A DNA stretch of 64,000 nucleotides from contig SZXX01000044.1 in assembly GCA_005843825.1 (NCBI GenBank), positions 62,001 to 126,000 of the forward strand, read 5' to 3'. Below, one piece after another: positions 1 through 64,000 of the stretch (position 1 is the stretch's first letter; each line of letters starts with the position of its first letter). Made by a program: the position numbers and the translations under genes. This stretch comes from Chlorobium sp. (GTDB lineage: Bacteria > Bacteroidota > Chlorobiia > Chlorobiales > Chlorobiaceae). The notes under the pieces are model-generated. The model worked only from the letters and a program-made list of their open reading frames with translations. It was not told the origin of the DNA and did not search any database.

Positions 1-1101
1 GGGAAATATTCTGCGTTCCGAAAGCCGGCGATCAAGCAGAAGCTCCATATTACCCGTTCCTTTAAACTCTTCAAAAATAACATCATCCATACGCGAACCG
101 GTATCAACAAGCGCTGTGGCAATAATTGTCAGACTGCCACCCTCTTCAATATTACGGGCAGCGCCAAAAAAACGTTTCGGCTTCGTCAGTGCATTGGCAT
201 CAATACCGCCGGACAATATTTTTCCGGAATGAGGAATGATCGTATTATGAGCCCTTGCCAGTCTGGTAATGGAGTCAAGCAGTACCACCACATCTCTGCC
301 AACCTCCACAAGGCGCTTTGCCTTTTCAAGCACCATGTCGGCCACAAGAACATGACGTTCAGGATCCTCGTCAAACGTTGAACTCACAACCTCTGCCGGC
401 ACGCTTCGAGCCATATCGGTCACCTCTTCAGGACGCTCATCAATAAGCAGAACAATCAGGTAAACCTCAGGATGGTTCTTTATGATCGCATTGGCAATCA
501 TCTGCAAGAGCATCGTTTTACCGGTTTTCGGCTGCGCGACAATCAAACCCCTCTGCCCTTTACCGATAGGAGTAAAAATATCCATAATACGTCCGCATGC
601 TTCAGACTGCTTCGTTTCAAGCATGAGACGTTCACGAGGAAAAAGCGGAGTCAGATTTTCGAAATAAGGCCTCTCTCTGGTAATTTCCGGATCGTTACCA
701 TCGATAGTATTGATCTTCAGCAGGGCAAAAAAACGTTCACCCTCCTTGGGAGCCCTCACCTGGCCTGATACCGTATCACCGGTTCGCATGTTAAACCGCT
801 TGATCTGCGAAGGAGAAACATAAATATCGTCAGGAGAAGAGAGGTAATTATAATTGGCGGATCGTAAAAAACCGTACCCTTCCGGTATTACCTGCAGAAC
901 ACCGGTGTTCACCATCACGTTGCCACTTTCAGAATCCGTATTCTTCTGCGACTGGGCCTCAATAATCTTAAAAATCAGCTCTTCCTTCCTTAAGCCTGCA
1001 GCCATCACACCAATCTCTTTGGCTAAAGCATGCAGTTCAAAAACCTTCTTTTTCTGGAGCATATTGATGTCCAGACCTTTAAAACCCGAATTGTTCGACA
1101 T
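1..1101 (-). CDS. rho: Transcription termination factor Rho (3' end cut off by window)
   Basis: ATP-dependent RNA helicase that ends transcription at Rho-dependent sites. The visible 367 codons begin [15 protein letters not shown] and carry the N-terminal Rho domain, then the cold-shock-like RNA-binding fold (GYGFLRS near residue 75), and the RecA-type ATPase core with Walker A AQPKTGKT at about residues 188-195. Walker B follows as [14 protein letters not shown], and the Q-loop/R-loop region [20 protein letters not shown] is present. Rho proteins of this type are about 420-440 residues, so roughly the last 60 residues lie beyond base 1. It is read leftward with a 308-base leader separating it from folC. 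Identification is very secure; only the C-terminus is unseen. Confidence 0.97.
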
Positions 1102-1409
1102 TGTAGTTGTATTCAACGCTTGTTATTTGTAAAAAAATGGGAAATACCCGCATAGACCGTGACTTCTGCCCGCGAGATCAACCCTGAAGGCCGATGAGGT
1201 GAATCATGAATGAAAAGTAGCTTTAGCGCTTTGCCATGTAACATGAAAGCCGGGAAGAAGATGACAGGGGAACTTTATAATTGAAATAAAGGGATTATCA
1301 CTACAAGAAATTATGGCAAGAGGTTGCCCTTACATGCAAGAAGAATTTCGGTGGTTTGAGCTAAATATAAAATTTTTTCAATAAAAAACCGTTTTTAAAC
1401 CCCAACGCC
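1102..1409. other. Intergenic region between folC and rho (rho leader)
   Basis: This gap is just over 300 bases and no credible coding frame is seen in it. Genes on both sides are read leftward, so it is the 3' end of the folC transcript and the 5' leader of rho. An AT-rich stretch at about 1271-1290 could hold a leftward promoter, but no convincing -35 partner is visible. Long leaders are known for rho in other bacteria, where the protein controls its own transcription; that is only a possibility here. Confidence 0.5.
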
Positions 1410-2714
1410 TTATCCGGCAAAGGAAGCAAGAATATCGCCTGCCAGATAAAACGAACCCGTCACCAGAATCAGGTCATCGTCGCAGGCTGTTTCCCGAAGG
1501 GAGGCTAACGCCTCATGCCCGGTACTGAACACCGTGACAACTCCTCCCTCATACCCGCATAAAACACCGAGCTCCTCAGCCGGCATACTTCGCTCAGAAG
1601 GGATGGCAACGGGAACAAACGTACACTGCAATCGAATAAGCTCAGCAATAATAGCACGGGCATCCTTATCCGAAGCAAGCCCTACAATGACGTAAACCTG
1701 CCCGTATCTATCCCTGAATGAAAGAAGGGTATTGACGGTTTGCCGCATCCCATCAGCATTGTGCGACACATCAAGTAGAACGGTCGGACGGATACCGATC
1801 CTTTCCAGTCTTCCCCTGTACCCTGTCTGCAATAACCGTTCAAGGCCCGAATAAATTGTATCTGCTGCCACTCCTGCAACTTCAGCAACCATAACTGCAA
1901 GCGAAACATTTGAAGCATGAAAAGATCCTGTAAGCGGCGCTTTAAGCCCGGGGTAATCTCTTGAAGCACTTCTGACATCAAGCTCAAGCATTCCTGGCTC
2001 TGCCGCAACGACACTACTGAGCATATCTTTTCCAGCAATAAACAGCGAAGCATCACACAGCTTAGCCTGTTTCTCAATAGGCAATAAAGCCTCCGGGTCA
2101 CTGACAGCGGTAAATACCTTGCACCCTTTTTTGATAATGGCAGCTTTTTCAGCAGCAATCAAAGAGAGAGTCTCTCCCAGCCAATCGGTATGATCCAGAC
2201 CAATACTTGGAATCACTGCATAATCGCACCGAACAACATTGGTAGCATCAAGCCGTCCGCCCATACCGGCCTCAATTACAGAAACATCAACTCCTTCATC
2301 GGCAAACCAGGCAAACGCAAGAGCAGTAGTAGCCTCAAAAAAGGTTGAATGGTTCTCAACAACAGCATCCTTCAAGCGCGAACAATAGTGAGCCACACTC
2401 TCCCTTGCTATCGGCTCCCCGTTAATTCTGATTCTCTCAGTAAAATCAACCAGATGAGGAGAAGTATAGAGCGCCGTCTTTTTCCCGCTGGCCTGAAATA
2501 TCGAAGCAACAGCAGCTGCAACGGTTCCTTTTCCATTAGTCCCTGCAATATGAACAACCAGACCCAATCGCTTATGCGGAGAGCCGACAGCCTCCAGCAG
2601 GGTGTATACACGATCAAGACCGGGTTTTATTCCAAATCGATGGAGCGGATAAAGAAAATCGAGAGCTTCCTGGTAGGTCACTGTTTTTACGCTAACTGTT
2701 ATGAATTGCAACAA
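1410..2714 (-). CDS. folC: Folylpolyglutamate synthase / dihydrofolate synthase
   Basis: Mur-ligase-family enzyme that adds glutamate to dihydropteroate (making dihydrofolate) and to tetrahydrofolates, in the cytoplasm. The 434-residue product has the P-loop [10 protein letters not shown] (residues 55-64), the FolC signature [16 protein letters not shown], the Mur-type central segment [16 protein letters not shown], and a C-terminal domain containing [11 protein letters not shown]. The length is typical for the family. The chosen ATG overlaps the 3' end of ruvA by 23 bases, suggesting translational coupling. A shorter start a few codons in cannot be ruled out, because the first ten residues are not conserved in character. 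Confidence 0.95.
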
Positions 2715-3294
2715 GCGCTGATTTTACCACCTCTTCGACAGTGAGTTCGGGATGCTGTTCAAGAATACCGACAACAGCTTTCTGTACCGTGATTCTTGAA
2801 AATCCCAGGGTTACAAGGGCATTGACAGCATCCTCCCTCAAACGGGATGTTTGAGCCATTGACGATACAGCCAAACCACCAACATCCGGCAGTTTCAAAA
2901 TTTTATCCCGTAATTCAAGAATTATCCTTGCTGCAGTTTTCTTGCCTACACCCGTGATGCCGTAAAGCTTCTCAGGAGCATTTGCAAGAATGGCTTCGTG
3001 AACCTCAGGAACAGGCAATCCGGACAGAACCGCCAAAGCAAGCTTGGGCCCTACACCTGATGTGAGCAAAAGCAGGCGGAACAACTGACGCTCCTCCTCC
3101 TTTGAAAAGCCATAAAGCTGGAAAGAATCCTCCCTGACGGAAAGATGGGAAAACAACAGCACATCGCTGCCCGGTTCGGGCAGCTGACGATAAGTGCTTG
3201 CGGAAATCAAAAACCGGTAAGCAATACCCGAAACCTCCACAACAGCCTCTTCCGGTAAAAGAAAAGCCAGCTTGCCGCGAAAATATGCAAACAT
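2692..3294 (-). CDS. ruvA: Holliday junction branch migration protein RuvA
   Basis: RuvA binds four-way DNA junctions as a tetramer and loads the RuvB motor during recombination repair. The 200-residue product shows the N-terminal OB-fold ([20 protein letters not shown]) and two helix-hairpin-helix motifs ([15 protein letters not shown] near 80-95 and [17 protein letters not shown] near 112-128). A flexible linker and the small C-terminal domain III ([19 protein letters not shown]) complete it. Size and domain order are standard. It lies directly upstream of folC with overlapping ends. ruvB and ruvC are not in the window. Confidence 0.96.
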
Positions 3295-3386
3295 GAAAGC
3301 GATTTAATAGAATCCCGGCCTTAAAACTTCAGAAAAAAATGGTCACAGAACTTTCAGACCTATGAACCAAACCTTTTCTTCTTTTA

Positions 3387-3659
3387 TTAACCCTGCACGT
3401 AACTATTTAAAAGACGTGTCAACTGAGATTTTTTACGGGATGCTTTATTGGCGTGAATATAATTTTTCACACCGAGTCTATCGAGTTTCTGAACAGCTGA
3501 ACGGTAGGCAACTTCGACAACAGCCTTGTCAGCGCTGGTATCAATCAGTTTCTGCATATTTTTCACAAGAACTTTCAGCTCTTTTTTCCTTGATCTGTTC
3601 CTGGCATTTCTTCTTTCTGACTGCCGAAGTCTTTTTTCAGCCGATTTGTGTAAAGGCAT
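3387..3659 (-). CDS. rpsT: 30S ribosomal protein S20
   Basis: Small basic protein that binds the 5' and 3' minor domains of 16S rRNA early in 30S assembly. The 90-residue product starts [23 protein letters not shown], the typical S20 N-terminus, and is a lysine/arginine-rich all-helical sequence ending in a conserved [18 protein letters not shown] segment. It is read leftward, divergently from the phosphohexomutase gene. The shared upstream region of about 200 bases probably holds promoters for both. Confidence 0.96.
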
Positions 3660-3706
3660 ATAATGTTGCTGTTAGGATAAAATAATTTTTCATTAACAAA
3701 CGGTTT

Positions 3707-3738
3707 GCAATATAAAATAATCAACCAACAAATCAAAA
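3707..3738 (-). promoter_or_regulatory. Candidate promoter of rpsT (TATATTGC type)
   Basis: Read leftward, a TTTTG element lies 19 bases before TATATTGC, about 50 bases upstream of the rpsT start codon. TATATTGC recurs upstream of the phosphohexomutase gene and of rpsO. The TTTG-N19 spacing resembles promoters described in Bacteroidetes, which belong to the same superphylum. No transcription start is known; this is pattern matching only. Confidence 0.35.
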
Positions 3739-3803
3739 GGTTACCACCCATACTACCAACAAAATAACCCTCACTGAACACCTGATGCTAACAATCAAGT
3801 AGG

Positions 3804-3832
3804 GTTGACATCCCTTCTTTTTCTTATATTGC
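3804..3832 (+). promoter_or_regulatory. Candidate promoter of the phosphohexomutase gene
   Basis: A perfect TTGACA (3805-3810) is followed 14 bases later by TATATT (3825-3830), which continues as TATATTGC. The spacing is short for a classical sigma-70 promoter but fits a TTG-N17-TA reading. It lies 33 bases before the preferred ATG at 3865 and coincides with the TTG of a longer reading frame. That argues against the longer protein start. Confidence 0.4.
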
Positions 3833-3864
3833 GCAAAATTTTCATCATAAGAATCACCTGTATT

Positions 3865-5289
3865 ATGAGCCTGATGATCAGCGTTTCCGGGATAAGAGGG
3901 ATAGTTGGCGACAGCCTGACCCCTAAAAATCTTACAACATTCTCGATGGCCTTTGCCTCATGGATTCTGCGAAATAAAAAGGACCATACCCATCTTCCCT
4001 CTGAACAAAAGCCGCGAATTGTCATCGGCAGAGACACAAGGCCAACAGGCAAAGCAATCAGCGATCTCATCAGCAATACCCTTGTGCTTTGCGGATGCGA
4101 TGTCATCGATATTGGAATTGCTACAACTCCAACCGTTGAAATAGCTGTTACTGAAGAACAGGCCAACGGGGGACTCATCATTACTGCATCACATAACCCA
4201 GTTGCATGGAACGCACTGAAAATGCTGAATCACCATGGGGAGTTTTTAACCGGCGTCGAAGTTGATCAACTGCTCGACATTGCTGAAAAAGAGCTTTTTG
4301 TCTACGCACACTGGGACACCATCGGCACGATTTCCCAAAATGACCGATATGATGACCTGCATATCGAAAAAGTCCTTCAATTACCCTGTATCGACCCCGT
4401 TGCCATTGCTTCACAGCAGTTCCGGGTTTTAGTCGACTGTGTGGAAGGTGCCGGTTACTCCATTGTGCCAAAACTTTGCGAACAACTCGGCATAAAAAAC
4501 ATTGTTCCGTTCGCATGCGGCGGCACCGGACTATTTCCCCGAAACCCCGAACCAATCGAGGAAAATCTCGCAACCACCATCGCGGCTGTTAAAGAAAGCA
4601 AATGCGACTTTGCCCTTATCGTCGATCCCGATGTCGACCGGCTCGCCGTCATCTGTGAAGACGGCTCGCTTTTCGGAGAAGAGTACACGCTTGTAGCCTG
4701 CGCGGATTTTTATCTGAAACACAACATTGGACCCGTCGCCAACAACCTCTCAAGCAGCCGTGCACTGCGTGATATAGCAGAAAAGTACGGCGTTCATTGC
4801 TACAGTGCTAAAGTTGGCGAGGCCAACGTCAGTGAAGTCATGAAACAAATGAAAGTGGTCATAGGAGGAGAAGGAAACGGAGGAGTTATTCTGCCTGAGC
4901 TGCATTACGGTCGCGATGCTTTAGTCGCAATAGCACTGTTCGTCCAGGCGTTCACCCACTGGCGGATCCAGAACAACGGCGGCTCACTCACTCAGTTCCG
5001 CAAGCACTTCCCTGATTACGTCATGTCAAAACAGAAAATCACGCTTGCCTCCGGAGACCGCAGCTCACTTGAAAAAATATTTTCCGATATTGCCCGGTAC
5101 TATCATACCGCCGAGGCAAACACGCTTGACGGGCTCAAACTTGATTTTGCCGACAGCTGGGTTCATTTACGACCCTCAAACACAGAGCCCATTGTAAGAA
5201 TATACGCCGAAGCACCTACAAAAGCCCGGGCGGAAGAACTTGCCGGCGAACTGAAGCATGACATTGAAAAAAGAACGTCCGAGCATTGA
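3865..5289 (+). CDS. glmM: Phosphoglucosamine mutase / phosphomannomutase family protein
   Basis: Alpha-D-phosphohexomutase that moves phosphate between C6 and C1 of a hexose; the family supplies GlcN-1-P for peptidoglycan or Man-1-P for GDP-mannose. From ATG 3865 the product is 474 residues. It carries the catalytic serine in TASHNP (Ser109), the metal loop DPDVDRL (Asp254, 256 and 258), the sugar-binding loop GEGNGG, and the phosphate-binding loop RPSNTEP (from about 436). The open frame extends 20 codons upstream, but only from a TTG that is part of a TTGACA box, so ATG 3865 was preferred. Substrate preference cannot be read from sequence. If it acts on mannose it could feed the fucose pathway further along the window. 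Confidence 0.88.
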
Positions 5290-5328
5290 CCGACCCTCGA
5301 CAGGCATGTATATCTCCCGTAAAATCAC

Positions 5329-7152
5329 ATGAGTAACGACACTAAAAACAACAGTTTCAAGCCCCAGCAGGATGAAACACTGAAAAAAAAGAATAAGGGT
5401 TCGGTAGACCTCTACATTGTCACCCGCCTGTTAACCTATTTAAAGCCCTATAAAACTCTTATCAGCGCTGCCATTGCCCTTACAATTGCAGGCTCCTTTC
5501 TCGGACCTTTAAGGCCCTATCTGACAAAAATCGCCATTGATGATTATATAGCAAAGGGTGATCTCAAAGGTCTGACGACAATCAGCATTTTTCTAGCCGG
5601 AGCCATTGTGCTCGACGGAATAAAACAGTATATCACAACCTGGTGGACGCAGATTATAGGACAGAAAGCAGTGTTCGACATCAGGATGGATATCTTCACG
5701 CACCTGCAGAAACTGCCCGCAAGGTTTTATGACCGGAACCCTATAGGACGACTGATAACCCGGTCAACCAATGATGTGGAATCGCTGAACGAAATGCTCT
5801 CCAGCGGAATCATCACCATTCTCGGCGACATCCTGCAGCTCTTTTTCATTGTTGTTCTTATGGTATGGATAGACTGGCAGCTGACCCTTATAGTCCTGGC
5901 CATTCTTCCTCTGATGCTCTACGCCACAATAAAATTCAAAAATAAAGTCAGGGCTGCATTCCAGGATGTTTTAACCCATCTGGCCCGCCTGAACACGTTT
6001 TTTCAGGAGCATATTACCGGAGTCACAATCGTTCAATTGTTTAACCGTGAAGAGCGGGAATCCATTGAATATGCATCGATCAATGCTGACCACAGGGATG
6101 CAAATATTCGAACTGTTTTTTATTTCTCCATCTATTATCCATTGATTGAGGTTCTGAGCTCTGCAGCAGCAGGACTGGTCATCTGGTACAGCGGCATCCG
6201 GTTGCTCAAGGCAGATCTGACCATTGGAGTGGTTATATCATTTGTTCAGTACATCTGGCTTTTTTTCCGTCCGCTTCAGCATCTTTCCGACCGCTTCAAC
6301 GTTATTCAGACCGCCATTGCCAGCTCAGACCGCATTATAAGACTCCTTGACGAAGAAGAAGGAATAGAAAATTCATCCGGACTGCACCATCTAGCAACAT
6401 TCAGTGAGAACATCACATTCAGCAATGTCTGGTTCGCCTACGACCAGGAAAACTGGATACTGAAAGATATCTCACTTGAAATCCGGCATGGCGAAAAGAT
6501 TGCAATTGTAGGCGCTACAGGAAGCGGAAAAACGACGCTTATTAATATTCTCTCAAAACTCTATCCTTTCCAGAAAGGCTCCATAACCATTGACGGCACC
6601 CCCTTGCAGGAAATAGAAGAACACTCTCTGAGAAAACTCGTTGGCGTTGTCATGCAGGATGTGTTTCTTTTTTCCGGAACAATAAAAGAAAACCTGGCAT
6701 TCGGCAATCCCGAAGTCACTGACGAAACAATCAGGGAAGCGGCAAAAATTGTCGGAGCCGACCGCTTTATTGATCAACTCCCGGGAAAGTATGAGTACAA
6801 AGTTCTTGAAAACGGAACAGGACTCTCATCCGGACAAAAACAGCTTATAGCCTTCGTCCGTGCGCTCCTTTACAATCCGGAAATTCTTGTCCTTGATGAA
6901 GCCACCAGCTCCGTCGATACAGAAACCGAAACCCTGATCGATTCGGCAACAGCCAACCTCATGAGAGACCGGACCTCCATTATAATTGCGCACAGACTCT
7001 CAACGGTTCAAAAAGCCGACAGAATCATAGTGCTGCACAAAGGAGTTATCAGAGAAACCGGAAATCATCAGGAACTGCTTGCAAAAAGAGGACTCTACTA
7101 CAAGCTCTACCTGCTGCAGCATCCAGAACAAACCATCTCCAGAGAGAGCTGA
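5329..7152 (+). CDS. ABC transporter, fused permease-ATPase (exporter type)
   Basis: Inner-membrane half-transporter of the MsbA/MDR exporter class; two copies form the working pump. The 607-residue product has a six-helix ABC transmembrane domain (about residues 35-330) followed by a nucleotide-binding domain. The latter has Walker A GATGSGKTT (from 395), Walker B ILVLDEATSSVD (from about 521) and the H-loop IIIAHRLST. The ABC signature reads LSSGQ (from 499) instead of the usual LSGGQ. A polar, lysine-rich N-terminal tail of about 30 residues precedes the first helix. The substrate is unknown: lipid, peptide or drug export are all possible. It is followed after 3 bases by a convergent permease gene. 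Confidence 0.92.
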   Translation: MSNDTKNNSFKPQQDETLKKKNKGSVDLYIVTRLLTYLKPYKTLISAAIALTIAGSFLGPLRPYLTKIAIDDYIAKGDLKGLTTISIFLAGAIVLDGIKQYITTWWTQIIGQKAVFDIRMDIFTHLQKLPARFYDRNPIGRLITRSTNDVESLNEMLSSGIITILGDILQLFFIVVLMVWIDWQLTLIVLAILPLMLYATIKFKNKVRAAFQDVLTHLARLNTFFQEHITGVTIVQLFNREERESIEYASINADHRDANIRTVFYFSIYYPLIEVLSSAAAGLVIWYSGIRLLKADLTIGVVISFVQYIWLFFRPLQHLSDRFNVIQTAIASSDRIIRLLDEEEGIENSSGLHHLATFSENITFSNVWFAYDQENWILKDISLEIRHGEKIAIVGATGSGKTTLINILSKLYPFQKGSITIDGTPLQEIEEHSLRKLVGVVMQDVFLFSGTIKENLAFGNPEVTDETIREAAKIVGADRFIDQLPGKYEYKVLENGTGLSSGQKQLIAFVRALLYNPEILVLDEATSSVDTETETLIDSATANLMRDRTSIIIAHRLSTVQKADRIIVLHKGVIRETGNHQELLAKRGLYYKLYLLQHPEQTISRES

Positions 7153-7155
7153 GAG

Positions 7156-8424
7156 CTAGAGGCTGCTATCGCGGAGCACACTCACCGGCTCGAGTTTAGC
7201 CGCCCTTGCAGAGGGCAGAATCGCAGCAAGAGTGCTTATCATTACCGTTACGCCAATCACCAGAAAAAAATATACCGGATTATACGACATACTGAACCCG
7301 GTTTTGGTAATCGGACCCTGTGAGCTTTCAATAGGAAGACTGGCAAACAGATTGATAGAGCCGATAGCAAGAACTCCACCCGTAAGAGCTCCGGCAAGCC
7401 CAACCAGAAACCCCTCAAGAACAAACATGCTTATCAGCTGCAGGGCCGAAAATCCCAACGACTTCATAATCGCAATGTCCCTGCTCTTTTCAAACACAGT
7501 GGTAACCAGAATATTTGCCACCCCGAACCCCGAAACGACACCAACAAAAGCAACAAGAGAAAAAACGATATAACCAATACGGGCAAAAAGGGATAGTATA
7601 CTTGCATTCTCCTCCTGCCAGGTCATGCATCTATACCCGGTAACCTTTTCCAGATCTCTTGCCAGAACAGCATTATCAAGGGGAGTATCAACTTTAAGCG
7701 CAATACCCGAAACCTTGTTCGCCGCCAACCCCTCAATGATCTGACCAAGCTTGAGAGAGACCAGAACGCTGTTATCGACCGCATTAACTCCGGTAAAAAA
7801 AATCCCAGCCACCTTGCACTGCCTGCTCTTCCCTGAAGCAGGAATGATAATAACATCATCATTCAGCTTGAGATTCATATCCTTCGCCACCGTGCGGCCC
7901 ACAAGCAGCGCATTGGCCGTTTTTTCAAACATGGCAATCTCACCGGCAAGCATTTTTTTCCTGATACCGCTGATGGCATCTTCACGATCGATGAGAACTC
8001 CTTTGAGGGTAAGAGGCTGGTTGCGACTTCCCTTAACAGCCATAACCTGAGAAATAACATAAGGCGAAGCAGCAAGAACATGTTTATTATACTGCGGCAG
8101 ACTGAACACGCTGAGAATCTGCCGATAATTCCTTACCTCTTCAGGCTCCTGCTTCTGAATATTATTTTCAACGAAAGCCATACCATACCCATTCGCTCCC
8201 TCAAGAATATTCACGGGCATAGGGCGCATTTTCTCCCCCTTTACTGTTATATGCGGAGCAACATTCACAATGGTCTCAATAAACGAATCGAGCAGCCCCC
8301 TGGTAAGAGAGTTGGTTGTAATCAGAACCATGGTACTGATCGCGACACCGAAAATAGTAGTCAATGTCTGTCGCCGACGTCCAAGAAGATGTCGCAGAGC
8401 TATGGAAAACAATGTTTTCAGCAT
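7156..8424 (-). CDS. ABC transporter permease, LolC/LolE (FtsX-like) type
   Basis: Inner-membrane permease of the FtsX/MacB superfamily, which includes the LolCE lipoprotein-release machine. The 422-residue product has one N-terminal transmembrane helix after a basic start (LLGRRRQTLTTIFGVAIST). A large periplasmic MacB-PCD-like domain (about 45-260) follows, and then three C-terminal helices of the FtsX domain with the coupling segment SRDIAIMKSLGFSALQL. It ends with the characteristic SARAAKLEPVSVLR. Family members need a separate ATPase (LolD-like), which is not adjacent here. It is read leftward, convergent with the exporter gene and divergent from fni. Lipoprotein sorting is an inference. 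Confidence 0.88.
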   Translation of the reverse strand: MLKTLFSIALRHLLGRRRQTLTTIFGVAISTMVLITTNSLTRGLLDSFIETIVNVAPHITVKGEKMRPMPVNILEGANGYGMAFVENNIQKQEPEEVRNYRQILSVFSLPQYNKHVLAASPYVISQVMAVKGSRNQPLTLKGVLIDREDAISGIRKKMLAGEIAMFEKTANALLVGRTVAKDMNLKLNDDVIIIPASGKSRQCKVAGIFFTGVNAVDNSVLVSLKLGQIIEGLAANKVSGIALKVDTPLDNAVLARDLEKVTGYRCMTWQEENASILSLFARIGYIVFSLVAFVGVVSGFGVANILVTTVFEKSRDIAIMKSLGFSALQLISMFVLEGFLVGLAGALTGGVLAIGSINLFASLPIESSQGPITKTGFSMSYNPVYFFLVIGVTVMISTLAAILPSARAAKLEPVSVLRDSSL

Positions 8425-8528
8425 GATAACACCAATGTGATATACGGTAAAAGGTTATGTATATTTTTATTAAGTTATATTTTCAACATAAAGTATTACA
8501 AATCCTGCAAGGAACGTATCCTTTCTGC

Positions 8529-9623
8529 ATGATCAACAGAAAAATGAGCGAGAGCAGCTACGATAATAATATAACAATCGAGCGCAAGCACAGCCATGTG
8601 GAAATATGCCTGCACGGCGACGTTGCCTTTAACCGCAAAACCACAGGATTTGAGCGGTTCGATTTTCAGCATGATGCACTCCCGGAACTTTGTTTTTCCG
8701 ACATCGACCTCTCCACAACATTTCTGGGCCGCAAAATTGCCGCCCCGTTAATGATATCCTCCATGACTGGTGGATACAGCGAAGCAGCAATTTTAAACCA
8801 GCAGCTTGCAGAGACTGCCGAACACTTCCGGATTCCACTTGGCGTTGGCAGCATGCGCCAGGCGCTTGAAAACAGCTCATACCGCGAAAGTTTTGCTATT
8901 GTAAGAAAATATGCTCCGTCAGTACAGATATTTGCCAACATCGGAGCTCCTGAAATTGCAAAAGGCCTGACTGACAAAGAAATCAACACCATGCTCGAGC
9001 TTCTCCAGGCCGATGGACTGATCGTACACCTGAATGCCGCCCAGGAGCTCTTTCAGCCCGAAGGGAACACCGATTTCCGGCATGTTCTCCATCAGCTTTC
9101 AGCCCTTACGGCAAAAATCCCGGTCCCGGTTATTGTAAAAGAGGTTGGATGCGGCATCTCGCCGTCCGCTGCCCTCCGCCTTATTGAAGCAGGTGTAAAA
9201 GTTATAGATGTCGCCGGAGCCGGAGGAATCAGCTGGCAGAAAGTCGAAGAAATCAGATATACACGGCAGTTCGGGCACGATAGCCGCTTCAGCACACCCG
9301 CACTTGAAGAGCTGCTGAACTGGGGAATTCCCACCGCTCAATGCCTCCTGGATATAGGTGCACTCAAACAAGAACATCCGGAATTGAAAGACATTGAAAT
9401 CATTGCATCAGGAGGAATCCAGTCCGGTGCGGATATTGCCAAGTCACTGGCTCTTGGAGCACAACTTGCCGCCTCAGCCCGCCATATTCTCAAAGCCCTT
9501 CACGAGGGAGTTCTGGAAAAAACAATCGAAACCTGGTTTAACGATCTCAGAGCAATCATGTTCCTTTCCGGTTCCGCCAGCATAGAGCAGCTCCGAAACA
9601 AACGCCTTATCATTAAACAATGA
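8529..9623 (+). CDS. fni: Isopentenyl-diphosphate delta-isomerase, type 2
   Basis: FMN- and NADPH-dependent enzyme interconverting IPP and DMAPP, the C5 units for quinone, carotenoid and (bacterio)chlorophyll side chains. From ATG 8529 the product is 364 residues. It shows the family N-terminus ([11 protein letters not shown], then [16 protein letters not shown]), the substrate-binding [10 protein letters not shown], and TIM-barrel flavin and phosphate motifs [20 protein letters not shown] and [21 protein letters not shown]. The frame stays open further upstream but gives a hydrophobic leader unlike the family; ATG 8544 is an equally possible start. Its stop overlaps the next start (ATGA), so it is coupled to the polyprenyl synthase. 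Confidence 0.94.
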
Positions 9624-10633
9624 CCAATTTCATAATGAATATGCCTCTAACTCAGGAACTTGTAGAAAAAAAATACAATCTCTACCACTCGAAAATCAAC
9701 GAGGCTTTAGCTGCCTGTTTCGATAAAGAGCTCCCTGTAACCCTTTATGAGCCGGCACGATATATTCTTGAAGGAAATGGCAAAAGAATTCGTCCATTTC
9801 TTACCCTTCTAGCTTCCGAAGCAATATGCGGCTCATCCGAAACAGCTCTCAATGTTGCACTGGCTGTTGAAATTCTTCACAACTTCACTCTGATCCACGA
9901 CGATATCATGGATCAGGCAGAACTCCGCCACAGCAGGCCAACCGTTCACAAAAAATGGAACGTCAATGCTGCCATTCTGACTGGAGACATGATGATCGCC
10001 TATGCCTATGAGCTCGCATTGCAGGCAAAAACAAACCGACATGCAGAGCTTATTCACATCCTCAATCACGCAAACATTACAATCTGCGAAGGTCAGGCGC
10101 TCGATATGGAACTCGAAGAAAAACAAGACGCCACAATTGCGGACTACCTCGACATGATTGCAAAAAAAACCGGTCGTCTTATTTCAGCCGCCCTTGAAGC
10201 CGGCGGTGTTGCTGGTAATGCTACGAACGAACAACTTCAGAAACTGGTGGTTTTCGGTGAAAAAATCGGAAGAGCTTTCCAGATACAGGATGACTATCTC
10301 GACATCATGGCAGTAAACGGAAAGTCAGGGAAAATGGCTGGAGGCGACATCATTAACGGCAAAAAAACCTACCTTCTCCTCCGCTCACTCGAACTGACCA
10401 GAGGCGCCGATCACGACCTTCTTCACTCAGTCATCATCAATAAAGGCAGCAGTGCCGACCAGGTTGCTGAAGTGAAAAAAGTTTATGAACGATGCGGAAT
10501 CCTTGAAGAAACAGCTGCACTCATCAACCGCGACACTGAAGAGGCACTTACCGCACTTGATCAGCTCCCTCATGCCGAAGGAAGAGAATACCTGAAAGGA
10601 TTTGCCAACATTCTCATGAAAAGAGACTTTTAA
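9620..10633 (+). CDS. Polyprenyl diphosphate synthase (trans, long-chain)
   Basis: Condenses IPP onto allylic diphosphates; in this context it most likely makes the side chain of menaquinone or chlorobiumquinone. The 337-residue product has the first aspartate-rich motif DDIMD (residues 94-98), with bulky residues in the chain-length region before it, the [13 protein letters not shown] helix, and the second motif DDYLD (224-228). It starts inside the stop codon of fni by a 4-base ATGA overlap, so the two isoprenoid genes are translationally coupled. Whether the product is C30, C35 or C40 cannot be told from sequence alone. Confidence 0.92.
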
Positions 10634-10664
10634 CTCTCCATGTGTCACCTCACCCCCGATTTTC

Positions 10665-11801
10665 ATGGAAAACAGCACTCTCCTGCTTGTCCTGACCCTT
10701 ATCCCGGGTATAGGACCGGCAAGAATCAAGGCAATCATTGAGCATCTGCATGGCCAGCTGAAGAATGTGCTGCACATAGATGTGACAGACCTCATGCAAG
10801 TGCCCGGAATAGGGGAATCCCTTGCGCGTCAGATATACAACTTTCTTCACCATTCAGAAACCCGCCATGCAGCAGAAAAAAACGCAGAAGAGCAGCTTTC
10901 CAGACTTCACCAAATAAATGGCTCACTCATAACAATTCTTGACCCCGCCTATCCCTCTCTTTTAAAACAGATATACGATCCACCCCCCTGCCTTTTTGTT
11001 CGAGGAACACTTCCCCCGGCAAACTCGCCCGCTCTTGCAGTTGTCGGCACCAGGCATGCCTCGCTCTACGGCAGAGAGTGCACTGCAATGCTCTGCCGTG
11101 ATCTGGTCAACTTCGGAGTCAGCATTTACAGCGGTATGGCTTATGGTATTGACATGGCGGCTCATGCCGCAGCTCTTGACAACGGAGGGCTCACTGTTGC
11201 AGTTCTTGCAAGCGGCGTTGACACCATCTATACCGATCCAAAAGGAAGATTATGGCCAAGAATTATCGAACAGGGAGCACTCATTTCAGAAGAATGGATT
11301 GGCTCAGCACTCTCTCCGGAAAAATTCCCTAAACGCAATCGAATTATATCCGGAATATCCGCCGGAACTATTGTAGTGGAATCAGACATAAAAGGAGGAG
11401 CACTCATCACCGCAGCAGGAGCCCTTGAGCAGAACCGTGAAGTTTTTGCGGTACCAGGAAGTATTTTTTCCTCCTCGTCCAGAGGGACAAACAAGCTTAT
11501 CCAGCAAGGGCAGGCCAAAGCAATCATGAATGGAGACGATATCATAGCAGAGCTTGGCCCCCAATTCATAAAAAGCTGCCCCGCACAACCCGCAGCACAG
11601 GCCAGCACCGCTGATATCACCCTTACCTCCCAGGAACAGGCCATCCTGCTCTCAATGGGCACTGAACCCATACATATCGACGCACTTGCAACAGCAGCAT
11701 CAATTGATATACCCTCACTTCTGGTGCACCTGTTTGAACTGGAACTCAAAACTGCAATCAAGCAGCAGCCTGGACAACTATTCCAGAAAAAAACCTTCTG
11801 A
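10665..11801 (+). CDS. dprA: DNA-processing protein DprA (Smf)
   Basis: Binds incoming single-stranded DNA and loads RecA in natural transformation; also present in many bacteria not known to be competent. The 378-residue product has an N-terminal helix-hairpin-helix region (LTLIPGIGPARIKAIIEHL and VPGIGESLARQI). The Rossmann-like core contains VGTRHASLYG, YSGMAYGIDMAAHAAAL, FPKRNRIISG and FAVPGSIFSSSSRGTNKLIQ. A C-terminal winged-helix domain (about 315-375) completes the long form of the family. It follows the polyprenyl synthase after 31 bases. Confidence 0.95.
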   Translation: MENSTLLLVLTLIPGIGPARIKAIIEHLHGQLKNVLHIDVTDLMQVPGIGESLARQIYNFLHHSETRHAAEKNAEEQLSRLHQINGSLITILDPAYPSLLKQIYDPPPCLFVRGTLPPANSPALAVVGTRHASLYGRECTAMLCRDLVNFGVSIYSGMAYGIDMAAHAAALDNGGLTVAVLASGVDTIYTDPKGRLWPRIIEQGALISEEWIGSALSPEKFPKRNRIISGISAGTIVVESDIKGGALITAAGALEQNREVFAVPGSIFSSSSRGTNKLIQQGQAKAIMNGDDIIAELGPQFIKSCPAQPAAQASTADITLTSQEQAILLSMGTEPIHIDALATAASIDIPSLLVHLFELELKTAIKQQPGQLFQKKTF

Positions 11802-11833
11802 ACGTATCACAACCTGCAACAATAAAGATTTTC

Positions 11834-11865
11834 AGCCCTCCTCTGACGATTCATTACGAAGGGCT
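11834..11865 (+). terminator. Weak candidate terminator after dprA
   Basis: AGCCCT pairs with AGGGCT across a 20-base loop, followed by TTTTCAGCTTTTT. The stem is only six base pairs and the loop is long, so this may not work alone. It does lie where a terminator is expected, between dprA and the chaperone gene. Confidence 0.3.
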
Positions 11866-11983
11866 TTTCAGCTTTTTATAGATTTTTAACAGGGAATTCT
11901 TACCTTTGAATGTATAATTGTGACCACTTTGGCATTATACCGCTCTCTACCTATTAAACATGATAACCTTAACCATGAATTTG

Positions 11984-12523
11984 ATGAAGCATTCAACAAG
12001 ATTTATGACTATGTCTCGCCGTATCATTATGGCAGTTGCCCTCAGTTTGGTGCTGGTTGCTCCACGTTCGTTTGCTGCTCAGGAAAGTGGAAAAGTAGGA
12101 GTTGTAGATTCCGGTAAAATCTTCCAGCTGCTGCCGGAAGCAAAACAAGCGGAAACCAGCTTACAGGCTGCTGCCGGCCCACTGCAGAAAGAAATCGCGC
12201 TAAAAAATCAGGAGCTTCAAAGAGCAATTGCAGAATACCAGAAACAGGCGCCTTCATTGAAACCTGCTGCAAGAAACCTGAAAGAAAAGGAACTCAATGC
12301 CAAGAGCCAGGCTGCACAGAAATTCCAGCAGGAACAAAGTGCCGTTTTTGAGAAAAAACGTCAGGACATTATCGGACCGGTTCAGCAGAAGTTGACATCA
12401 GCGATTAAATCAATTGCTCAGAAAGAAGGATTCTCTCTGATACTTGATAAAAATGCAGCGGCATATTTTGCGCCTGAATACGACATCACCTTCAAGGTGA
12501 TGAATGAACTGAATATCAAGTAA
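11984..12523 (+). CDS. OmpH/Skp-like periplasmic chaperone
   Basis: Family members hold unfolded outer-membrane proteins in the periplasm and hand them to the BAM complex. From ATG 11984 the product is 179 residues. It has a basic start, a hydrophobic signal segment (IIMAVALSLVLVA) and a likely cleavage after RSFA. The mature part opens with the typical KVGVVDSGKIFQLLPEAKQAE strand and runs into long charged helices rich in K, E and Q that form the tentacles, ending LILDKNAAAYFAPEYDIT. Other in-frame ATGs at 11960, 12005 and 12011 exist; 12011 gives the shortest and most normal signal peptide (22 residues). It sits next to a lipoprotein of LptC type, in keeping with envelope assembly. Confidence 0.87.
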   Translation: MKHSTRFMTMSRRIIMAVALSLVLVAPRSFAAQESGKVGVVDSGKIFQLLPEAKQAETSLQAAAGPLQKEIALKNQELQRAIAEYQKQAPSLKPAARNLKEKELNAKSQAAQKFQQEQSAVFEKKRQDIIGPVQQKLTSAIKSIAQKEGFSLILDKNAAAYFAPEYDITFKVMNELNIK

Positions 12524-12535
12524 TTCTCACCTGAT

Positions 12536-13081
12536 TTGAAAAGAGTTACTGTTCTTTTTCTGCATGTTATTGTTATCATGGCATCAGGATGCGGCGATCC
12601 ACATAAGGACCGCCGTCCTCCTGAAACCGCCTTTATCGGTATACATCACCCCGTACAGGAAAGTTGGACTGTCAGGCTGACTCTTACTGATTCCGGTATA
12701 CAACGAGGAGTCATTGAAGCCGGACACCAGGCAGAATACAGAACAAATGCCGGAATTGAACATCAGCTTGATAGTGGGATAAAAGTTACTTTCTTTGACA
12801 TCACTGGTAAACCTGAAACAACCATAACTGCCCAAAAGGCGGTTATTCACGATAATCAGGATATTGAGGCAGAGGGAAATGTTGTCATTACATCAAGCGG
12901 CCCGACGGTCATAAAAACAGAGTATGTTAAACGGACAAACAACGATAAAATGATCCGTTCAAATACATTCGTTACAATTGTCAAGCCAAACGAAACCATC
13001 ACTGGTCAAGGCTTTGAAAGTGATCAAGCCTTAAAGAAATACCGGATTTTCCGGGGAAGCGGTAAAGCATTTACAAAATAA
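12536..13081 (+). CDS. LptC-like LPS export lipoprotein
   Basis: Probable periplasmic part of the lipopolysaccharide bridge (LptC/OstA-like fold). The 181-residue product starts from TTG 12 bases after the chaperone gene. It has a short signal with lipobox ASGC (Cys19), so it is predicted to be a lipoprotein, unlike Escherichia coli LptC, which is membrane-anchored by a helix. The rest is beta-rich with the repeating pattern of LptC domains: [23 protein letters not shown], then [14 protein letters not shown], then [19 protein letters not shown]. That YxxEGNVxI / GxGFxSD layout is characteristic. Assignment rests on this pattern; lptA and lptB are not in the window. Confidence 0.8.
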
Positions 13082-13100
13082 TATTGAAGGTTCTCTGTTC

Positions 13101-13487
13101 ATGAAATTACATGTTTTAAAATCAAAAATTCACAACGCTATAGTCACAAGCGGAGATCTCGAATATGAAGGAAGCATCACCATTGACAATGAGCTTCTTG
13201 AAATGGTCGATATGATTCCAAACGAAAAAGTTCTTGTCGTCAACAACAACAATGGCGAGCGCTTTGAAACCTACATTATCAAAGGAGCTCACGGCTCCAG
13301 AGAAATACAGCTCAACGGAGCGGCTGCCAGATGCGCTTTGGTTGGTGACGAAATCATTATCATGACCTTTGCCACTATGGACCCCGCAGAAGCACGTATC
13401 CATAAACCAATGGTCCTTATAGTCGACAGGCACAACAACCCGAAGAGTCGGCACCTGGTAGGCGAACAAGGCGAACAGTTATCATAA
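13101..13487 (+). CDS. panD: Aspartate 1-decarboxylase
   Basis: Makes beta-alanine from aspartate for pantothenate and coenzyme A. The 128-residue proenzyme has the self-cleavage site Gly24-Ser25 in [10 protein letters not shown], which yields the pyruvoyl cofactor on the alpha chain. The substrate and processing motifs [11 protein letters not shown] and [20 protein letters not shown] are also present. The length is standard. It stands alone from other pantothenate genes; coaBC of the same route lies at 50657-51886. Confidence 0.96.
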
Positions 13488-13519
13488 CCTCCCCACACTC
13501 CCACTGATACACGAGAGAA

Positions 13520-14263
13520 ATGGCACTAGCAATCATCGTCATGGCTGCCGGAAAAGGCACACGAATGCAATCGGACCTCCCGAAAGTACTCCATCAGGCA
13601 CACAAGCGTCCGCTTATCGAATATGTTCTCGATACATCATACGCCCTTGATCCCCAGAAGATCGTCTTGATTATCGGCCACCAGGCAGAACTTGTAAAAG
13701 CCGCCACCTCGCGCTACAAGGTAAGCACAGCACTCCAGGAGCCGCAACTGGGCACCGGTCATGCCATCATGCAGGCCGAAGCCGAGCTGCACGATTTTCA
13801 GGGAGAGGTACTCATCCTCTCCGGAGACGCCCCCCTGGTCAGTCACCTCACCCTCAAGAAACTGATTGCATTTCACCATACAAAAAAAGCTGTGGCAACT
13901 GTTCTGACTGCCGATATGGAGAACCCAGCAGGATACGGAAGAGTTATTCGGCAACCTGGCAGCGACAGCGTCCTTAAAATTGTAGAACAAAAAGACGCTA
14001 CAGCAACAGAACTTGCCGTGCAGGAGATAAATTCAGGCATATACGTCTTCGATGCCGCTATCCTCTTCGAGGCTCTGCGACAGATCACAACAAACAACGC
14101 CCAGAATGAATACTATCTGACAGATGTATTCAGTATCTGCTTCAAGAGCGGCAGGCCGGTATACGCATTCAAAACAGACAACCCCAACGAAATTATCGGC
14201 ATCAACACCCCCGAACAGCTTAAGGAAGCTGAACGGCTGATGCTCGAAGAAAAAGTAGTGTAA
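13520..14263 (+). CDS. Sugar-1-phosphate nucleotidyltransferase, GlmU N-terminal-like, no acetyltransferase domain
   Basis: Predicted to make a UDP- or other NDP-sugar, most likely UDP-N-acetylglucosamine. The 247 residues correspond to the uridyltransferase half of GlmU. They include IIVMAAGKGTRMQSDLPKVLH (nucleotide-binding loop and catalytic lysine), PQLGTGHAIMQA, LILSGDAPLV (metal-binding Asp), GYGRVIR, IVEQKDA, EINSGIYVF and NEYYLTDVF. The left-handed beta-helix acetyltransferase half is absent, although no frameshift or truncation is visible and the protein ends with a clean stop. If it is the only GlmU-like protein in the cell, GlcN-1-P acetylation must be done by another protein. Confidence 0.88.
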   Translation: MALAIIVMAAGKGTRMQSDLPKVLHQAHKRPLIEYVLDTSYALDPQKIVLIIGHQAELVKAATSRYKVSTALQEPQLGTGHAIMQAEAELHDFQGEVLILSGDAPLVSHLTLKKLIAFHHTKKAVATVLTADMENPAGYGRVIRQPGSDSVLKIVEQKDATATELAVQEINSGIYVFDAAILFEALRQITTNNAQNEYYLTDVFSICFKSGRPVYAFKTDNPNEIIGINTPEQLKEAERLMLEEKVV

Positions 14264-14283
14264 CGATAGAGGGGGGAAAGAGG

Positions 14284-14778
14284 TTATTTTCTTGAACGGC
14301 GGGTTTTTCTGGTCACAACCACTTCATCCACTTTCTGGCGGGTTGGAGGAATGTGAGAATCTGGAGAAGAAAGATCAATATCCGGACTATCTTTCTGAAT
14401 GCCGGTTTCATGCATGGAATAAAACTCCACAAGATTTCCATCGGGATCCATTACAAAAAAAGCCCTACCCTCCCGCCGATGAGCCGGTCGGGTAACGATG
14501 TGAACGCCTTTTGCATCCATATAGCGGGCAGCCTCATCAACTTCCGCATCTGAGGCAAGCCTGAATCCGAAATGATCAACCCGTATATCCCTCGCCTGCA
14601 GGGAACCGGGTGTTTCAGCCTTCACCAGCACAAGCATATCCGAGTTAACACGGAGATACGAAATGTTTGCACCAACCCGGTGATCAAGCTTAAGACCAAG
14701 AATACCACCGTAAAATTCCTCGGCCATACCCAAGTCATTGACACGAAGGGTAATCTGGTTAATCCCCGTCAGTTTCAT
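14284..14778 (-). CDS. VOC-superfamily (glyoxalase/dioxygenase fold) protein
   Basis: Small metal-dependent or binding protein of the vicinal oxygen chelate fold; the reaction is unknown. The product shows one beta-alpha-beta-beta-beta unit (INQITLRVNDLGMAEEFYGGILGLKL) and a second (VDHFGFRLASDAEVDEAARYM), ending in the typical AFFVMDPDGNLVEFYS with a candidate metal-binding Glu. A basic, low-complexity tail of about 40 residues (VVVTRKTRRSRK) follows the domain and is not part of the fold. The frame opens at 14811, but ATG 14778 or 14781 at the edge of the fold is preferred. The gene overlaps the 3' end of rpoZ by 20 bases, so it is probably the last gene of that operon. Confidence 0.8.
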   Translation of the reverse strand: MKLTGINQITLRVNDLGMAEEFYGGILGLKLDHRVGANISYLRVNSDMLVLVKAETPGSLQARDIRVDHFGFRLASDAEVDEAARYMDAKGVHIVTRPAHRREGRAFFVMDPDGNLVEFYSMHETGIQKDSPDIDLSSPDSHIPPTRQKVDEVVVTRKTRRSRK

Positions 14779-15112
14779 CATCTTCTTCAGTTGGTACAAC
14801 CTTCTTTTCAACAGGCTTCTCTATGGTATAATCGTATTTATGCTCGAAGTAATCAGCAACAGCCTTATGCGACGACTTTTCACGGCACTCAAACTCAAGG
14901 CTGATAGCTATCTGCTCAGGAAATATCTTGTCCGACTCAGATTCGCTTGTAGGGTTGCGGATCATCTCCTTGTAAGGCAGAAGCTTGTCTTCAAGTTCTG
15001 CACGCTCTTCATCATGCAGTCTTTTTGCTTTTTTCGAAATAGCGACCACCGTCTCATACAAATTCGAGTGCCCACTTCTCAACTTATTCAGGTCAACTGG
15101 TTTAACCGACAT
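14759..15112 (-). CDS. rpoZ: DNA-directed RNA polymerase omega subunit (Rpb6-like)
   Basis: Small subunit that helps fold and hold the beta' subunit of RNA polymerase. The 117-residue product begins MSVKPVDLNKLRSGHSNLYE and has the conserved YETVVAISKKAKRLH helix, which corresponds to the R-A-R-Q region of omega. It continues as the longer Bacteroidetes/Chlorobi form, with EQIAISLEFECREKS and an acidic tail EEDDETDGD. Its position immediately downstream of gmk is the classical gmk-rpoZ pairing, which supports the call. Confidence 0.86.
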   Translation of the reverse strand: MSVKPVDLNKLRSGHSNLYETVVAISKKAKRLHDEERAELEDKLLPYKEMIRNPTSESESDKIFPEQIAISLEFECREKSSHKAVADYFEHKYDYTIEKPVEKKVVPTEEDDETDGD

Positions 15113-15123
15113 TGTACCGTATT

Positions 15124-15708
15124 TTACGTGTTTGTAAGAAATTCAGTAATTATAGCTGTAATGCTCTCAACCGCCGCCTCAAGATCATCATTCACAACAA
15201 CCTTGTCAAACTGGTCCGCATAAGCCAACTCCAGCCTTGCTCTCTCCAGACGTACATTCAGACTAGCCTTGTCTTCACTCTCCCGTCCTTGCAGTCTCTT
15301 TTTTAAAACCTCCATATCGGGCGGCTTTATAAACAGCAGCAATGAATTATCAGGAAAAATCTTTTTAAGATTCAAAGCACCCTTCACATCAAGATCAAGC
15401 AGGATATTGGCACCTGAATCAATCACAGCATGTGTTCTATCAAGCAATGTTCCATAATGGTTTCCAAAAAAGAACTCATGCTCTATAAAACCACCGGTAC
15501 GAATCCTCTCCTCAAACTCTTCCTTACTGAGAAAATAATAGTTAACACCCTCAATTTCTCCCGCTCTTTTCTGCCTGGTTGTGGCTGACACCGAAAATCT
15601 GAGAGTCGGTATACGTTCAAGAACCTGCCTTGCTATTGTGGATTTCCCGGTACCTGACGGAGCTGAAAAGACAATCAGTTTTCCCTGCTGTTTTCGCTCT
15701 TCAACCAT
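15124..15708 (-). CDS. gmk: Guanylate kinase
   Basis: Phosphorylates GMP to GDP. The 194-residue product has the P-loop SAPSGTGKST (about 15-24), the GMP-binding segment SVSATTRQKRAGEIEGVNYYF, FIEHEFFFGNHYGT, LDLDVKGALNLKK and the lid LQGRESEDKASLNVRLERA. Length and motif order are typical. It lies between yicC (5 bases upstream) and rpoZ (11 bases downstream), all leftward, and so is almost certainly co-transcribed with them. Confidence 0.97.
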   Translation of the reverse strand: MVEERKQQGKLIVFSAPSGTGKSTIARQVLERIPTLRFSVSATTRQKRAGEIEGVNYYFLSKEEFEERIRTGGFIEHEFFFGNHYGTLLDRTHAVIDSGANILLDLDVKGALNLKKIFPDNSLLLFIKPPDMEVLKKRLQGRESEDKASLNVRLERARLELAYADQFDKVVVNDDLEAAVESITAIITEFLTNT

Positions 15709-15713
15709 GGTAA

Positions 15714-16601
15714 TTACTCTATATTCTGCAGCTGTTCCCTTATTTTTTCAAGATCTTCCTTGATCTGAACTATTTTCTGGGAAATTTCAGCATTCTGGGA
15801 TTTTGAAGCAATGGTGTTGGCTTCACGCAACTGCTCCTGAAGAAGAAAATTCAGTTTGCGGCCTGTACCGCTCTCCTCATTTCTCAGCTCTTCAATAAAA
15901 AACTTGTTATGGCTGGCAAATCGAGTCAGCTCTTCAGTGATATCAAGCTTGTCAGCCGCAAGAACCAGCTCCATTTCAAGACGGTCACGGCTATATGCCA
16001 GATCCTTGCCCGCAACAACTTCTACCTTTGCAGCAAGTCTTTTCCTTACGGTTTCAAGATTGTCTGCCGCAAGAGCGGTAACAACAGAAAGAGTACGCTC
16101 AATTTCAGCAATTCGTGCAGTAAAGTCTATGGAGAGCTCTTCCCCCTCCCTGCGTCGCATAGCCTTCAGCCGATCGATAGCATCCTGCAGAAGGTTTTTG
16201 ACAAAAGGCCACAGGGTATCAGAACTGTCGAGCGATGTAGCTCCATTATCGAATATTTCAGGAAACCGGAGCAGATGTTCAAGAAGAACAGGAGCTTCAA
16301 GATCGGCTTCTTTCCGGAGGGTATCAAGCAAACCTTTATAAGCCTTGACCTTCGCGACATTGATCCCCGTAGATATAGGCTGCTCCTCGTCAAGCTGAAT
16401 CTGAATAAACGCAGAAATCTTCCCCCTCTGAAAATGCGCCCGTATCATTTCACGGACTTCAAGTTCATAAGAGAGAAGCTGACGGGGAAGCTTGACACTG
16501 ATTTCAGCGAACCGGTTATTGACCGAGCGCAGCTCCACAAGAGTCTTTACTCCATTCTCCACAGACTCCGCACTGCCATATCCGGTCATACTTTCCAGCA
16601 T
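15714..16601 (-). CDS. YicC-family endoribonuclease-like protein
   Basis: The YicC/YloC family has been linked to RNA turnover and stationary-phase survival. The 295-residue product begins LESMTGYGSAE, the hallmark N-terminus, followed by VELRSVNNRFAEISVKLPRQL. It has a charged helical middle and the conserved C-terminal segment RFASHNKFFIEEL followed by GRKLNFLLQEQLREANTIASKS. The yicC-gmk-rpoZ order is widely conserved. Function in this organism is inferred from the family only. Confidence 0.92.
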   Translation of the reverse strand: MLESMTGYGSAESVENGVKTLVELRSVNNRFAEISVKLPRQLLSYELEVREMIRAHFQRGKISAFIQIQLDEEQPISTGINVAKVKAYKGLLDTLRKEADLEAPVLLEHLLRFPEIFDNGATSLDSSDTLWPFVKNLLQDAIDRLKAMRRREGEELSIDFTARIAEIERTLSVVTALAADNLETVRKRLAAKVEVVAGKDLAYSRDRLEMELVLAADKLDITEELTRFASHNKFFIEELRNEESGTGRKLNFLLQEQLREANTIASKSQNAEISQKIVQIKEDLEKIREQLQNIE

Positions 16602-16652
16602 AGTATCCCTTACTGATTCAGTTTATTAAAAAGATACCGCCCTGATTACCTC

Positions 16653-16922
16653 TTATTTACGAAGATCAAGTTCACCGATCACTTTACGGTAACGATTGAT
16701 ATCAACATTTTTCAGATAGTTCAGCATTTTCTTGCGCTTGGCAACAAGCATAAGCAACCCGCGACGGGAGTGCTTGTCCTTTGGGTGCAGCTGAAGATGA
16801 CCGGTAAGATCAGTGATCCGGCGGGTGTATAAAGCAACCTGAACCTCGGATTTTCCAGTATTCTTCTCAGAAGCACCAAACTGCGCAATCACTTCTGCTT
16901 TAAATTCTTTTGTCAGACTCAT
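16653..16922 (-). CDS. rpsO: 30S ribosomal protein S15
   Basis: Primary 16S rRNA-binding protein of the central domain of the small subunit. The 89-residue product has the family signature TGKSEVQVALYTRRITDLTGHL, then PKDKHSRRGLLMLVAKRKKMLNYLK and a C-terminal VIGELDLRK. It lies between ribF and yicC. S15 is known to repress its own translation in several bacteria, but no matching mRNA fold was worked out here. Confidence 0.97.
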   Translation of the reverse strand: MSLTKEFKAEVIAQFGASEKNTGKSEVQVALYTRRITDLTGHLQLHPKDKHSRRGLLMLVAKRKKMLNYLKNVDINRYRKVIGELDLRK

Positions 16923-16956
16923 ATCTCTTCGTTTGTTATTTTAAATCGATTGACCC

Positions 16957-16982
16957 GCAATATAATATTATTAACATTACAA
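16957..16982 (-). promoter_or_regulatory. Candidate internal promoter of rpsO (TATATTGC type)
   Basis: Read leftward, TTG at the end of ribF is followed 15 bases later by TATATTGC, about 35 bases before the rpsO start codon. The same octamer lies upstream of rpsT and the phosphohexomutase gene. It may give rpsO its own transcript inside the long leftward operon. Spacing differs among the three copies, so confidence is low. Confidence 0.3.
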
Positions 16983-17933
16983 CTCCACCGCTTTTTTATC
17001 TTTTTCAAGCTGTTTTTTAAGTTCATCCAGTGACGAAAACTTCTTTTCCTCCCTGATGAACCTCAGGAGCGAAAACCGTAAGCTCTCACCGTATAAATCA
17101 CCGCTATAACCCAGAATGAAAGCCTCCACGCTTATAATACCCTCCGAAGAGACTGTAGGACGAACACCAACATTCATCATTGCCTTAAAAAGAGTTCCAT
17201 CGATCTCTGTTTGAGCCAGGTAAACACCTGAACGCGGCAACAGCTTATTATGGTCGGAAATCCTCAAATTAACCGTTGGAAAGCCTATACTCCGCCCAAC
17301 CTTGTCACCCTCAACCACAATTCCGCTGATCATATAAGGAGACCCCAGAAACTCATTGGCCTCTTCAATCAGTCCTGCTTCAAGCAACCGCCTTATTCTT
17401 GTGCTCGACAAATGCTCATTGCCGATAAGCACCTCATCAACAACCTCCACAGCAAAACCAAGCTCAACGCCAAGATGTTCCAATGTTGTTCCGCTCCCGC
17501 TCCTGTCACGACCAAACACATGATCATAACCGATGATAATTGCCTGAGCACCAAGAAGCCTGACAAGAACATTCCGGATAAAATCATCGGAAGATCGAGA
17601 TGCAAAATCCGGAGTAAAACGAATAATAAAAAGAAGATCAATGTTCTCCCGGGAGAGAAGGTCAATTTTTTCTTCAAGAGTGGTCAGGAGTCCAAGCGGG
17701 CCCGAAACTGCTCCATCCAGCACCCGTCTCGGATGCGGATCAAACGTCACAACCACACTTCTAAGATGTCTCGCCCTTGCTACAGCAGCCAACCTGGCAA
17801 TAATTGTCCTGTGCCCTTTATGAACCCCGTCATACGACCCGATCGTTACCGCAGAACCGATGAGAGGCAGTTCCGCGGGAGAGCGGGAGCCATAGCTGTA
17901 GACAATATCATTGTCATACTCAACAATACGCAT
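16977..17933 (-). CDS. ribF: Bifunctional riboflavin kinase / FAD synthetase
   Basis: Makes FMN from riboflavin and FAD from FMN. The 318-residue product has an N-terminal nucleotidyltransferase domain with the HxGH motif (IGSYDGVHKGHRTIIARL), IIGYDHVFGRDRSG and HLSSTRIRRLLEAG. The C-terminal flavokinase domain contains GDKVGRSIGFPTVNL, SGVYLAQTEIDG and AMMNVGVRPTV. It lies in the translation-factor run between truB and rpsO, a placement seen in many bacteria. Confidence 0.95.
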   Translation of the reverse strand: MRIVEYDNDIVYSYGSRSPAELPLIGSAVTIGSYDGVHKGHRTIIARLAAVARARHLRSVVVTFDPHPRRVLDGAVSGPLGLLTTLEEKIDLLSRENIDLLFIIRFTPDFASRSSDDFIRNVLVRLLGAQAIIIGYDHVFGRDRSGSGTTLEHLGVELGFAVEVVDEVLIGNEHLSSTRIRRLLEAGLIEEANEFLGSPYMISGIVVEGDKVGRSIGFPTVNLRISDHNKLLPRSGVYLAQTEIDGTLFKAMMNVGVRPTVSSEGIISVEAFILGYSGDLYGESLRFSLLRFIREEKKFSSLDELKKQLEKDKKAVEL

Positions 17934-17952
17934 ACTTATCGTTTATCTCCCT

Positions 17953-18675
17953 TCACACCGAAGAGGTGGTTGATGCCTGCAGAAGAATTGCTTCAATTGT
18001 CTCCGTTACACTCTTCGAAGAGCTCAGCTGATAAGAGCCGACAGAGATACGCCTGAGAGAGGCCAGATAACCACCTACACCAAGAGCAGCACCAAACTCA
18101 TGGGCTATAACCCTGATATAGGACCCCTTTGAAACATGGAGAACAAAATAGACCATCGGAAGCTCAACGCGGGTAACCTCAAAGCAGTGGATAACAATCT
18201 CTTTCACTTTACGCTCCTTGATAACCTCTCCCTTGCGGGCATGAGCGTAAAGGCGTTTGCCATTGTGCCAGGCAGCCGAATGCATGGGCGGCTGCTGCAG
18301 GTGAGTTCCCTCAAATTCCGCGGCAAGAGCGCGAATCTGCATCTCAGTCAGATGCTCTACGCTGCAATGGCCATACTCGGAAGTTTCAATATCGTGGCTT
18401 TCAGTCATGACGCCCAGCTTGAAGGCACCATCGTACACCTTGTCAAGCACTTCAAGAGATGATATTTCCTTGGTTTTCCTGCCGGTTGCAAGAATAAGCA
18501 GGCCTGTAGCCTTAGGATCAAGAGTCCCCGAGTGACCAACCTTGCGCTTCAACCCGACCCCTTTAAAGGTATTTCTGATCTTTGCCACCACATCAAACGA
18601 GGTCCAGTCGAAAGGCTTGTCAATCAGAAGAAAATCACCCTCCTCATGAATGATACTTTCAGTTATGCTGTTCAT
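17953..18675 (-). CDS. truB: tRNA pseudouridine(55) synthase TruB
   Basis: Isomerises U55 in the T-loop of tRNAs. From ATG 18675 the product is 240 residues and opens with MNSITESIIHEEGDFLLIDKP. The catalytic aspartate lies in KVGHSGTLDPKATGLLILATG. Other TruB segments are GTHLQQPPMHSAAWHNGKRLY and VSKGSYIRVIAHEFGAALG. The frame runs 22 codons further upstream to 18741, which would overlap rbfA by 35 bases and add residues that do not fit the family, so the shorter start is chosen. The enzyme is shorter than the E. coli form and lacks much of a C-terminal PUA domain. Confidence 0.94.
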   Translation of the reverse strand: MNSITESIIHEEGDFLLIDKPFDWTSFDVVAKIRNTFKGVGLKRKVGHSGTLDPKATGLLILATGRKTKEISSLEVLDKVYDGAFKLGVMTESHDIETSEYGHCSVEHLTEMQIRALAAEFEGTHLQQPPMHSAAWHNGKRLYAHARKGEVIKERKVKEIVIHCFEVTRVELPMVYFVLHVSKGSYIRVIAHEFGAALGVGGYLASLRRISVGSYQLSSSKSVTETIEAILLQASTTSSV

Positions 18676-18706
18676 CCATGCAATCTGTTTACCAAAAAAG
18701 CGAGTG

Positions 18707-19066
18707 TCAATGTTTATCGACACTGCCTTTTCGTACTTCATTCAAAAGCTGCTCAATCCTGGTCGCCCGCTCATACATATGATCCTCAAAAAATTCCAGC
18801 TCAGGAATACGCCTGAATTGATGTCGGATCCGGGAAGAAAGTATCATTCTGATACTTTTTGTTTCATCCCGCAAAAAAGCCATAGCCTTTTCCTGCTGTT
18901 CCTCCGAACCGATAATAGAAACATAGACCCTTGCAATGCTCAGATCAGCAGTAACCTTCACCTCAACAATAGTAACTATCGAACCGCCACGCGGCAGCTC
19001 CTTTTGAAGTATACTCCCCAGCTCCTGCTGCAGAAGTGAGGCGACCCTGTCAGTACGTATCGACAT
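18707..19066 (-). CDS. rbfA: Ribosome-binding factor A
   Basis: KH-fold protein needed for late maturation of the 16S rRNA 5' end and growth in the cold. The 119-residue product has the standard N-terminus SIRTDRVASLLQQELGSILQ, the central VTIVEVKVTADLSIARVYVSI strand pair, and SSRIRHQFRRIPELEFFEDHMYERATRIEQLLNEV at the C-terminus. It lies between infB and truB in the canonical order. Confidence 0.95.
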   Translation of the reverse strand: MSIRTDRVASLLQQELGSILQKELPRGGSIVTIVEVKVTADLSIARVYVSIIGSEEQQEKAMAFLRDETKSIRMILSSRIRHQFRRIPELEFFEDHMYERATRIEQLLNEVRKGSVDKH

Positions 19067-19084
19067 AACTCAACAATAAGCGGT

Positions 19085-21754
19085 TCAAAGTTTCCGTTTT
19101 TTCTCAACGATCTTATAGGCCTCAACAACGTCTCCAACCTTGATATCATCATAATTTTTCAGACTCATACCGCACTCATAACCGGCATCCACTTCCTTGA
19201 CATCATCCTTGAACCGCCTTAACGCAGCAAGCTGACCTTCATAAATCTGAACACCGTCACGAAGCAAGCGGACCTTCGAATCACGGAAAACCTTTCCTTC
19301 AAGCACATAACATCCGCCAACGTTACCGATTTTAGGCACCTTGAATACCTGACGAACCTCAAGAGAACCTAAACTCTCTTCATGAAGTTCAGGCGAAAGC
19401 ATACCCTCAAGCGCTTTCTCGACATCTTCAAGCACATGATAAATAACGCTGTAAAAGCGGACATCAAGATCCTCTTTTTCAGCAAGCTTCTTGGCATTCA
19501 CATTCGGACGCACCCTGAACCCGATAATAATGGCATCAGAAGCCGCGGCAAGCAAAACGTCAGTTTCAGTAATCTGCCCGACGCCCTGGTGAATAATCTG
19601 AACCTTGACCTCATCATTCTGAATTTTCATAAGTCCGTCAGCCAGTGCCTGAATGGACCCGTCAGTATCAGCCTTGATAATAACACTCAGCTCCTTCATC
19701 AGCCCTTCCTTGATCTGGCGGGCAATACTGTCAAGCTTGACACGCGTACTGCGACGGAAATCATGCTCACGGCGTATGACCTGACGCTTCTGCGCAAGAT
19801 CACGTGCATCCCTGTCAGTCGTCATAACCGTCAACGCATCGCCAGACTGCGGCAGATCCTCAAACCCAAGCACCCTGACAGGCTGCGAAGGATTGGCAAA
19901 CAGAATTCTCTTGCCTCTCTCATCCATAAGCGCCCGAACCTTGCCCATGGTATTTCCGGCAACAAAAGGATCACCAACTTTCAAAATTCCGCGTTGCACA
20001 AGCACTGTGGAAATAACACCCTTACCCTTATCAAGCTCAGACTCGACAATAATACCGCTTGCATTGATATCCTCGGAGTAGTTCCCCCTCAGTTCACGCA
20101 TTTCAGCCTCAGTCAACACTTTCTCCATAAGCTCGGCAATACCGATACCCTTCTTGGCAGAAATCTCCTGACACTGATAGGTTCCCCCCCACTCTTCAAC
20201 AAGCACACCAGCATCAGAAAGCTGGGTTTTAATCTTCTCCGGATTAGCCTCAACCTTATCAATCTTGTTAAGAGCAACAACAATAGGCACTCCAGCCGCC
20301 TTGGCATGGTTGATCGCCTCGATGGTCTGAGGCATAACACTGTCATCAGCCGCAACAACCAGAATAACAATATCAGTCACCTGAGCACCCCTTGCGCGCA
20401 TAGCGGTAAACGCTTCATGACCCGGCGTATCAAGAAAAGTGATCTTCCTGCCGCCTTCCACTGAAACCTCATAAGCACCGATATGCTGGGTAATACCACC
20501 CGATTCACCAGCCACAACTTTACTGTTGCGGATATAATCGAGCAGCGAAGTCTTTCCATGATCGACATGTCCCATGATGGTAACAACCGGTGGACGAGTC
20601 AGAAGATCAGCTTCATCATCCTCCTCAACAACAACCGCAGTAGCTTCAACCTCTGAAATAAATTCAGCCTCAAAGCCGAATTCAAGCGCAATCAGTTCAA
20701 TCGATTCCTTGTCAAGCCGCTGATTGATCGTCACAAACTTGCCAAGAGCAAAACACTTCTGAATAATCTCTTTGGCGGTAATTCCCATCAGCTCCGCGAG
20801 CTCATGAGGGGACGCATACTCAGTAACCCTGACAACCATCCGCTGAGCCTCACGAAAAGCCTCATCCTCTTCATGCTCGCGATCACGCTCAGTTTTACGC
20901 ATCTTGCGGAATTTCTGGCGTGAACCTGTACCACTGCGATCCTCTATGCCACTGATCGTCTTTTGTATATTCGCTGTAATTACCTTGTCATCAACCTCAG
21001 GCTTCTTTTTCTTCTTGCCTTTTTTCTTTTTCAGAGCGGAACTATCTCCGACAGCCGTCACTGGCTTTGGCTTCGCTTCACTGACAACCTTGGCCGGCTT
21101 CTTGGGGGTAACCCCTTTTTCTTCGCCATGAACTTCCTCTGCTGCCTTCGGCTCAAACTCATCCTTTAAAGCATCAGCCTGCTCTTTGAAATTCTTTTTA
21201 CGGTTTTTCTTGTTCCTTCCGGCATACATGTCAAGCGTGCCAAGCACAGTAAGACCTCCCATCATCTGAGGAGCATCAAAAGAAACAAGATGCTCGTTGA
21301 CTGAGGGCTCCTCTTTTTCAGGCTCAGCTTCAGGAAGTTCAGCCGGAGAAGGAACTTCAGCTCCCTCAATCAAAGATGCTTCCGTATCCTTGACATGAAT
21401 ATCATGAGCAGCCTCTTTTTTCACCTCAACGGCAACAACTGCAGGAGCAGGTGCCGGACTCAGAGTTTCACTGAGATGCTTCTCTTTTTCATAGGTCTTT
21501 CGCGACTGCTCTTCAAGCCTCGACAACCTCTTCTCTTTTTCTTCTCTTATTTTCTTGGTCTCATCGACCATTTTCTTTTCAACGCTGAAATGACCAAAAA
21601 TCTGGGTATGCATCTCTTCGCTGACCATAGAGGATGTAGAGGCCACCTTGCCCCCTTCCTTTTTGACAAAAAGTAATACCTCCTGCGGACTCAACTGCAG
21701 TTCTCTTGCTATATCACTTATTCGAAACCTCTTTTCCATGTCCTCAAGGGCCAT
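19085..21754 (-). CDS. infB: Translation initiation factor IF-2
   Basis: GTPase that brings initiator tRNA to the 30S subunit. The 889-residue product has an IF2_N-type helix (RISDIARELQLSPQEVLLFVKKEGG) and a long, charged low-complexity linker rich in E, K, P and A (about 75-280). A second IF2_N segment (YASPHELAELMGITAKEIIQKCF) follows. The G domain has G1 GHVDHGKTSLLD near 398, G3 DTPGHEAF and G4 NKID, and domains II to IV end with VRPNVNAKKLAEKEDLDVRFY and the C2 domain. Gene order nusA-infB-rbfA-truB is conserved. Confidence 0.97.
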   Translation of the reverse strand: MALEDMEKRFRISDIARELQLSPQEVLLFVKKEGGKVASTSSMVSEEMHTQIFGHFSVEKKMVDETKKIREEKEKRLSRLEEQSRKTYEKEKHLSETLSPAPAPAVVAVEVKKEAAHDIHVKDTEASLIEGAEVPSPAELPEAEPEKEEPSVNEHLVSFDAPQMMGGLTVLGTLDMYAGRNKKNRKKNFKEQADALKDEFEPKAAEEVHGEEKGVTPKKPAKVVSEAKPKPVTAVGDSSALKKKKGKKKKKPEVDDKVITANIQKTISGIEDRSGTGSRQKFRKMRKTERDREHEEDEAFREAQRMVVRVTEYASPHELAELMGITAKEIIQKCFALGKFVTINQRLDKESIELIALEFGFEAEFISEVEATAVVVEEDDEADLLTRPPVVTIMGHVDHGKTSLLDYIRNSKVVAGESGGITQHIGAYEVSVEGGRKITFLDTPGHEAFTAMRARGAQVTDIVILVVAADDSVMPQTIEAINHAKAAGVPIVVALNKIDKVEANPEKIKTQLSDAGVLVEEWGGTYQCQEISAKKGIGIAELMEKVLTEAEMRELRGNYSEDINASGIIVESELDKGKGVISTVLVQRGILKVGDPFVAGNTMGKVRALMDERGKRILFANPSQPVRVLGFEDLPQSGDALTVMTTDRDARDLAQKRQVIRREHDFRRSTRVKLDSIARQIKEGLMKELSVIIKADTDGSIQALADGLMKIQNDEVKVQIIHQGVGQITETDVLLAAASDAIIIGFRVRPNVNAKKLAEKEDLDVRFYSVIYHVLEDVEKALEGMLSPELHEESLGSLEVRQVFKVPKIGNVGGCYVLEGKVFRDSKVRLLRDGVQIYEGQLAALRRFKDDVKEVDAGYECGMSLKNYDDIKVGDVVEAYKIVEKKRKL

Positions 21755-21823
21755 TACATCCTCCTCTGGATTTAAAAACTCTTTACTCTCTTGTCCTATA
21801 TTCCTCTCAACCGGCGGTCTTCA

Positions 21824-23365
21824 TTATTCATCAACCGCCACATCATCCTCCTGCGGCTCAGCATCGTCATCAAAAAGACCCTCCAAATCCGCTTCAGTAA
21901 ACTGCTCCTTAACGGTTTTATAGATATTCTCAGCAATCTTCTTCCAATAACGCTTCTCCTCGTCAGTCACCTTGCGCTCCCTCGGTTTCACGCCAGTCCT
22001 GTACGTTTTACCAAACACTGTCTGCTCCTCAGGCTTGGCCGGCCCGAGCAGAGAAAGTTCTATCTCATCCACTCCGGCTTTCAGCACCTTTTTGGCAGTA
22101 TCAAAACCACTATCAAGAAGCTGGTAAATCATATCATCGCCAAACTCCTCACGGAACTCAATAATATCAATATCCGTCGGATCCTCCAGCGACTTGTCAA
22201 TCACATCACGATAGACATCAATCTCATAACCCGTCAGCTTCTCCGCCAAGTGAATATTATTGCCGTTCTTGCCGATCGCATACTTGATCTGATCCGGCTT
22301 CAGCATCACCCTTGCCTTCCGTGTTTTTACGTCAGCATGAATCGTCAGAGGATCAATTTTCGCAGGCTGCATAGCCCGTGAAATATAGATCTCCGGCTCA
22401 TCAGCGAAATAAATAACATCAATATTTTCATTATTCAGCTCCTTCACAATACTCTGGATGCGCTTTCCCCGATACCCAACGGTAGCACCAACCGGATCAA
22501 TCCTTGCGCTCGTCGATTCCACAGCAACCTTGGCCCGCTCACCCGGCACCCGGGCAATAGCCTTTATCACAATGAGACCATCAAGTATTTCAGGCACCTC
22601 ATGTTCAAAAAGTTTATACAAAAACCTGTCATCAACCCTCGAAACAATAACCTTCATGCCGCCATCAGCTTTTTCACGCTCAACCATGCTGCCATCATCA
22701 AGCCTCACTTTAGCTTTCTCGCGCTCAATCCGCTTCACATAAAGCTTCATCCTCGGAGTACGCCGTGGATTATCCTTTTTCATCATCTCAGCCTTCGGCA
22801 ACACAAGCTCAACACGATGATCCTTCGATGTGTTATAGGTAAAAATAACCTCATTGGCACGAATCTGGTACACCTCGCCCGCAACAACCTCACCGACCTT
22901 TTCAAGACACTCTTCATACACAACAAGACGCTCAAGATCACGCACCTTTTTCTGTACAGACTGCTTGATGATCTGAATGGATTTGCGGCTCAAATAATCC
23001 TCAAGCTTTATAGGCCCCTCTTCATAGTAATCGCCAATCTCAAGAGAATCATCAATTTTTCTAACCTCATCAAGAGTGATCTCAATACTTTCGATATCTA
23101 TTTCCTTCACAATCTTTTTAAGAATATAGACCTCAAAGTCCCCGCGCTCAGGGTTGATGAAAATGTTGGATTCAACTTCAGGATCATAATCCTTTCTGAG
23201 CTGCTTCTGGATAATATCCTTGAGTAAATCGGCAATATCCATTTTGACAGCTGCACTCTCCGTGCGTTTATCCAGAAAGATCTTGGACTGCTCGATTTCA
23301 CCAAAAGCACTGGCAATCTGCACTCTCCTGTCCTGTCCCTCATCTTTTATCTTCTTTTTGGCCAT
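21824..23365 (-). CDS. nusA: Transcription termination/antitermination protein NusA
   Basis: Binds RNA polymerase and nascent RNA and affects pausing, termination and antitermination. The 513-residue product has the N-terminal polymerase-binding domain (to about 125), an S1 domain (VGEVVAGEVYQIRANEVIFTY), and two KH domains. The KH region contains ARVPGERAKVAVESTSARIDPVGATVG and ALGKNGNNIHLAEKLTGYEIDV-like sequence (here starting KYAIGKNGNN). The strongly acidic tail EADLEGLFDDDAEPQEDD extends beyond the common bacterial core. It is preceded by rimP and followed by infB. Confidence 0.96.
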   Translation of the reverse strand: MAKKKIKDEGQDRRVQIASAFGEIEQSKIFLDKRTESAAVKMDIADLLKDIIQKQLRKDYDPEVESNIFINPERGDFEVYILKKIVKEIDIESIEITLDEVRKIDDSLEIGDYYEEGPIKLEDYLSRKSIQIIKQSVQKKVRDLERLVVYEECLEKVGEVVAGEVYQIRANEVIFTYNTSKDHRVELVLPKAEMMKKDNPRRTPRMKLYVKRIEREKAKVRLDDGSMVEREKADGGMKVIVSRVDDRFLYKLFEHEVPEILDGLIVIKAIARVPGERAKVAVESTSARIDPVGATVGYRGKRIQSIVKELNNENIDVIYFADEPEIYISRAMQPAKIDPLTIHADVKTRKARVMLKPDQIKYAIGKNGNNIHLAEKLTGYEIDVYRDVIDKSLEDPTDIDIIEFREEFGDDMIYQLLDSGFDTAKKVLKAGVDEIELSLLGPAKPEEQTVFGKTYRTGVKPRERKVTDEEKRYWKKIAENIYKTVKEQFTEADLEGLFDDDAEPQEDDVAVDE

Positions 23366-23426
23366 CTCTTTCTTAATTGTGCATGTTTAAAAGAAAATTT
23401 ACACTAACCACTCTGTCACCCTTCGT

Positions 23427-23948
23427 CTATATCTCCGCATCAGGAACCGCACGGACGACCTGATCGAGATAAAGTTTAATCTCTTCAACCTTCGGCTGAT
23501 GCCCCTTCTTTGTATTTTTTTTCGGCAGCATCACAATCCACGACCGCTCATCATCTGAAAGCAGAACATCCTTAAGATGACCTTCCAGTTCAACCTCTTC
23601 ACCACCTTCATCTCTATAGGTAACCCTCATAAATTTGCCCGTATGCCGCACATACTGCCTCGGCAGTACAATCGGCTCACCAAGACCGGGAGAAGAGACA
23701 ACAAGATCAAAATTTTCACCAACCAGCTCCAGAAGCTCATCATCACCTTCAAATCGCTCCCTCAGCCTTCTGCTAAGATACGCACACTGATGAATTCGAA
23801 TACCATCATCAGCATCAACGAGAACTTCAATTTTCCGGTGCCGCTCACTGCCTTTAACCGTAACATCAATAAAATAAGCGCCTTCACCCCTCGTACCAAC
23901 CGACTCAGCAATAATCTGGAGAACACAATTTCTGATACGCTCTTGCAT
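23427..23948 (-). CDS. rimP: Ribosome maturation factor RimP
   Basis: Needed for assembly of the 30S subunit. The 173-residue product shows the two-domain RimP layout. The N-terminal alpha-beta domain contains IEVLVDADDGIRIHQCAYLSRRL, and FDLVVSSPGLGEPIVLPRQYVRHTGKF matches the LEVSSPGLDRPL signature. The C-terminal SH3-like domain follows. It is the first gene of the rimP-nusA-infB operon, and an intrinsic terminator 32-54 bases upstream shields it from read-through. Confidence 0.94.
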   Translation of the reverse strand: MQERIRNCVLQIIAESVGTRGEGAYFIDVTVKGSERHRKIEVLVDADDGIRIHQCAYLSRRLRERFEGDDELLELVGENFDLVVSSPGLGEPIVLPRQYVRHTGKFMRVTYRDEGGEEVELEGHLKDVLLSDDERSWIVMLPKKNTKKGHQPKVEEIKLYLDQVVRAVPDAEI

Positions 23949-23980
23949 GAAAACCCCATACCAACGTTTTTATTGAAAAC

Positions 23981-24002
23981 AAAAAAGTGGGGAACCCCCA
24001 CT
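23981..24002 (-). terminator. Strong leftward intrinsic terminator upstream of rimP
   Basis: AGTGGGG and CCCCACT form a perfect seven-base-pair, G+C-rich stem with a three-base loop. Reading leftward the stem is followed by six T residues. It should end transcripts coming from hisS and the small genes at 24081-24654, and it lies only about 33 bases before the rimP start. It could instead act as an attenuator within the rimP leader if the rimP promoter lies to its right. Confidence 0.75.
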
Positions 24003-24080
24003 CTCAGATAAAGATAATGCCACACGCCTTCATTTCAAGTGGAACAATGTACAAAAAAACCTGTCAACAGCAAAAAAACC

Positions 24081-24299
24081 TTATTGCGACACCTTCCCTT
24101 CATTATCGTTGAGATGGCTGTCTATCACCTCATAATCCGCCTCCTCAATCTGCCTCCCAGGCGATCTCGAAGCCGATGCATGTTCAGAACGCCTCGAACC
24201 ATCCGCCCTGAAAAAACGCACACCAACCCTCAACACCCGCAAAACCATCCGGGTCACAAAAAAGAAAATAACAACAAGTAAAATAAATTTCACCATCAC
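24081..24299 (-). CDS. Small predicted single-pass membrane protein
   Basis: Function unknown. The 72-residue product has a hydrophobic N-terminal helix (FILLVVIFFFVTRMVL) followed by a basic patch (RVLRVGVRFFRADGSRR) and a polar tail ending EEADYEVIDSHLNDNEGK. A membrane helix plus an acidic tail with a DYEVID-like end resembles small DUF4834-type proteins of the FCB group, but the match was judged by eye. It lies between the glutaredoxin-like gene and the terminator, all leftward, so it probably ends the hisS operon. Confidence 0.6.
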   Translation of the reverse strand: MMVKFILLVVIFFFVTRMVLRVLRVGVRFFRADGSRRSEHASASRSPGRQIEEADYEVIDSHLNDNEGKVSQ

Positions 24300-24386
24300 T
24301 CAAACTCCAACTAGGGGACGACATTCATAACATACAGTTGCCCAACAAACCCTTGCCCTCATCCACCATCTATATCCCCTGCAAAA

Positions 24387-24401
24387 TGCCAACTGCCGAC
24401 T
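24387..24401 (-). repeat. GGCAGTTGGCA-type short repeat, copy 1
   Basis: Read leftward this is AGTCGGCAGTTGGCA. A longer copy of the same motif, in the other orientation, lies at 26554-26582. Copy 1 overlaps the stop codon of the glutaredoxin-like gene. Confidence 0.5.
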
Positions 24402-24654
24402 AATCAGCACTGAGCAACTTGAGTAACCTTCCCTCATTCACCCTATACTTGAATGCCTGCACACCATCAACAAAAATAACGGGTATTTTAAGACCAAACT
24501 CAGCAAGCAGTTCCGGCTGACCGGAAATGTCAATTTTTTCAAGATCGAAAGGTACAACAGCATCAACCTTAAGCAACACTTCCATCGCCTCATCACACAG
24601 GCAGCACTCCGCTTTACCATACAGCGTCACCTTATGCCGCTTGACTGTCATCAT
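24400..24654 (-). CDS. Glutaredoxin-like (DUF836-type) thiol protein
   Basis: Small thioredoxin-fold protein likely involved in thiol-disulfide exchange; the partner is unknown. The 84-residue product starts with a beta strand [20 protein letters not shown], with an active-site-like Cys17-x-x-Cys20 preceded by an extra Cys. The cis-Pro region IPVIFVDG and the terminal helix [12 protein letters not shown] are typical of the family. Its ATG overlaps the hisS stop by four bases, so the two are translationally coupled. The stop codon lies inside a short repeat (24387-24401), which may have replaced the original end. Confidence 0.82.
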
Positions 24655-25940
24655 TGCGTCAACTCCTTCGCCGCCGGTTCACGCAAAATTTCAATCGCTG
24701 CCTCCAGAGAGAGTGTCGTCTGTTCAGAAGTAGCAAGATTTTTCAAAGCATACAACCCGGTCTCCACTTCAGTCGCACCAATAAAAAGAGCATAAGAGGC
24801 CCGAATCCTGTTAGCCTCCCTCATCTGCGCCTTCATACTCCTTGCTGCAAGATCTATTTCCGTCATGATGCCAGCCTTACGCAACCGGTATGCGATCTGC
24901 AAACCATGATCTCCAAGTTCCTGACTCTGCACAATCACATAAACAAGCGGACCTCGAGAATCAAGAGCAGCAAACAGCCCCTGTTTTTCCATTGTGATCA
25001 GAAGCCTCTCCATACCAACGGCAAATCCCGAAGCCGGCACATCCGAAGAGCTGCCAAACTCCCTGGCAAGCCCGTCATACCGCCCTCCGCCGCCAATCGC
25101 ATCCTGAGCGCCAAGCTCAGAACTGGTCACTTCAAAAGCAGTGTTGCAATAATAGTCAAGCCCTCGCACCAGCCTGTGATCTATTTCATACCCGATTCCG
25201 CGCTCTCCAAGGTAAAAAAGCACCTTCTCAAAATCCTCAACAGAAGAAGCTGTCAGATAATCGTACAACCTCGGGGCCCCGGTAACTATTGCCTGGATAT
25301 CTGGATTTTTAGAATCAAGAATCCTGAGAGGATTTTTTTCAAGCCGCTCTTTCGATGCCTCATCCAGCACTGCATGAAAGGGTGTAAAATAGCCCTGCAA
25401 CGCCTCCCTGTACCTGAGCCTCTCTTCCGAACCGCCAAGGGTATTAACCCTCAGCTTCAAACCACGAACACCAAGCGACTCAAAAACCAGCATCATCAGC
25501 GTTATAACCTCAGCCACAGCCGCTGGCGTTGAAACGCCAATCAGCTCTGCCCCGAACTGAGAAAACTGACGCTGTCTGCCTGCCTGAGGCCTCTCCTTTC
25601 GAAACAGCTCACTGATATAATAAAGTTTGTGCACAGGAGCCGTCGACAGCAGATTTTTCTGAAGCGCCGCCCGCATCACACCCGCAGTCATCTCAGGACG
25701 CAGGGTTAGAGAGCGCCCTGTCGGATCAGGCAAAAACGTAAACATCTCCTTTCCAACGATATCCGTCGTCGCCCCGATGCCTCTCTGAAACAACTCGGTA
25801 TACTCAAAAACCGGGGTACGGATCTCACTGAACCCGAAAAGGGAAGCAAGCGAGTGCACAACTCCTTCAACATACTTCCACCTGGCAGCCTCTTCCGGAA
25901 AAATATCCCTCGTGCCCTTAACAGCCTGATACTGCGACAT
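24651..25940 (-). CDS. hisS: Histidyl-tRNA synthetase
   Basis: Class II aminoacyl-tRNA synthetase charging tRNA-His. The 429-residue product opens with [19 protein letters not shown]. It carries motif 2 ([12 protein letters not shown], then [25 protein letters not shown]), the histidine-A motifs [15 protein letters not shown] and [14 protein letters not shown], and motif 3 near [10 protein letters not shown]. The C-terminal anticodon-binding domain is present ([25 protein letters not shown]). Standard length. Confidence 0.97.
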
Positions 25941-25966
25941 ACAATAAGAATCCTCTATGTAACGAA

Positions 25967-26437
25967 TTATATCTGGGAAAAATCCTTTTCACCTTCCCTG
26001 AAATGCTCAATGATTTCTGATGGGGACGTTGAAAGCAGAAGACTCTGACGAAAATCATCCCGACCTGCCAGTTTGGTAATACGGCCAAGAAGCTTTAAAT
26101 GTTCTGCAAGCATATCTTCCGGCGTGGCAAGAAGAAACACCAAACGAACTGATTCATTGTCAATAGAATCAAAATCCATAGCATTACTGAGCGTAGCAAA
26201 AGCAATAACCGGCTCTGTGACTCCATCAGTTTTTGCATGCGGAAGAGCTATGCTTTTACCAATTCCTGTCGACATTTCATGCTCACGCTTAAGCACATCA
26301 TCCCGAAGCTTGCCGATATCTCTCACTCCCGCATGATCGGTAACAAGAGAAAGCATTTTTTCAATCACCTGACTTTTCGAAGCCAGGTCAAGATTCAACG
26401 CGATATATTTTTCGGCAAGTAGACCTTCAATTTTCAT
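25967..26437 (-). CDS. ptsN: PTS IIA-type regulatory protein (PtsN-like)
   Basis: Phosphoryl-accepting protein of the nitrogen-type PTS, used for regulation rather than sugar uptake. The 156-residue product has the IIA fold of the fructose/mannitol family with the phosphorylated histidine in [10 protein letters not shown] (His67), preceded by [36 protein letters not shown] is the usual C-terminal half. No PTS permease is nearby. Enzyme I is encoded at 54107-55894, so a phosphorelay is plausible. Confidence 0.92.
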
Positions 26438-26553
26438 CAGTTAAACCTCTTCTGGATTAATACTTATGGCCCTGGAATGTTCCCGGCACCCTTATTACGC
26501 CCTACTTAAACGGGTAATATAAACAAACATTTATCCTTCCCTCAGCATGCAGA

Positions 26554-26582
26554 AGTTGGCAGTAGGCAGTCAGCAGTTGGCA
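26554..26582 (+). repeat. TTGGCAGT-type short repeat, copy 2
   Basis: A 29-base run in which (A)GTTGGCAGT, AGGCAGT and GCAGTTGGCA follow one another. It lies in the 176-base gap between ptsN and cdsA. The motif recurs inverted at 24387-24401. Such micro-repeats are scattered in several bacterial genomes; origin unknown here. Confidence 0.5.
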
Positions 26583-26613
26583 CTTTCGTCTCAGCACTCG
26601 CACCTCATCACTG

Positions 26614-27435
26614 TTATAGGTGCAAGGCAATAAAATAGATAAATGGCGATACAAACATAATGGTATCAAAACGGTCAAGCACTCCTCCATGACCGGGAAT
26701 CAACCCTGAAGAATCTTTTACATGAGCATCTCTCTTAAACATCGACTCTATCAAATCACCCGCCGGACTTGCCAGACCGATCAATAGTCCAGTCAACAAC
26801 ACTGTCATTAAAGGCAGCTTCGGAACAACGCTTCCGTAGATCATCGCAGCTGAAACACTTCCCCCCAGCCCACATAAAAAGCCCTCCCATGTTTTATGGG
26901 GGCTCAGGCGCTCAAACAATTTCCGATGGATAAACCTGCCACCGAGTGTACTACCTCCGAAATAGGCAAAAATATCAGCTGCCCAGACACAAAAAAACAT
27001 CAAAAACACAAGAATCTCCCCTTTTTCATCTCCAAATCCAAGGCGAAGTCGCAAGAGTGAACCAAAAGAAAGATTGACATAGAGCAACCCGGGAAACATA
27101 GCGCCAAGATTCAGCAGTGGAGAGCCTTCCTTCAAAAACAGCTCCATCACAAGCAAAGCGAGCACTACACCAAGCAAAAGCTCCCAAAACTCAGCGAACT
27201 GGTGATAAAAGTTCACCTGAAAAAGCACGGTTATTCCAAGTACAATCCATAGAGCCGGAGGATGAGCCTTATGCCGCGCGAGACGATGAAACTCAAAAAC
27301 AGCCACAAGGGCCAGCAAGGAAAAAAAACAAAAAAAACAAACCCCGCCAACCTTAACCAGCCAGAGCAGCAAGGGAATACCAACAAGAGCCACAACGACC
27401 CTCTGCAATAAATTAATGCTCAAAAGCTTACCCAT
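26614..27435 (-). CDS. cdsA: Phosphatidate cytidylyltransferase (CDP-diglyceride synthase)
   Basis: Integral membrane enzyme making CDP-diacylglycerol, the precursor of phospholipids. The 273-residue product is strongly hydrophobic, with about eight membrane segments. Near the C-terminus is the complete family signature: SPAGDLIESMFKRDAHVKDSSG followed by IPGHGGVLDRFDTIMFVSP. WEGFLCGLGGS, before it, is also typical. It lies 10 bases downstream of the CPBP protease gene in the same leftward direction. Confidence 0.95.
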   Translation of the reverse strand: MGKLLSINLLQRVVVALVGIPLLLWLVKVGGVCFFCFFSLLALVAVFEFHRLARHKAHPPALWIVLGITVLFQVNFYHQFAEFWELLLGVVLALLVMELFLKEGSPLLNLGAMFPGLLYVNLSFGSLLRLRLGFGDEKGEILVFLMFFCVWAADIFAYFGGSTLGGRFIHRKLFERLSPHKTWEGFLCGLGGSVSAAMIYGSVVPKLPLMTVLLTGLLIGLASPAGDLIESMFKRDAHVKDSSGLIPGHGGVLDRFDTIMFVSPFIYFIALHL

Positions 27436-27445
27436 ACATCTATTG

Positions 27446-28405
27446 TTAAGGCTTTATCAGCTCAATTGTCCCCTCAGGAGAAAAGTCACGAGAAAACCGC
27501 CGGATTACCATCAAAAACAACACGACACTCACCACCACAATCATCCACCACCATACTGCACCAAGCAATAATTCCGGCTGAACGCGGCCGACCCGGTCCC
27601 CTTGCTCCGTAAACAAAAGGAGAAGAAGAGCTGCAAAATTATTCACAAAATGCACACCAAACGGCACCGCCAGATTCCCTGTTTTGCTGTAAATATAGCC
27701 AATATACCACCCCAGCAAAGCCAGCGGAACAAGATTTGCCGCACTCAGATGAAAAAAAGCAAACACACACCCTGTCAACAGCACAGCACCGCCAGACCCT
27801 ATCGACCTGCTGTAATTCTGCTGAATATATCCCCTGAAAAGCAGCTCTTCACAAACTGCAGGAACAACAGCAAGAACAAACGTAACCGACAAAAACTCCG
27901 GTACCGAACGCACCAGAGCAAGCTCACCGATAAACGACTCCATCATGTCACGCTGACGGACAACTTCCAGCCCAGCTGCACCAAGAGCCCGCCAGAGATA
28001 CAAATCCTGAAGAGACGTAATTGTATAGAGCAGCGGCTGAAGAAGGAATATCCCCCCCACCGCCAAAGCCCCGGCCCCGATGTTAAAATCCCTGCGTATC
28101 CCTAAAAAAACCAGACTTTCCAATGAAAACGGATTTTTCCTGCCCGTATGCCATCCCGCAAGCAAAATAACAGGCAGCGCAAGTACAGCAATCTGCCCGG
28201 CCGCCTGAATGAAGCGGATGGAAGGAAGCATGCTCCGCTCAATATGCAGCAGGGACGAACCCGCCTCTCCACCACTGTTAATCAGCGAAAAAAGTACAAC
28301 TCCTGCAAGCGGGTAAAGCACCATAACGCCTATTAAAAAAAACGTATTGGCCAAAAAGGAGAGTCGCCTGGCAGCAAAAAGATCAGAAGATAAAAAAGCC
28401 TGCAT
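27446..28405 (-). CDS. CPBP-family intramembrane metalloprotease-like protein
   Basis: Multi-pass membrane protein of the CAAX protease/bacteriocin-processing family (ABI domain). The 319-residue product has roughly eight hydrophobic segments. The catalytic motif EELLFRGYIQQ lies in its second half, followed by FAFFHLSAANLVPLALLGWYIGY and the second histidine motif GVHFVNNF. These Glu-Glu-x-x-x-Arg and His positions are the known metal ligands. The substrate is unknown. The gene is next to cdsA, at the end of the leftward block, and divergent from the glycan island. Confidence 0.87.
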   Translation of the reverse strand: MQAFLSSDLFAARRLSFLANTFFLIGVMVLYPLAGVVLFSLINSGGEAGSSLLHIERSMLPSIRFIQAAGQIAVLALPVILLAGWHTGRKNPFSLESLVFLGIRRDFNIGAGALAVGGIFLLQPLLYTITSLQDLYLWRALGAAGLEVVRQRDMMESFIGELALVRSVPEFLSVTFVLAVVPAVCEELLFRGYIQQNYSRSIGSGGAVLLTGCVFAFFHLSAANLVPLALLGWYIGYIYSKTGNLAVPFGVHFVNNFAALLLLLFTEQGDRVGRVQPELLLGAVWWWMIVVVSVVLFLMVIRRFSRDFSPEGTIELIKP

Positions 28406-28486
28406 TGATTATATATCCGTTACAAAGAATCTTTCAGAATGTGATACCTTGTCATTTTGAACCAAAATAATTCAGGCTCCTCGCCA

Positions 28487-29584
28487 ATGAATATCCTGAT
28501 ATTTGATGCAACGCCACACTGGTCCGGCGGAGCAAACAGAATTTTATTATACAGCAGAGAGCTTATAAAACTCGGCCATAGCGTCACCGTCTGCTGCCTG
28601 CCGGGAAGTGGCCTTTCGAGCCGACTCCCAAAAGAAAACATTCCCGCCATTACTATTAATCCAAAATCCGATCTCAACCTCCTTATCATCCCGAAGCTTA
28701 TTCAGCTTATAATAAAGAACAACATTGACGTTATAGACATCTGTTCGCCAAAATTCTACTGGGTGGCCTCACTGGCCGGCAGAATAGCAAATAAAACCGT
28801 TATGCTCACCCGTAACGTCCCTTACCGGAAAAAAGGAATAAAAAAACTTGTCAATAAAATCCTCTACGCCAAACTGGTCGACAGGATAATTGCCGTTTCA
28901 GACAAAATCAAACGTGAACTAATCGAAGATTTTAACATCCCTGACCATAAAATAACGGTTATTTATGATGGCATTGATCTCCTCCGCTTTCCTTTGCAAA
29001 AAACAAACAACACCACAGATAAACCCGAACAATACGTACTCGCCGTCATAAGCCGATTGGATGGAAACAAAGGCCTCGAGTGTTTTGTCAATGCAATCCC
29101 AAAAATAATACAACAAATCGGCCCGATCCTTTTTATGATCGTCGGAACGGGCTCCATTGAACAAAAGCTCAAAGAGCTGACAAAAAAACTCAACCTCTCA
29201 GACAAGGTATTATTTACAGGCTTCAGAAAAGATATCCCTGAAATTCTCTCCGGCGTTGACATAACAGTAATGCCATCCCCAGAAGAAGGCATGTCCATGA
29301 GCGCACTGGAATCCATGGCATCATGTAAACCAGTTGTTGCAACATCCGGCAGCGGACTGTCCGACGTCATAATCAACAAAAAATCAGGCATGATTGTACA
29401 GCCAAACGACAGCAACGAACTCGCTGAAGGTGTTGTGAAATTATTACAATCTGATTATAAACAAGCAGGAAGAGAAGCCAGAAAAATTGTCGAAGAAAAG
29501 TTTGCGCTCCAAACAGTCGTTGCCCAGTATGAGATATTAGTAAAAACCATCACAAACCAATTCTCTCCCAACACAAAGGCATGA
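28487..29584 (+). CDS. Glycosyltransferase family 4 protein
   Basis: GT-B sugar transferase, first gene of the surface-glycan island. From ATG 28487 the product is 365 residues. The N-terminal acceptor domain has FDATPHWSGGANRILLYSREL, a typical GT4 opening. The C-terminal donor domain has VLAVISRLDGNKGLECFVNAIP, the KVLFTGFRKDIPEILS segment, and the E-x7-E motif in MPSPEEGMSMSALESMASCKPVVATSGSG. The frame extends to a TTG at 28457, which is less likely as a start. Sugar and acceptor are unknown. Its stop overlaps the next start (ATGA). Confidence 0.9.
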   Translation: MNILIFDATPHWSGGANRILLYSRELIKLGHSVTVCCLPGSGLSSRLPKENIPAITINPKSDLNLLIIPKLIQLIIKNNIDVIDICSPKFYWVASLAGRIANKTVMLTRNVPYRKKGIKKLVNKILYAKLVDRIIAVSDKIKRELIEDFNIPDHKITVIYDGIDLLRFPLQKTNNTTDKPEQYVLAVISRLDGNKGLECFVNAIPKIIQQIGPILFMIVGTGSIEQKLKELTKKLNLSDKVLFTGFRKDIPEILSGVDITVMPSPEEGMSMSALESMASCKPVVATSGSGLSDVIINKKSGMIVQPNDSNELAEGVVKLLQSDYKQAGREARKIVEEKFALQTVVAQYEILVKTITNQFSPNTKA

Positions 29585-30630
29585 ACCAGAAAAAAAAAGA
29601 TCACACAGCATTCCGCGAACGACTGGCAAAAACCCTCCAACTCTTCGCAAAACGCCGTCAGTCAACTCTGGACATTGAAAAAGAGCCTCAAAGCATCGTC
29701 ATTCTTGCACGAGAGTGCTACGGCGACTGCATTATGCTCACCCCCCTTATCGGCACCCTTCGAAGAGAGTATCCCGACCTCTCGATATACATCATCGCCT
29801 TCAGCCGCATTATCTTCAATTTTTTCAGTGCTGACACCAACGTCACTGCAGTCTACCATGCCAAAAGAGACCTGAAGCGCTATATCAAAGAGATCCTTAC
29901 CAAAAAATTTGATATTCTCTTCAACCCCAAAGATCACCCATCCACCCATTTTCTTATCCAGTCACTGCTCATCAACGCCCGCCACAAAGTAGGGCACTTC
30001 AATCCATATCATGAGGGCCTCTTCGACCACCTCATCACCATGAGCCCGAATACACACGAATCCGAAAAAAACCTCTCCTTCCTCCAGGTTATCAACCAGG
30101 CTGCCCTCAAAAACCCCTGCAAACCATACCTGCCGCCCATGCCGGTATCCCCCGAAACCGCTGCATTCCTTGAAACAATCCCGACAGGCCGCCTCGTCGC
30201 CATCAACATCAGTGCCGGTCATACAGGGGGACGCCGCACCACAGAGCAATGGTCCCGACTTATACAAGACTTCCCCGACGAAACATTCATCATCCTCTCA
30301 GCCCCCGGGGAACTCGCAGAAAAACGCCAGATCGAGCTACCCCACGCCAACGTTTTGCCATCACCATCAACCCGCAACATCTACGAAGTGGGCAAAATCG
30401 TCAAAAAACTGAAACTCCTTGTCACCCCAGACACCTCCCTCGTCCACATAGCAGCATGCTACAACACCCCGATCCTAGCCCTCTACCGCAAACGCCTTGC
30501 CGACCGAACCCAATTCGCCCCCCTGAGCACCCAACAGCAAATAATAATCTCCCCGACCCCCGACGTCATCGACATCGACCCCAAAGAGGTCACCACTACC
30601 CTTCAGAACTTGCTGAAAACTCTCTCATAA
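29581..30630 (+). CDS. Glycosyltransferase family 9 (heptosyltransferase-like) protein
   Basis: Probable transferase of heptose or another sugar to a lipid A-core-type acceptor. The 349-residue product has the GT9 opening SIVILARECYGDCIMLTPLIGTLRREYP, HPSTHFLIQSLLINARHKVG, the donor-binding LVAINISAGHTGGRRTTEQWSRLIQDFP, and VTPDTSLVHIAACYNTPILALY, the most conserved stretch of the family. It overlaps the GT4 gene by four bases. A heptose-nucleotide synthase (rfaE2-like) lies at 45595, so a heptosyltransferase is plausible. Confidence 0.9.
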   Translation: MNQKKKDHTAFRERLAKTLQLFAKRRQSTLDIEKEPQSIVILARECYGDCIMLTPLIGTLRREYPDLSIYIIAFSRIIFNFFSADTNVTAVYHAKRDLKRYIKEILTKKFDILFNPKDHPSTHFLIQSLLINARHKVGHFNPYHEGLFDHLITMSPNTHESEKNLSFLQVINQAALKNPCKPYLPPMPVSPETAAFLETIPTGRLVAINISAGHTGGRRTTEQWSRLIQDFPDETFIILSAPGELAEKRQIELPHANVLPSPSTRNIYEVGKIVKKLKLLVTPDTSLVHIAACYNTPILALYRKRLADRTQFAPLSTQQQIIISPTPDVIDIDPKEVTTTLQNLLKTLS

Positions 30631-30783
30631 CCTCTATAAACTCATTCTCATTCCGATCAAAGTGAGAAATCTACAGCACACGGTTTCTTGATAACGAATG
30701 ATGGGATAATCCGGGATAAACTGATTATTCTTATTATACGCTATATTATGATCCACGATAAACAAAACAAGATCAGGGTGCTT

Positions 30784-32682
30784 ATGAAAGTTGGAATATT
30801 GATGAGAATGCTTCGGTACATGGCCCCATCAAAAGGGAAGATCTTGATGGTATTAGTGGTTAGTATGTTGACGTCATTGTTCAGTGTCGTGTCGATTTAC
30901 TCCATACTTCCCCTGCTGAATGCCGTATTTTCTTCAGGGAGCACTTCGACAGCAACAACACCCGGTACTCCCCTGCAACAAACAGCTCAATTCTCAAAAA
31001 GCCTTTCGCGTGCTGAGGAAGTAAAAACCTGGGCACTGAATGAATTTCAGCGGATGTTCGACGCCCCGACAAAACAGTTGACGCTCCTGAAAATCTGCTT
31101 CTTCCTGATTCTTGCATTTGCCCTGAAAAACATCTTCACCTACCTTAACGGCCAGATTATTTTCCGAATACAGACAAAAACTGCAAAAAAACTTCGAGAC
31201 GAAGTATTCAGCAGCATTCTTGAAAAGCATCTTGATTATTTCAACAAGAACCGGGTTGGCGACCTGATGAACTTTGTCAATAATGATGTTGAAAACGTCA
31301 ACAACAGCATCAGCTCAACCTTTATCAATTTTCTCCAGAACCCCTTTTCTATCTTTGTCTATATCGGTGTGCTACTCGCTCTCAGCTGGAAGCTCACCCT
31401 CTTTGCAACATTTTCTTCGCTTTCAATCTTTTTCATTATCAATTTTATTGGAAAAAAACTTAAGGATCTTGCCCAGAGTTTTCAGATAAAACTGGGAGAT
31501 ATGAACTCCGTACTTCAGGAAAAGTTCAACGGCATCAAGGTTATCAAGTCAACTGCCTTTGAAGCTGTCGAACAGGAACGGTTCATGTCCTTTACCAATG
31601 ACTTCAGAAAGCTGAGCATGAAAATCGCAAGGCTTCGCAACATTATCAGCCCACTGAACGAAACACTACTGATTGCAGCAATTGCCATGGTGCTCTGGTT
31701 CGGAGGCCTCCAGGTGTTCGATGGCGCAATGACAGCCAATGAACTGCTCGTTTTTGCCTTTACCCTCTATTCCACCATGGGGCCGATCAAGATGCTGGGT
31801 GATGCCAATATGTCGATGGTTAATGGCATGATCTCAGTCGAACGACTCTTCAATGTGCTTGATACACAACCTGCGATTATCAATGGAAGCAGCCCTATCC
31901 ATGGTTTTTCCAACAACATTGCTTTCGAGGATGTCTGCTTTAAGTACGACAAAAACGCCGATGCGCCCAATGTCCTCAACCACGTCTCTTTTGAGATAAA
32001 AAAAGGTGAAATGGTCGCTCTTATCGGCCAGTCCGGCTCTGGAAAGTCCACTGCAGCCGATCTCCTGCTGCGCTTTTATGATGTTGATTCAGGCCGCATC
32101 ACCATAGACGGGACTGATATACGCAACTATGACTACAAGCAGCTCAGAAAAATGATCGGCATCGTCAGCCAGGAGGTGATACTTTTCAACGATACTATTG
32201 AACAGAATATTGCCTATGGTGTTCATGATGATATCGACCATACGAGAATTGTGGCGGCGGCAAAACTCGCCAATGCCCACCAGTTTATTCTAGAAAAGCC
32301 ACTGCAGTATCAGACACCAATAGGCGACAGAGGCCTGCAACTTTCAGGTGGACAGCGCCAGCGCCTTGCCATAGCCAGAGCAATGGTGAAAAACCCTGAA
32401 CTGCTCATATTTGACGAAGCCACAAGCGCACTGGACAATGAATCCGAAAAGGTTGTTCAGCAGGCAATCGATCATGCCATGAAAAACAGAACCGCTCTCG
32501 TGGTAGCTCACCGCCTTTCTACAATTAAAAATGCCGATAAAATTATCGTTCTTGAGCGCGGGAACCTCATTGAAACCGGTAACCATCAACAGCTTATCGA
32601 AAAAAACGGTATGTACAAGAAGCTCTATGAGATACAGTTTGCGGTTAAGCCACAGCCAGAAGAAGCTCCCTTTACAAACTGA
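30784..32682 (+). CDS. MsbA-type lipid/polysaccharide ABC exporter
   Basis: Inner-membrane flippase half-transporter. From ATG 30784 the product is 632 residues. It has a transmembrane domain with first helix KILMVLVVSMLTSLFSVVSIYSILPLL, a periplasmic loop rich in S, T, P and Q (about 60-85), and an ATPase domain. Walker A is GQSGSGKST (from 415), with the consensus LSGGQRQRLAIARAMV signature, LLIFDEATSALD and VVAHRLST. Frames reaching upstream to 30688 add a poorly conserved leader. The position in the glycan island suggests export of a lipid-linked saccharide, but lipid A transport is also possible. Confidence 0.91.
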   Translation: MKVGILMRMLRYMAPSKGKILMVLVVSMLTSLFSVVSIYSILPLLNAVFSSGSTSTATTPGTPLQQTAQFSKSLSRAEEVKTWALNEFQRMFDAPTKQLTLLKICFFLILAFALKNIFTYLNGQIIFRIQTKTAKKLRDEVFSSILEKHLDYFNKNRVGDLMNFVNNDVENVNNSISSTFINFLQNPFSIFVYIGVLLALSWKLTLFATFSSLSIFFIINFIGKKLKDLAQSFQIKLGDMNSVLQEKFNGIKVIKSTAFEAVEQERFMSFTNDFRKLSMKIARLRNIISPLNETLLIAAIAMVLWFGGLQVFDGAMTANELLVFAFTLYSTMGPIKMLGDANMSMVNGMISVERLFNVLDTQPAIINGSSPIHGFSNNIAFEDVCFKYDKNADAPNVLNHVSFEIKKGEMVALIGQSGSGKSTAADLLLRFYDVDSGRITIDGTDIRNYDYKQLRKMIGIVSQEVILFNDTIEQNIAYGVHDDIDHTRIVAAAKLANAHQFILEKPLQYQTPIGDRGLQLSGGQRQRLAIARAMVKNPELLIFDEATSALDNESEKVVQQAIDHAMKNRTALVVAHRLSTIKNADKIIVLERGNLIETGNHQQLIEKNGMYKKLYEIQFAVKPQPEEAPFTN

Positions 32683-32708
32683 CAGCTCAACCTGCTATCC
32701 CCGGTGAA

Positions 32709-33677
32709 ATGCTTATAACCATCCCCCTGCTGATCTTATTGACCGCGGTAATACCAATTATCTTTATCCGCTTTAAAAAGCATTACAAGAAAGGAATTCT
32801 TCGCAGAAGCAAGGAGACATGGGCAATCGGCATCTATAAGGGCACTTCACCACTCAAACTCCTCCCGCCCTTAGATATCAATAATCCGATACTTACAGCG
32901 CAAGATGTCACCGACGTCAAAGCCCGTTTTGTGGCTGATCCTTTCATGATTAAGAACCAAGAGGGCTATTATCTTTTCTTTGAAGTACTCAATGATAAAA
33001 GAAACCTCGGTGAATTAGGATATGCCTTCAGCAGCGACGGACTGCATTGGCAGTACCGCAAAATCATCCTTAAAGAGCGCTTTCACCTCTCCTATCCATA
33101 CGTTTTTTTCTGGGAAGAAAACTACTATATGATCCCTGAATGTGCAAAATCAGGAGGAATACAGCTCTACAAGGCAAAAGCATTTCCGGAGGAGTGGGAA
33201 CACATCGAAACACTCATAAAGGGAAAGGGAGGCATGTCAGCACTCGTCGACCCTTCAATCCTCTACTACAACAACCACTGGTATCTTTTCAGCTACGCAC
33301 CGAAAAGCAAAAACCTCCACCTGTTCACGGCTGAAACCATCACCGGAAAATGGAAAGAACACCCCAAAAGTCCAGTGGTATCAGGAAGCGCTCACTATGC
33401 CCGGCCAGGGGGGAGAGTACTGCTCAATGAAAACACAATCTATCGCTACTCGCAGGATGAAACCCCTAACTACGGCACAAAAGTCTGGGCGTTCAGGATT
33501 ACTGAAATGAGTATAGATAACTACAGTGAGGAGCTGGCGTCAGAAGAGCCGATTCTGTATCCCGGAAAAGAATGGTGGAATAAAGACGGCATGCATACTA
33601 TAGATGCCCATCAACACAAACCAGGTGAATGGATTGCAGCTGTCGATGGGTTTACCATCACCCCGGTGTTTGATTGA
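32709..33677 (+). CDS. GINT1-like (beta-propeller-type) glycan transferase/formyltransferase-associated protein
   Basis: The 322-residue product has an N-terminal hydrophobic helix (LITIPLLILLTAVIPIIFI). A soluble part follows with ARFVADPFMIKNQEGYYLFFEVL, GELGYAFSSDGLHWQYRKI, HLSYPYVFFWEENYYMIPE, LVDPSILYYNNHWYLFSYA and SAHYARPGGRVL. These repeated D-P-x-x and Y-x-Y/F blades recall five-bladed propellers. They match the N-terminal domain of plant glucosamine inositolphosphorylceramide transferase 1 and related proteins in bacterial polysaccharide loci. The enzymatic role in bacteria is not settled. The last 20 bases overlap the 3' end of the convergent downstream gene. Confidence 0.75.
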   Translation: MLITIPLLILLTAVIPIIFIRFKKHYKKGILRRSKETWAIGIYKGTSPLKLLPPLDINNPILTAQDVTDVKARFVADPFMIKNQEGYYLFFEVLNDKRNLGELGYAFSSDGLHWQYRKIILKERFHLSYPYVFFWEENYYMIPECAKSGGIQLYKAKAFPEEWEHIETLIKGKGGMSALVDPSILYYNNHWYLFSYAPKSKNLHLFTAETITGKWKEHPKSPVVSGSAHYARPGGRVLLNENTIYRYSQDETPNYGTKVWAFRITEMSIDNYSEELASEEPILYPGKEWWNKDGMHTIDAHQHKPGEWIAAVDGFTITPVFD

Positions 33678-34521
33678 TAGAAAACCCTTGTCTTAAAGCA
33701 TGAATCATATCTTCAGCACGTCGACGCAATAATCGAAAAACAAAGCGCTTGGTATGTCTATTGAATCCAGTGTTTATCAATTTCGGGTTTATAAAAATAC
33801 GATAACCATTTGACTTGATTGCTTGATGTAAACTTAAATGTTCACAGATCTCCTCGCCTGACTCATTAACTCCTATGTATCTGGCACCAAGCAATGCCTC
33901 CCGTCGGTAAATGGCAAAACCTCCAAAAGCTGAATCAACCTCTATCCACTCGCTCCTCTCGTCAATGTCGACCATTCTGGAGTGTACAGCAACAAACCTC
34001 GCTCTTTTTCTCGCCATATTATGCTTTAAAAGAAACTCGTACTGGTCCCAACAGTTGTTTGGACTCCAATCGTTATGACGCAATGCCCATATATCATAAT
34101 AGGGGCCTCGCTGATTTGCAGTACAGACATCCCAATCATCGTTTGCCCAGCAGGAAGTAACGCCTTCCTGAGTAAGCAAAACGTTCATCCCGTCAAGATC
34201 GGCGACGACAACATATTCGACATCTTCATATAAAGCATTGTTCGTAATTTCTTGAAGATAACTGTTTCTACAATAGGCGATCCTCTCTGTCCTGAGCGGA
34301 TATCTATCGGCAATACTTCCGAGCGAGAGATAGCAGAACTGGGGAACTTCATCACGCAGCTCCATCAGCTTCAAGAGGGTATTGTCCCTGCTATCGGACT
34401 CGATCACCAGCCACTTTACATCTGAAAAATGCTGAAATGCTTTGGAGATTACCGATATTTCCGACTTGATCGTTTTTGATGAATTTTTTGTCAGTCCAAC
34501 GACTAGAATGTTTTTTTTCAT
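33658..34521 (-). CDS. Glycosyltransferase, CAP59/GT69-like
   Basis: Predicted GT-A sugar transferase. The 287-residue product opens MKKNILVVGLTKNSSKTIKSEI and has WLVIESDSRDNTLLKL, a run of short hydrophobic segments, VVVADLDGMN (a DxD-like metal site), PYYDIWALRHNDWSPNNCWDQ, VDSAFGGFAIYRREAL and EHLSLHQAIKSNGYRIFINP. The sequence E-S-D-S-x-D-N-T, then D-x-D, then YYDxWALR resembles the fungal CAP59 mannosyltransferase family. This was judged by eye. It is the first of a leftward set inserted between two rightward parts of the island. Confidence 0.7.
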   Translation of the reverse strand: MKKNILVVGLTKNSSKTIKSEISVISKAFQHFSDVKWLVIESDSRDNTLLKLMELRDEVPQFCYLSLGSIADRYPLRTERIAYCRNSYLQEITNNALYEDVEYVVVADLDGMNVLLTQEGVTSCWANDDWDVCTANQRGPYYDIWALRHNDWSPNNCWDQYEFLLKHNMARKRARFVAVHSRMVDIDERSEWIEVDSAFGGFAIYRREALLGARYIGVNESGEEICEHLSLHQAIKSNGYRIFINPKLINTGFNRHTKRFVFRLLRRRAEDMIHALRQGFSINQTPG

Positions 34522-34600
34522 CGCATTCGGGGGAGAGTTCTATCTGATACTGTAAGGTACGACATTGTGTTATCATGCGTCTTGATTCTATGGCACAACT

Positions 34601-35461
34601 TTACGGCACCTCAATATAGTGGATTTTCGAGCTCTCGATAGTCGGGGGAAACCAGACCCCGCTCTTGTATCCGGCCCAATATTTCGGAGCAATAACCAGC
34701 TTGTCAGGATAATATGTGGACATTACGGCACTATATGCAAAGGTACTTGGCGATATAATCGCATGCTCGCAGAGCGAGATCGCAATGAGTTCCTCAATCG
34801 CATCCACACCACCATATATCCTGAGATCCATCGTAAACCCGTATTTTTTTAACCCGTCCACATCATCTGTAAAGAATATGAACTCCGGATTATCAAGAAC
34901 TGCTGAAGCATGCTCGATAGCCATATCGTACCACTGCCGACAGATTGAAACATCTTTTTTCCCAAGAACCACCCACTCCATGTAATCATTTAGACGAACA
35001 TGAACTGCCACCCTGCATCTGCTTGGTGAAAGTCTCATCAATCTCGCGCTAGCTCTATCATACTTATCATACTTAAACTTAAAAGCATTTTGCAACCACT
35101 TGTCGTGCTGGAAGTACCCTTTAATCACTGTAAAGTGCTTGACAAACCCTTCAGTTCTAAGCAGATTAGCGCACTCGTGCTCGTCGCCGCAATCATAGAG
35201 GTAAGTCTGGGGAACTATTCTCGAAAGCAGCGACCTGGATGCAAGATAGTCGAAAAGCTTGTTCGTATAATGATTGAAGTTTGGAACCAGATACCGCAAA
35301 TGAGGCAACCGGACATATCTGCCTTTTGTATGGAGTGCATCAAACATCCTGTCATTGAAGCAGAGCACGACCTCGCCAGTATCGATCATATTCTCGATCG
35401 CGGCAAACTGCATCAGCAGATTCCCCAGTCTCCCATGGTTACACCAGTAATACCACGCCAT
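34601..35461 (-). CDS. Glycosyltransferase family 11 (alpha-1,2-fucosyltransferase-like)
   Basis: Predicted transferase of L-fucose from GDP-fucose to a sugar in alpha-1,2 linkage. The 286-residue product has the GT11 N-terminal motif HGRLGNLLMQFAAIEN, the donor-binding VAVHVRLNDY, FIFFTDDVDGLKKYGF, and the third family motif ELIAISLCEHAIISPSTFAYSAVM. In motif I the usual HxRRxD reads HVRLND, so the second arginine is replaced by leucine. Donor GDP-fucose can be made by the fcl-gmd pair at 40725-42823 in the same island. Confidence 0.85.
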   Translation of the reverse strand: MAWYYWCNHGRLGNLLMQFAAIENMIDTGEVVLCFNDRMFDALHTKGRYVRLPHLRYLVPNFNHYTNKLFDYLASRSLLSRIVPQTYLYDCGDEHECANLLRTEGFVKHFTVIKGYFQHDKWLQNAFKFKYDKYDRASARLMRLSPSRCRVAVHVRLNDYMEWVVLGKKDVSICRQWYDMAIEHASAVLDNPEFIFFTDDVDGLKKYGFTMDLRIYGGVDAIEELIAISLCEHAIISPSTFAYSAVMSTYYPDKLVIAPKYWAGYKSGVWFPPTIESSKIHYIEVP

Positions 35462-35525
35462 CGCACAAATGCTGTTTTTACATATAAAGTGAGACTAAAT
35501 CTCCGACACGGCCGAATATGTTCAA

Positions 35526-36395
35526 TTAATCAGTATTCCAACTATGGAAAGAGAGAGACTTGTATTTTTTCCCATACTTCACGGCATAAGTATAAACCTC
35601 GGCAATACATTCAGGAGACAGACTGTGATTGTACCAGTACTCCAGGCAAACTCCTTCTTTCATTCGGCCCAGCACATAATGCCCGTAAGTCTCATATTCG
35701 GAAAAGCAGGAGAGCTCAGAGCGATCTATTGCCAGGAGCACAGCTTCATACCATGCCAATCCGCTTCGCTTCTCCAAGTCGCTCTTCAGCTCTCCCAAGA
35801 GCCACTTGTTGACAATGATATGGTGGCTTACCAGAGAAACGGGACAGGTAGGCGGGTAACCGAGGAGCCGCTGATAGACATCAAAATACGGCTTATTATA
35901 CTCATCCGAAAAGTTGAACACATATTGCCCTCTACGCTCAAAAACTTGAGGCCTCACTAGCAGTGTATCAGAATCGAGCACAAGATAGTTCTCTTCCGTG
36001 CAAAAGCAATTAGCGCTTAGTTTCAGAAACTGCTGATACATCCATCCTGCCCGGTCAACCCCGCCGACACGATAGTCAATGTCTGATTTCCTGAAAGGAA
36101 GGAAAGACTCTTCATGAATTTGGATGCATCCCTTCGCTGTGCATACCTGCTTGATCTTTTCGGAATCGGGACTTATGACATAAATATTGCTTATCGGATG
36201 CAGAACATTGAGCCGTGCAAAGTCAATCACATAAGGAAGGGTATCGAGGTCCTTTTCTATTGCAGGAATAACTATATCAATTTTCAAGCTGGACGGAGAT
36301 TCAGCTGACTGGTCTTTTCCAAAACAAAAGCCAAGTTTCCGCAAAGCCCTCTTCCTGAGCATGCGTTTTTTGAACTTTCGTATTGATTCATTCAT
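35526..36395 (-). CDS. DUF6492-type putative glycosyltransferase
   Basis: Function unproven; family members occur in polysaccharide loci. From ATG 36395 the product is 289 residues. It begins with a basic region (KFKKRMLRKRALRKLG), then the first strand KIDIVIPAIEKDLDTLPYVIDFAR, ISNIYVISPDSEKIKQVC, DRAGWMYQQFLKLSAN and YLVLDSDTLLVRP, a DxD motif typical of GT-A metal binding. PVSLVSHHIIVNKWLLGEL and FSEYETYGHYVL follow. These elements match the DUF6492 pattern. The frame continues nine codons upstream to 36422. Gene direction and neighbours suggest it adds a sugar to the same glycan. Confidence 0.72.
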   Translation of the reverse strand: MNESIRKFKKRMLRKRALRKLGFCFGKDQSAESPSSLKIDIVIPAIEKDLDTLPYVIDFARLNVLHPISNIYVISPDSEKIKQVCTAKGCIQIHEESFLPFRKSDIDYRVGGVDRAGWMYQQFLKLSANCFCTEENYLVLDSDTLLVRPQVFERRGQYVFNFSDEYNKPYFDVYQRLLGYPPTCPVSLVSHHIIVNKWLLGELKSDLEKRSGLAWYEAVLLAIDRSELSCFSEYETYGHYVLGRMKEGVCLEYWYNHSLSPECIAEVYTYAVKYGKKYKSLSFHSWNTD

Positions 36396-36490
36396 CTCTG
36401 AAACTACATTTTGCGATCTCAACTGCCCACCTATTTGTCTTGATGTTTATGGTTTTCATTTATCCCAACATCCTCGGACAGCAAAACATA

Positions 36491-37513
36491 TCACATCAAT
36501 TTCCCATTCACTGAACGTGGTGTCACTGGAGATACTGATTTTAATTTCCCCAATAACAGGCTAACGGCTCTCATCAGGCCATTTGCTTTATCATTAACAG
36601 TTATCAAGGTTATATTTCCCTCATGTATTCTATCAAGTATCGATCCAAAACGATCTTTTACGATCAAATCGTCAAACAGTTTACTATGCAAATGAATATT
36701 ATAAAGATTATATATGCCAGTAGCTCCTTTCCTTGAAACTGAAGCATAGCCTTTTTTCAAATCCATGGAGAATTTCAGGCTCCATAAATCAATTCCTTTA
36801 TTTTCATTTTCAAACCCATTATATAGGGGCCCTTTCACATTTTGTGGATCAATACCAAAGATAAACTGACCCAATGCTGCTCCGTCGAAAATCCCCCCTG
36901 TTAATTCAGGCATGACATAACGCCACTGGGGCGGACTTTCAGGATTCAATGCCGCTTCGGTTGGCAAAGAATAAAAATAATCAGAGTCAAGCAGCAGCCT
37001 GCCGAGAAGCTCCATATCGTTGGCTCCATTATTACCCTGATAGAAAGCCCCGTTATTCAATTCAGCAAGAGCCTGTGCATTGTTTATATATATGAGTGAA
37101 GCTATCCCCCTGTTCACCGAATCTCGGGGACAAAACAATCCTGAACCAGTTGCATCAAGTTTCGGCCCCAATAATGAAATATCAAAGACCAAATTGTCAA
37201 GTTCCGCATGAAATATAGACTCACTTGAGTTTTGTTTCATGTATTGCTCAAGAACAGTAAAACGCTCTATAGTTTTGATCCAGAAAGCATTTCGGAATTC
37301 GGATCGTTTCGTTTTATAAGTAAGCATGACGGCTTCGGGGCGGCGGTAAAAATCCTCAAGGTACACCTGTTCTCCAGCCTCGGGCACAACCCCGACCTTT
37401 CTGCTTGATAAAAGCAGTGTAGAAAGACCAGATGTTTGTTTTGAGAGGAGAAGGGATGTTCTTGCCCAGTCGGGAAAACGTTCGCCAAGCCATACATAGA
37501 CCAATAAACTCAT
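36491..37513 (-). CDS. Putative glycosyltransferase-like protein of unknown family
   Basis: I do not recognise this family. The 340-residue product begins with a short strand MSLLVYVWLGERFPDWARTSLLL, reminiscent of a GT-A first strand and helix. FWIKTIERFTVLEQYM, then IFHAELDNLVFD, follows, where ELDN may be a metal site. GNNGANDMELLGRLL, GGIFDGAALGQFIFGIDPQN and YNLYNIHLHSKLFDDL form the rest. The segment IERFxxLE followed by H-x-E-x-D-N-L is a pattern seen in poorly studied bacterial glycan genes. The gene is clearly more AT-rich than the housekeeping genes, which suggests recent acquisition. Confidence 0.6.
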   Translation of the reverse strand: MSLLVYVWLGERFPDWARTSLLLSKQTSGLSTLLLSSRKVGVVPEAGEQVYLEDFYRRPEAVMLTYKTKRSEFRNAFWIKTIERFTVLEQYMKQNSSESIFHAELDNLVFDISLLGPKLDATGSGLFCPRDSVNRGIASLIYINNAQALAELNNGAFYQGNNGANDMELLGRLLLDSDYFYSLPTEAALNPESPPQWRYVMPELTGGIFDGAALGQFIFGIDPQNVKGPLYNGFENENKGIDLWSLKFSMDLKKGYASVSRKGATGIYNLYNIHLHSKLFDDLIVKDRFGSILDRIHEGNITLITVNDKANGLMRAVSLLLGKLKSVSPVTPRSVNGKLM

Positions 37514-37576
37514 AAAAAGAAAGTTACTTTTTAGCCATTACCCGTCCTGCATAACAATTCTGATTTGGCAATGATA

Positions 37577-38494
37577 TCATCTATTACGGATACACTCTTG
37601 TTTCTTCCTGTCAAGGAGCCCTTCCCAATAGTTCATCCAGATATATGGTGTAGTATCTACTGAAGGAGATAACTTTCTATATATTTCATCCAGCTTTGAA
37701 ACTTGGATTTTTTCCAGGTCTGACCATTCATTGATAAAATGCACCGGCAGATCTGGAAAGCCATCAAAAAACCTTGAGTGCCTTACAATCGGGATAGTCT
37801 TGAAATACAACGCTTCCCACGTTCGATGGCAATCTATTCCATTTCCAGGAGGTGATGCAACAAAGAAGTATTCTGAGAGTGCTTTTCGATATTCGCCACT
37901 GTGCAGAGTGACCTTATCGGCAACTTTACAACGCTCCAGCGCCGCTAATGCTGGCCGTCTTTCCGCCTCATTGGTATGAAGATTAAAGCCGAAGAGAATT
38001 CTATTTTTTTTAAGCGGCAGGGATGAGGCTATCCTGTCAAAATCCTGAATAATGCCATTATTATGCCGCCACCTGTTTTCAAGACCTATGGGTATTGATC
38101 TTATTTTCTTGTGAGTCAATACGTTGTTAACCGCAAACCAATGATACACCTTTGGATGGTTGACCAGTTCGACAAAACGTTCATCAACCGTATTGTCGCT
38201 GTTATGGGAAACAAGGATAAACGGATTCTGAATATCTGCAAGACACTCCGACATAAACTCTGTGAGATCATCACCCTGAACAAAGACGATATCGCCGCAA
38301 TGTACCTTGTCAGAATCGACACGAACCAAATCATCGAATATGTGATCAGCCAAAGCACGAAACGAGTCGCCCGACACATAAGGGGTGCTTGACAGTCTTA
38401 TGCCTTTATACCGGTTATACTTGCGAGTCAGACTTGATTGTAGCTTCAAAAGCTCGGTTCTTGCGCCTTGGACAATCTTCCTGATCATACCCAA
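37577..38494 (-). CDS. Exostosin-like (GT47-type) glycosyltransferase
   Basis: Predicted sugar transferase with a domain like the animal exostosins and plant GT47 enzymes. The 305-residue product has FILVSHNSDNTVDERFVEL, VYHWFAVNNVLTHKKIRSIPIGLENRWRHNN and KKNRILFGFNLHTNEAERRPAL. The core motif YFFVASPPGNGIDCHRTWEALYFKTIPIV matches the exostosin donor-binding pattern PxGNGxDxHRxWEAL. It is the last of the leftward genes before a gap of about 240 bases. Acceptor and donor are unknown; xylose made through the nearby UXS is one idea. Confidence 0.78.
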   Translation of the reverse strand: MGMIRKIVQGARTELLKLQSSLTRKYNRYKGIRLSSTPYVSGDSFRALADHIFDDLVRVDSDKVHCGDIVFVQGDDLTEFMSECLADIQNPFILVSHNSDNTVDERFVELVNHPKVYHWFAVNNVLTHKKIRSIPIGLENRWRHNNGIIQDFDRIASSLPLKKNRILFGFNLHTNEAERRPALAALERCKVADKVTLHSGEYRKALSEYFFVASPPGNGIDCHRTWEALYFKTIPIVRHSRFFDGFPDLPVHFINEWSDLEKIQVSKLDEIYRKLSPSVDTTPYIWMNYWEGLLDRKKQECIRNR

Positions 38495-38732
38495 ACATAT
38501 ATTTTAGAAATTGTAACCTATCGTAATTTAATAACATATCAAAATCACAGCAAAGCTGTATACTACCTAAAAACAACTTCATTTGATGATTGTGTTCATA
38601 TCCATCCTGATAACCAAAGGATGATACATCCTGATTCATTCGCCATCTATGAAATAATGACAAATGCCCGCACAAAAATAATATGAGCTTCATTTACAAA
38701 TAATGCACTACAAATCAAAAGAGCAAAAAACA

Positions 38733-39674
38733 ATGAAACGGATTTTAGTTACAGGTGGAGCCGGTTTTTTAGGCTCACATCTTTGTGAGCGACTCGTGAA
38801 TGAAGGTAATGACGTATTATGTCTAGACAACTTTTTTACAGGTAGCAAACGTAATATTGCACACCTGATTGGCGATCCCAATTTTGAGCTTATACGCCAT
38901 GACGTCACTTTCCCGCTTTATGTCGAAGTTGATCAAATATACAACCTGGCATGTCCTGCCAGCCCAATCCATTACCAACACGATCCCGTTCAAACCACCA
39001 AAACCAGCGTCCATGGCGCCATCAATATGCTAGGTCTGGCAAAAAGGCTTAACGCCCGAATTCTCCAGGCCTCAACCAGCGAAGTGTATGGAGACCCTGA
39101 AGTTCATCCTCAGCCGGAAGAGTATTGGGGAAAAGTCAACCCAATCGGAATCCGCAGTTGTTATGACGAAGGTAAACGCTGTGCAGAAACACTATTTTTT
39201 GATTATCACCGACAAAACAGGCTTGATATAAAGGTCGTCAGAATATTCAATACTTACGGACCAAGAATGCATCCCAATGATGGGCGTGTGGTGAGCAACT
39301 TTATTGTACAGGCTTTAAAAGGTGACAATATATCTATATATGGAGACGGACAACAGACCCGAAGTTTTTGCTATGTTGACGATCTTGTTGAGGCAATGCT
39401 TCGCATGATGGCTACGCCAAACGGATTCACTGGCCCAATCAACATTGGCAATCCCGGAGAATTCACTATGCTTGAACTGGCAGAAAAGGTTATCGCCCTC
39501 ACTGAGAGTTCTTCCAAAGTGGTTTTCTGTCCCTTGCCATCTGATGACCCCAAGCAACGACAACCGGATATTACGCTTGCAAAAAAAGAACTTAACTGGA
39601 CACCTTTAGTGAATCTTGAAAATGGACTCAACCGAACAATTGCATACTTCAAAAAAACACTTTTAGAAAAGTAA
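38733..39674 (+). CDS. UDP-glucuronate decarboxylase (UDP-xylose synthase type)
   Basis: SDR-family enzyme converting UDP-glucuronate to UDP-xylose with NAD. From ATG 38733 the product is 313 residues. It has the Rossmann motif [18 protein letters not shown], the UXS-specific segment [93 protein letters not shown] (catalytic S/T, Y and K), and [22 protein letters not shown]. These follow UXS1 closely. A UDP-glucose dehydrogenase to supply the substrate is not in the window. The frame extends ten codons upstream but ATG 38733 gives the standard start. Confidence 0.92.
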
Positions 39675-39708
39675 TAAACGACAAACTTTAAACAGTTTAT
39701 ACTTCTAC

Positions 39709-40659
39709 ATGAATCAATTAAGACTGTCCACCATAGGGCAATATTACACCTATAAGGAGGAATCGTTATTGCCGCTACTGATATCAAGTTTAGGATATGA
39801 TATTTTGTGGGTTGATCCTGATCAATGTGACATATTGATCATTGGAAAACCTATGCACCCCGTAAAATGGGTTTTAAAAAAGGGAACATCTGTCATTCTG
39901 CCCGATCACTATCATAAGTTTGTAAATAAATACATTAATAGCAGGCACTATAAACCTTTAACCCTATTTCACACTTGTGAAAATCTGCGTTATGATAGTG
40001 TCAAGACTGACTATTCGATAACTTTTGACTTTTCAACCAATAAAGAGAAGCACTTTAGACTCCCGTACTGGATGGAGATGGTGAACTGGTCGCATGAAGA
40101 TTTGACGGGTAATACCAATAAACGATTCGGAAAACTCTTCAGTATTGAAGAGATGATGCAACCTCTTGGACGTGATTTTTTAGCGCGACCGAGAAAAGCT
40201 GCAATTTTTGCTTCTCATTTAGATGAACCCAGAAAAGGTTTTTATAACGCACTTAATAAAATTATTCCTGTTGATGGATTCGGAAAATACTTTGATAGGA
40301 AAATTACCAGCCACAGCAATAGCGGCATTGAAAAATATACCATTCTGAAAGGGTATGCTTTTAATTTCTGTCCTGAAAATAAACTGCAACCGGGTTACTA
40401 CACGGAAAAAATTCCCGAGGCTTTTCTCTCCGGAGCATTGCCGTTGACCTGGGTAGACAGAAATGTCTCTGTGGATTTTAATCCGAATGCCTTTATCAAT
40501 TTCGAGCAACTGGAATGGCAGAATCCAGCAGTGTTACACGAACTGTTACATTCTGAAAATAAGTTGGCCGAGTTTGCTCAACAGCCTTTACTCCTTTCAG
40601 CTCCATCAATTGAACCGTTTCGTGAATTTATTCGCAATCTCCTTCGTGATACGGTATAA
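39709..40659 (+). CDS. Glycosyltransferase family 10 (alpha-1,3/4-fucosyltransferase-like)
   Basis: Predicted GDP-fucose-dependent fucosyltransferase. The 316-residue product has a GT-B-like N-terminal part (LRLSTIG strand, then DILWVDPDQCDILIIG). Its diagnostic region is KAAIFASHLDEPRKGFYNAL followed by VDGFGKYFDRKI, and then YTILKGYAFNFCPENKLQPGYYTEKIPEAFLSGALPLTWVD, the GT10 alpha-1,3-fucosyltransferase motif (FENS...YxTEKxxxAxxxGxxPxxxG). The gene is noticeably AT-rich. A perfect AAGGAGG at 39753-39759 lies 8 bases before an in-frame TTG, but that would delete the first beta strand, so the ATG at 39709 is kept. Confidence 0.86.
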   Translation: MNQLRLSTIGQYYTYKEESLLPLLISSLGYDILWVDPDQCDILIIGKPMHPVKWVLKKGTSVILPDHYHKFVNKYINSRHYKPLTLFHTCENLRYDSVKTDYSITFDFSTNKEKHFRLPYWMEMVNWSHEDLTGNTNKRFGKLFSIEEMMQPLGRDFLARPRKAAIFASHLDEPRKGFYNALNKIIPVDGFGKYFDRKITSHSNSGIEKYTILKGYAFNFCPENKLQPGYYTEKIPEAFLSGALPLTWVDRNVSVDFNPNAFINFEQLEWQNPAVLHELLHSENKLAEFAQQPLLLSAPSIEPFREFIRNLLRDTV

Positions 40660-40724
40660 TTTGCTTCTATTCCTTATTATCAGTTACAAAGTTCTGATTA
40701 ATTTGAACTCATTTTTTATCATTT

Positions 40725-41702
40725 GTGGATAAGTATCCTCGTATATTCGTAGCCGGCCATCAGGGTATGGTAGGCTCAGCCATAGTTCGAATGCTGAATG
40801 GGATTGGTCAGAAACACCTCATCACCTGTAGTCGCAGTGAGCTTGACCTTACCAATCAGGCAGAGGTCCGTACTTTCTTCACATCCGAAAAGCCTGATCA
40901 GGTCTATCTTGCTGCTGCAAAGGTCGGAGGCATTCATGCCAACAACACCTATCCTGCTGAGTTTATATACAGTAACCTGATGATTGAGATGAACGTTATT
41001 CATGAGGCTTGGAGGATGGGTGTTAAAAAAATTCTTTTTCTAGGATCAAGTTGCATATATCCTAAACTTGCACCTCAGCCAATGAAGGAAAGCGCTTTGC
41101 TTACCGGAATGCTTGAGCCCACAAATGAGCCCTACGCCATTGCCAAGATTGCCGGCATAAAACTCTGTGAAAGCTATAACCGCCAATATGGCGATAGCCA
41201 CGGTACCGATTATCGCAGTGTCATGCCGACTAACCTTTATGGTCCGGGAGACAATTACCACCCGGAAAACAGCCATGTCATCCCGGCACTTATACGCCGT
41301 ATCCATGAAGCAAAAACTCATGACTCCCGCAGCGTAACGATATGGGGGACCGGCAATCCGCGCAGGGAGTTTCTTTATGTTGACGATATGGCTGCAGCCT
41401 GTGTGCATGTAATGAACCTCGACCAGACTTCTTTCGCAGCACACACTCACCCAATGCAAAGCCATATCAATGTTGGCTTTGGTGATGACATCACCATTCG
41501 CGAACTTGCCAGATCAATAGCGCATACAGTGGGGTATAATGGAGAGATTAATTTCGACGTCAGCAAGCCTGACGGTGCACCTCGAAAACTGATGGATAGC
41601 TCTTGCCTGAACGCCCTGGGCTGGAAAGCAAATGTCACTCTTGAAAACGGCTTATCTCTGGCCTACAAAGATTTTTTGAACACTTACGCATCACACTTAT
41701 GA
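40725..41702 (+). CDS. fcl: GDP-L-fucose synthase
   Basis: NADPH-dependent epimerase-reductase converting GDP-4-keto-6-deoxymannose to GDP-L-fucose. The 325-residue product starts from GTG and has [16 protein letters not shown], the [23 protein letters not shown] stretch unique to this family, [40 protein letters not shown] (Y-x-x-x-K), [24 protein letters not shown], and [19 protein letters not shown]. The next gene, gmd, starts within its stop codon (ATGA), so the two enzymes of the pathway are translationally coupled. The order fcl then gmd is the reverse of the biochemical order. Confidence 0.95.
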
Positions 41703-42823
41703 CACAGAAAGTTGCTCTCATTACCGGCGTAACCGGGCAGGATGGATCATATCTGGCAGAACTCCTGCTTGAAAAAGGTTATGAAGTACATGGAATTAAA
41801 CGCCGTGCAAGCTCTCTGAATACTGAACGCATCGATCATCTCTATCAAGATCCACATGTAAACCATCGCAACTTTGTGCTCCACTATGGAGATCTTACTG
41901 ACAGCAGCAATCTGACCCGTATTATTGCAGAAATACAACCTGACGAAGTCTATAACCTTGGAGCTCAAAGTCATGTAGCGGTCAGCTTTGAATCGCCAGA
42001 ATATACAGCCGATGTTGATGGAATGGGAACGTTGCGACTGCTCGAAGCAATCCGCTTTCTTGGTCTGGAAAAGAAAACAAGATTTTATCAGGCTTCAACG
42101 TCTGAACTCTATGGATTAGTGCAGGAAATCCCACAGCGAGAGACCACACCGTTCTACCCACGAAGCCCTTACGCAGTTGCTAAGCTCTATGCCTACTGGA
42201 TAACGGTAAACTACCGGGAAGCTTATGGCATATACGCCTGCAACGGGATTCTTTTCAACCATGAATCACCCCGCAGGGGTGAAACTTTCGTGACTCGAAA
42301 GATTACCCGTAGCCTTGCGAATATTTCACAGGGATTTGAAAAGTGCCTTTATATAGGTAATCTAAATGCCCTTCGCGACTGGGGACACGCAAAGGATTAC
42401 GTTCGCATGCAATGGATGATGCTGCAGCAAATGAGTCCCAAAGATTATGTCATTGCAACAGGTGTTCAGTTTAGCGTCCGGGAATTCATTACAAAAGCAG
42501 CAATAGAACTTGGCATTACCCTTATCTTTGAAGGGGAGGGCAAAAATGAAAAAGGCATCATTACTGCTATAACTGGCGATGATGCTCCAGCTGTCAAGGT
42601 TGGTGATGTTATTGTAAACGTTGACCCTCGATACTTCCGACCTGCAGAGGTAGAGACTCTTCTTGGCGATCCTTCGAAGGCTAAAACCGAACTTGGATGG
42701 GTGCCGGAAATTACGTTGGAAAAGATGATAAAAGAGATGGTGGAACACGACCTTGATTTGGCAAAAAGACAGGCATTACTAAAAACAAACGGTTACAATA
42801 TAGCTGTCAGCAAAGAGAGCTGA
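41699..42823 (+). CDS. gmd: GDP-mannose 4,6-dehydratase
   Basis: First step of GDP-L-fucose (and GDP-rhamnose) synthesis. The 374-residue product has [62 protein letters not shown], the active-site segment [19 protein letters not shown], and [47 protein letters not shown] and the oligomer/NADP-binding [19 protein letters not shown] follow. It overlaps fcl by four bases. GDP-mannose itself must come from genes outside this window (no manC is present), possibly with the mutase at 3865. Confidence 0.97.
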
Positions 42824-42893
42824 TTGTCAATAATAAACTGAAGAGTTAACGCCTTTTCAGATAATCTCCCATAACATCCTGAAAACAGATAGA

Positions 42894-44558
42894 GTGAATA
42901 ATTTTATTAAGAGAGTGCCGATTTTCTGGATAGTACTCTCTCTTACAGGGCTTCTCTATGTTGTAAACTTCAGTATAAATGGCATTTGGACAGAAAATGA
43001 AAGCTTGTATGCTGAATGTGTTCGGGAAATGGCAGAAAAGGGGAATTTTCTGGACATCAACTATAATTACGAGCACCGCTTCAACAAACCACCCCTTACC
43101 TATTGGCTTATAGCCGTTTCCGCCCGTTTGTTTGGCATGAATGAATTTGCTATAAGACTCCCAATAGTCATTCTTGCCTTTGGAACAGTACTCCTTGTCT
43201 GGGCAATGGCCCGAATGCTCTACGGCGAGAAAACAGCTCTACTTGCCTTTGCTATGCAGGCCGTCAGTATACAGTTTATTGCGGGAAAGCAGTATGCCTC
43301 GCCGGAGATACCACTTGCCTTTTTCTTTACCCTTACCCTCTATTTCTTTCTTAAAGGACACCTTTCCGGAAAGAGCAGACATTACCTGTTTGCCGCAGTT
43401 GCTCTCGGATTAACAGTGTTAACAAAAGGGTATCCCTATATTATCGTCATAGGAGGTATAATAATCCTTTATCTTTTTATAGAATCAAACTTTCAGTGGA
43501 GGTCTTTTTTAAACAAAATAAAAGAGCTGAGACCATTTTCCTTTATCCTCATTACGAGCATTATCGGATTAAGCTGGATCGTTCTGATGTATCTTCATTA
43601 CGGACAGGAATTTTTGACTGTTCTTTATAATGAAACTCTTGATCGCGGCATCTCCAATGAATCTCTCAGTCTGGATGACCTGCTTTTTTATCCGGGTGTC
43701 ATCATGTGGAGCTTTTTTCCCTACTCACTGCTCTTTGTTTATGCCGGTTGCCACTATCTTTTTACTATCCGCCAAATAAATGATATTGCCTTTGGCTTTT
43801 CGTGGTTTATAGTGATGTTTGTATTTTTTACAGCCGCGAACGGGAAACTGCCTACCTATTTTATACAGGCAAACCCGGCACTAGCCCTTATTTCTGCACA
43901 TTTTATCACTCGTTACAAACCGCTTGGCAACGTTTCAAAAGTACTCTGGAACCTTGTTTTTCTTCTACCCTCTGCCATCGGAATCATACTCAGTACCGCT
44001 ATCATCATTGTCTTCAAACTCTCTTTTTTTTACCATCTGATTACGGCGGCCGCATTTTTACTGATAGTCAGAGCCTATCTTCCCTTTAAAGAAAAAAATG
44101 ACGATGACTCTCTACTATCAGAGATCCGCCACCTCGCTCCCTTTATCGGTACCTTCAGTGCCCTGCTGATTTTTAGCGCTGGGGTTCTTCCTGCGCTTGA
44201 AGAGCGTCGCCCGGTAGCTATTATCGGAAGTGTCATTAATAGCCAGCAACACATCCCGAAAAACATTGCCCTCTATCTTCAGGGCGAACTGATTCATAAT
44301 CTCCCGTTTTATGCTGAACGAAAAGTAATCAACGGTGCATACCCGGAAAAGGTATTTCAGCAGAAAGCACCCGTTCTGGCACTTATTCTGTCAAAAAATC
44401 TTGCTGATTCTCTCCGTTCATCTGTGATCTGGAATGGTGAGATTTACAGGAAACGAAGCAGTGAATCCCGCTTTTTCATCTTTGTTGAAAGCTGCCTTAA
44501 GGCGAAAGAGGGGGATATGAGCGGCTTTACCAATTACAGCCTGATCTATAAAAAGTAA
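42894..44558 (+). CDS. ArnT-like membrane glycosyltransferase (GT39/GT83 type)
   Basis: Multi-pass membrane protein predicted to transfer a sugar from a polyprenyl-phosphate donor to a lipid or protein on the outer face of the inner membrane. The 554-residue product starts from GTG. It has a first helix IVLSLTGLLYVVNFSI, then the conserved acidic motif WTENESLYAECVREMAEKGNFL, FNKPPLTYWLIAVSARLFGMNEFAIRLP, and about ten further hydrophobic segments. A soluble C-terminal domain (about 410-554) ends the protein. This N-terminal pattern is that of ArnT/PMT-like enzymes. It closes the glycan island and stops 12 bases before the convergent acyltransferase gene. Confidence 0.85.
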   Translation: MNNFIKRVPIFWIVLSLTGLLYVVNFSINGIWTENESLYAECVREMAEKGNFLDINYNYEHRFNKPPLTYWLIAVSARLFGMNEFAIRLPIVILAFGTVLLVWAMARMLYGEKTALLAFAMQAVSIQFIAGKQYASPEIPLAFFFTLTLYFFLKGHLSGKSRHYLFAAVALGLTVLTKGYPYIIVIGGIIILYLFIESNFQWRSFLNKIKELRPFSFILITSIIGLSWIVLMYLHYGQEFLTVLYNETLDRGISNESLSLDDLLFYPGVIMWSFFPYSLLFVYAGCHYLFTIRQINDIAFGFSWFIVMFVFFTAANGKLPTYFIQANPALALISAHFITRYKPLGNVSKVLWNLVFLLPSAIGIILSTAIIIVFKLSFFYHLITAAAFLLIVRAYLPFKEKNDDDSLLSEIRHLAPFIGTFSALLIFSAGVLPALEERRPVAIIGSVINSQQHIPKNIALYLQGELIHNLPFYAERKVINGAYPEKVFQQKAPVLALILSKNLADSLRSSVIWNGEIYRKRSSESRFFIFVESCLKAKEGDMSGFTNYSLIYKK

Positions 44559-44570
44559 ATCTTTACTTTA

Positions 44571-45473
44571 TCAACTGGTGCGTTTCCAGCGATTGTGGAG
44601 CCAGAGCCATTCTTCCGGGTAGCGGTAGATGTATCGTTCGAGGGTTTTGGTGTAGCGGCGAGCTAATTCTTCGGCGTCGGTTTTAGATGTACCGAGTCCT
44701 GACAAGTCAATTTCCTCTATATCTACAGTATAACGCCCTCCCCTTGTGTGGCGGCACATGACAACAAAGAGCGGCACTCCGGCTTTAAGTGCAAGATAGG
44801 CTGGGCCTAAAAACACAGTGGTTCTGCGTCCTAGAAATTCCGTAAAAAAAGAGCCGCCCGAATCGGACTGGTCTCCAAGCACAGTTAACAATTCACCATT
44901 TCGAAGGAGTCTCAACCCTTCGCGCAGTGCTTTCCAGTCATAAACGATCTTGTTGCCATGCATCGTCCGCCACAAATTGATCTGGCGATCAATGGCATGG
45001 TTTTTCAGCTCCTTGACCACAATCGTGAAGCTGAATACCAATAAGCCGGTGCAATATGCGAGCAGCTCCCAGTTACCGAAATGAGCAGAAACCAGCACTC
45101 CTCCTTTATTCACAGCTAGAGTTTTGGCGATAATATCGCGGGCATCAACATCCAGCAATCGGGCAGCGTCTTCGCGGGTTTTGATCATAGGAAGCCGCAA
45201 TACCTCAATCATGTTCTCGGCTTGGTTCCGGTAAACCTGACGGACAACTGCGTTGATTTCTGCTGGTGTTTTTTGAGGAAAGGTGTACGAAAGATTTTTT
45301 TCAACAAGTGGTCGCCTTGTTTTCAGGATTTTGTAAACAAAATCCCCTAGAAGATGCGCAATTGCTGTAGACTTCCTGCGGCTTATGCTTCGGACGAGCA
45401 GGCCGAGCATGGTGATGAGGCTGTAGACGGCCTTGTCTGCAATATTATCGTCATCACCCCAGCTGCGCTTCAT
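44571..45473 (-). CDS. Lysophospholipid / lipid A acyltransferase (LpxL/HtrB type)
   Basis: Inner-membrane acyltransferase that adds a secondary acyl chain to lipid A or a similar lipid. The 300-residue product has a basic N-terminal amphipathic helix (GLLVRSISRRKSTAIAHLLG), the catalytic motif H-x4-E in SAHFGNWE (His131, Glu136), DQSDSGGSFFTEFLGRRTTVFLGPAYLAL and VPLFVVMCRHTRGGRYTVDI. It ends YIYRYPEEWLWLHNRWK, the family's conserved end. It stands alone, convergent with the ArnT-like gene and divergent from the heptose gene, all of which act on lipid A-core. Confidence 0.92.
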   Translation of the reverse strand: MKRSWGDDDNIADKAVYSLITMLGLLVRSISRRKSTAIAHLLGDFVYKILKTRRPLVEKNLSYTFPQKTPAEINAVVRQVYRNQAENMIEVLRLPMIKTREDAARLLDVDARDIIAKTLAVNKGGVLVSAHFGNWELLAYCTGLLVFSFTIVVKELKNHAIDRQINLWRTMHGNKIVYDWKALREGLRLLRNGELLTVLGDQSDSGGSFFTEFLGRRTTVFLGPAYLALKAGVPLFVVMCRHTRGGRYTVDIEEIDLSGLGTSKTDAEELARRYTKTLERYIYRYPEEWLWLHNRWKRTS

Positions 45474-45522
45474 AGAAATTGGCTGTATTATACCATGCGG
45501 ACAATCGAAGAGTATACGCTAA

Positions 45523-45549
45523 ATTGCAAAAATTATTGGGTAATATATT
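45523..45549 (+). promoter_or_regulatory. Candidate promoter of the heptose adenylyltransferase gene
   Basis: ATTG at 45523-45526 is followed 17 bases later by TATATT (45544-45549), 46 bases before the start codon. The same TTG-N17-TATATT arrangement occurs upstream of the phosphohexomutase gene. The region is AT-rich, so chance is a real alternative. Confidence 0.3.
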
Positions 45550-45594
45550 TTTAATCCTGCTGACAGCAAATCCCTTTAAAACAAGTAGTGAGTA

Positions 45595-46092
45595 ATGGCT
45601 GATCTAAAAAAAATCTTGAGCCGTAATGAGGCTCTGGAAAAAGTGCGGGCATGGCAGGCATCGGGAAAAAAGGTTGTATTTTCAAACGGCTGTTTCGATA
45701 TTCTCCATGCCGGTCACGTAGAGTATCTTGCTGCAGCAAGAGAGCTTGGCGACGCACTTATTATCGGCCTCAACAGTGATGCTTCGGTGCGCCGGCTGAA
45801 AGGGCCGAATCGTCCCGTTTGCAGTGAAGCCGATCGTGCTGCGGTGCTCTCGGCATTGCAGGTTGTCGATGGCGTCACCCTTTTTAACGAAGATACTCCT
45901 GAAGAGCTGATCGGTACTCTCTTGCCGGACATTCTTGTCAAAGGATCGGACTGGGCAGTCGAGCAGATTGCCGGAGCCAAAGCGGTGATTGAAGGTGGCG
46001 GCTCTGTCTTGACCCTGCCTTTGCTGGAAGGCCGCTCAACAACCGGCATCATCGAAAAAATCATTCAGCTTCATACTCAAAATAATCAATAG
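45595..46092 (+). CDS. rfaE2: D-glycero-beta-D-manno-heptose 1-phosphate adenylyltransferase
   Basis: Activates heptose-1-phosphate with ATP to ADP-heptose for LPS inner core. The 165-residue product corresponds to the C-terminal half of HldE, with [20 protein letters not shown] (H38-A-G-H41 nucleotidyltransferase motif), [37 protein letters not shown] and [13 protein letters not shown] at its end. The kinase half is absent and must be a separate gene, as in many bacteria. It is 3 bases from the TamB gene. Together with the GT9 gene it indicates a heptose-containing lipopolysaccharide. Confidence 0.95.
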
Positions 46093-46095
46093 GCA

Positions 46096-49000
46096 GTGGA
46101 CCGGATTAAACGCCATATCCTCAAAGTGCTGGTAGCATGTTCTGCCTTTTTGCTTCTGCTGTCGCTCACTGCCCTGATTGTTTTGAACAGTGGAGTGCTT
46201 GACAGTGTGGCTAAAAATCAGGCTGTTGCCCTTTTTAACGAAAAACTGTTCGGACGGCTTGAACTGCAGGAGCTCCATCTTCAGTTTCCCAACAAAGTCA
46301 CGCTGATCAATCCGCGTATATACGGGCCTGGGGAGACAACACCTGCTCTTCAAGCCAGCACCGTTTCCCTGAAGTTCAACTTTCTCACCCTCCTTCAGCC
46401 TGAAATCAAAAGGATATATCTGCGCCGTCTTACTGCCGATTCGCTAAACGCAAGGATTGTGACCCTGAAAAACGGCAAACTCAATCTTGAGCTGATTTTC
46501 AAGTCCCGCGACCCTGACACAACAAAAACTCATTTTGAACAATTTTTCTGCAAAAATCTCAAGATTAAAAACAGTACATGCTCCTATGCTGGAAGCTCCA
46601 ATAATTCTGGCAATCAGCCGCTCGGTATAAAGAATATCAATTGTGAACTGTCAAAATTCACCGTCAAGAAAACCCTTTTAAAAGGAACACTTGATAATGT
46701 TCAGCTTAATATTCCCTCGTTTCAGTTCGCCTTGCGTCAGGCTTCTTGCGAATTTTTCTTTTCTGAAACACGCTCTGAAATCCTTGCCTTGAAAGCAGTG
46801 AGCAATAAAAGCAGCGCAGAGCTTTCTGCAACAATCGACCATTTCAACATTTTTTCACGTCAGCGGGAGAAGCTGCTTTCTCTCAGTAGATCATTTCTCA
46901 CTATCGAGAAACTCGCCCTTCATAGTGACGATCTCAGAATATTGTCCCCGACAGTTGCTCTCCCCCCTGGCGTCTATACTCTTAAAGGCAACGCAAGAGG
47001 TAAAAAAGACAATATCGAGATCATTGACGGGCAGCTCGCTCATCTCAAAAGTAAAATAGCCATCAAGGGCGAGCTGCTTAACCTGAGCAGCAATAAATCC
47101 TTTGCCTACCGCCTTACATGCGACAGTTCAAAAATTGCCGCGCCATTTCTTGAGTCGCTCCTGAAAGAGAGTTCCTACAAGGATTTGGCCAGTAAAACAG
47201 GCAACATTACCTTTTTTGGCCATGCACAGGGAAGCCTGAACGCAGTAAAAACAGATTTCACTACATCCTCCTCTCTCGGTGAAGCGTCACTGAGTGCAGA
47301 AGCATCAAGAAACACCTCTGAACAGCTTGCTGGTAAGGGGACTTTTGTGCTGAAAGGCTTTAAACCCCACAAACTCCTTGCAACGAACAGTGTTGAAAAC
47401 ACTCTTCTCAACGCTTCCGGCAGTTTTGAAGGTCGAGCAGACCACAACAAAATCAACCAGCTTACTCTGGATATGAAGCTAGCCAATTCATACTGGCGAA
47501 ATCAACCGCTCAACGAGGGAACTCTCGCCATCAAGTATGACAAAGCTTTGCTGAACAGCAGCCTCTCCCTGAAGAACAAACTGACAACCTTCACTCTTGA
47601 CGGTGGAATCGATTTTACCGATAAAACTCCCCGTTACAACGTTTCTGGTAAAACTGGAGGACTTGATCTTTCCGCAATACTCCGTTCAAATACCTTTAAA
47701 ACGAACTTGAACGGTGTTTTCTCTGTTCAAGGGTCGGGATTTGATCCAAAAAATCTGAATATTGCAGCCGTCATGCTGTTTGCCCCTTCCTCCATCGATA
47801 GCTTCCTACTTAAAGACCGCTCAAAAGCAGCTTTCGAAATAACCCAGAAAGCCGGTTCTTCTCGAACAAGCATCAGCAGCGATTTTCTTGATATTTTTGC
47901 TGATGGCGACTGTTCGCTTGAAGAACTGATCGCTCTCGGCAGGATTGCAGGCTCAGGTATATCAAGGGAGATAGCTGCTCAGAATATCTGGCAGACAACA
48001 TTACCGGTACAGTCTGCTGGATCGAATTCACTTACAAAGCCGTTCACCGTCAACTACCGCATTACGGTAAAAGATATCGCTCCTTTAGCGATGCTTTTTC
48101 CACTTCATGGCCTTACCCTTCATGGTAGCGCTGAAGGACGGATCATATACCGTAACGGACAATGTTCAATCGCTTCTTCACTCAACCTTGACCGGTTGCA
48201 GCCCCGTAATGATCTCCTTTTTGAAAATTTATCAATGAAAGCTGACGTCGAATTCAGCGGCAGAGGAACACAAAAAGCATCAATAAACGGCAGAGCTTCA
48301 GCGATAACTGTGGCCGGAAATAAAACCGGAACGACGCTCTTTTCGGGACTCTATACCCCGTCACGTTTGGACGGCACCCTCGACCTTGTTATGCCTGATC
48401 CCACTGAGAACCTGTCGACAAAATTTTCTGCAACAAGGGATGGAGGCAGCTATAACCTGCTGTTTAATCACCTCTTCGTAAAAGATGCTTCAGGGATGTG
48501 GAAGACAGCCGAAAACACTCGAGTCATGCTCTCGAGAACATCAGCGAGGTTTAACCGTTTCACGATTACGAAGGGTTCACAACAGGCGGTACTGGACGGC
48601 GAGCTCAGCAATTCGATGCCTGGCAGTTTTCAATGTGCGTTATCAAATATTCAGCTTGATGAGCTGAAGCGCTTTGCAATGAATAGCTCTCTTGCCAAGC
48701 TTTCAGGTACAATCAATGCCTCGCTTGCCCTCAGCGGTAACCCGGGCGCAAAAACAAGCACGCTGAAAGTGAGTGGTAAGGGCATTCGTTATGATAAATT
48801 TGAGATAGGCTCCCTGCAGTGGAATGCTCTTCACAGTGGTCATGTTCTTCGTTTTGACATGCATAGCGGTGCTCCATCAATGAACACTATCGAGGGAACT
48901 GGAACAATTCCTCTTGTGCTCAACTTCTACCCCTTTCAGTTAAGAATTGCAGAACCGGAGGCTATCAGTGCATCACTGAAGTCGGATAATCTTTCAGCCG

Positions 49001-50601
49001 AGTCTCTGGCATACCTGCTTCCAGTTATTGAATCAGCTGAAGGAATTATACCGACAACCCTCAAGATCGAGGGCAAAACACCGAACCCCTATATTTATCT
49101 GACAACCAACCTGCGTGATACGAAAATCAAGCTGGAACCGACACAGGTTTCCTACGTGCTCAACGGAGGGCTCCATGTAACCCCGAACAATATTGAACTG
49201 CGCAATATATCCGTCAATGACAACCTGAATGGAACGGGAAAAATAAACGGTGTAGTAAAACTTGACAAATTGCAGCCGACAGGGCTGGATCTCGGCGTCA
49301 GATTTAACAATCTCCTTCTCTTTAATAAAAAAGACCGACAGGATGAAACCTCGTTCGGGACTATTACCGGCACAACCAATACCATCAGAATTCTCGGTAC
49401 ACTTTCAGAGCCAATTGCTGAGGGAGAATTGAGAATCAATGCAGCGGACTACTCGCTCTACCGGATTGGATCCAATGAGAATGCAAAGTATATAGGCATT
49501 AACAAATTTATCTCATTTGCGCCACGTTACCCCTCGCAAAATACGCCAGCTCTTGAAGCCTTACATAAGCCAACAAAACAGCTTGAGTTTTACCACTCCC
49601 TGATTGATATCCTGCAGATAAAAAATCTGAGGCTAAGCAGTACTGAACCGCTCAAGTATACAGTGATTTTTGATCGCATCAGAGGTGAACAGCTTGAGAC
49701 CTCAATCAACAATCTTTCTTTGATTATCAACAAAAGCGATCAGCAGTATCGATTGTTCGGATCAGTCAATGTCATTGGAGGCAAATACAAATTTTCCAAC
49801 ACAAACTTTGACCTTCAGGATGGCGGAAAAATCACATGGAACAATGTTGATATCCGGAGTGCCATCATGGATAATCTCTATGGAAGCAAGTACGTGAGCG
49901 CAACAAACCAGCAGACCAGTGAGAAGGATAATGTAAAACTGCTGCTTGCAATTACAGGGACCCTGAATGAACCGCTGGTCACCATGGGATATTATCTCAA
50001 TGAACAGTCTCAACCCTATGCGTCCTCAAATCTGATAGGTGGGAAAACGAGCCAGATAGACCCTAATGCAGAACTGAACGTCATCTCCATGTTGCTTTCC
50101 AAACAGTGGTACGCGAGACCGGGAAGCAGTGCACAGGCCTCCAATATTGCAGTTACAAGCGTGGGAATGTCTGCCGGGTCCGGCCTTCTTTCTTCCCAGT
50201 TTTCTAAGGTTATTCAGGATATTGCAGGTCTTGAAAGTTTCAATGTCAACGTAGGAATGGATAAACGCGGAGCTCTAAGCGGACTTGACCTTTATGTCGC
50301 ACTCAGTGTACCAGGTACTGATGGAAAAGTACGATTTATCGGTTCTGGAAGCTCACCAACCCTCAAGGATTCACCCCTTTCCAATTATTACGGCACCGAA
50401 CAGAAAATCGAATACAGGATTACTCCAAAAATCTCCATCGAAACGTATCGATCTTACGGACTGAATGCCAATGGAACATCCAGCTCCAATTTGCAGGCAC
50501 CTTCGGAAATATGGGGCGCCAGCATCTCCTATAAGGAGCGCTTCCAGACCTGGGAGCAGTTCTGGAAACGTCTTGTTCCCTCATCCGACAAAAAAAAATA
50601 A
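46096..50601 (+). CDS. tamB: TamB-type translocation and assembly / lipid-transport protein
   Basis: Long envelope protein of the AsmA/TamB clan; members span the periplasm and are linked to outer-membrane protein assembly and phospholipid transport. The 1501-residue product starts from GTG with a basic N-terminus and one membrane helix (VACSAFLLLLSLTALIVLNSG). A very long beta-rich region follows of repeated short strands (for example NITFFGHAQGSLNAV and LNGTGKINGVVKLDK). It ends with the TamB C-terminal domain (about 1150-1490), including GGKYKFSNTNFDLQDGGKITWNN and LLLAITGTLNEPLVTM. The size and these segments fit TamB well. TamA is not adjacent. Confidence 0.88.
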   Translation: MDRIKRHILKVLVACSAFLLLLSLTALIVLNSGVLDSVAKNQAVALFNEKLFGRLELQELHLQFPNKVTLINPRIYGPGETTPALQASTVSLKFNFLTLLQPEIKRIYLRRLTADSLNARIVTLKNGKLNLELIFKSRDPDTTKTHFEQFFCKNLKIKNSTCSYAGSSNNSGNQPLGIKNINCELSKFTVKKTLLKGTLDNVQLNIPSFQFALRQASCEFFFSETRSEILALKAVSNKSSAELSATIDHFNIFSRQREKLLSLSRSFLTIEKLALHSDDLRILSPTVALPPGVYTLKGNARGKKDNIEIIDGQLAHLKSKIAIKGELLNLSSNKSFAYRLTCDSSKIAAPFLESLLKESSYKDLASKTGNITFFGHAQGSLNAVKTDFTTSSSLGEASLSAEASRNTSEQLAGKGTFVLKGFKPHKLLATNSVENTLLNASGSFEGRADHNKINQLTLDMKLANSYWRNQPLNEGTLAIKYDKALLNSSLSLKNKLTTFTLDGGIDFTDKTPRYNVSGKTGGLDLSAILRSNTFKTNLNGVFSVQGSGFDPKNLNIAAVMLFAPSSIDSFLLKDRSKAAFEITQKAGSSRTSISSDFLDIFADGDCSLEELIALGRIAGSGISREIAAQNIWQTTLPVQSAGSNSLTKPFTVNYRITVKDIAPLAMLFPLHGLTLHGSAEGRIIYRNGQCSIASSLNLDRLQPRNDLLFENLSMKADVEFSGRGTQKASINGRASAITVAGNKTGTTLFSGLYTPSRLDGTLDLVMPDPTENLSTKFSATRDGGSYNLLFNHLFVKDASGMWKTAENTRVMLSRTSARFNRFTITKGSQQAVLDGELSNSMPGSFQCALSNIQLDELKRFAMNSSLAKLSGTINASLALSGNPGAKTSTLKVSGKGIRYDKFEIGSLQWNALHSGHVLRFDMHSGAPSMNTIEGTGTIPLVLNFYPFQLRIAEPEAISASLKSDNLSAESLAYLLPVIESAEGIIPTTLKIEGKTPNPYIYLTTNLRDTKIKLEPTQVSYVLNGGLHVTPNNIELRNISVNDNLNGTGKINGVVKLDKLQPTGLDLGVRFNNLLLFNKKDRQDETSFGTITGTTNTIRILGTLSEPIAEGELRINAADYSLYRIGSNENAKYIGINKFISFAPRYPSQNTPALEALHKPTKQLEFYHSLIDILQIKNLRLSSTEPLKYTVIFDRIRGEQLETSINNLSLIINKSDQQYRLFGSVNVIGGKYKFSNTNFDLQDGGKITWNNVDIRSAIMDNLYGSKYVSATNQQTSEKDNVKLLLAITGTLNEPLVTMGYYLNEQSQPYASSNLIGGKTSQIDPNAELNVISMLLSKQWYARPGSSAQASNIAVTSVGMSAGSGLLSSQFSKVIQDIAGLESFNVNVGMDKRGALSGLDLYVALSVPGTDGKVRFIGSGSSPTLKDSPLSNYYGTEQKIEYRITPKISIETYRSYGLNANGTSSSNLQAPSEIWGASISYKERFQTWEQFWKRLVPSSDKKK

Positions 50602-50656
50602 GTCGGGCTGTTTTTGTAAATTGAGTGTAAAGCCATTGCGGCATTAAACCATACAA

Positions 50657-51886
50657 ATGGATAACGTCTTAAAAGGTAAAAACATAATCGTCGGCATTTC
50701 GGGCGGAATAGCGGCCTATAAAACTCCGCAGCTCGTCCGGCTGCTTAAAAAAAGCGGGGCTAATGTCCGGGTAGCGCTTACCGATGGAGCTGCCCGTTTT
50801 GTCAGTGAACTTTCCCTTGCAACTGTTTCTGAAGAACGGGTATACCGTTCCATATTTCCCCCTGCGGATACTTCGGGCACCGACTATACACGCCATATCT
50901 CTCTTGGTGAATGGGCCGATGCTTTCGTCATCGCTCCTGCTACGGCCAATACCCTTGCCAAACTCACTGCGGGCCTTTGTGATGACATGCTTACAGCTCT
51001 CTTTATCACTCTGCGACCTGACAAACCTGTGCTGGTTTTTCCAGCTATGGACGGCCAGATGTTTCTCTCTGCTTCCGTCCAGCGAAATATTGCCACCCTT
51101 ACCGCTCAGGGGTGCAGGATAATAAACCCTGATAGCGGCGAGCTCGCCTCAGGGCTCAGTGGGGTCGGGCGAATGCCGGAACCTGAGTCAATTGTTACGT
51201 CTCTTAAAGAGGCACTCTGTTCCACTTCGGCCGCCTCTCCCCTATATGGCAAATCAATTATTGTTACCGCAGGCCCTACACGTGAAAAAATTGATGGCGT
51301 GCGGTTCATCTCGAATTACTCTTCAGGAAAAATGGGATTTGCCATTGCCCGTGCAGCTGCAAAACGCGGAGCCCTGGTCACCCTCATTACGGGACCGGTT
51401 CATCTGGAGACACCTCCTGGAGTCAACCGGCTTAATGTTGAAAGCGCGCTGGAAATGCATGATGCCGCAGCGAGCAGTTTCAAGAGCTGTAACATCTTTA
51501 TCGGCGCAGCTGCTGTCTCCGATTATCGCCCTCTGGACCCTTCGGAAGGAAAAATGAAGAAGGAGAACCCTGAAATTAAGCTTACCCTTGTAAGAAATCC
51601 CGATATCCTTGCCGGGTTCGGCCTGCAGAAAGCTCTCGGACAACTTGCTGTCGGCTTTGCGCTTGAAACACAAACAGGTCTCAGCAATGCCCGCAAAAAA
51701 CTGAAAGCCAAAAACCTTGACCTCATTGCGTTCAATTTTTTTGATAGAAAAACCTCGGGTTTTGAAGTCGATACAAATATTCTTACCCTGATAGATAACA
51801 AGGGTGTAACTATTGAACTCCCGCAGCTTTCAAAGGATGCAGCCGCAGGAAAACTTCTTGACTGCATTGAAAAGCTTTGTGTTTAA
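50657..51886 (+). CDS. coaBC: Phosphopantothenoylcysteine decarboxylase / phosphopantothenate-cysteine ligase
   Basis: Bifunctional coenzyme A enzyme. The 409-residue product has an N-terminal flavin decarboxylase (CoaC) with IIVGISGGIAAYKTPQLVRLLKK, a conserved histidine region TRHISLGEWADAFVIAPATANTLAKLTAGLCDDMLT, and PVLVFPAMDGQMFL. The CTP-dependent ligase (CoaB) follows from about residue 195, with IIVTAGPTREKIDGVRFISNYSSGKMG, IFIGAAAVSDYRP and KLTLVRNPDILAGFG. In the canonical PAMN motif the asparagine is replaced by aspartate (PAMD). Length is standard. Confidence 0.96.
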   Translation: MDNVLKGKNIIVGISGGIAAYKTPQLVRLLKKSGANVRVALTDGAARFVSELSLATVSEERVYRSIFPPADTSGTDYTRHISLGEWADAFVIAPATANTLAKLTAGLCDDMLTALFITLRPDKPVLVFPAMDGQMFLSASVQRNIATLTAQGCRIINPDSGELASGLSGVGRMPEPESIVTSLKEALCSTSAASPLYGKSIIVTAGPTREKIDGVRFISNYSSGKMGFAIARAAAKRGALVTLITGPVHLETPPGVNRLNVESALEMHDAAASSFKSCNIFIGAAAVSDYRPLDPSEGKMKKENPEIKLTLVRNPDILAGFGLQKALGQLAVGFALETQTGLSNARKKLKAKNLDLIAFNFFDRKTSGFEVDTNILTLIDNKGVTIELPQLSKDAAAGKLLDCIEKLCV

Positions 51887-51910
51887 AACCGGCATTAACC
51901 CCTGAAGAAC

Positions 51911-52549
51911 ATGCAAGGTTCATTATTCGGCAATGATGAACTGTGTCCGCCTGTTCCGGCACAGTCAGAATCATCAGCAAAAGAGCTGGAAAGGCTGCTG
52001 AATAGTGCAAAAGAGTGCTGTAAATGCAGACTTGCCGAAACAAGACTGAATTTCGTTTTTGGCGAAGGAAATCCTTGTGCTGATCTTGTTGTTATCGGTG
52101 AGGCACCAGGTGCAGATGAAGATGCGTCAGGCAGGCCTTTTGTAGGTCGATCCGGCCAGTTGCTCGATAAAATCCTTCTGGCTGCAGGATTTCAGCGTGA
52201 GGAGGTATTCATCTGTAATATCCTGAAATGCCGGCCTCCCGGAAACCGCAACCCTCTCGCCGATGAGATTGAGTGCTGCATTCCGTTGCTGCACAGCCAA
52301 TTGCAGATAGTAAACCCGAAAATCATTCTGGTGCTTGGAAAGGTTGCTGCCAATACTTTGTTTGAAAACAATCATTCTTTAGGGTCAATGAGAGGGAAAG
52401 TTAAAAAATGGAAAGAGTATGATTGTTTTATTACCTATCATCCTGCAGCCTTGCTTCGTAACCCTCACTGGAAGCTTGGGTGCTGGGAAGATATTCAAAG
52501 TATGATGCGCCATTACAACAAAATCGCAGGGCAGACAAATGCTCAATAA
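51911..52549 (+). CDS. Uracil-DNA glycosylase, family 4 (iron-sulfur type)
   Basis: Removes uracil from DNA at the start of base-excision repair. The 212-residue product has the four-cysteine pattern for a [4Fe-4S] cluster (Cys36 and Cys39 in CCKC, then Cys107 and Cys123). Motif A is VIGEAPGADEDASGRPFVGRSGQLLD, followed by VFICNILKCRPPGNRNP, and motif B is ITYHPAALLRNP. An N-terminal stretch of about 25 polar residues precedes the domain. It lies between coaBC and dnaB, read the same way. Confidence 0.93.
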   Translation: MQGSLFGNDELCPPVPAQSESSAKELERLLNSAKECCKCRLAETRLNFVFGEGNPCADLVVIGEAPGADEDASGRPFVGRSGQLLDKILLAAGFQREEVFICNILKCRPPGNRNPLADEIECCIPLLHSQLQIVNPKIILVLGKVAANTLFENNHSLGSMRGKVKKWKEYDCFITYHPAALLRNPHWKLGCWEDIQSMMRHYNKIAGQTNAQ

Positions 52550-52573
52550 ATGCCAGTGAACGATGATTAAGCG

Positions 52574-54097
52574 ATGAATAAAAAAGCAGTTGTTCCGATA
52601 GATTTTAATACGGACATCGATTTCAGTAAAGAAAGTCGCGTACCTCCCTATTCAACTGATATTGAGCAGGAGGTACTGGCCTGTATTCTCCTTGAAGACG
52701 ACCCTATTGAACAGGTTATCCAGATATTCGGTGATAACGGCGAAGATGTATTTTATGAACGACGCCACCAGATCATCTTCAAGGCAATGATGCAGCTTTA
52801 TAATAAACGGCAGGCGATCGATATTATCACCGTCAGTGAAGAGTTGCTGAAAATGAATGAGCTGGAACCTGTAGGAGGCAGGCACTACCTGGCGGAACTT
52901 TCCGGGAAAGTTATCAGCGCGGCCAATATTGAGTACTATGCACGTCTGGCAAAAGAAAAGTTTCTCTACCGACGGATGATCTCGATATCGGCTAAAATCT
53001 CCGGTGCCGCCTACAGCTCGTCGATGGATATTTTTGATCTGGTTGAACATGCCTCACAGCAGTTTTTCAACATTTCGCAGGCTGGCATTAAAAAGAAAGC
53101 CTCTTTAATAAAAGAGCTTGTGAAAAATGGTATCCGGATGCTTGAGAGCCTCAGGGCTTCGCAATCATCTGTTACCGGCGTCGGGTCTGGTTTTTCTGAG
53201 ATGGATCAGCTTACCGCCGGGTTTCAGCCTTCTGATATGATTATTATCGCAGCAAGACCATCTGCCGGTAAAACAGCATTGGCGCTGGCATTAGCCCGTA
53301 ATGCGGCTGTGGACTTCGATACCCCTGTGCTTTTTTTCAGCCTTGAAATGGCTGAGGTGCAGCTGGCTATAAGGCTTATGTGCGCTGAGGCTTATGTTGA
53401 ATCACAACTGGTCAGAACCGGACGCATAACGCCGGAAATGATGGGCAGGATCATCAACAGCATGGATAAGCTTAATGATGCGAAGCTTTTTATTGACGAT
53501 ACTCCCGGCATTTCCATTATGGAACTTGCCGCCAAAACCCGACGGATGAAGCAGGAGCATAATATCGGCATGGTGGTTGTCGATTATCTTCAGCTGGTCA
53601 CTCCTGTACGGGACGGCAGAACAAATCGTGAACAGGAAATCGCCCAGATATCGCGCTCACTCAAAGCACTTGCCAAGGAACTGAATATTCCTGTCATCGC
53701 CCTTGCACAGCTTAACCGTTCGGTTGAGCAGCGTTCGGGTGACCGGAGACCCCAGCTCAGCGATCTCAGGGAGTCTGGCTCTATTGAACAGGATGCGGAT
53801 GTGGTTATGTTTCTTTCAAGGCCGGAAATGTATGGCAAAACCACTTTTGAAGACGGTTCGTCAACAAAAGATGTTGTTGAAATTGTCATCGGGAAACAGC
53901 GAAACGGTCCAATTGGTGATATACGCCTGTTATTCCTGAAAAACTATGGACGGTTTCAGTCTACGGCCAATAGCTACATATCCAGTGGTGAGGGGTCAGG
54001 AGATCCTCATGAACAGAACCATTATAGTCCTTCATTGCCTGAACAGGAACAAGCAAAAGCGGGCGCATTTATTACCGATGATGACGCACCTTTTTAA
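52574..54097 (+). CDS. dnaB: Replicative DNA helicase DnaB
   Basis: Hexameric helicase at the replication fork. The 507-residue product has the N-terminal DnaB domain (PPYSTDIEQEVLACILLEDDP, YERRHQIIFKAMMQL) and a linker. The RecA-like C-terminal domain has Walker A AARPSAGKTALALALARNAA, Walker B MVVVDYLQLV, LAQLNRSVEQRSGDRRPQLSDLRESGSIEQDADVVMFLSRPE, and FLKNYGRFQ. No intein or insertion is seen. A polar tail of about 40 residues follows the domain. It ends 9 bases before ptsI. Confidence 0.97.
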   Translation: MNKKAVVPIDFNTDIDFSKESRVPPYSTDIEQEVLACILLEDDPIEQVIQIFGDNGEDVFYERRHQIIFKAMMQLYNKRQAIDIITVSEELLKMNELEPVGGRHYLAELSGKVISAANIEYYARLAKEKFLYRRMISISAKISGAAYSSSMDIFDLVEHASQQFFNISQAGIKKKASLIKELVKNGIRMLESLRASQSSVTGVGSGFSEMDQLTAGFQPSDMIIIAARPSAGKTALALALARNAAVDFDTPVLFFSLEMAEVQLAIRLMCAEAYVESQLVRTGRITPEMMGRIINSMDKLNDAKLFIDDTPGISIMELAAKTRRMKQEHNIGMVVVDYLQLVTPVRDGRTNREQEIAQISRSLKALAKELNIPVIALAQLNRSVEQRSGDRRPQLSDLRESGSIEQDADVVMFLSRPEMYGKTTFEDGSSTKDVVEIVIGKQRNGPIGDIRLLFLKNYGRFQSTANSYISSGEGSGDPHEQNHYSPSLPEQEQAKAGAFITDDDAPF

Positions 54098-54106
54098 CCC
54101 CCCATT

Positions 54107-55894
54107 ATGCAACAAAAAAAAGACCCATTGACCTCAACGCGCAGGATGGTAATGCCTCAGGAACCTGCCGAAAAGCATCCTGAAGAAAGCTATACAGGAA
54201 TCGGTGCATCAAGAGGTATCGCAATCGGAGAGTGCTATGTGTTCATAAAAGAGATTGGAATTCATGAAGCCAGAGAGCTGAATGAGAAAAATATATCCGA
54301 AGAGATCCAAAGGTTTCTCACTGCCCTCGAGCGGTCTGAAAAGGAACTTCAAAAAATTGAACGGGTTACCATTAGAAAACTTGGCAAGGGCTATTCTGAT
54401 TTGTTTCAGGCCCAGATCATGATGCTTCACGATTCAGTGCTTATTGATGCCATTAGCGACCGTATCCGATCGGAACGTAGATCTGCTCACTTTGTGATTG
54501 AAGAAGAGTTCGATCACTATCTTGAAAATTTTATTAACTCCGATGATCAGATATTTCAGGAGCGGGCAGATGATCTGCACGATATCAAAAACCGCATTAT
54601 CAGAAATCTAAACGTCAGGAAACTGCACTCATGGATACCTGAAGGGGTCATAGTTGTTGCCGATAAACTTTCTCCTGCTGATATAATTCTTTTGAGCCGC
54701 AGCAACATCAAGGGGTTTGCAACCGATTCAGGGGGAAGTACTTCTCATATTTCCCTGATATGCAAGTCTCTCAACATTCCTATCGTTGTCGGACTCGGCA
54801 ACTTCTCACAAAAGATCACAACCGGTATGCAGCTTATCCTGGACGCTAGAGCCGGTACCGTCATCATAAATCCTGAGAAAAAAACTATTGCACGGTATAT
54901 CGGTAAAAATGAGGCTGATAAAAAAAATGAAGCCGATACATCCCTGACAGCCATGCTTCCGGCTACTACAAAATGCGGCATAAGAATCACCTTTTATGCC
55001 AATGTTGACTTCAAAGAAGAACTGCAAGCCATAAGCTCTGCAGGTGCTGAAGGTGTAGGCCTGTTCAGAAGTGAAAACCTCTTTACCAACGGAAATACAG
55101 TGCCAAAAGAGTCGGAACAGTTTTCCTATTATCATGAAATGGCTGAAATGATCTCCCCAATGCCTCTGGATATCCGTCTGTTTGATATTGGAGGGGACAA
55201 ACTGATATACTCTCCGGTCAAGGAGGAAAACCCCAACCTGGGATGGAGGGGAATAAGAATCCTGATTGATCTGCCCGACATTCTTGATAATCAGGTCAGG
55301 GCTGTAATACGATCAAATACACATGGAAACCTGGCGATCCTGATTCCTATGATCATATCCCTCGATGAGATCCGCCATGTCCGGAAAGTCGTCGACAAGC
55401 ACTACTCGGAATTGACAAAAGAGGGGAACTGGCAGATTGAAAAACCGGGAGTCGGTGCTATGATTGAGGTACCGGCAGCGGTGGAACTTATTGAAGAGAT
55501 CACAACATGTGCTGATTTTATAAGCATAGGCACCAATGACCTCACGCAGTACACTCTTGCCGTTGACAGAAACAATGTCATTGTTCAGGATCTTTTCGAA
55601 ACATTCCATCCTGCAATTATCCGGCAACTTCACAGGGTTATCAAAACTGCCAATAAAAACCACTGCAAAGTAACGATATGCGGGAATATGGGTTCAGATC
55701 CGCTTGCACTGCCATTTCTTTTAGGATGCGGACTGAGACGGTTCAGCGTAGTCAGCTCGGATATCCCGAAACTCAAGTCACTGGTATCGTGCTTCTCAAT
55801 TGCCGAAACTGGAGCACTTGCAGAGGAGTGCCTGAAACTCGATACTCCGGCAAAGATCAAAGCCTGCCTGGAAGCCTTCCAGGCAGCTCATTGA
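54107..55894 (+). CDS. ptsI: Phosphoenolpyruvate-protein phosphotransferase (PTS Enzyme I)
   Basis: Takes phosphate from PEP and passes it to HPr. The 595-residue product has the HPr-binding helical domain, the phosphorylated histidine in GGSTSHISLICKSLNIPIVVG (His214; most Enzyme I proteins have GGRTSH, so the arginine is Ser here), and LDARAGTVIINP. The PEP-binding barrel has GVGLFRSENLF, RLFDIGGDKL, FISIGTNDLTQYTLAVDRNN and TICGNMGSDP, with the expected cysteine. It lacks a GAF domain. No PTS permease or HPr gene lies here; with ptsN at 25967 it suggests a regulatory PTS. Confidence 0.95.
   Translation: MQQKKDPLTSTRRMVMPQEPAEKHPEESYTGIGASRGIAIGECYVFIKEIGIHEARELNEKNISEEIQRFLTALERSEKELQKIERVTIRKLGKGYSDLFQAQIMMLHDSVLIDAISDRIRSERRSAHFVIEEEFDHYLENFINSDDQIFQERADDLHDIKNRIIRNLNVRKLHSWIPEGVIVVADKLSPADIILLSRSNIKGFATDSGGSTSHISLICKSLNIPIVVGLGNFSQKITTGMQLILDARAGTVIINPEKKTIARYIGKNEADKKNEADTSLTAMLPATTKCGIRITFYANVDFKEELQAISSAGAEGVGLFRSENLFTNGNTVPKESEQFSYYHEMAEMISPMPLDIRLFDIGGDKLIYSPVKEENPNLGWRGIRILIDLPDILDNQVRAVIRSNTHGNLAILIPMIISLDEIRHVRKVVDKHYSELTKEGNWQIEKPGVGAMIEVPAAVELIEEITTCADFISIGTNDLTQYTLAVDRNNVIVQDLFETFHPAIIRQLHRVIKTANKNHCKVTICGNMGSDPLALPFLLGCGLRRFSVVSSDIPKLKSLVSCFSIAETGALAEECLKLDTPAKIKACLEAFQAAH
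55864..55886. repeat. Perfect inverted repeat at the 3' end of ptsI
   Basis: CTGCCTGGAAG and CTTCCAGGCAG are exact inverses separated by one base, inside the last codons of ptsI. The stem is followed rightward by an A run rather than T, and no T run follows it leftward, so it does not look like a normal intrinsic terminator. It could still slow polymerase or protect mRNA ends between the convergent genes. Confidence 0.6.
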
Positions 55895-55916
55895 TAAAAA
55901 AAATTGAACGAATGTT

Positions 55917-58022
55917 TCAGGGACGCAAGTCCTCAATTTTCGCATTCTTGCGTACTGAAGCAAAATATTCGGCAAACAACTGTTCCTGCTTTGCCCGGAG
56001 CAGTTGCGGTGCCACACCGGCATTTTCCACCTTGAGGTCAAGCCCTGCAGGAAGCGTTTTCTTGCCAACCACAACAAGGGCATAACCATCTGATGTTTTC
56101 ACAGGCAGAGAGAGCTTGCCTGCATCAAGCCCCGACATCGCCTCAACCAGCGGCTTGTCCACAGCATATCCAGGTATAAATCCATCGCTCCAGCGAATCT
56201 CGTCAGCAGTAACAACATGCAGAGCAGTATTCTGTGCGGCAATTTTTTCCAGGGTCTGCCCAGGCACTTTTGCCATGACCGCAAGTTTTTTCTCCACAGC
56301 AGCACCTTTCTTTTCCCTTACCAGTTCAGCATTAATCCTTGATTTCAGTTCCTTGTCGAGGAGATGATAACCGGTATCATTTTTACCGGTCAGACGCATA
56401 ACAAAAAAACCTTTTTCAGTTTCAAGAACATCCGACAGGTCCCCTTCGCTGGCCTTGAAAGCAAATGCTGTAACTTTTTCATTGTAACCAATCGGAGCAA
56501 CAGGCATATGTTTTCCGAACTCGGCTGTCTTGTTGACCGTCAGCCTTGAACTGGCAGCGCTCTTGTCGAAACCTTTCTCTTTGGCATTGATCTGAAAAGC
56601 CATGGCAAGCCGGCGCCCACTGTCTATCGTCTCTGTTGAAGGCCTGATCTTTCTTACAATTTCGGAACAGACCAGGGTGGTCTGGTCAAAACCGGTAACC
56701 TTGATGATATGGAGGCCAAACTGTGTCTGCACAGGGCCAACAATCGCACCTGGACGGGCATTGAAAACAGCTGCAGAAAATTCAGGCACCATACGATCTT
56801 TGCTGAACCATCCCACATCGCCTCCATTGACGGCACTTGCCGTATCGGCGGAATATTTTTTTGCCAGCTCTTCAAAAGGAACACCAGCCTGAAGCTGCTT
56901 GGAAATAAGCATGGTGAGCTCGCGAACTTTCTGAACATCTTCGCGGCTTGCAGGATTGAATCGTAAAAGGATGTGAGATGCCCTGGCAATTGGCTGGGCC
57001 GATGAGGAAACCTGCTTGACCTTTATGACGCGGTATTCACCACGATCAGCTATCGGACCGATGACCGTTCCCGGCTTTAGATTTGCTGAACTGAAAACAC
57101 TCTCCCCGGCGGAAGGTGAAAAATCTGCACGGCTATAGGTAACGTTGATGCCTGTCGGACGGTCGCTCTGTACCTTCACATAATCAGCATCGTTGACTGG
57201 CCCGGCAAACTCAGTCCGGATTGTTTCAAGCTCTTTGCGAACAGCAAGACTGTCTTTTGATGAAGGAGTAAGCGGGAAAAAGACAAAATCGGCTTTTCTT
57301 GAAGAAACCTGTTTAAACTGCTCTTTATGATCGTCAAAATATTTTTTTATTTCTTCTTCCTTCACTGGAAAACTGCTGTCAGTTCCGGCAAAACTTAAAG
57401 GAACCGGGATAAAAGAAGCTGAAAAGCGCGAAAACTGCCTGCCGACTATATCACTTATCTCCCGGTCAGTAACATGATCAAGGGTTTGAAGAGCCCTGAT
57501 CAGTTTGTTGATTTTAAGCTCCCGGCGGACAATTTGTTCAACCTGCAGCCACAACTGCTTATTTTGCGGATCACGACGGGCACTCTCCAATTTTTTGCGA
57601 TCGACTGCTCCGGTGGCGGGATCACTGAAATTCTGGCGAATAACCAAAGGAGGGTTAGGGCTGTCGAGTGCTTCAACAACTTCCTGGTCTTGAAGTCCAA
57701 TTCCGAATTTCACAAACTGCTCTTCAAGCAGGGTCTGGTCCACAATGGTATTCCATGCCTGTTCCTGAAGCCCGAGTTCGGTTTCAGATGTAAGTTCGGC
57801 ACCAGGATTACTTCTTCGGTAATTCTCGGTGTACTCTTTGTATACCTCATCGTACTGAGCAAACGGAATAGACTTTCCATTGATTTTTCCTGCCTGATTT
57901 GTCTTGCCGGTAAATCCGGAAAAATTCATTCCCCACTCAAAAACAATCAGCGCAAGAAATGCCGCCAGGAGGGTATACAATATAATATGAGTCTTATCCC
58001 GCAAGCTGGACATTACAGCCAT
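55917..58022 (-). CDS. PpiD/SurA-type periplasmic peptidyl-prolyl isomerase
   Basis: Membrane-anchored folding factor for exported proteins. The 701-residue product has a short cytoplasmic tail, one membrane helix (IILYTLLAAFLALIVFEWGM), and a SurA-N-like chaperone region (GKINGKSIPFAQYDEVYKEY, QAWNTIVDQTLLEEQFVKFG). A parvulin (PpiC) domain at about 350-445 has ARASHILLRF, FEELAKKYSADTASAVNGGDVGWFSKDRMVPEF and QTQFGLHIIKV. A long C-terminal part follows that looks like a second, degenerate isomerase domain. The layout matches PpiD. It is convergent with ptsI. Confidence 0.9.
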   Translation of the reverse strand: MAVMSSLRDKTHIILYTLLAAFLALIVFEWGMNFSGFTGKTNQAGKINGKSIPFAQYDEVYKEYTENYRRSNPGAELTSETELGLQEQAWNTIVDQTLLEEQFVKFGIGLQDQEVVEALDSPNPPLVIRQNFSDPATGAVDRKKLESARRDPQNKQLWLQVEQIVRRELKINKLIRALQTLDHVTDREISDIVGRQFSRFSASFIPVPLSFAGTDSSFPVKEEEIKKYFDDHKEQFKQVSSRKADFVFFPLTPSSKDSLAVRKELETIRTEFAGPVNDADYVKVQSDRPTGINVTYSRADFSPSAGESVFSSANLKPGTVIGPIADRGEYRVIKVKQVSSSAQPIARASHILLRFNPASREDVQKVRELTMLISKQLQAGVPFEELAKKYSADTASAVNGGDVGWFSKDRMVPEFSAAVFNARPGAIVGPVQTQFGLHIIKVTGFDQTTLVCSEIVRKIRPSTETIDSGRRLAMAFQINAKEKGFDKSAASSRLTVNKTAEFGKHMPVAPIGYNEKVTAFAFKASEGDLSDVLETEKGFFVMRLTGKNDTGYHLLDKELKSRINAELVREKKGAAVEKKLAVMAKVPGQTLEKIAAQNTALHVVTADEIRWSDGFIPGYAVDKPLVEAMSGLDAGKLSLPVKTSDGYALVVVGKKTLPAGLDLKVENAGVAPQLLRAKQEQLFAEYFASVRKNAKIEDLRP

Positions 58023-58047
58023 AAATCATCCCTTCGTTAATATGTTG

Positions 58048-58710
58048 TTAAAAAACAGTGTCATGCCACCCTTCCTTACCGAGCAGCGGCACAAAAGAAA
58101 ACTGCTGAAATACCTCTTTCCTGAATTCATTGCCCGATCTGCTGATAACAGTCATCTGCTGTGAACAGGAGTCACCAATTGGAAGAACCATACAGCCGTC
58201 CGGGGCAAGCTGCTCCAAAAGCGACTCCGGCTCCTTTGGAGCTCCAGCAGTTATCATCATACCATCAAAAGGCGCCTCATCCATCCATCCCAGACTCCCG
58301 TCTCCACATCGACAGGCAATATGCAATCCAAGCTTTGTGAATAGTGCCCCGGTCCTTTCATAAAGCTCTACAACCCTTTCCATAGTAAAAACAGAATAAC
58401 CAAGAACATCAAGAATTGCTGCCTGATAACCTGATCCTGTACCAATTTCAAGCACTTTTCCCGAAGAACAACGTTCAACAAGCAAGGTAGTCATATAGGC
58501 TACCGTGTAGGGCTGGGAGATGGTCTGACCAAACCCTATGGGATAGGCACCATCGTTGTATGCCAGCTCCAAGGCTGCAGCATCAAAAAAAAGATGGCGA
58601 GGAACCTCAAGAAAAGCATCAAGCACGCGCCGGTCTGCAATACCGTACCGTTTCAACATTTCAACCATCTCCCTTCGCCTGAGCTCCAGAAGCTGTTCCG
58701 GTTTTTTCAT
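58048..58710 (-). CDS. pcm: Protein-L-isoaspartate O-methyltransferase
   Basis: Repairs isoaspartyl residues in aged proteins using S-adenosylmethionine. From ATG 58710 the product is 220 residues. It has VLDAFLEVPRHLFF, the signature YPIGFGQTISQPYTVAYMTTLL, the SAM-binding VLEIGTGSGYQAAIL and PFDGMMITAGAPKEPESLLEQLAPDGCMVLPIG. The frame extends 14 codons upstream to 58752; the shorter start matches the normal length. It lies 25 bases upstream of the PpiD-like gene, so both leftward genes may be one protein-quality transcript. Confidence 0.94.
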   Translation of the reverse strand: MKKPEQLLELRRREMVEMLKRYGIADRRVLDAFLEVPRHLFFDAAALELAYNDGAYPIGFGQTISQPYTVAYMTTLLVERCSSGKVLEIGTGSGYQAAILDVLGYSVFTMERVVELYERTGALFTKLGLHIACRCGDGSLGWMDEAPFDGMMITAGAPKEPESLLEQLAPDGCMVLPIGDSCSQQMTVISRSGNEFRKEVFQQFSFVPLLGKEGWHDTVF

Positions 58711-58840
58711 CGATAGCACACCCTTTGTGCTGTTACCAATCGAAAACTTCACCGCAATAAGTATCTTTCCAACAACCAGGAGAGTGTTTGCCGTTCCCCC
58801 TCCGGACCCGATAATATTGCATCAAAAACAACAAAAAACA

Positions 58841-59422
58841 ATGTCTGGTTCACAGTTTACCATTTTTGGCAGTAAATACACTATGGGCTCCTATATCCTT
58901 TTCATCAGGATTTCAAGCTCTTTTCAGCTTGCATTCGGCAGGTTTCAGCAATCCAGACTCTTTTCAATTCCTGAAGGGAACTATCTCTACATCGGCTCAG
59001 CACTTGGCAGAACAGGAGATCCTCTTGCAAAGCGACTTATCCGCCATGCGTCACGTACCAGTGGTGGGCAGCCTCATAACATCCAGGCCCCGGTAATAAA
59101 ACTTTTTTCCAACAATGATGCTGCACGAAACTGCGCTTTCAGCGCTACAAAAAAAAAGCTTCACTGGCATATCGATTATCTTCTTGAACATAGGGAGGCA
59201 GAAATAACCCATATCGTCATCTTGCGACATCCCGAAAAAATGGAGCACCATCTTTCGGAGTTCCTTGCATCACTACCGGAGAGCTCTCTCGTTGCTCAGC
59301 GCCTTGGCGCACAGGATACCCGCAACAGCAGCCACATCCTCCGAATTACCGATCAGCAAAGAATTCTAGAACAGCTTGAGCAATACATTCCGGTATTGAC
59401 CGCAACGCATGAAGAACAATAG
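58841..59422 (+). CDS. DUF123 / GIY-YIG-like nuclease-domain protein
   Basis: From ATG 58841 the product is 193 residues. It has MGSYILFIRISSSFQLAFGRF, GNYLYIGSALGRTGDPLAKRLIRHA, LHWHIDYLLEHREAEITHIVILR and ESSLVAQRLGAQDTRNSSHILRI, the DUF123 pattern found fused to endonuclease III in some archaea and bacteria. The YIGSA stretch is a GIY-YIG-like remnant. DNA cleavage is not demonstrated for the family. The reading frame upstream of 58841 is the opposite strand of pcm and is not part of this gene. ATG 58883 is an alternative start. Confidence 0.8.
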   Translation: MSGSQFTIFGSKYTMGSYILFIRISSSFQLAFGRFQQSRLFSIPEGNYLYIGSALGRTGDPLAKRLIRHASRTSGGQPHNIQAPVIKLFSNNDAARNCAFSATKKKLHWHIDYLLEHREAEITHIVILRHPEKMEHHLSEFLASLPESSLVAQRLGAQDTRNSSHILRITDQQRILEQLEQYIPVLTATHEEQ

Positions 59423-59424
59423 AC

Positions 59425-60369
59425 CTATCGTCCAAGAAGTGCTTCCACAAACTCAGCTCTGTCAAAAAGCTGCAGATCATCTATTTTTTCGCCGACACCG
59501 ATATACTTGACTGGTAAATTAAGCTCACGTGAAATGGAGAGCACAATCCCTCCTTTGGCAGTTCCGTCAAGTTTGGTAACAACAAGTCCGGTAACCTTGA
59601 CAAACCGGGTAAATTCCCTGGCCTGAAGCACTGCATTCTGACCGGTAGTGCCATCAAGAACAAGCAGCACTTCATGGGGAGCTTCGGGAATCTTTTTGGT
59701 AGCCACCCGCATGATCTTGGCAAGCTCCTCCATCAGGTGGCTTTTGTTGTGCAGACGGCCGGCAGTATCGATAAGCACCACATCTGCATTTCTTGATACG
59801 GCAGCACTGACAGCATCGTAGACCACAGATGCCGGATCAGCACCCTGACCCTGACCGATAAGCGGCACACCTGCCCTGTCAGCCCATATTTTCAACTGTT
59901 CATAGGCCGCAGCCCTGAAGGTATCGGCCGCAGCTATAATTACTTTTTTCCCGGCTTTTTCGTAGTTATGAGCGAGCTTGGCAACGCTGGTGGTTTTGCC
60001 TGCGCCATTCACTCCAACAATTAAAATCACATAGGGTTTTGCTGGAAGCACTGCCTCAAAATCAAGAGGATGCGCCTCTCCTGTTTCACTGAGCATCTGC
60101 TGAATCTCCTCCATCAGCATGCCGTTCAGCTCCTCTTCCGACCGGTAGGTCTCCTTTTTTGCCCGCTCAGTTATTGCATCCACAATCCCTAGCGTGGTTT
60201 CAACACCGACATCGGCTGCGACAAGAATGGTTTCAAGTTCTTCAAGAAACTCGTCGTCTATCTCACTCTTTCCCTGCGTTATTACGGAAAGTTTTTCCCG
60301 AAGCGTATCCCGGGTTTTTCCGAGTCCTTCCTTAAGCCTTGATAATTTGAACTTGTCAAAAAAACCCAT
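59425..60369 (-). CDS. ftsY: Signal recognition particle receptor FtsY
   Basis: Membrane-associated GTPase that docks ribosome-SRP complexes at the translocon. The 314-residue product is the compact form with little acidic A domain: a short N-terminal helix (LKEGLGKTRDTLREKLS), the N domain (DDEFLEELETILVAADVGVETT), and the G domain. The latter has GVNGAGKTTSVAKLAHNY, AADTFRAAAYEQLKIWA, VLIDTAGRLHNKSHLMEELAK and VVTKLDGTAKGG, ending VKYIGVGEKIDDLQLFD. The motif order is diagnostic. Confidence 0.97.
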   Translation of the reverse strand: MGFFDKFKLSRLKEGLGKTRDTLREKLSVITQGKSEIDDEFLEELETILVAADVGVETTLGIVDAITERAKKETYRSEEELNGMLMEEIQQMLSETGEAHPLDFEAVLPAKPYVILIVGVNGAGKTTSVAKLAHNYEKAGKKVIIAAADTFRAAAYEQLKIWADRAGVPLIGQGQGADPASVVYDAVSAAVSRNADVVLIDTAGRLHNKSHLMEELAKIMRVATKKIPEAPHEVLLVLDGTTGQNAVLQAREFTRFVKVTGLVVTKLDGTAKGGIVLSISRELNLPVKYIGVGEKIDDLQLFDRAEFVEALLGR

Positions 60370-60481
60370 AAAAAGGAGATATTACCATCTGGTTATTGAA
60401 ATATGGAAAACCCGTCAGCGTGACACTCATAGAGACGCACGCAAAGAATCGTTCAGGGTGGAATTTAATTTACGCAAAATT

Positions 60482-61549
60482 ATGGCATATAGAGCTATCT
60501 CAGGAATCGGTGAATTCGGACTGATCGACAAAATCGCTGCTCTGGCAGAACCAACCCTCCATACTGTCCAGAACCTGATAACAGGAATCGGGGATGACTG
60601 TGCTGTCTATCAGCCTTCCGCAGGGCTTTTGCAGGTAGCAACAACCGATATGCTTGTCGAGCAGGTACACTTCGATCTCTTGACAACACCCCTGAAACTG
60701 CTTGGAAGCAAATCGATCAGTGTCAATGTCTCTGATATCTGCGCCATGAATGCCCTCCCGCGCTACGCACTTATCTCGATTGCCGTCCCGGCATCCTTTT
60801 CAGTTGAAATGATTGAAGCACTTTACGAGGGGATGGCCTATGCTGCAACGGAATACGGGGTGGCTATCGCTGGAGGAGATACCTCTTCATCCCGTTCGGG
60901 ACTTGTCATTTCAGTCTCCATGATCGGTGAGGTTTCTGCTGAGCAGCTAACCCATCGAAGTGGCGCCAAACCTGGAGAACTTATCTGTGTTTCCGGCACT
61001 TTGGGCGGCTCCGCTGCAGGGCTCAAACTGCTGATGCGTGAAAAGGAGATCATGCTGGAACATATCGAAAACAATGAGCCCTATAATAAAAGTACAATGG
61101 CTGACCTTAAAGAGTACAGTAATGCCTTCCAAAACCATTTATCACCTATAGCACGCCTCGATATCGTAAGGTTATTACACTCGAAAAATATTCGTCCCTC
61201 TTCGATGATCGATATTTCCGACGGGCTCAGTTCAGACCTCCAGCATATCTGCCGCAGTTCAAATACCGGAGCCCTGGTTCACGAAGGCCGTATTCCTATC
61301 CATCCGGGCACTCGCCGCATTGCCGAAGAACTTCAGGATGATGCTCTTACCTGGGCTTTGACGGGTGGTGAAGACTATCAGCTGCTGTTTACGATTTCGA
61401 AAAAGGAGTATGAGGCAATTGCCGATAATAAGGATATAGCAGTCATCGGGGAAACAACCGATAAGGAAGAAGGGCTGCTCTTGAGCGATATTTATGGTAT
61501 GACCATTGATCTCAGAACAGTTAAGGGATTTGATCATTTCAGCTCCTGA
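60482..61549 (+). CDS. thiL: Thiamine-monophosphate kinase
   Basis: Phosphorylates thiamine monophosphate to the active diphosphate. From ATG 60482 the product is 355 residues. It opens ISGIGEFGLIDKIAAL and has ITGIGDDCAVYQP (metal/ATP site), TTDMLVEQVHFDLLTTP, LLGSKSISVNVSDICAMNALPRYALI, VAIAGGDTSSSRSGLVISVSMIG, SSMIDISDGLSSDLQHICRSS and WALTGGEDYQLLFTI. The frame runs upstream to 60194, but that part is the reverse of ftsY. Its 3' end is 102 bases before the tRNA gene. Confidence 0.95.
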   Translation: MAYRAISGIGEFGLIDKIAALAEPTLHTVQNLITGIGDDCAVYQPSAGLLQVATTDMLVEQVHFDLLTTPLKLLGSKSISVNVSDICAMNALPRYALISIAVPASFSVEMIEALYEGMAYAATEYGVAIAGGDTSSSRSGLVISVSMIGEVSAEQLTHRSGAKPGELICVSGTLGGSAAGLKLLMREKEIMLEHIENNEPYNKSTMADLKEYSNAFQNHLSPIARLDIVRLLHSKNIRPSSMIDISDGLSSDLQHICRSSNTGALVHEGRIPIHPGTRRIAEELQDDALTWALTGGEDYQLLFTISKKEYEAIADNKDIAVIGETTDKEEGLLLSDIYGMTIDLRTVKGFDHFSS

Positions 61550-61651
61550 CCCTTTACATCATAGGGAAAAAAGGGTTGAGCAACTACCATTTATTTTTTG
61601 GGAAACACTTTGAAGATAGTAAATTGCTCGTCCTGTCTTATCTGATAGCAG

Positions 61652-61740
61652 GCCGAAGTGGCGGAACTGGTAGACGCCCAGGACTTAAAATCCTGTGTTC
61701 AGCAATGGACGTACGGGTTCGATTCCCGTCTTCGGCACCA
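61652..61740 (+). tRNA. tRNA-Leu(UAA)
   Basis: Acceptor arms GCCGAAG and CTTCGGC pair perfectly and are followed by encoded ACCA. The anticodon stem CAGGA/TCCTG encloses loop CTTAAAA, giving anticodon UAA for leucine UUA/UUG codons. A variable arm and the T arm with GGTTCGATTCC follow. The 89-base length fits a class II tRNA. It is not interrupted by an intron. Confidence 0.96.
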
Positions 61741-61803
61741 CTTCTTGTTTTCTCCTTTTCATTTTCCTTCGATATTGCTTTTTCGATCTTGGTTTTGTAA
61801 TGT

Positions 61804-61835
61804 TCATGTTAAAGCAATCTCTTGCTTTAACATGA
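61804..61835. repeat. Perfect 14-base inverted repeat downstream of tRNA-Leu
   Basis: TCATGTTAAAGCAA and TTGCTTTAACATGA are exact inverses around a four-base loop (TCTC). No T run follows in either direction, so it is not a standard terminator. It lies 64 bases past the tRNA and 33 bases before the broken DUF4160 gene. It might stop or stabilise the tRNA transcript, bind a regulator, or be the remnant of a mobile element. Confidence 0.65.
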
Positions 61836-61867
61836 CACCGTAGCCATTTCAACTATTAAAGTCTATT

Positions 61868-62137
61868 ATGCCTTCAATATCGATGTTTTACGGGATCATC
61901 ATTTACATGTACTTCAATGATAATAAACAATAGAAAAAGCCTCATATCCACGTTGTATATCAAGGAATGGAAGTGATTGTCGAAATCCCGAATGGTGAGG
62001 TACTTGAAGGTCATATTCCTCAATCAAAAATGAAACTTCTTCAAGCATGGGTTGAGTTGCACAAAGATGAACTTTGCGCGGATTGGGATCTTACAGTATC
62101 TGGCCAGCAACCTTATAAGATTGATCCACTGAGGTGA
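61868..62137 (+). pseudogene. DUF4160-family gene with one in-frame amber stop
   Basis: Reading from ATG 61868, the 89 codons encode a complete DUF4160-type protein except for TAG at 61931-61933 (codon 22). Before it is MPSISMFYGIIIYMYFNDNKQ, where M-x-x-x-S-M-F-x-G-I-x-I-x-M-Y-F is typical. After it come KKPHIHVVYQGMEVIVEIPNG, EVLEGHIPQSKMKLLQAWVELH and KDELCADWDLTVSGQQPYKI. The rest of the frame is undamaged, so the mutation looks recent or the stop may be read through. The DUF2442 gene starts three bases after its stop. Such DUF4160-DUF2442 pairs are common and look like toxin-antitoxin-type or mobile two-gene units. Confidence 0.85.
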
Positions 62138-62140
62138 GCT

Positions 62141-62383
62141 ATGAATCCACGTATTTTGGAAGTTATTCCAACCGATGACTACAAACTTAAGCTGCTTTTT
62201 ACTAATGGAGAGCGAGGGTTTTATGACTGCGCAGGATTGTTGAACTTTGGGGTATTCAAGGAACTGCAGGATAAAAATTATTTCAAAAAAGTACAGGTTT
62301 TACATGGAACGGTGGTCTGGCCCCATGAGCAAGATATATGCCCGGATACAGTGTATAGTGACGCAATAAAAGAAAACACCTGA
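62141..62383 (+). CDS. DUF2442-family protein
   Basis: The 80-residue product begins MNPRILEVIPTDDYKLKLLFTNGERGFYDCAGLL and continues GVFKELQDKNYFKKVQVLHGTVVWPHEQDICPDTVY. The ev-x-p-x-x-d-y-x-l-x-v-x-F-x-n-G-e start and the W-P-x-x-x-D-x-x-p-d/e end are the DUF2442 signature. Biochemical function is unknown; the partner gene just upstream is broken. The pair is flanked by housekeeping genes with no other sign of an island. Confidence 0.88.
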   Translation: MNPRILEVIPTDDYKLKLLFTNGERGFYDCAGLLNFGVFKELQDKNYFKKVQVLHGTVVWPHEQDICPDTVYSDAIKENT

Positions 62384-62478
62384 CAAGACACTTCGTTCTA
62401 AATTGACATATATAGTAATATCGCAACAATCTCCACTTTTTGACCTGCTTATTACAAGAACAACAAATCATCTCCATC

Positions 62479-63849
62479 ATGAGTTCTGAATTCACGAAGA
62501 TCCTGCTTACTGAAGACGAAATGCCCCGTCAATGGTACAACATTCAGGCTGATCTACCCACGCCGCTTCCACCGCCATTAGGTCCGGACGGTAATCCTGT
62601 CGGACCGGATGCCCTTGCAAAAGTTTTTCCGATGAACTTGATCGAGCAGGAAGTCAGTACTGAGCGGTGGATTGATATTCCTCAGGAGATACAGGCTATT
62701 CTGAAACTATGGCGACCTTCACCGCTGACCAGGGCAAAACGGCTTGAAGCTGCACTCCAAACTCCGGCAAAGATCTTCTACAAAAATGAAGGCGTCTCTC
62801 CGGCGGGAAGCCACAAACCCAATACTGCAGTTGCACAGGCTTGGTACAATAAGCAGTTCGGCATAAAACATCTTATTACTGAAACCGGTGCCGGCCAGTG
62901 GGGAAGCGCACTCGCCATGAGCTGCAAGCTTATCGGCATCGACTGTAAGGTCTTTATGGTGCGTATCAGCTTCGACCAGAAGCCGTTCCGCAAAATCATG
63001 ATGAAAACCTGGGGAGCCGACTGCATTGCAAGCCCAAGCGATCAAACCGCAATAGGACGCAGGATTCTCGCTGAAATGCCTGATACTCCGGGAAGTCTTG
63101 CCATAGCAATCAGTGAGGCTATTGAACAAGCCGTAGAGCGCGATGATACGCGTTATGCGCTCGGCAGCGTTTTGAACCATGTGATGCTGCACCAGACCAT
63201 TATCGGCCTTGAGGCTCGCAAACAACTTGAAAAAGTTGGCCTCTATCCGGATATCGTGATCGGTTGTGCCGGCGGAGGTTCAAACTTTGCGGGCATCAGT
63301 TTTCCTTTTATCTGTGATAAAATTCATGGCCGTGATGTTCAGATCATTGCAACAGAACCTGAAGCGTGCCCGACGCTCACCCGTGGCCCCTATATTTACG
63401 ATAACGGGGATGTTGCAAAAATGACCCCCTTGCTTCCAATGCACAGCCTTGGTCATGGTTTTATTCCGCCAGCCATTCATGCAGGAGGATTGCGCTATCA
63501 CGGCATGGCACCGCTTGTGAGCCATGTAAAGCAGCTCGGTCTGATTGATGCTACTGCTATTGGACAGACGGAGTGTTATGAGGCGGCACTGCTCTTCGCT
63601 CATACCGAAGGGTTCATCCCCGCACCGGAAACGTCACATGCTATTGCACAGACTATTCGTGAAGCAAAAAAGGCAAAAGAGGAAGGAAAAGAGAAGGTTA
63701 TTCTCATGAACTGGTCAGGCCATGGCCTGATGGATCTTCAGGGCTATGATGCCTTCCTTTCGGGGAAGCTCCATGATTACCCGCTGCCCGAAGAGCTCCT
63801 GCAGCACTCTCTTGCTGCAGTGAAAGACCATCCACTACCTCCGCAATAG
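62479..63849 (+). CDS. trpB2: Tryptophan synthase beta chain, TrpB2 type
   Basis: PLP enzyme that condenses indole with serine or O-phosphoserine. From ATG 62479 the product is 456 residues, longer than TrpB1. It has the TrpB2 N-terminal region ([21 protein letters not shown]), [27 protein letters not shown], the lysine in [49 protein letters not shown] (phosphate loop), the LSAGLDYPG-equivalent here as [12 protein letters not shown], and a C-terminal [13 protein letters not shown]. TrpB2 can work without TrpA. There is no trpA in the window. The gene ends 4 bases before a bidirectional terminator. Confidence 0.95.
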
Positions 63850-63853
63850 CTCC

Positions 63854-63888
63854 AATAAAAAACCCCCGGTTTCCGGGGGTTTTTTATT
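63854..63888. terminator. Bidirectional intrinsic terminator
   Basis: A 16-base perfect inverted repeat (G+C-rich CCCCCGG/CCGGGGG core with a TTT loop) has A6 on its left and T6 on its right. It therefore gives a T run after the stem on both strands. It ends trpB2 going right and the unidentified gene going left. Confidence 0.92.
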
Positions 63889-63891
63889 CCG

Positions 63892-64000
63892 TTATTCAGT
63901 ATCAAGCTTTTCCTCTCGCTTTCCTTTTTTTGCCGGAGCTGCTCCATCAAGAAAGCGGAGCTCATTCTCCTTTTCATCAAAGGCAATCCGAATTGTGCTG
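63892..64000 (-). CDS. 3' end of an unidentified leftward gene (cut by window)
   Basis: Only the last 35 codons and the stop are visible: the readable end is STIRIAFDEKENELRFLDG then a lysine/glutamate-rich tail ending REEKLDTE. The other frames contain early stops. The beta-strand pattern followed by a charged tail could be the end of a Clp-type ATPase, but this is a guess. It ends beside the shared terminator, which supports it being real. Confidence 0.65.
   Translation of the reverse strand, partial: STIRIAFDEKENELRFLDGAAPAKKGKREEKLDTE

Follow-up and report, generated by a model that had tools for sequence, protein, structure and literature searches.

The DUF4160 and DUF2442 families are named in only a handful of papers, and in those we found the pair has been tested in only two organisms. 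In Dickeya dadantii, dhiTA is a type II toxin-antitoxin module: overexpression of DhiT, the DUF4160 protein, inhibits growth, co-expression of DhiA (DUF2442) relieves this inhibition, and the two genes are co-transcribed, toxin gene first, from a promoter that is repressed by the antitoxin and by the complex (PMC8198452). On a plasmid of Thermus thermophilus the same two families form a 'Persistence Enhancing Module', and here the plasmid can be introduced when it lacks the DUF4160 gene, but not when it lacks the DUF2442 gene (PMC12724237). Orphan antitoxins, for their part, are well known in other families, as a survey of Klebsiella illustrates (PMC7192599).

In this work we describe a chromosomal pair of this kind from a draft genome of the green sulfur bacterium Chlorobium sp. 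(GCA_005843825.1; 2.55 Mb in 57 contigs). It lies in a stretch of 64,000 nucleotides of contig SZXX01000044.1 (positions 62,001 to 126,000), which was analysed whole and is hereafter called the window. The locus shares with DhiTA of D. dadantii 3937 both Pfam families, the unusual toxin-first order and the small gap or overlap between the genes (PMC8198452); it differs in the in-frame amber codon of its toxin gene, and in being known here from sequence alone. The Thermus module has the same pair in the same order, but it is plasmid-borne and intact, whereas the Chlorobium locus is chromosomal and broken (PMC12724237). The orphans of the Klebsiella survey likewise retain an antitoxin beside a degraded or lost toxin (PMC7192599); they belong, however, to different families, and what broke the Chlorobium gene is one stop codon, very young and absent from the intact orthologues that sister species carry. 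Very probably we are looking at a chromosomal DhiTA-type (DUF4160/DUF2442) type II module whose toxin was recently inactivated by an amber codon at position 22.

Results

The features of the locus, in window coordinates, are the following:

61652..61740, + strand: tRNA-Leu(TAA), the gene behind which the module lies (ARAGORN; Rfam tRNA, 59.9 bits)
61804..61835, no strand: perfect inverted repeat (arms of 14 bp, spacer of 4 nt) located 32 bp upstream of the toxin start (repeat search; fold z -5.8)
61868..62137, + strand: putative DUF4160 (DhiT-type) toxin pseudogene, 89 codons, stop at codon 22 (translation, Pfam, intact orthologues)
61931..61933, + strand: in-frame TAG in place of a His codon (CAC in the related genomes G005, G052, G051, G038 and G042)
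61967..62137, + strand: open remainder past the stop, with 56 codons counted from its first ATG; lacks His26, His28 and the first three predicted strands
62141..62383, + strand: intact DUF2442 (DhiA-type) putative antitoxin gene, 80 aa, starting 3 bp past the toxin's own stop (Pfam)

The frame at 61868-62137 (+) translates as MPSISMFYGIIIYMYFNDNKQ*KKPHIHVVYQGMEVIVEIPNGEVLEGHIPQSKMKLLQAWVELHKDELCADWDLTVSGQQPYKIDPLR, followed by TGA, which makes 89 residues with one internal stop. When codon 22 is read as X, the frame aligns with Pfam PF13711 over profile positions 1-64 of 65 (85 bits, E 4e-24), and this match is not due to chance, since the portion from codon 34 onward, past the stop, reaches 43.8 bits when scored alone. 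The full-length product is not encoded, because the TAG interrupts the frame, and the locus is a remnant of a DhiTA module rather than a working one. Both genes lie on the same strand with the toxin first, its stop at 62135-62137 and the antitoxin start at 62141; the DUF2442 frame is open and matches PF10387 (50.7 bits). An initial annotation, made from the letters of the window, had described a DUF4160 frame with a TAG at codon 22 as its sole in-frame interruption and an intact DUF2442 gene adjoining it, and both descriptions are right, coordinates included. It had also guessed, conditionally, at a toxin-antitoxin unit, and this agrees with the published experiments on DhiTA and on the Thermus module (PMC8198452, PMC12724237). 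On the strength of these experiments, and by analogy with them, we take the broken DUF4160 gene to be the toxin and the kept DUF2442 gene to be the antitoxin at this locus. As to which half can stay alone, a matter that the annotation had tied to the state of the second gene, it is the antitoxin that is retained here, as expected.

The residue replaced by the stop is His22, which at least 90% of the 48 aligned relatives share; His26, His28, Trp61 and Trp73 are invariant across them. Without His26, His28 and three of the predicted strands, the open remainder at 61967..62137 is unlikely to be a working toxin. The fold of the DUF4160 protein is predicted with confidence (pLDDT 91; model m43325c1f22ca, L069:3001-3267), but a search of solved structures gave nothing similar (best E 0.3) and sequence searches returned no solved relatives for either gene, so that no biochemical activity can be proposed for the toxin.

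Upstream of the toxin gene, the inverted repeat may be a candidate operator for autoregulation or may form an RNA hairpin. No terminator-like T run was found at this repeat (61804-61835), and a promoter scan round the module gave scores no better than those of shuffled sequence. The spacer of the repeat reads GAGA in G005 and G038 and TCTC here, that is, inverted.

The module sits between the tRNA-Leu(TAA) gene and the next chromosomal gene. We compared it with Chlorobiaceae metagenome-assembled genomes, and the pair is found behind the same tRNA in G005, G052, G038, G042 and G017. In other species of the genus (for instance G016) the alignment covers the tRNA and resumes only near query position 880, with the module absent between, and in G051, which also has the pair, DUF4160 occurs a second time some 0.5 kb upstream. 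The comparison with close relatives, which had been proposed as a check in the initial annotation, gives a sense codon at position 22 in the sister species G005, G052 and G051. The Chlorobium toxin gene shows only four base differences from either G005 or G052. Against G052, two of these four fall in codon 22, and against G005, three of the four fall in codons 21-22; outside codon 22 and its neighbour, one or two bases differ from the sister orthologues in about 270. The change from CAC to TAG amounts to two substitutions, at codon positions 1 and 3, and would have come about either in two steps or in one multi-base event. Identity to G005 and G052 is 97-99% over the module and its surroundings (window 61500-62500) and drops to about 93% across the flanking 10-13 kb, a difference that suggests that the module segment has probably been exchanged or shared recently with the sister species. 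At this same locus G038 and G017 carry toxin breaks of their own, a stop plus a frameshift in the former and a frameshift around codon 27 in the latter, and these breaks are independent.

For a survey of modules we drew on the genus and on species-level genomes across many phyla, using profiles that read through stops and classing each gene. We obtained 226 distinct DUF4160 modules, with both genes intact in 173. A toxin with a stop or frameshift beside an intact antitoxin was scored by script in 29 modules, the window included (28 is the fairer count, as the last residues of the antitoxin are also shifted in L009, from G038), and the reverse situation in none. When partial or absent partners are included, there are 36 toxin breaks versus three in the reverse direction. 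With the two genes taken as 87 and 69 codons long, and relatedness ignored, a one-sided binomial test yields 4e-8 for 29 versus 0 and 7e-7 for 36 versus 3; the modules are related to one another, so that these counts are not fully independent events. In one of the toxins counted as broken, that of L325, a further stop falls close to where the profile ends and is perhaps a natural end. The survey was seeded from the toxin, and any resulting bias would favour intact toxins. As an independent check, family-wide Pfam searches of the same 65 genomes find internal stops in 13 DUF4160 versus two DUF2442 matches (about 150 rows each). The stops within broken DUF4160 genes are of all three types (12 TAA, 11 TGA and 8 TAG) and their positions are spread all along the gene, near its end included. 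Two related DUF4160 genes from different species, L029 and L166, have an amber codon at positions 41 and 32, respectively, which makes them independent breaks in one toxin lineage. DUF4160 relatives are also present on 28 plasmid records.

Discussion

The amber codon had been read in the initial annotation as the mark of a very young pseudogene, as a sequencing error, or as a case of read-through or re-initiation. The pseudogene is the best supported of these options, with near-identical intact orthologues in sister species and a gene that is otherwise undecayed. If the codon were instead an artefact of sequencing or assembly, the real gene would be intact and the toxin-antitoxin pair would work. 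The genome is indeed a draft in 57 contigs, the base call comes from the assembly, and a local mis-assembly could introduce two changes in one codon. However, two wrong bases within codon 22 between near-perfect flanks are atypical of random consensus error, which moreover predicts something other than the 29 to 0 asymmetry by which the breaks across the 226 modules hit the toxin and spare the antitoxin; we consider an error improbable. Even less probable, in our view, is that translation restarts past the TAG, at the ATG of codon 34 or the GTG of codon 36, and produces a shorter working protein. An AAGGA motif does precede this GTG by some six bases, but it derives from conserved Gln-Gly codons and is also present in the intact orthologues of G005 and G052. 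The restart product would besides begin beyond the invariant residues His26 and His28 and beyond predicted strands one to three, and in the other broken toxins the stops are distributed along the whole gene, its start being no preferred site.

Read-through of the amber codon, either programmed or by a suppressor such as a Cys-type tRNA(CUA), would give full-length toxin at a low or conditional level, an outcome to which we assign a very small chance. The same holds for its more elaborate form, in which the amber is a conditional switch and a little toxin is made because TAG is read weakly by an additional Cys-type tRNA whose anticodon loop is enlarged and carries CUA. A gene that could fill this role is called in the same genome:

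G000:C2:20488-20562 (L261:189-264): Cys-type tRNA gene with a nominal CUA anticodon (CTA, ARAGORN)

A normal Cys-type tRNA(GCA) lies beside this extra copy, whose intact acceptor and T stems, together with the U at its discriminator position, favour a functional molecule. Its anticodon stem, on the contrary, pairs well if the loop is given 8 bases but shows mismatches if it is given 7. The counterparts of this copy in G005, G052 and G051 also have enlarged loops, in which the central bases are different, and in those of G005 and G052 the first acceptor pair is broken. The gene looks like a decaying duplicate. We rejected it as a dedicated amber suppressor, degenerate as it appears with its malformed anticodon arm. 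(The region is shared at about 98% with G033, a genome that has no copy of the window locus and is for this reason unusable as a close-strain control.) We also sampled 484 kb of the source genome, with 391 likely genes, 52 of them ending in TAG. In-frame openings of at least 100 codons past the stop are found after 5 of 52 TAG, 25 of 195 TAA and 5 of 144 TGA codons, and each of the four longest of those that follow TAG is an adjacent gene that has its own start codon close by. RF1 is present in the genome and TAG acts as a normal stop in this sample, both of which disfavour read-through, as do the sense codon of the sister species and the mixed stops of the broken DUF4160 genes. Genome-wide reassignment of TAG was rejected, RF1 being present and TAG extensions not in excess in the sampled 484 kb. 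For an amber-suppressed gene one would look for a sound suppressor tRNA and for a sign of genome-wide TAG decoding; the candidate tRNA is malformed, and the sample showed no such sign.

Our preferred explanation, a DhiTA-type module with a recently inactivated toxin, draws on a broken frame, intact orthologues, an intact antitoxin gene and one-sided breaks in relatives, all of which are observed. According to it, the module would have been inserted between the tRNA-Leu gene and the next gene, and the amber at codon 22 would later cut the toxin product to 21 residues, while the downstream antitoxin would retain its reading frame, now as an orphan. If the toxin were lost first, no harm would follow; if the antitoxin went first, the toxin would be left with nothing to neutralise it, and it is this difference that would allow the antitoxin to persist. 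We infer that toxin production has ceased and that nothing essential depends on the orphan antitoxin. Decay that starts with the toxin is the ordinary, harmless way for such pairs to go, and the locus is a new case of a known phenomenon.

The locus offers a clean snapshot of the first step in the death of a toxin-antitoxin pair, in which the toxin goes first and the antitoxin stays. A single case is of little consequence alone, and what modest value there is lies in the asymmetry across relatives. Extending over 226 modules from several phyla, this asymmetry gives independent support, of a purely sequence-based kind, to DUF4160 as the harmful half of the pair.

Decay of the antitoxin gene has not been seen so far, and its undecayed state may be compatible both with long-term neutrality of the orphan DUF2442 gene and with a role that has been kept. 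Elsewhere in the genome, a further DUF2442 gene (G000:C51:11822-12019) lies on a contig from which any DUF4160 match is absent, and is possibly an older orphan antitoxin.
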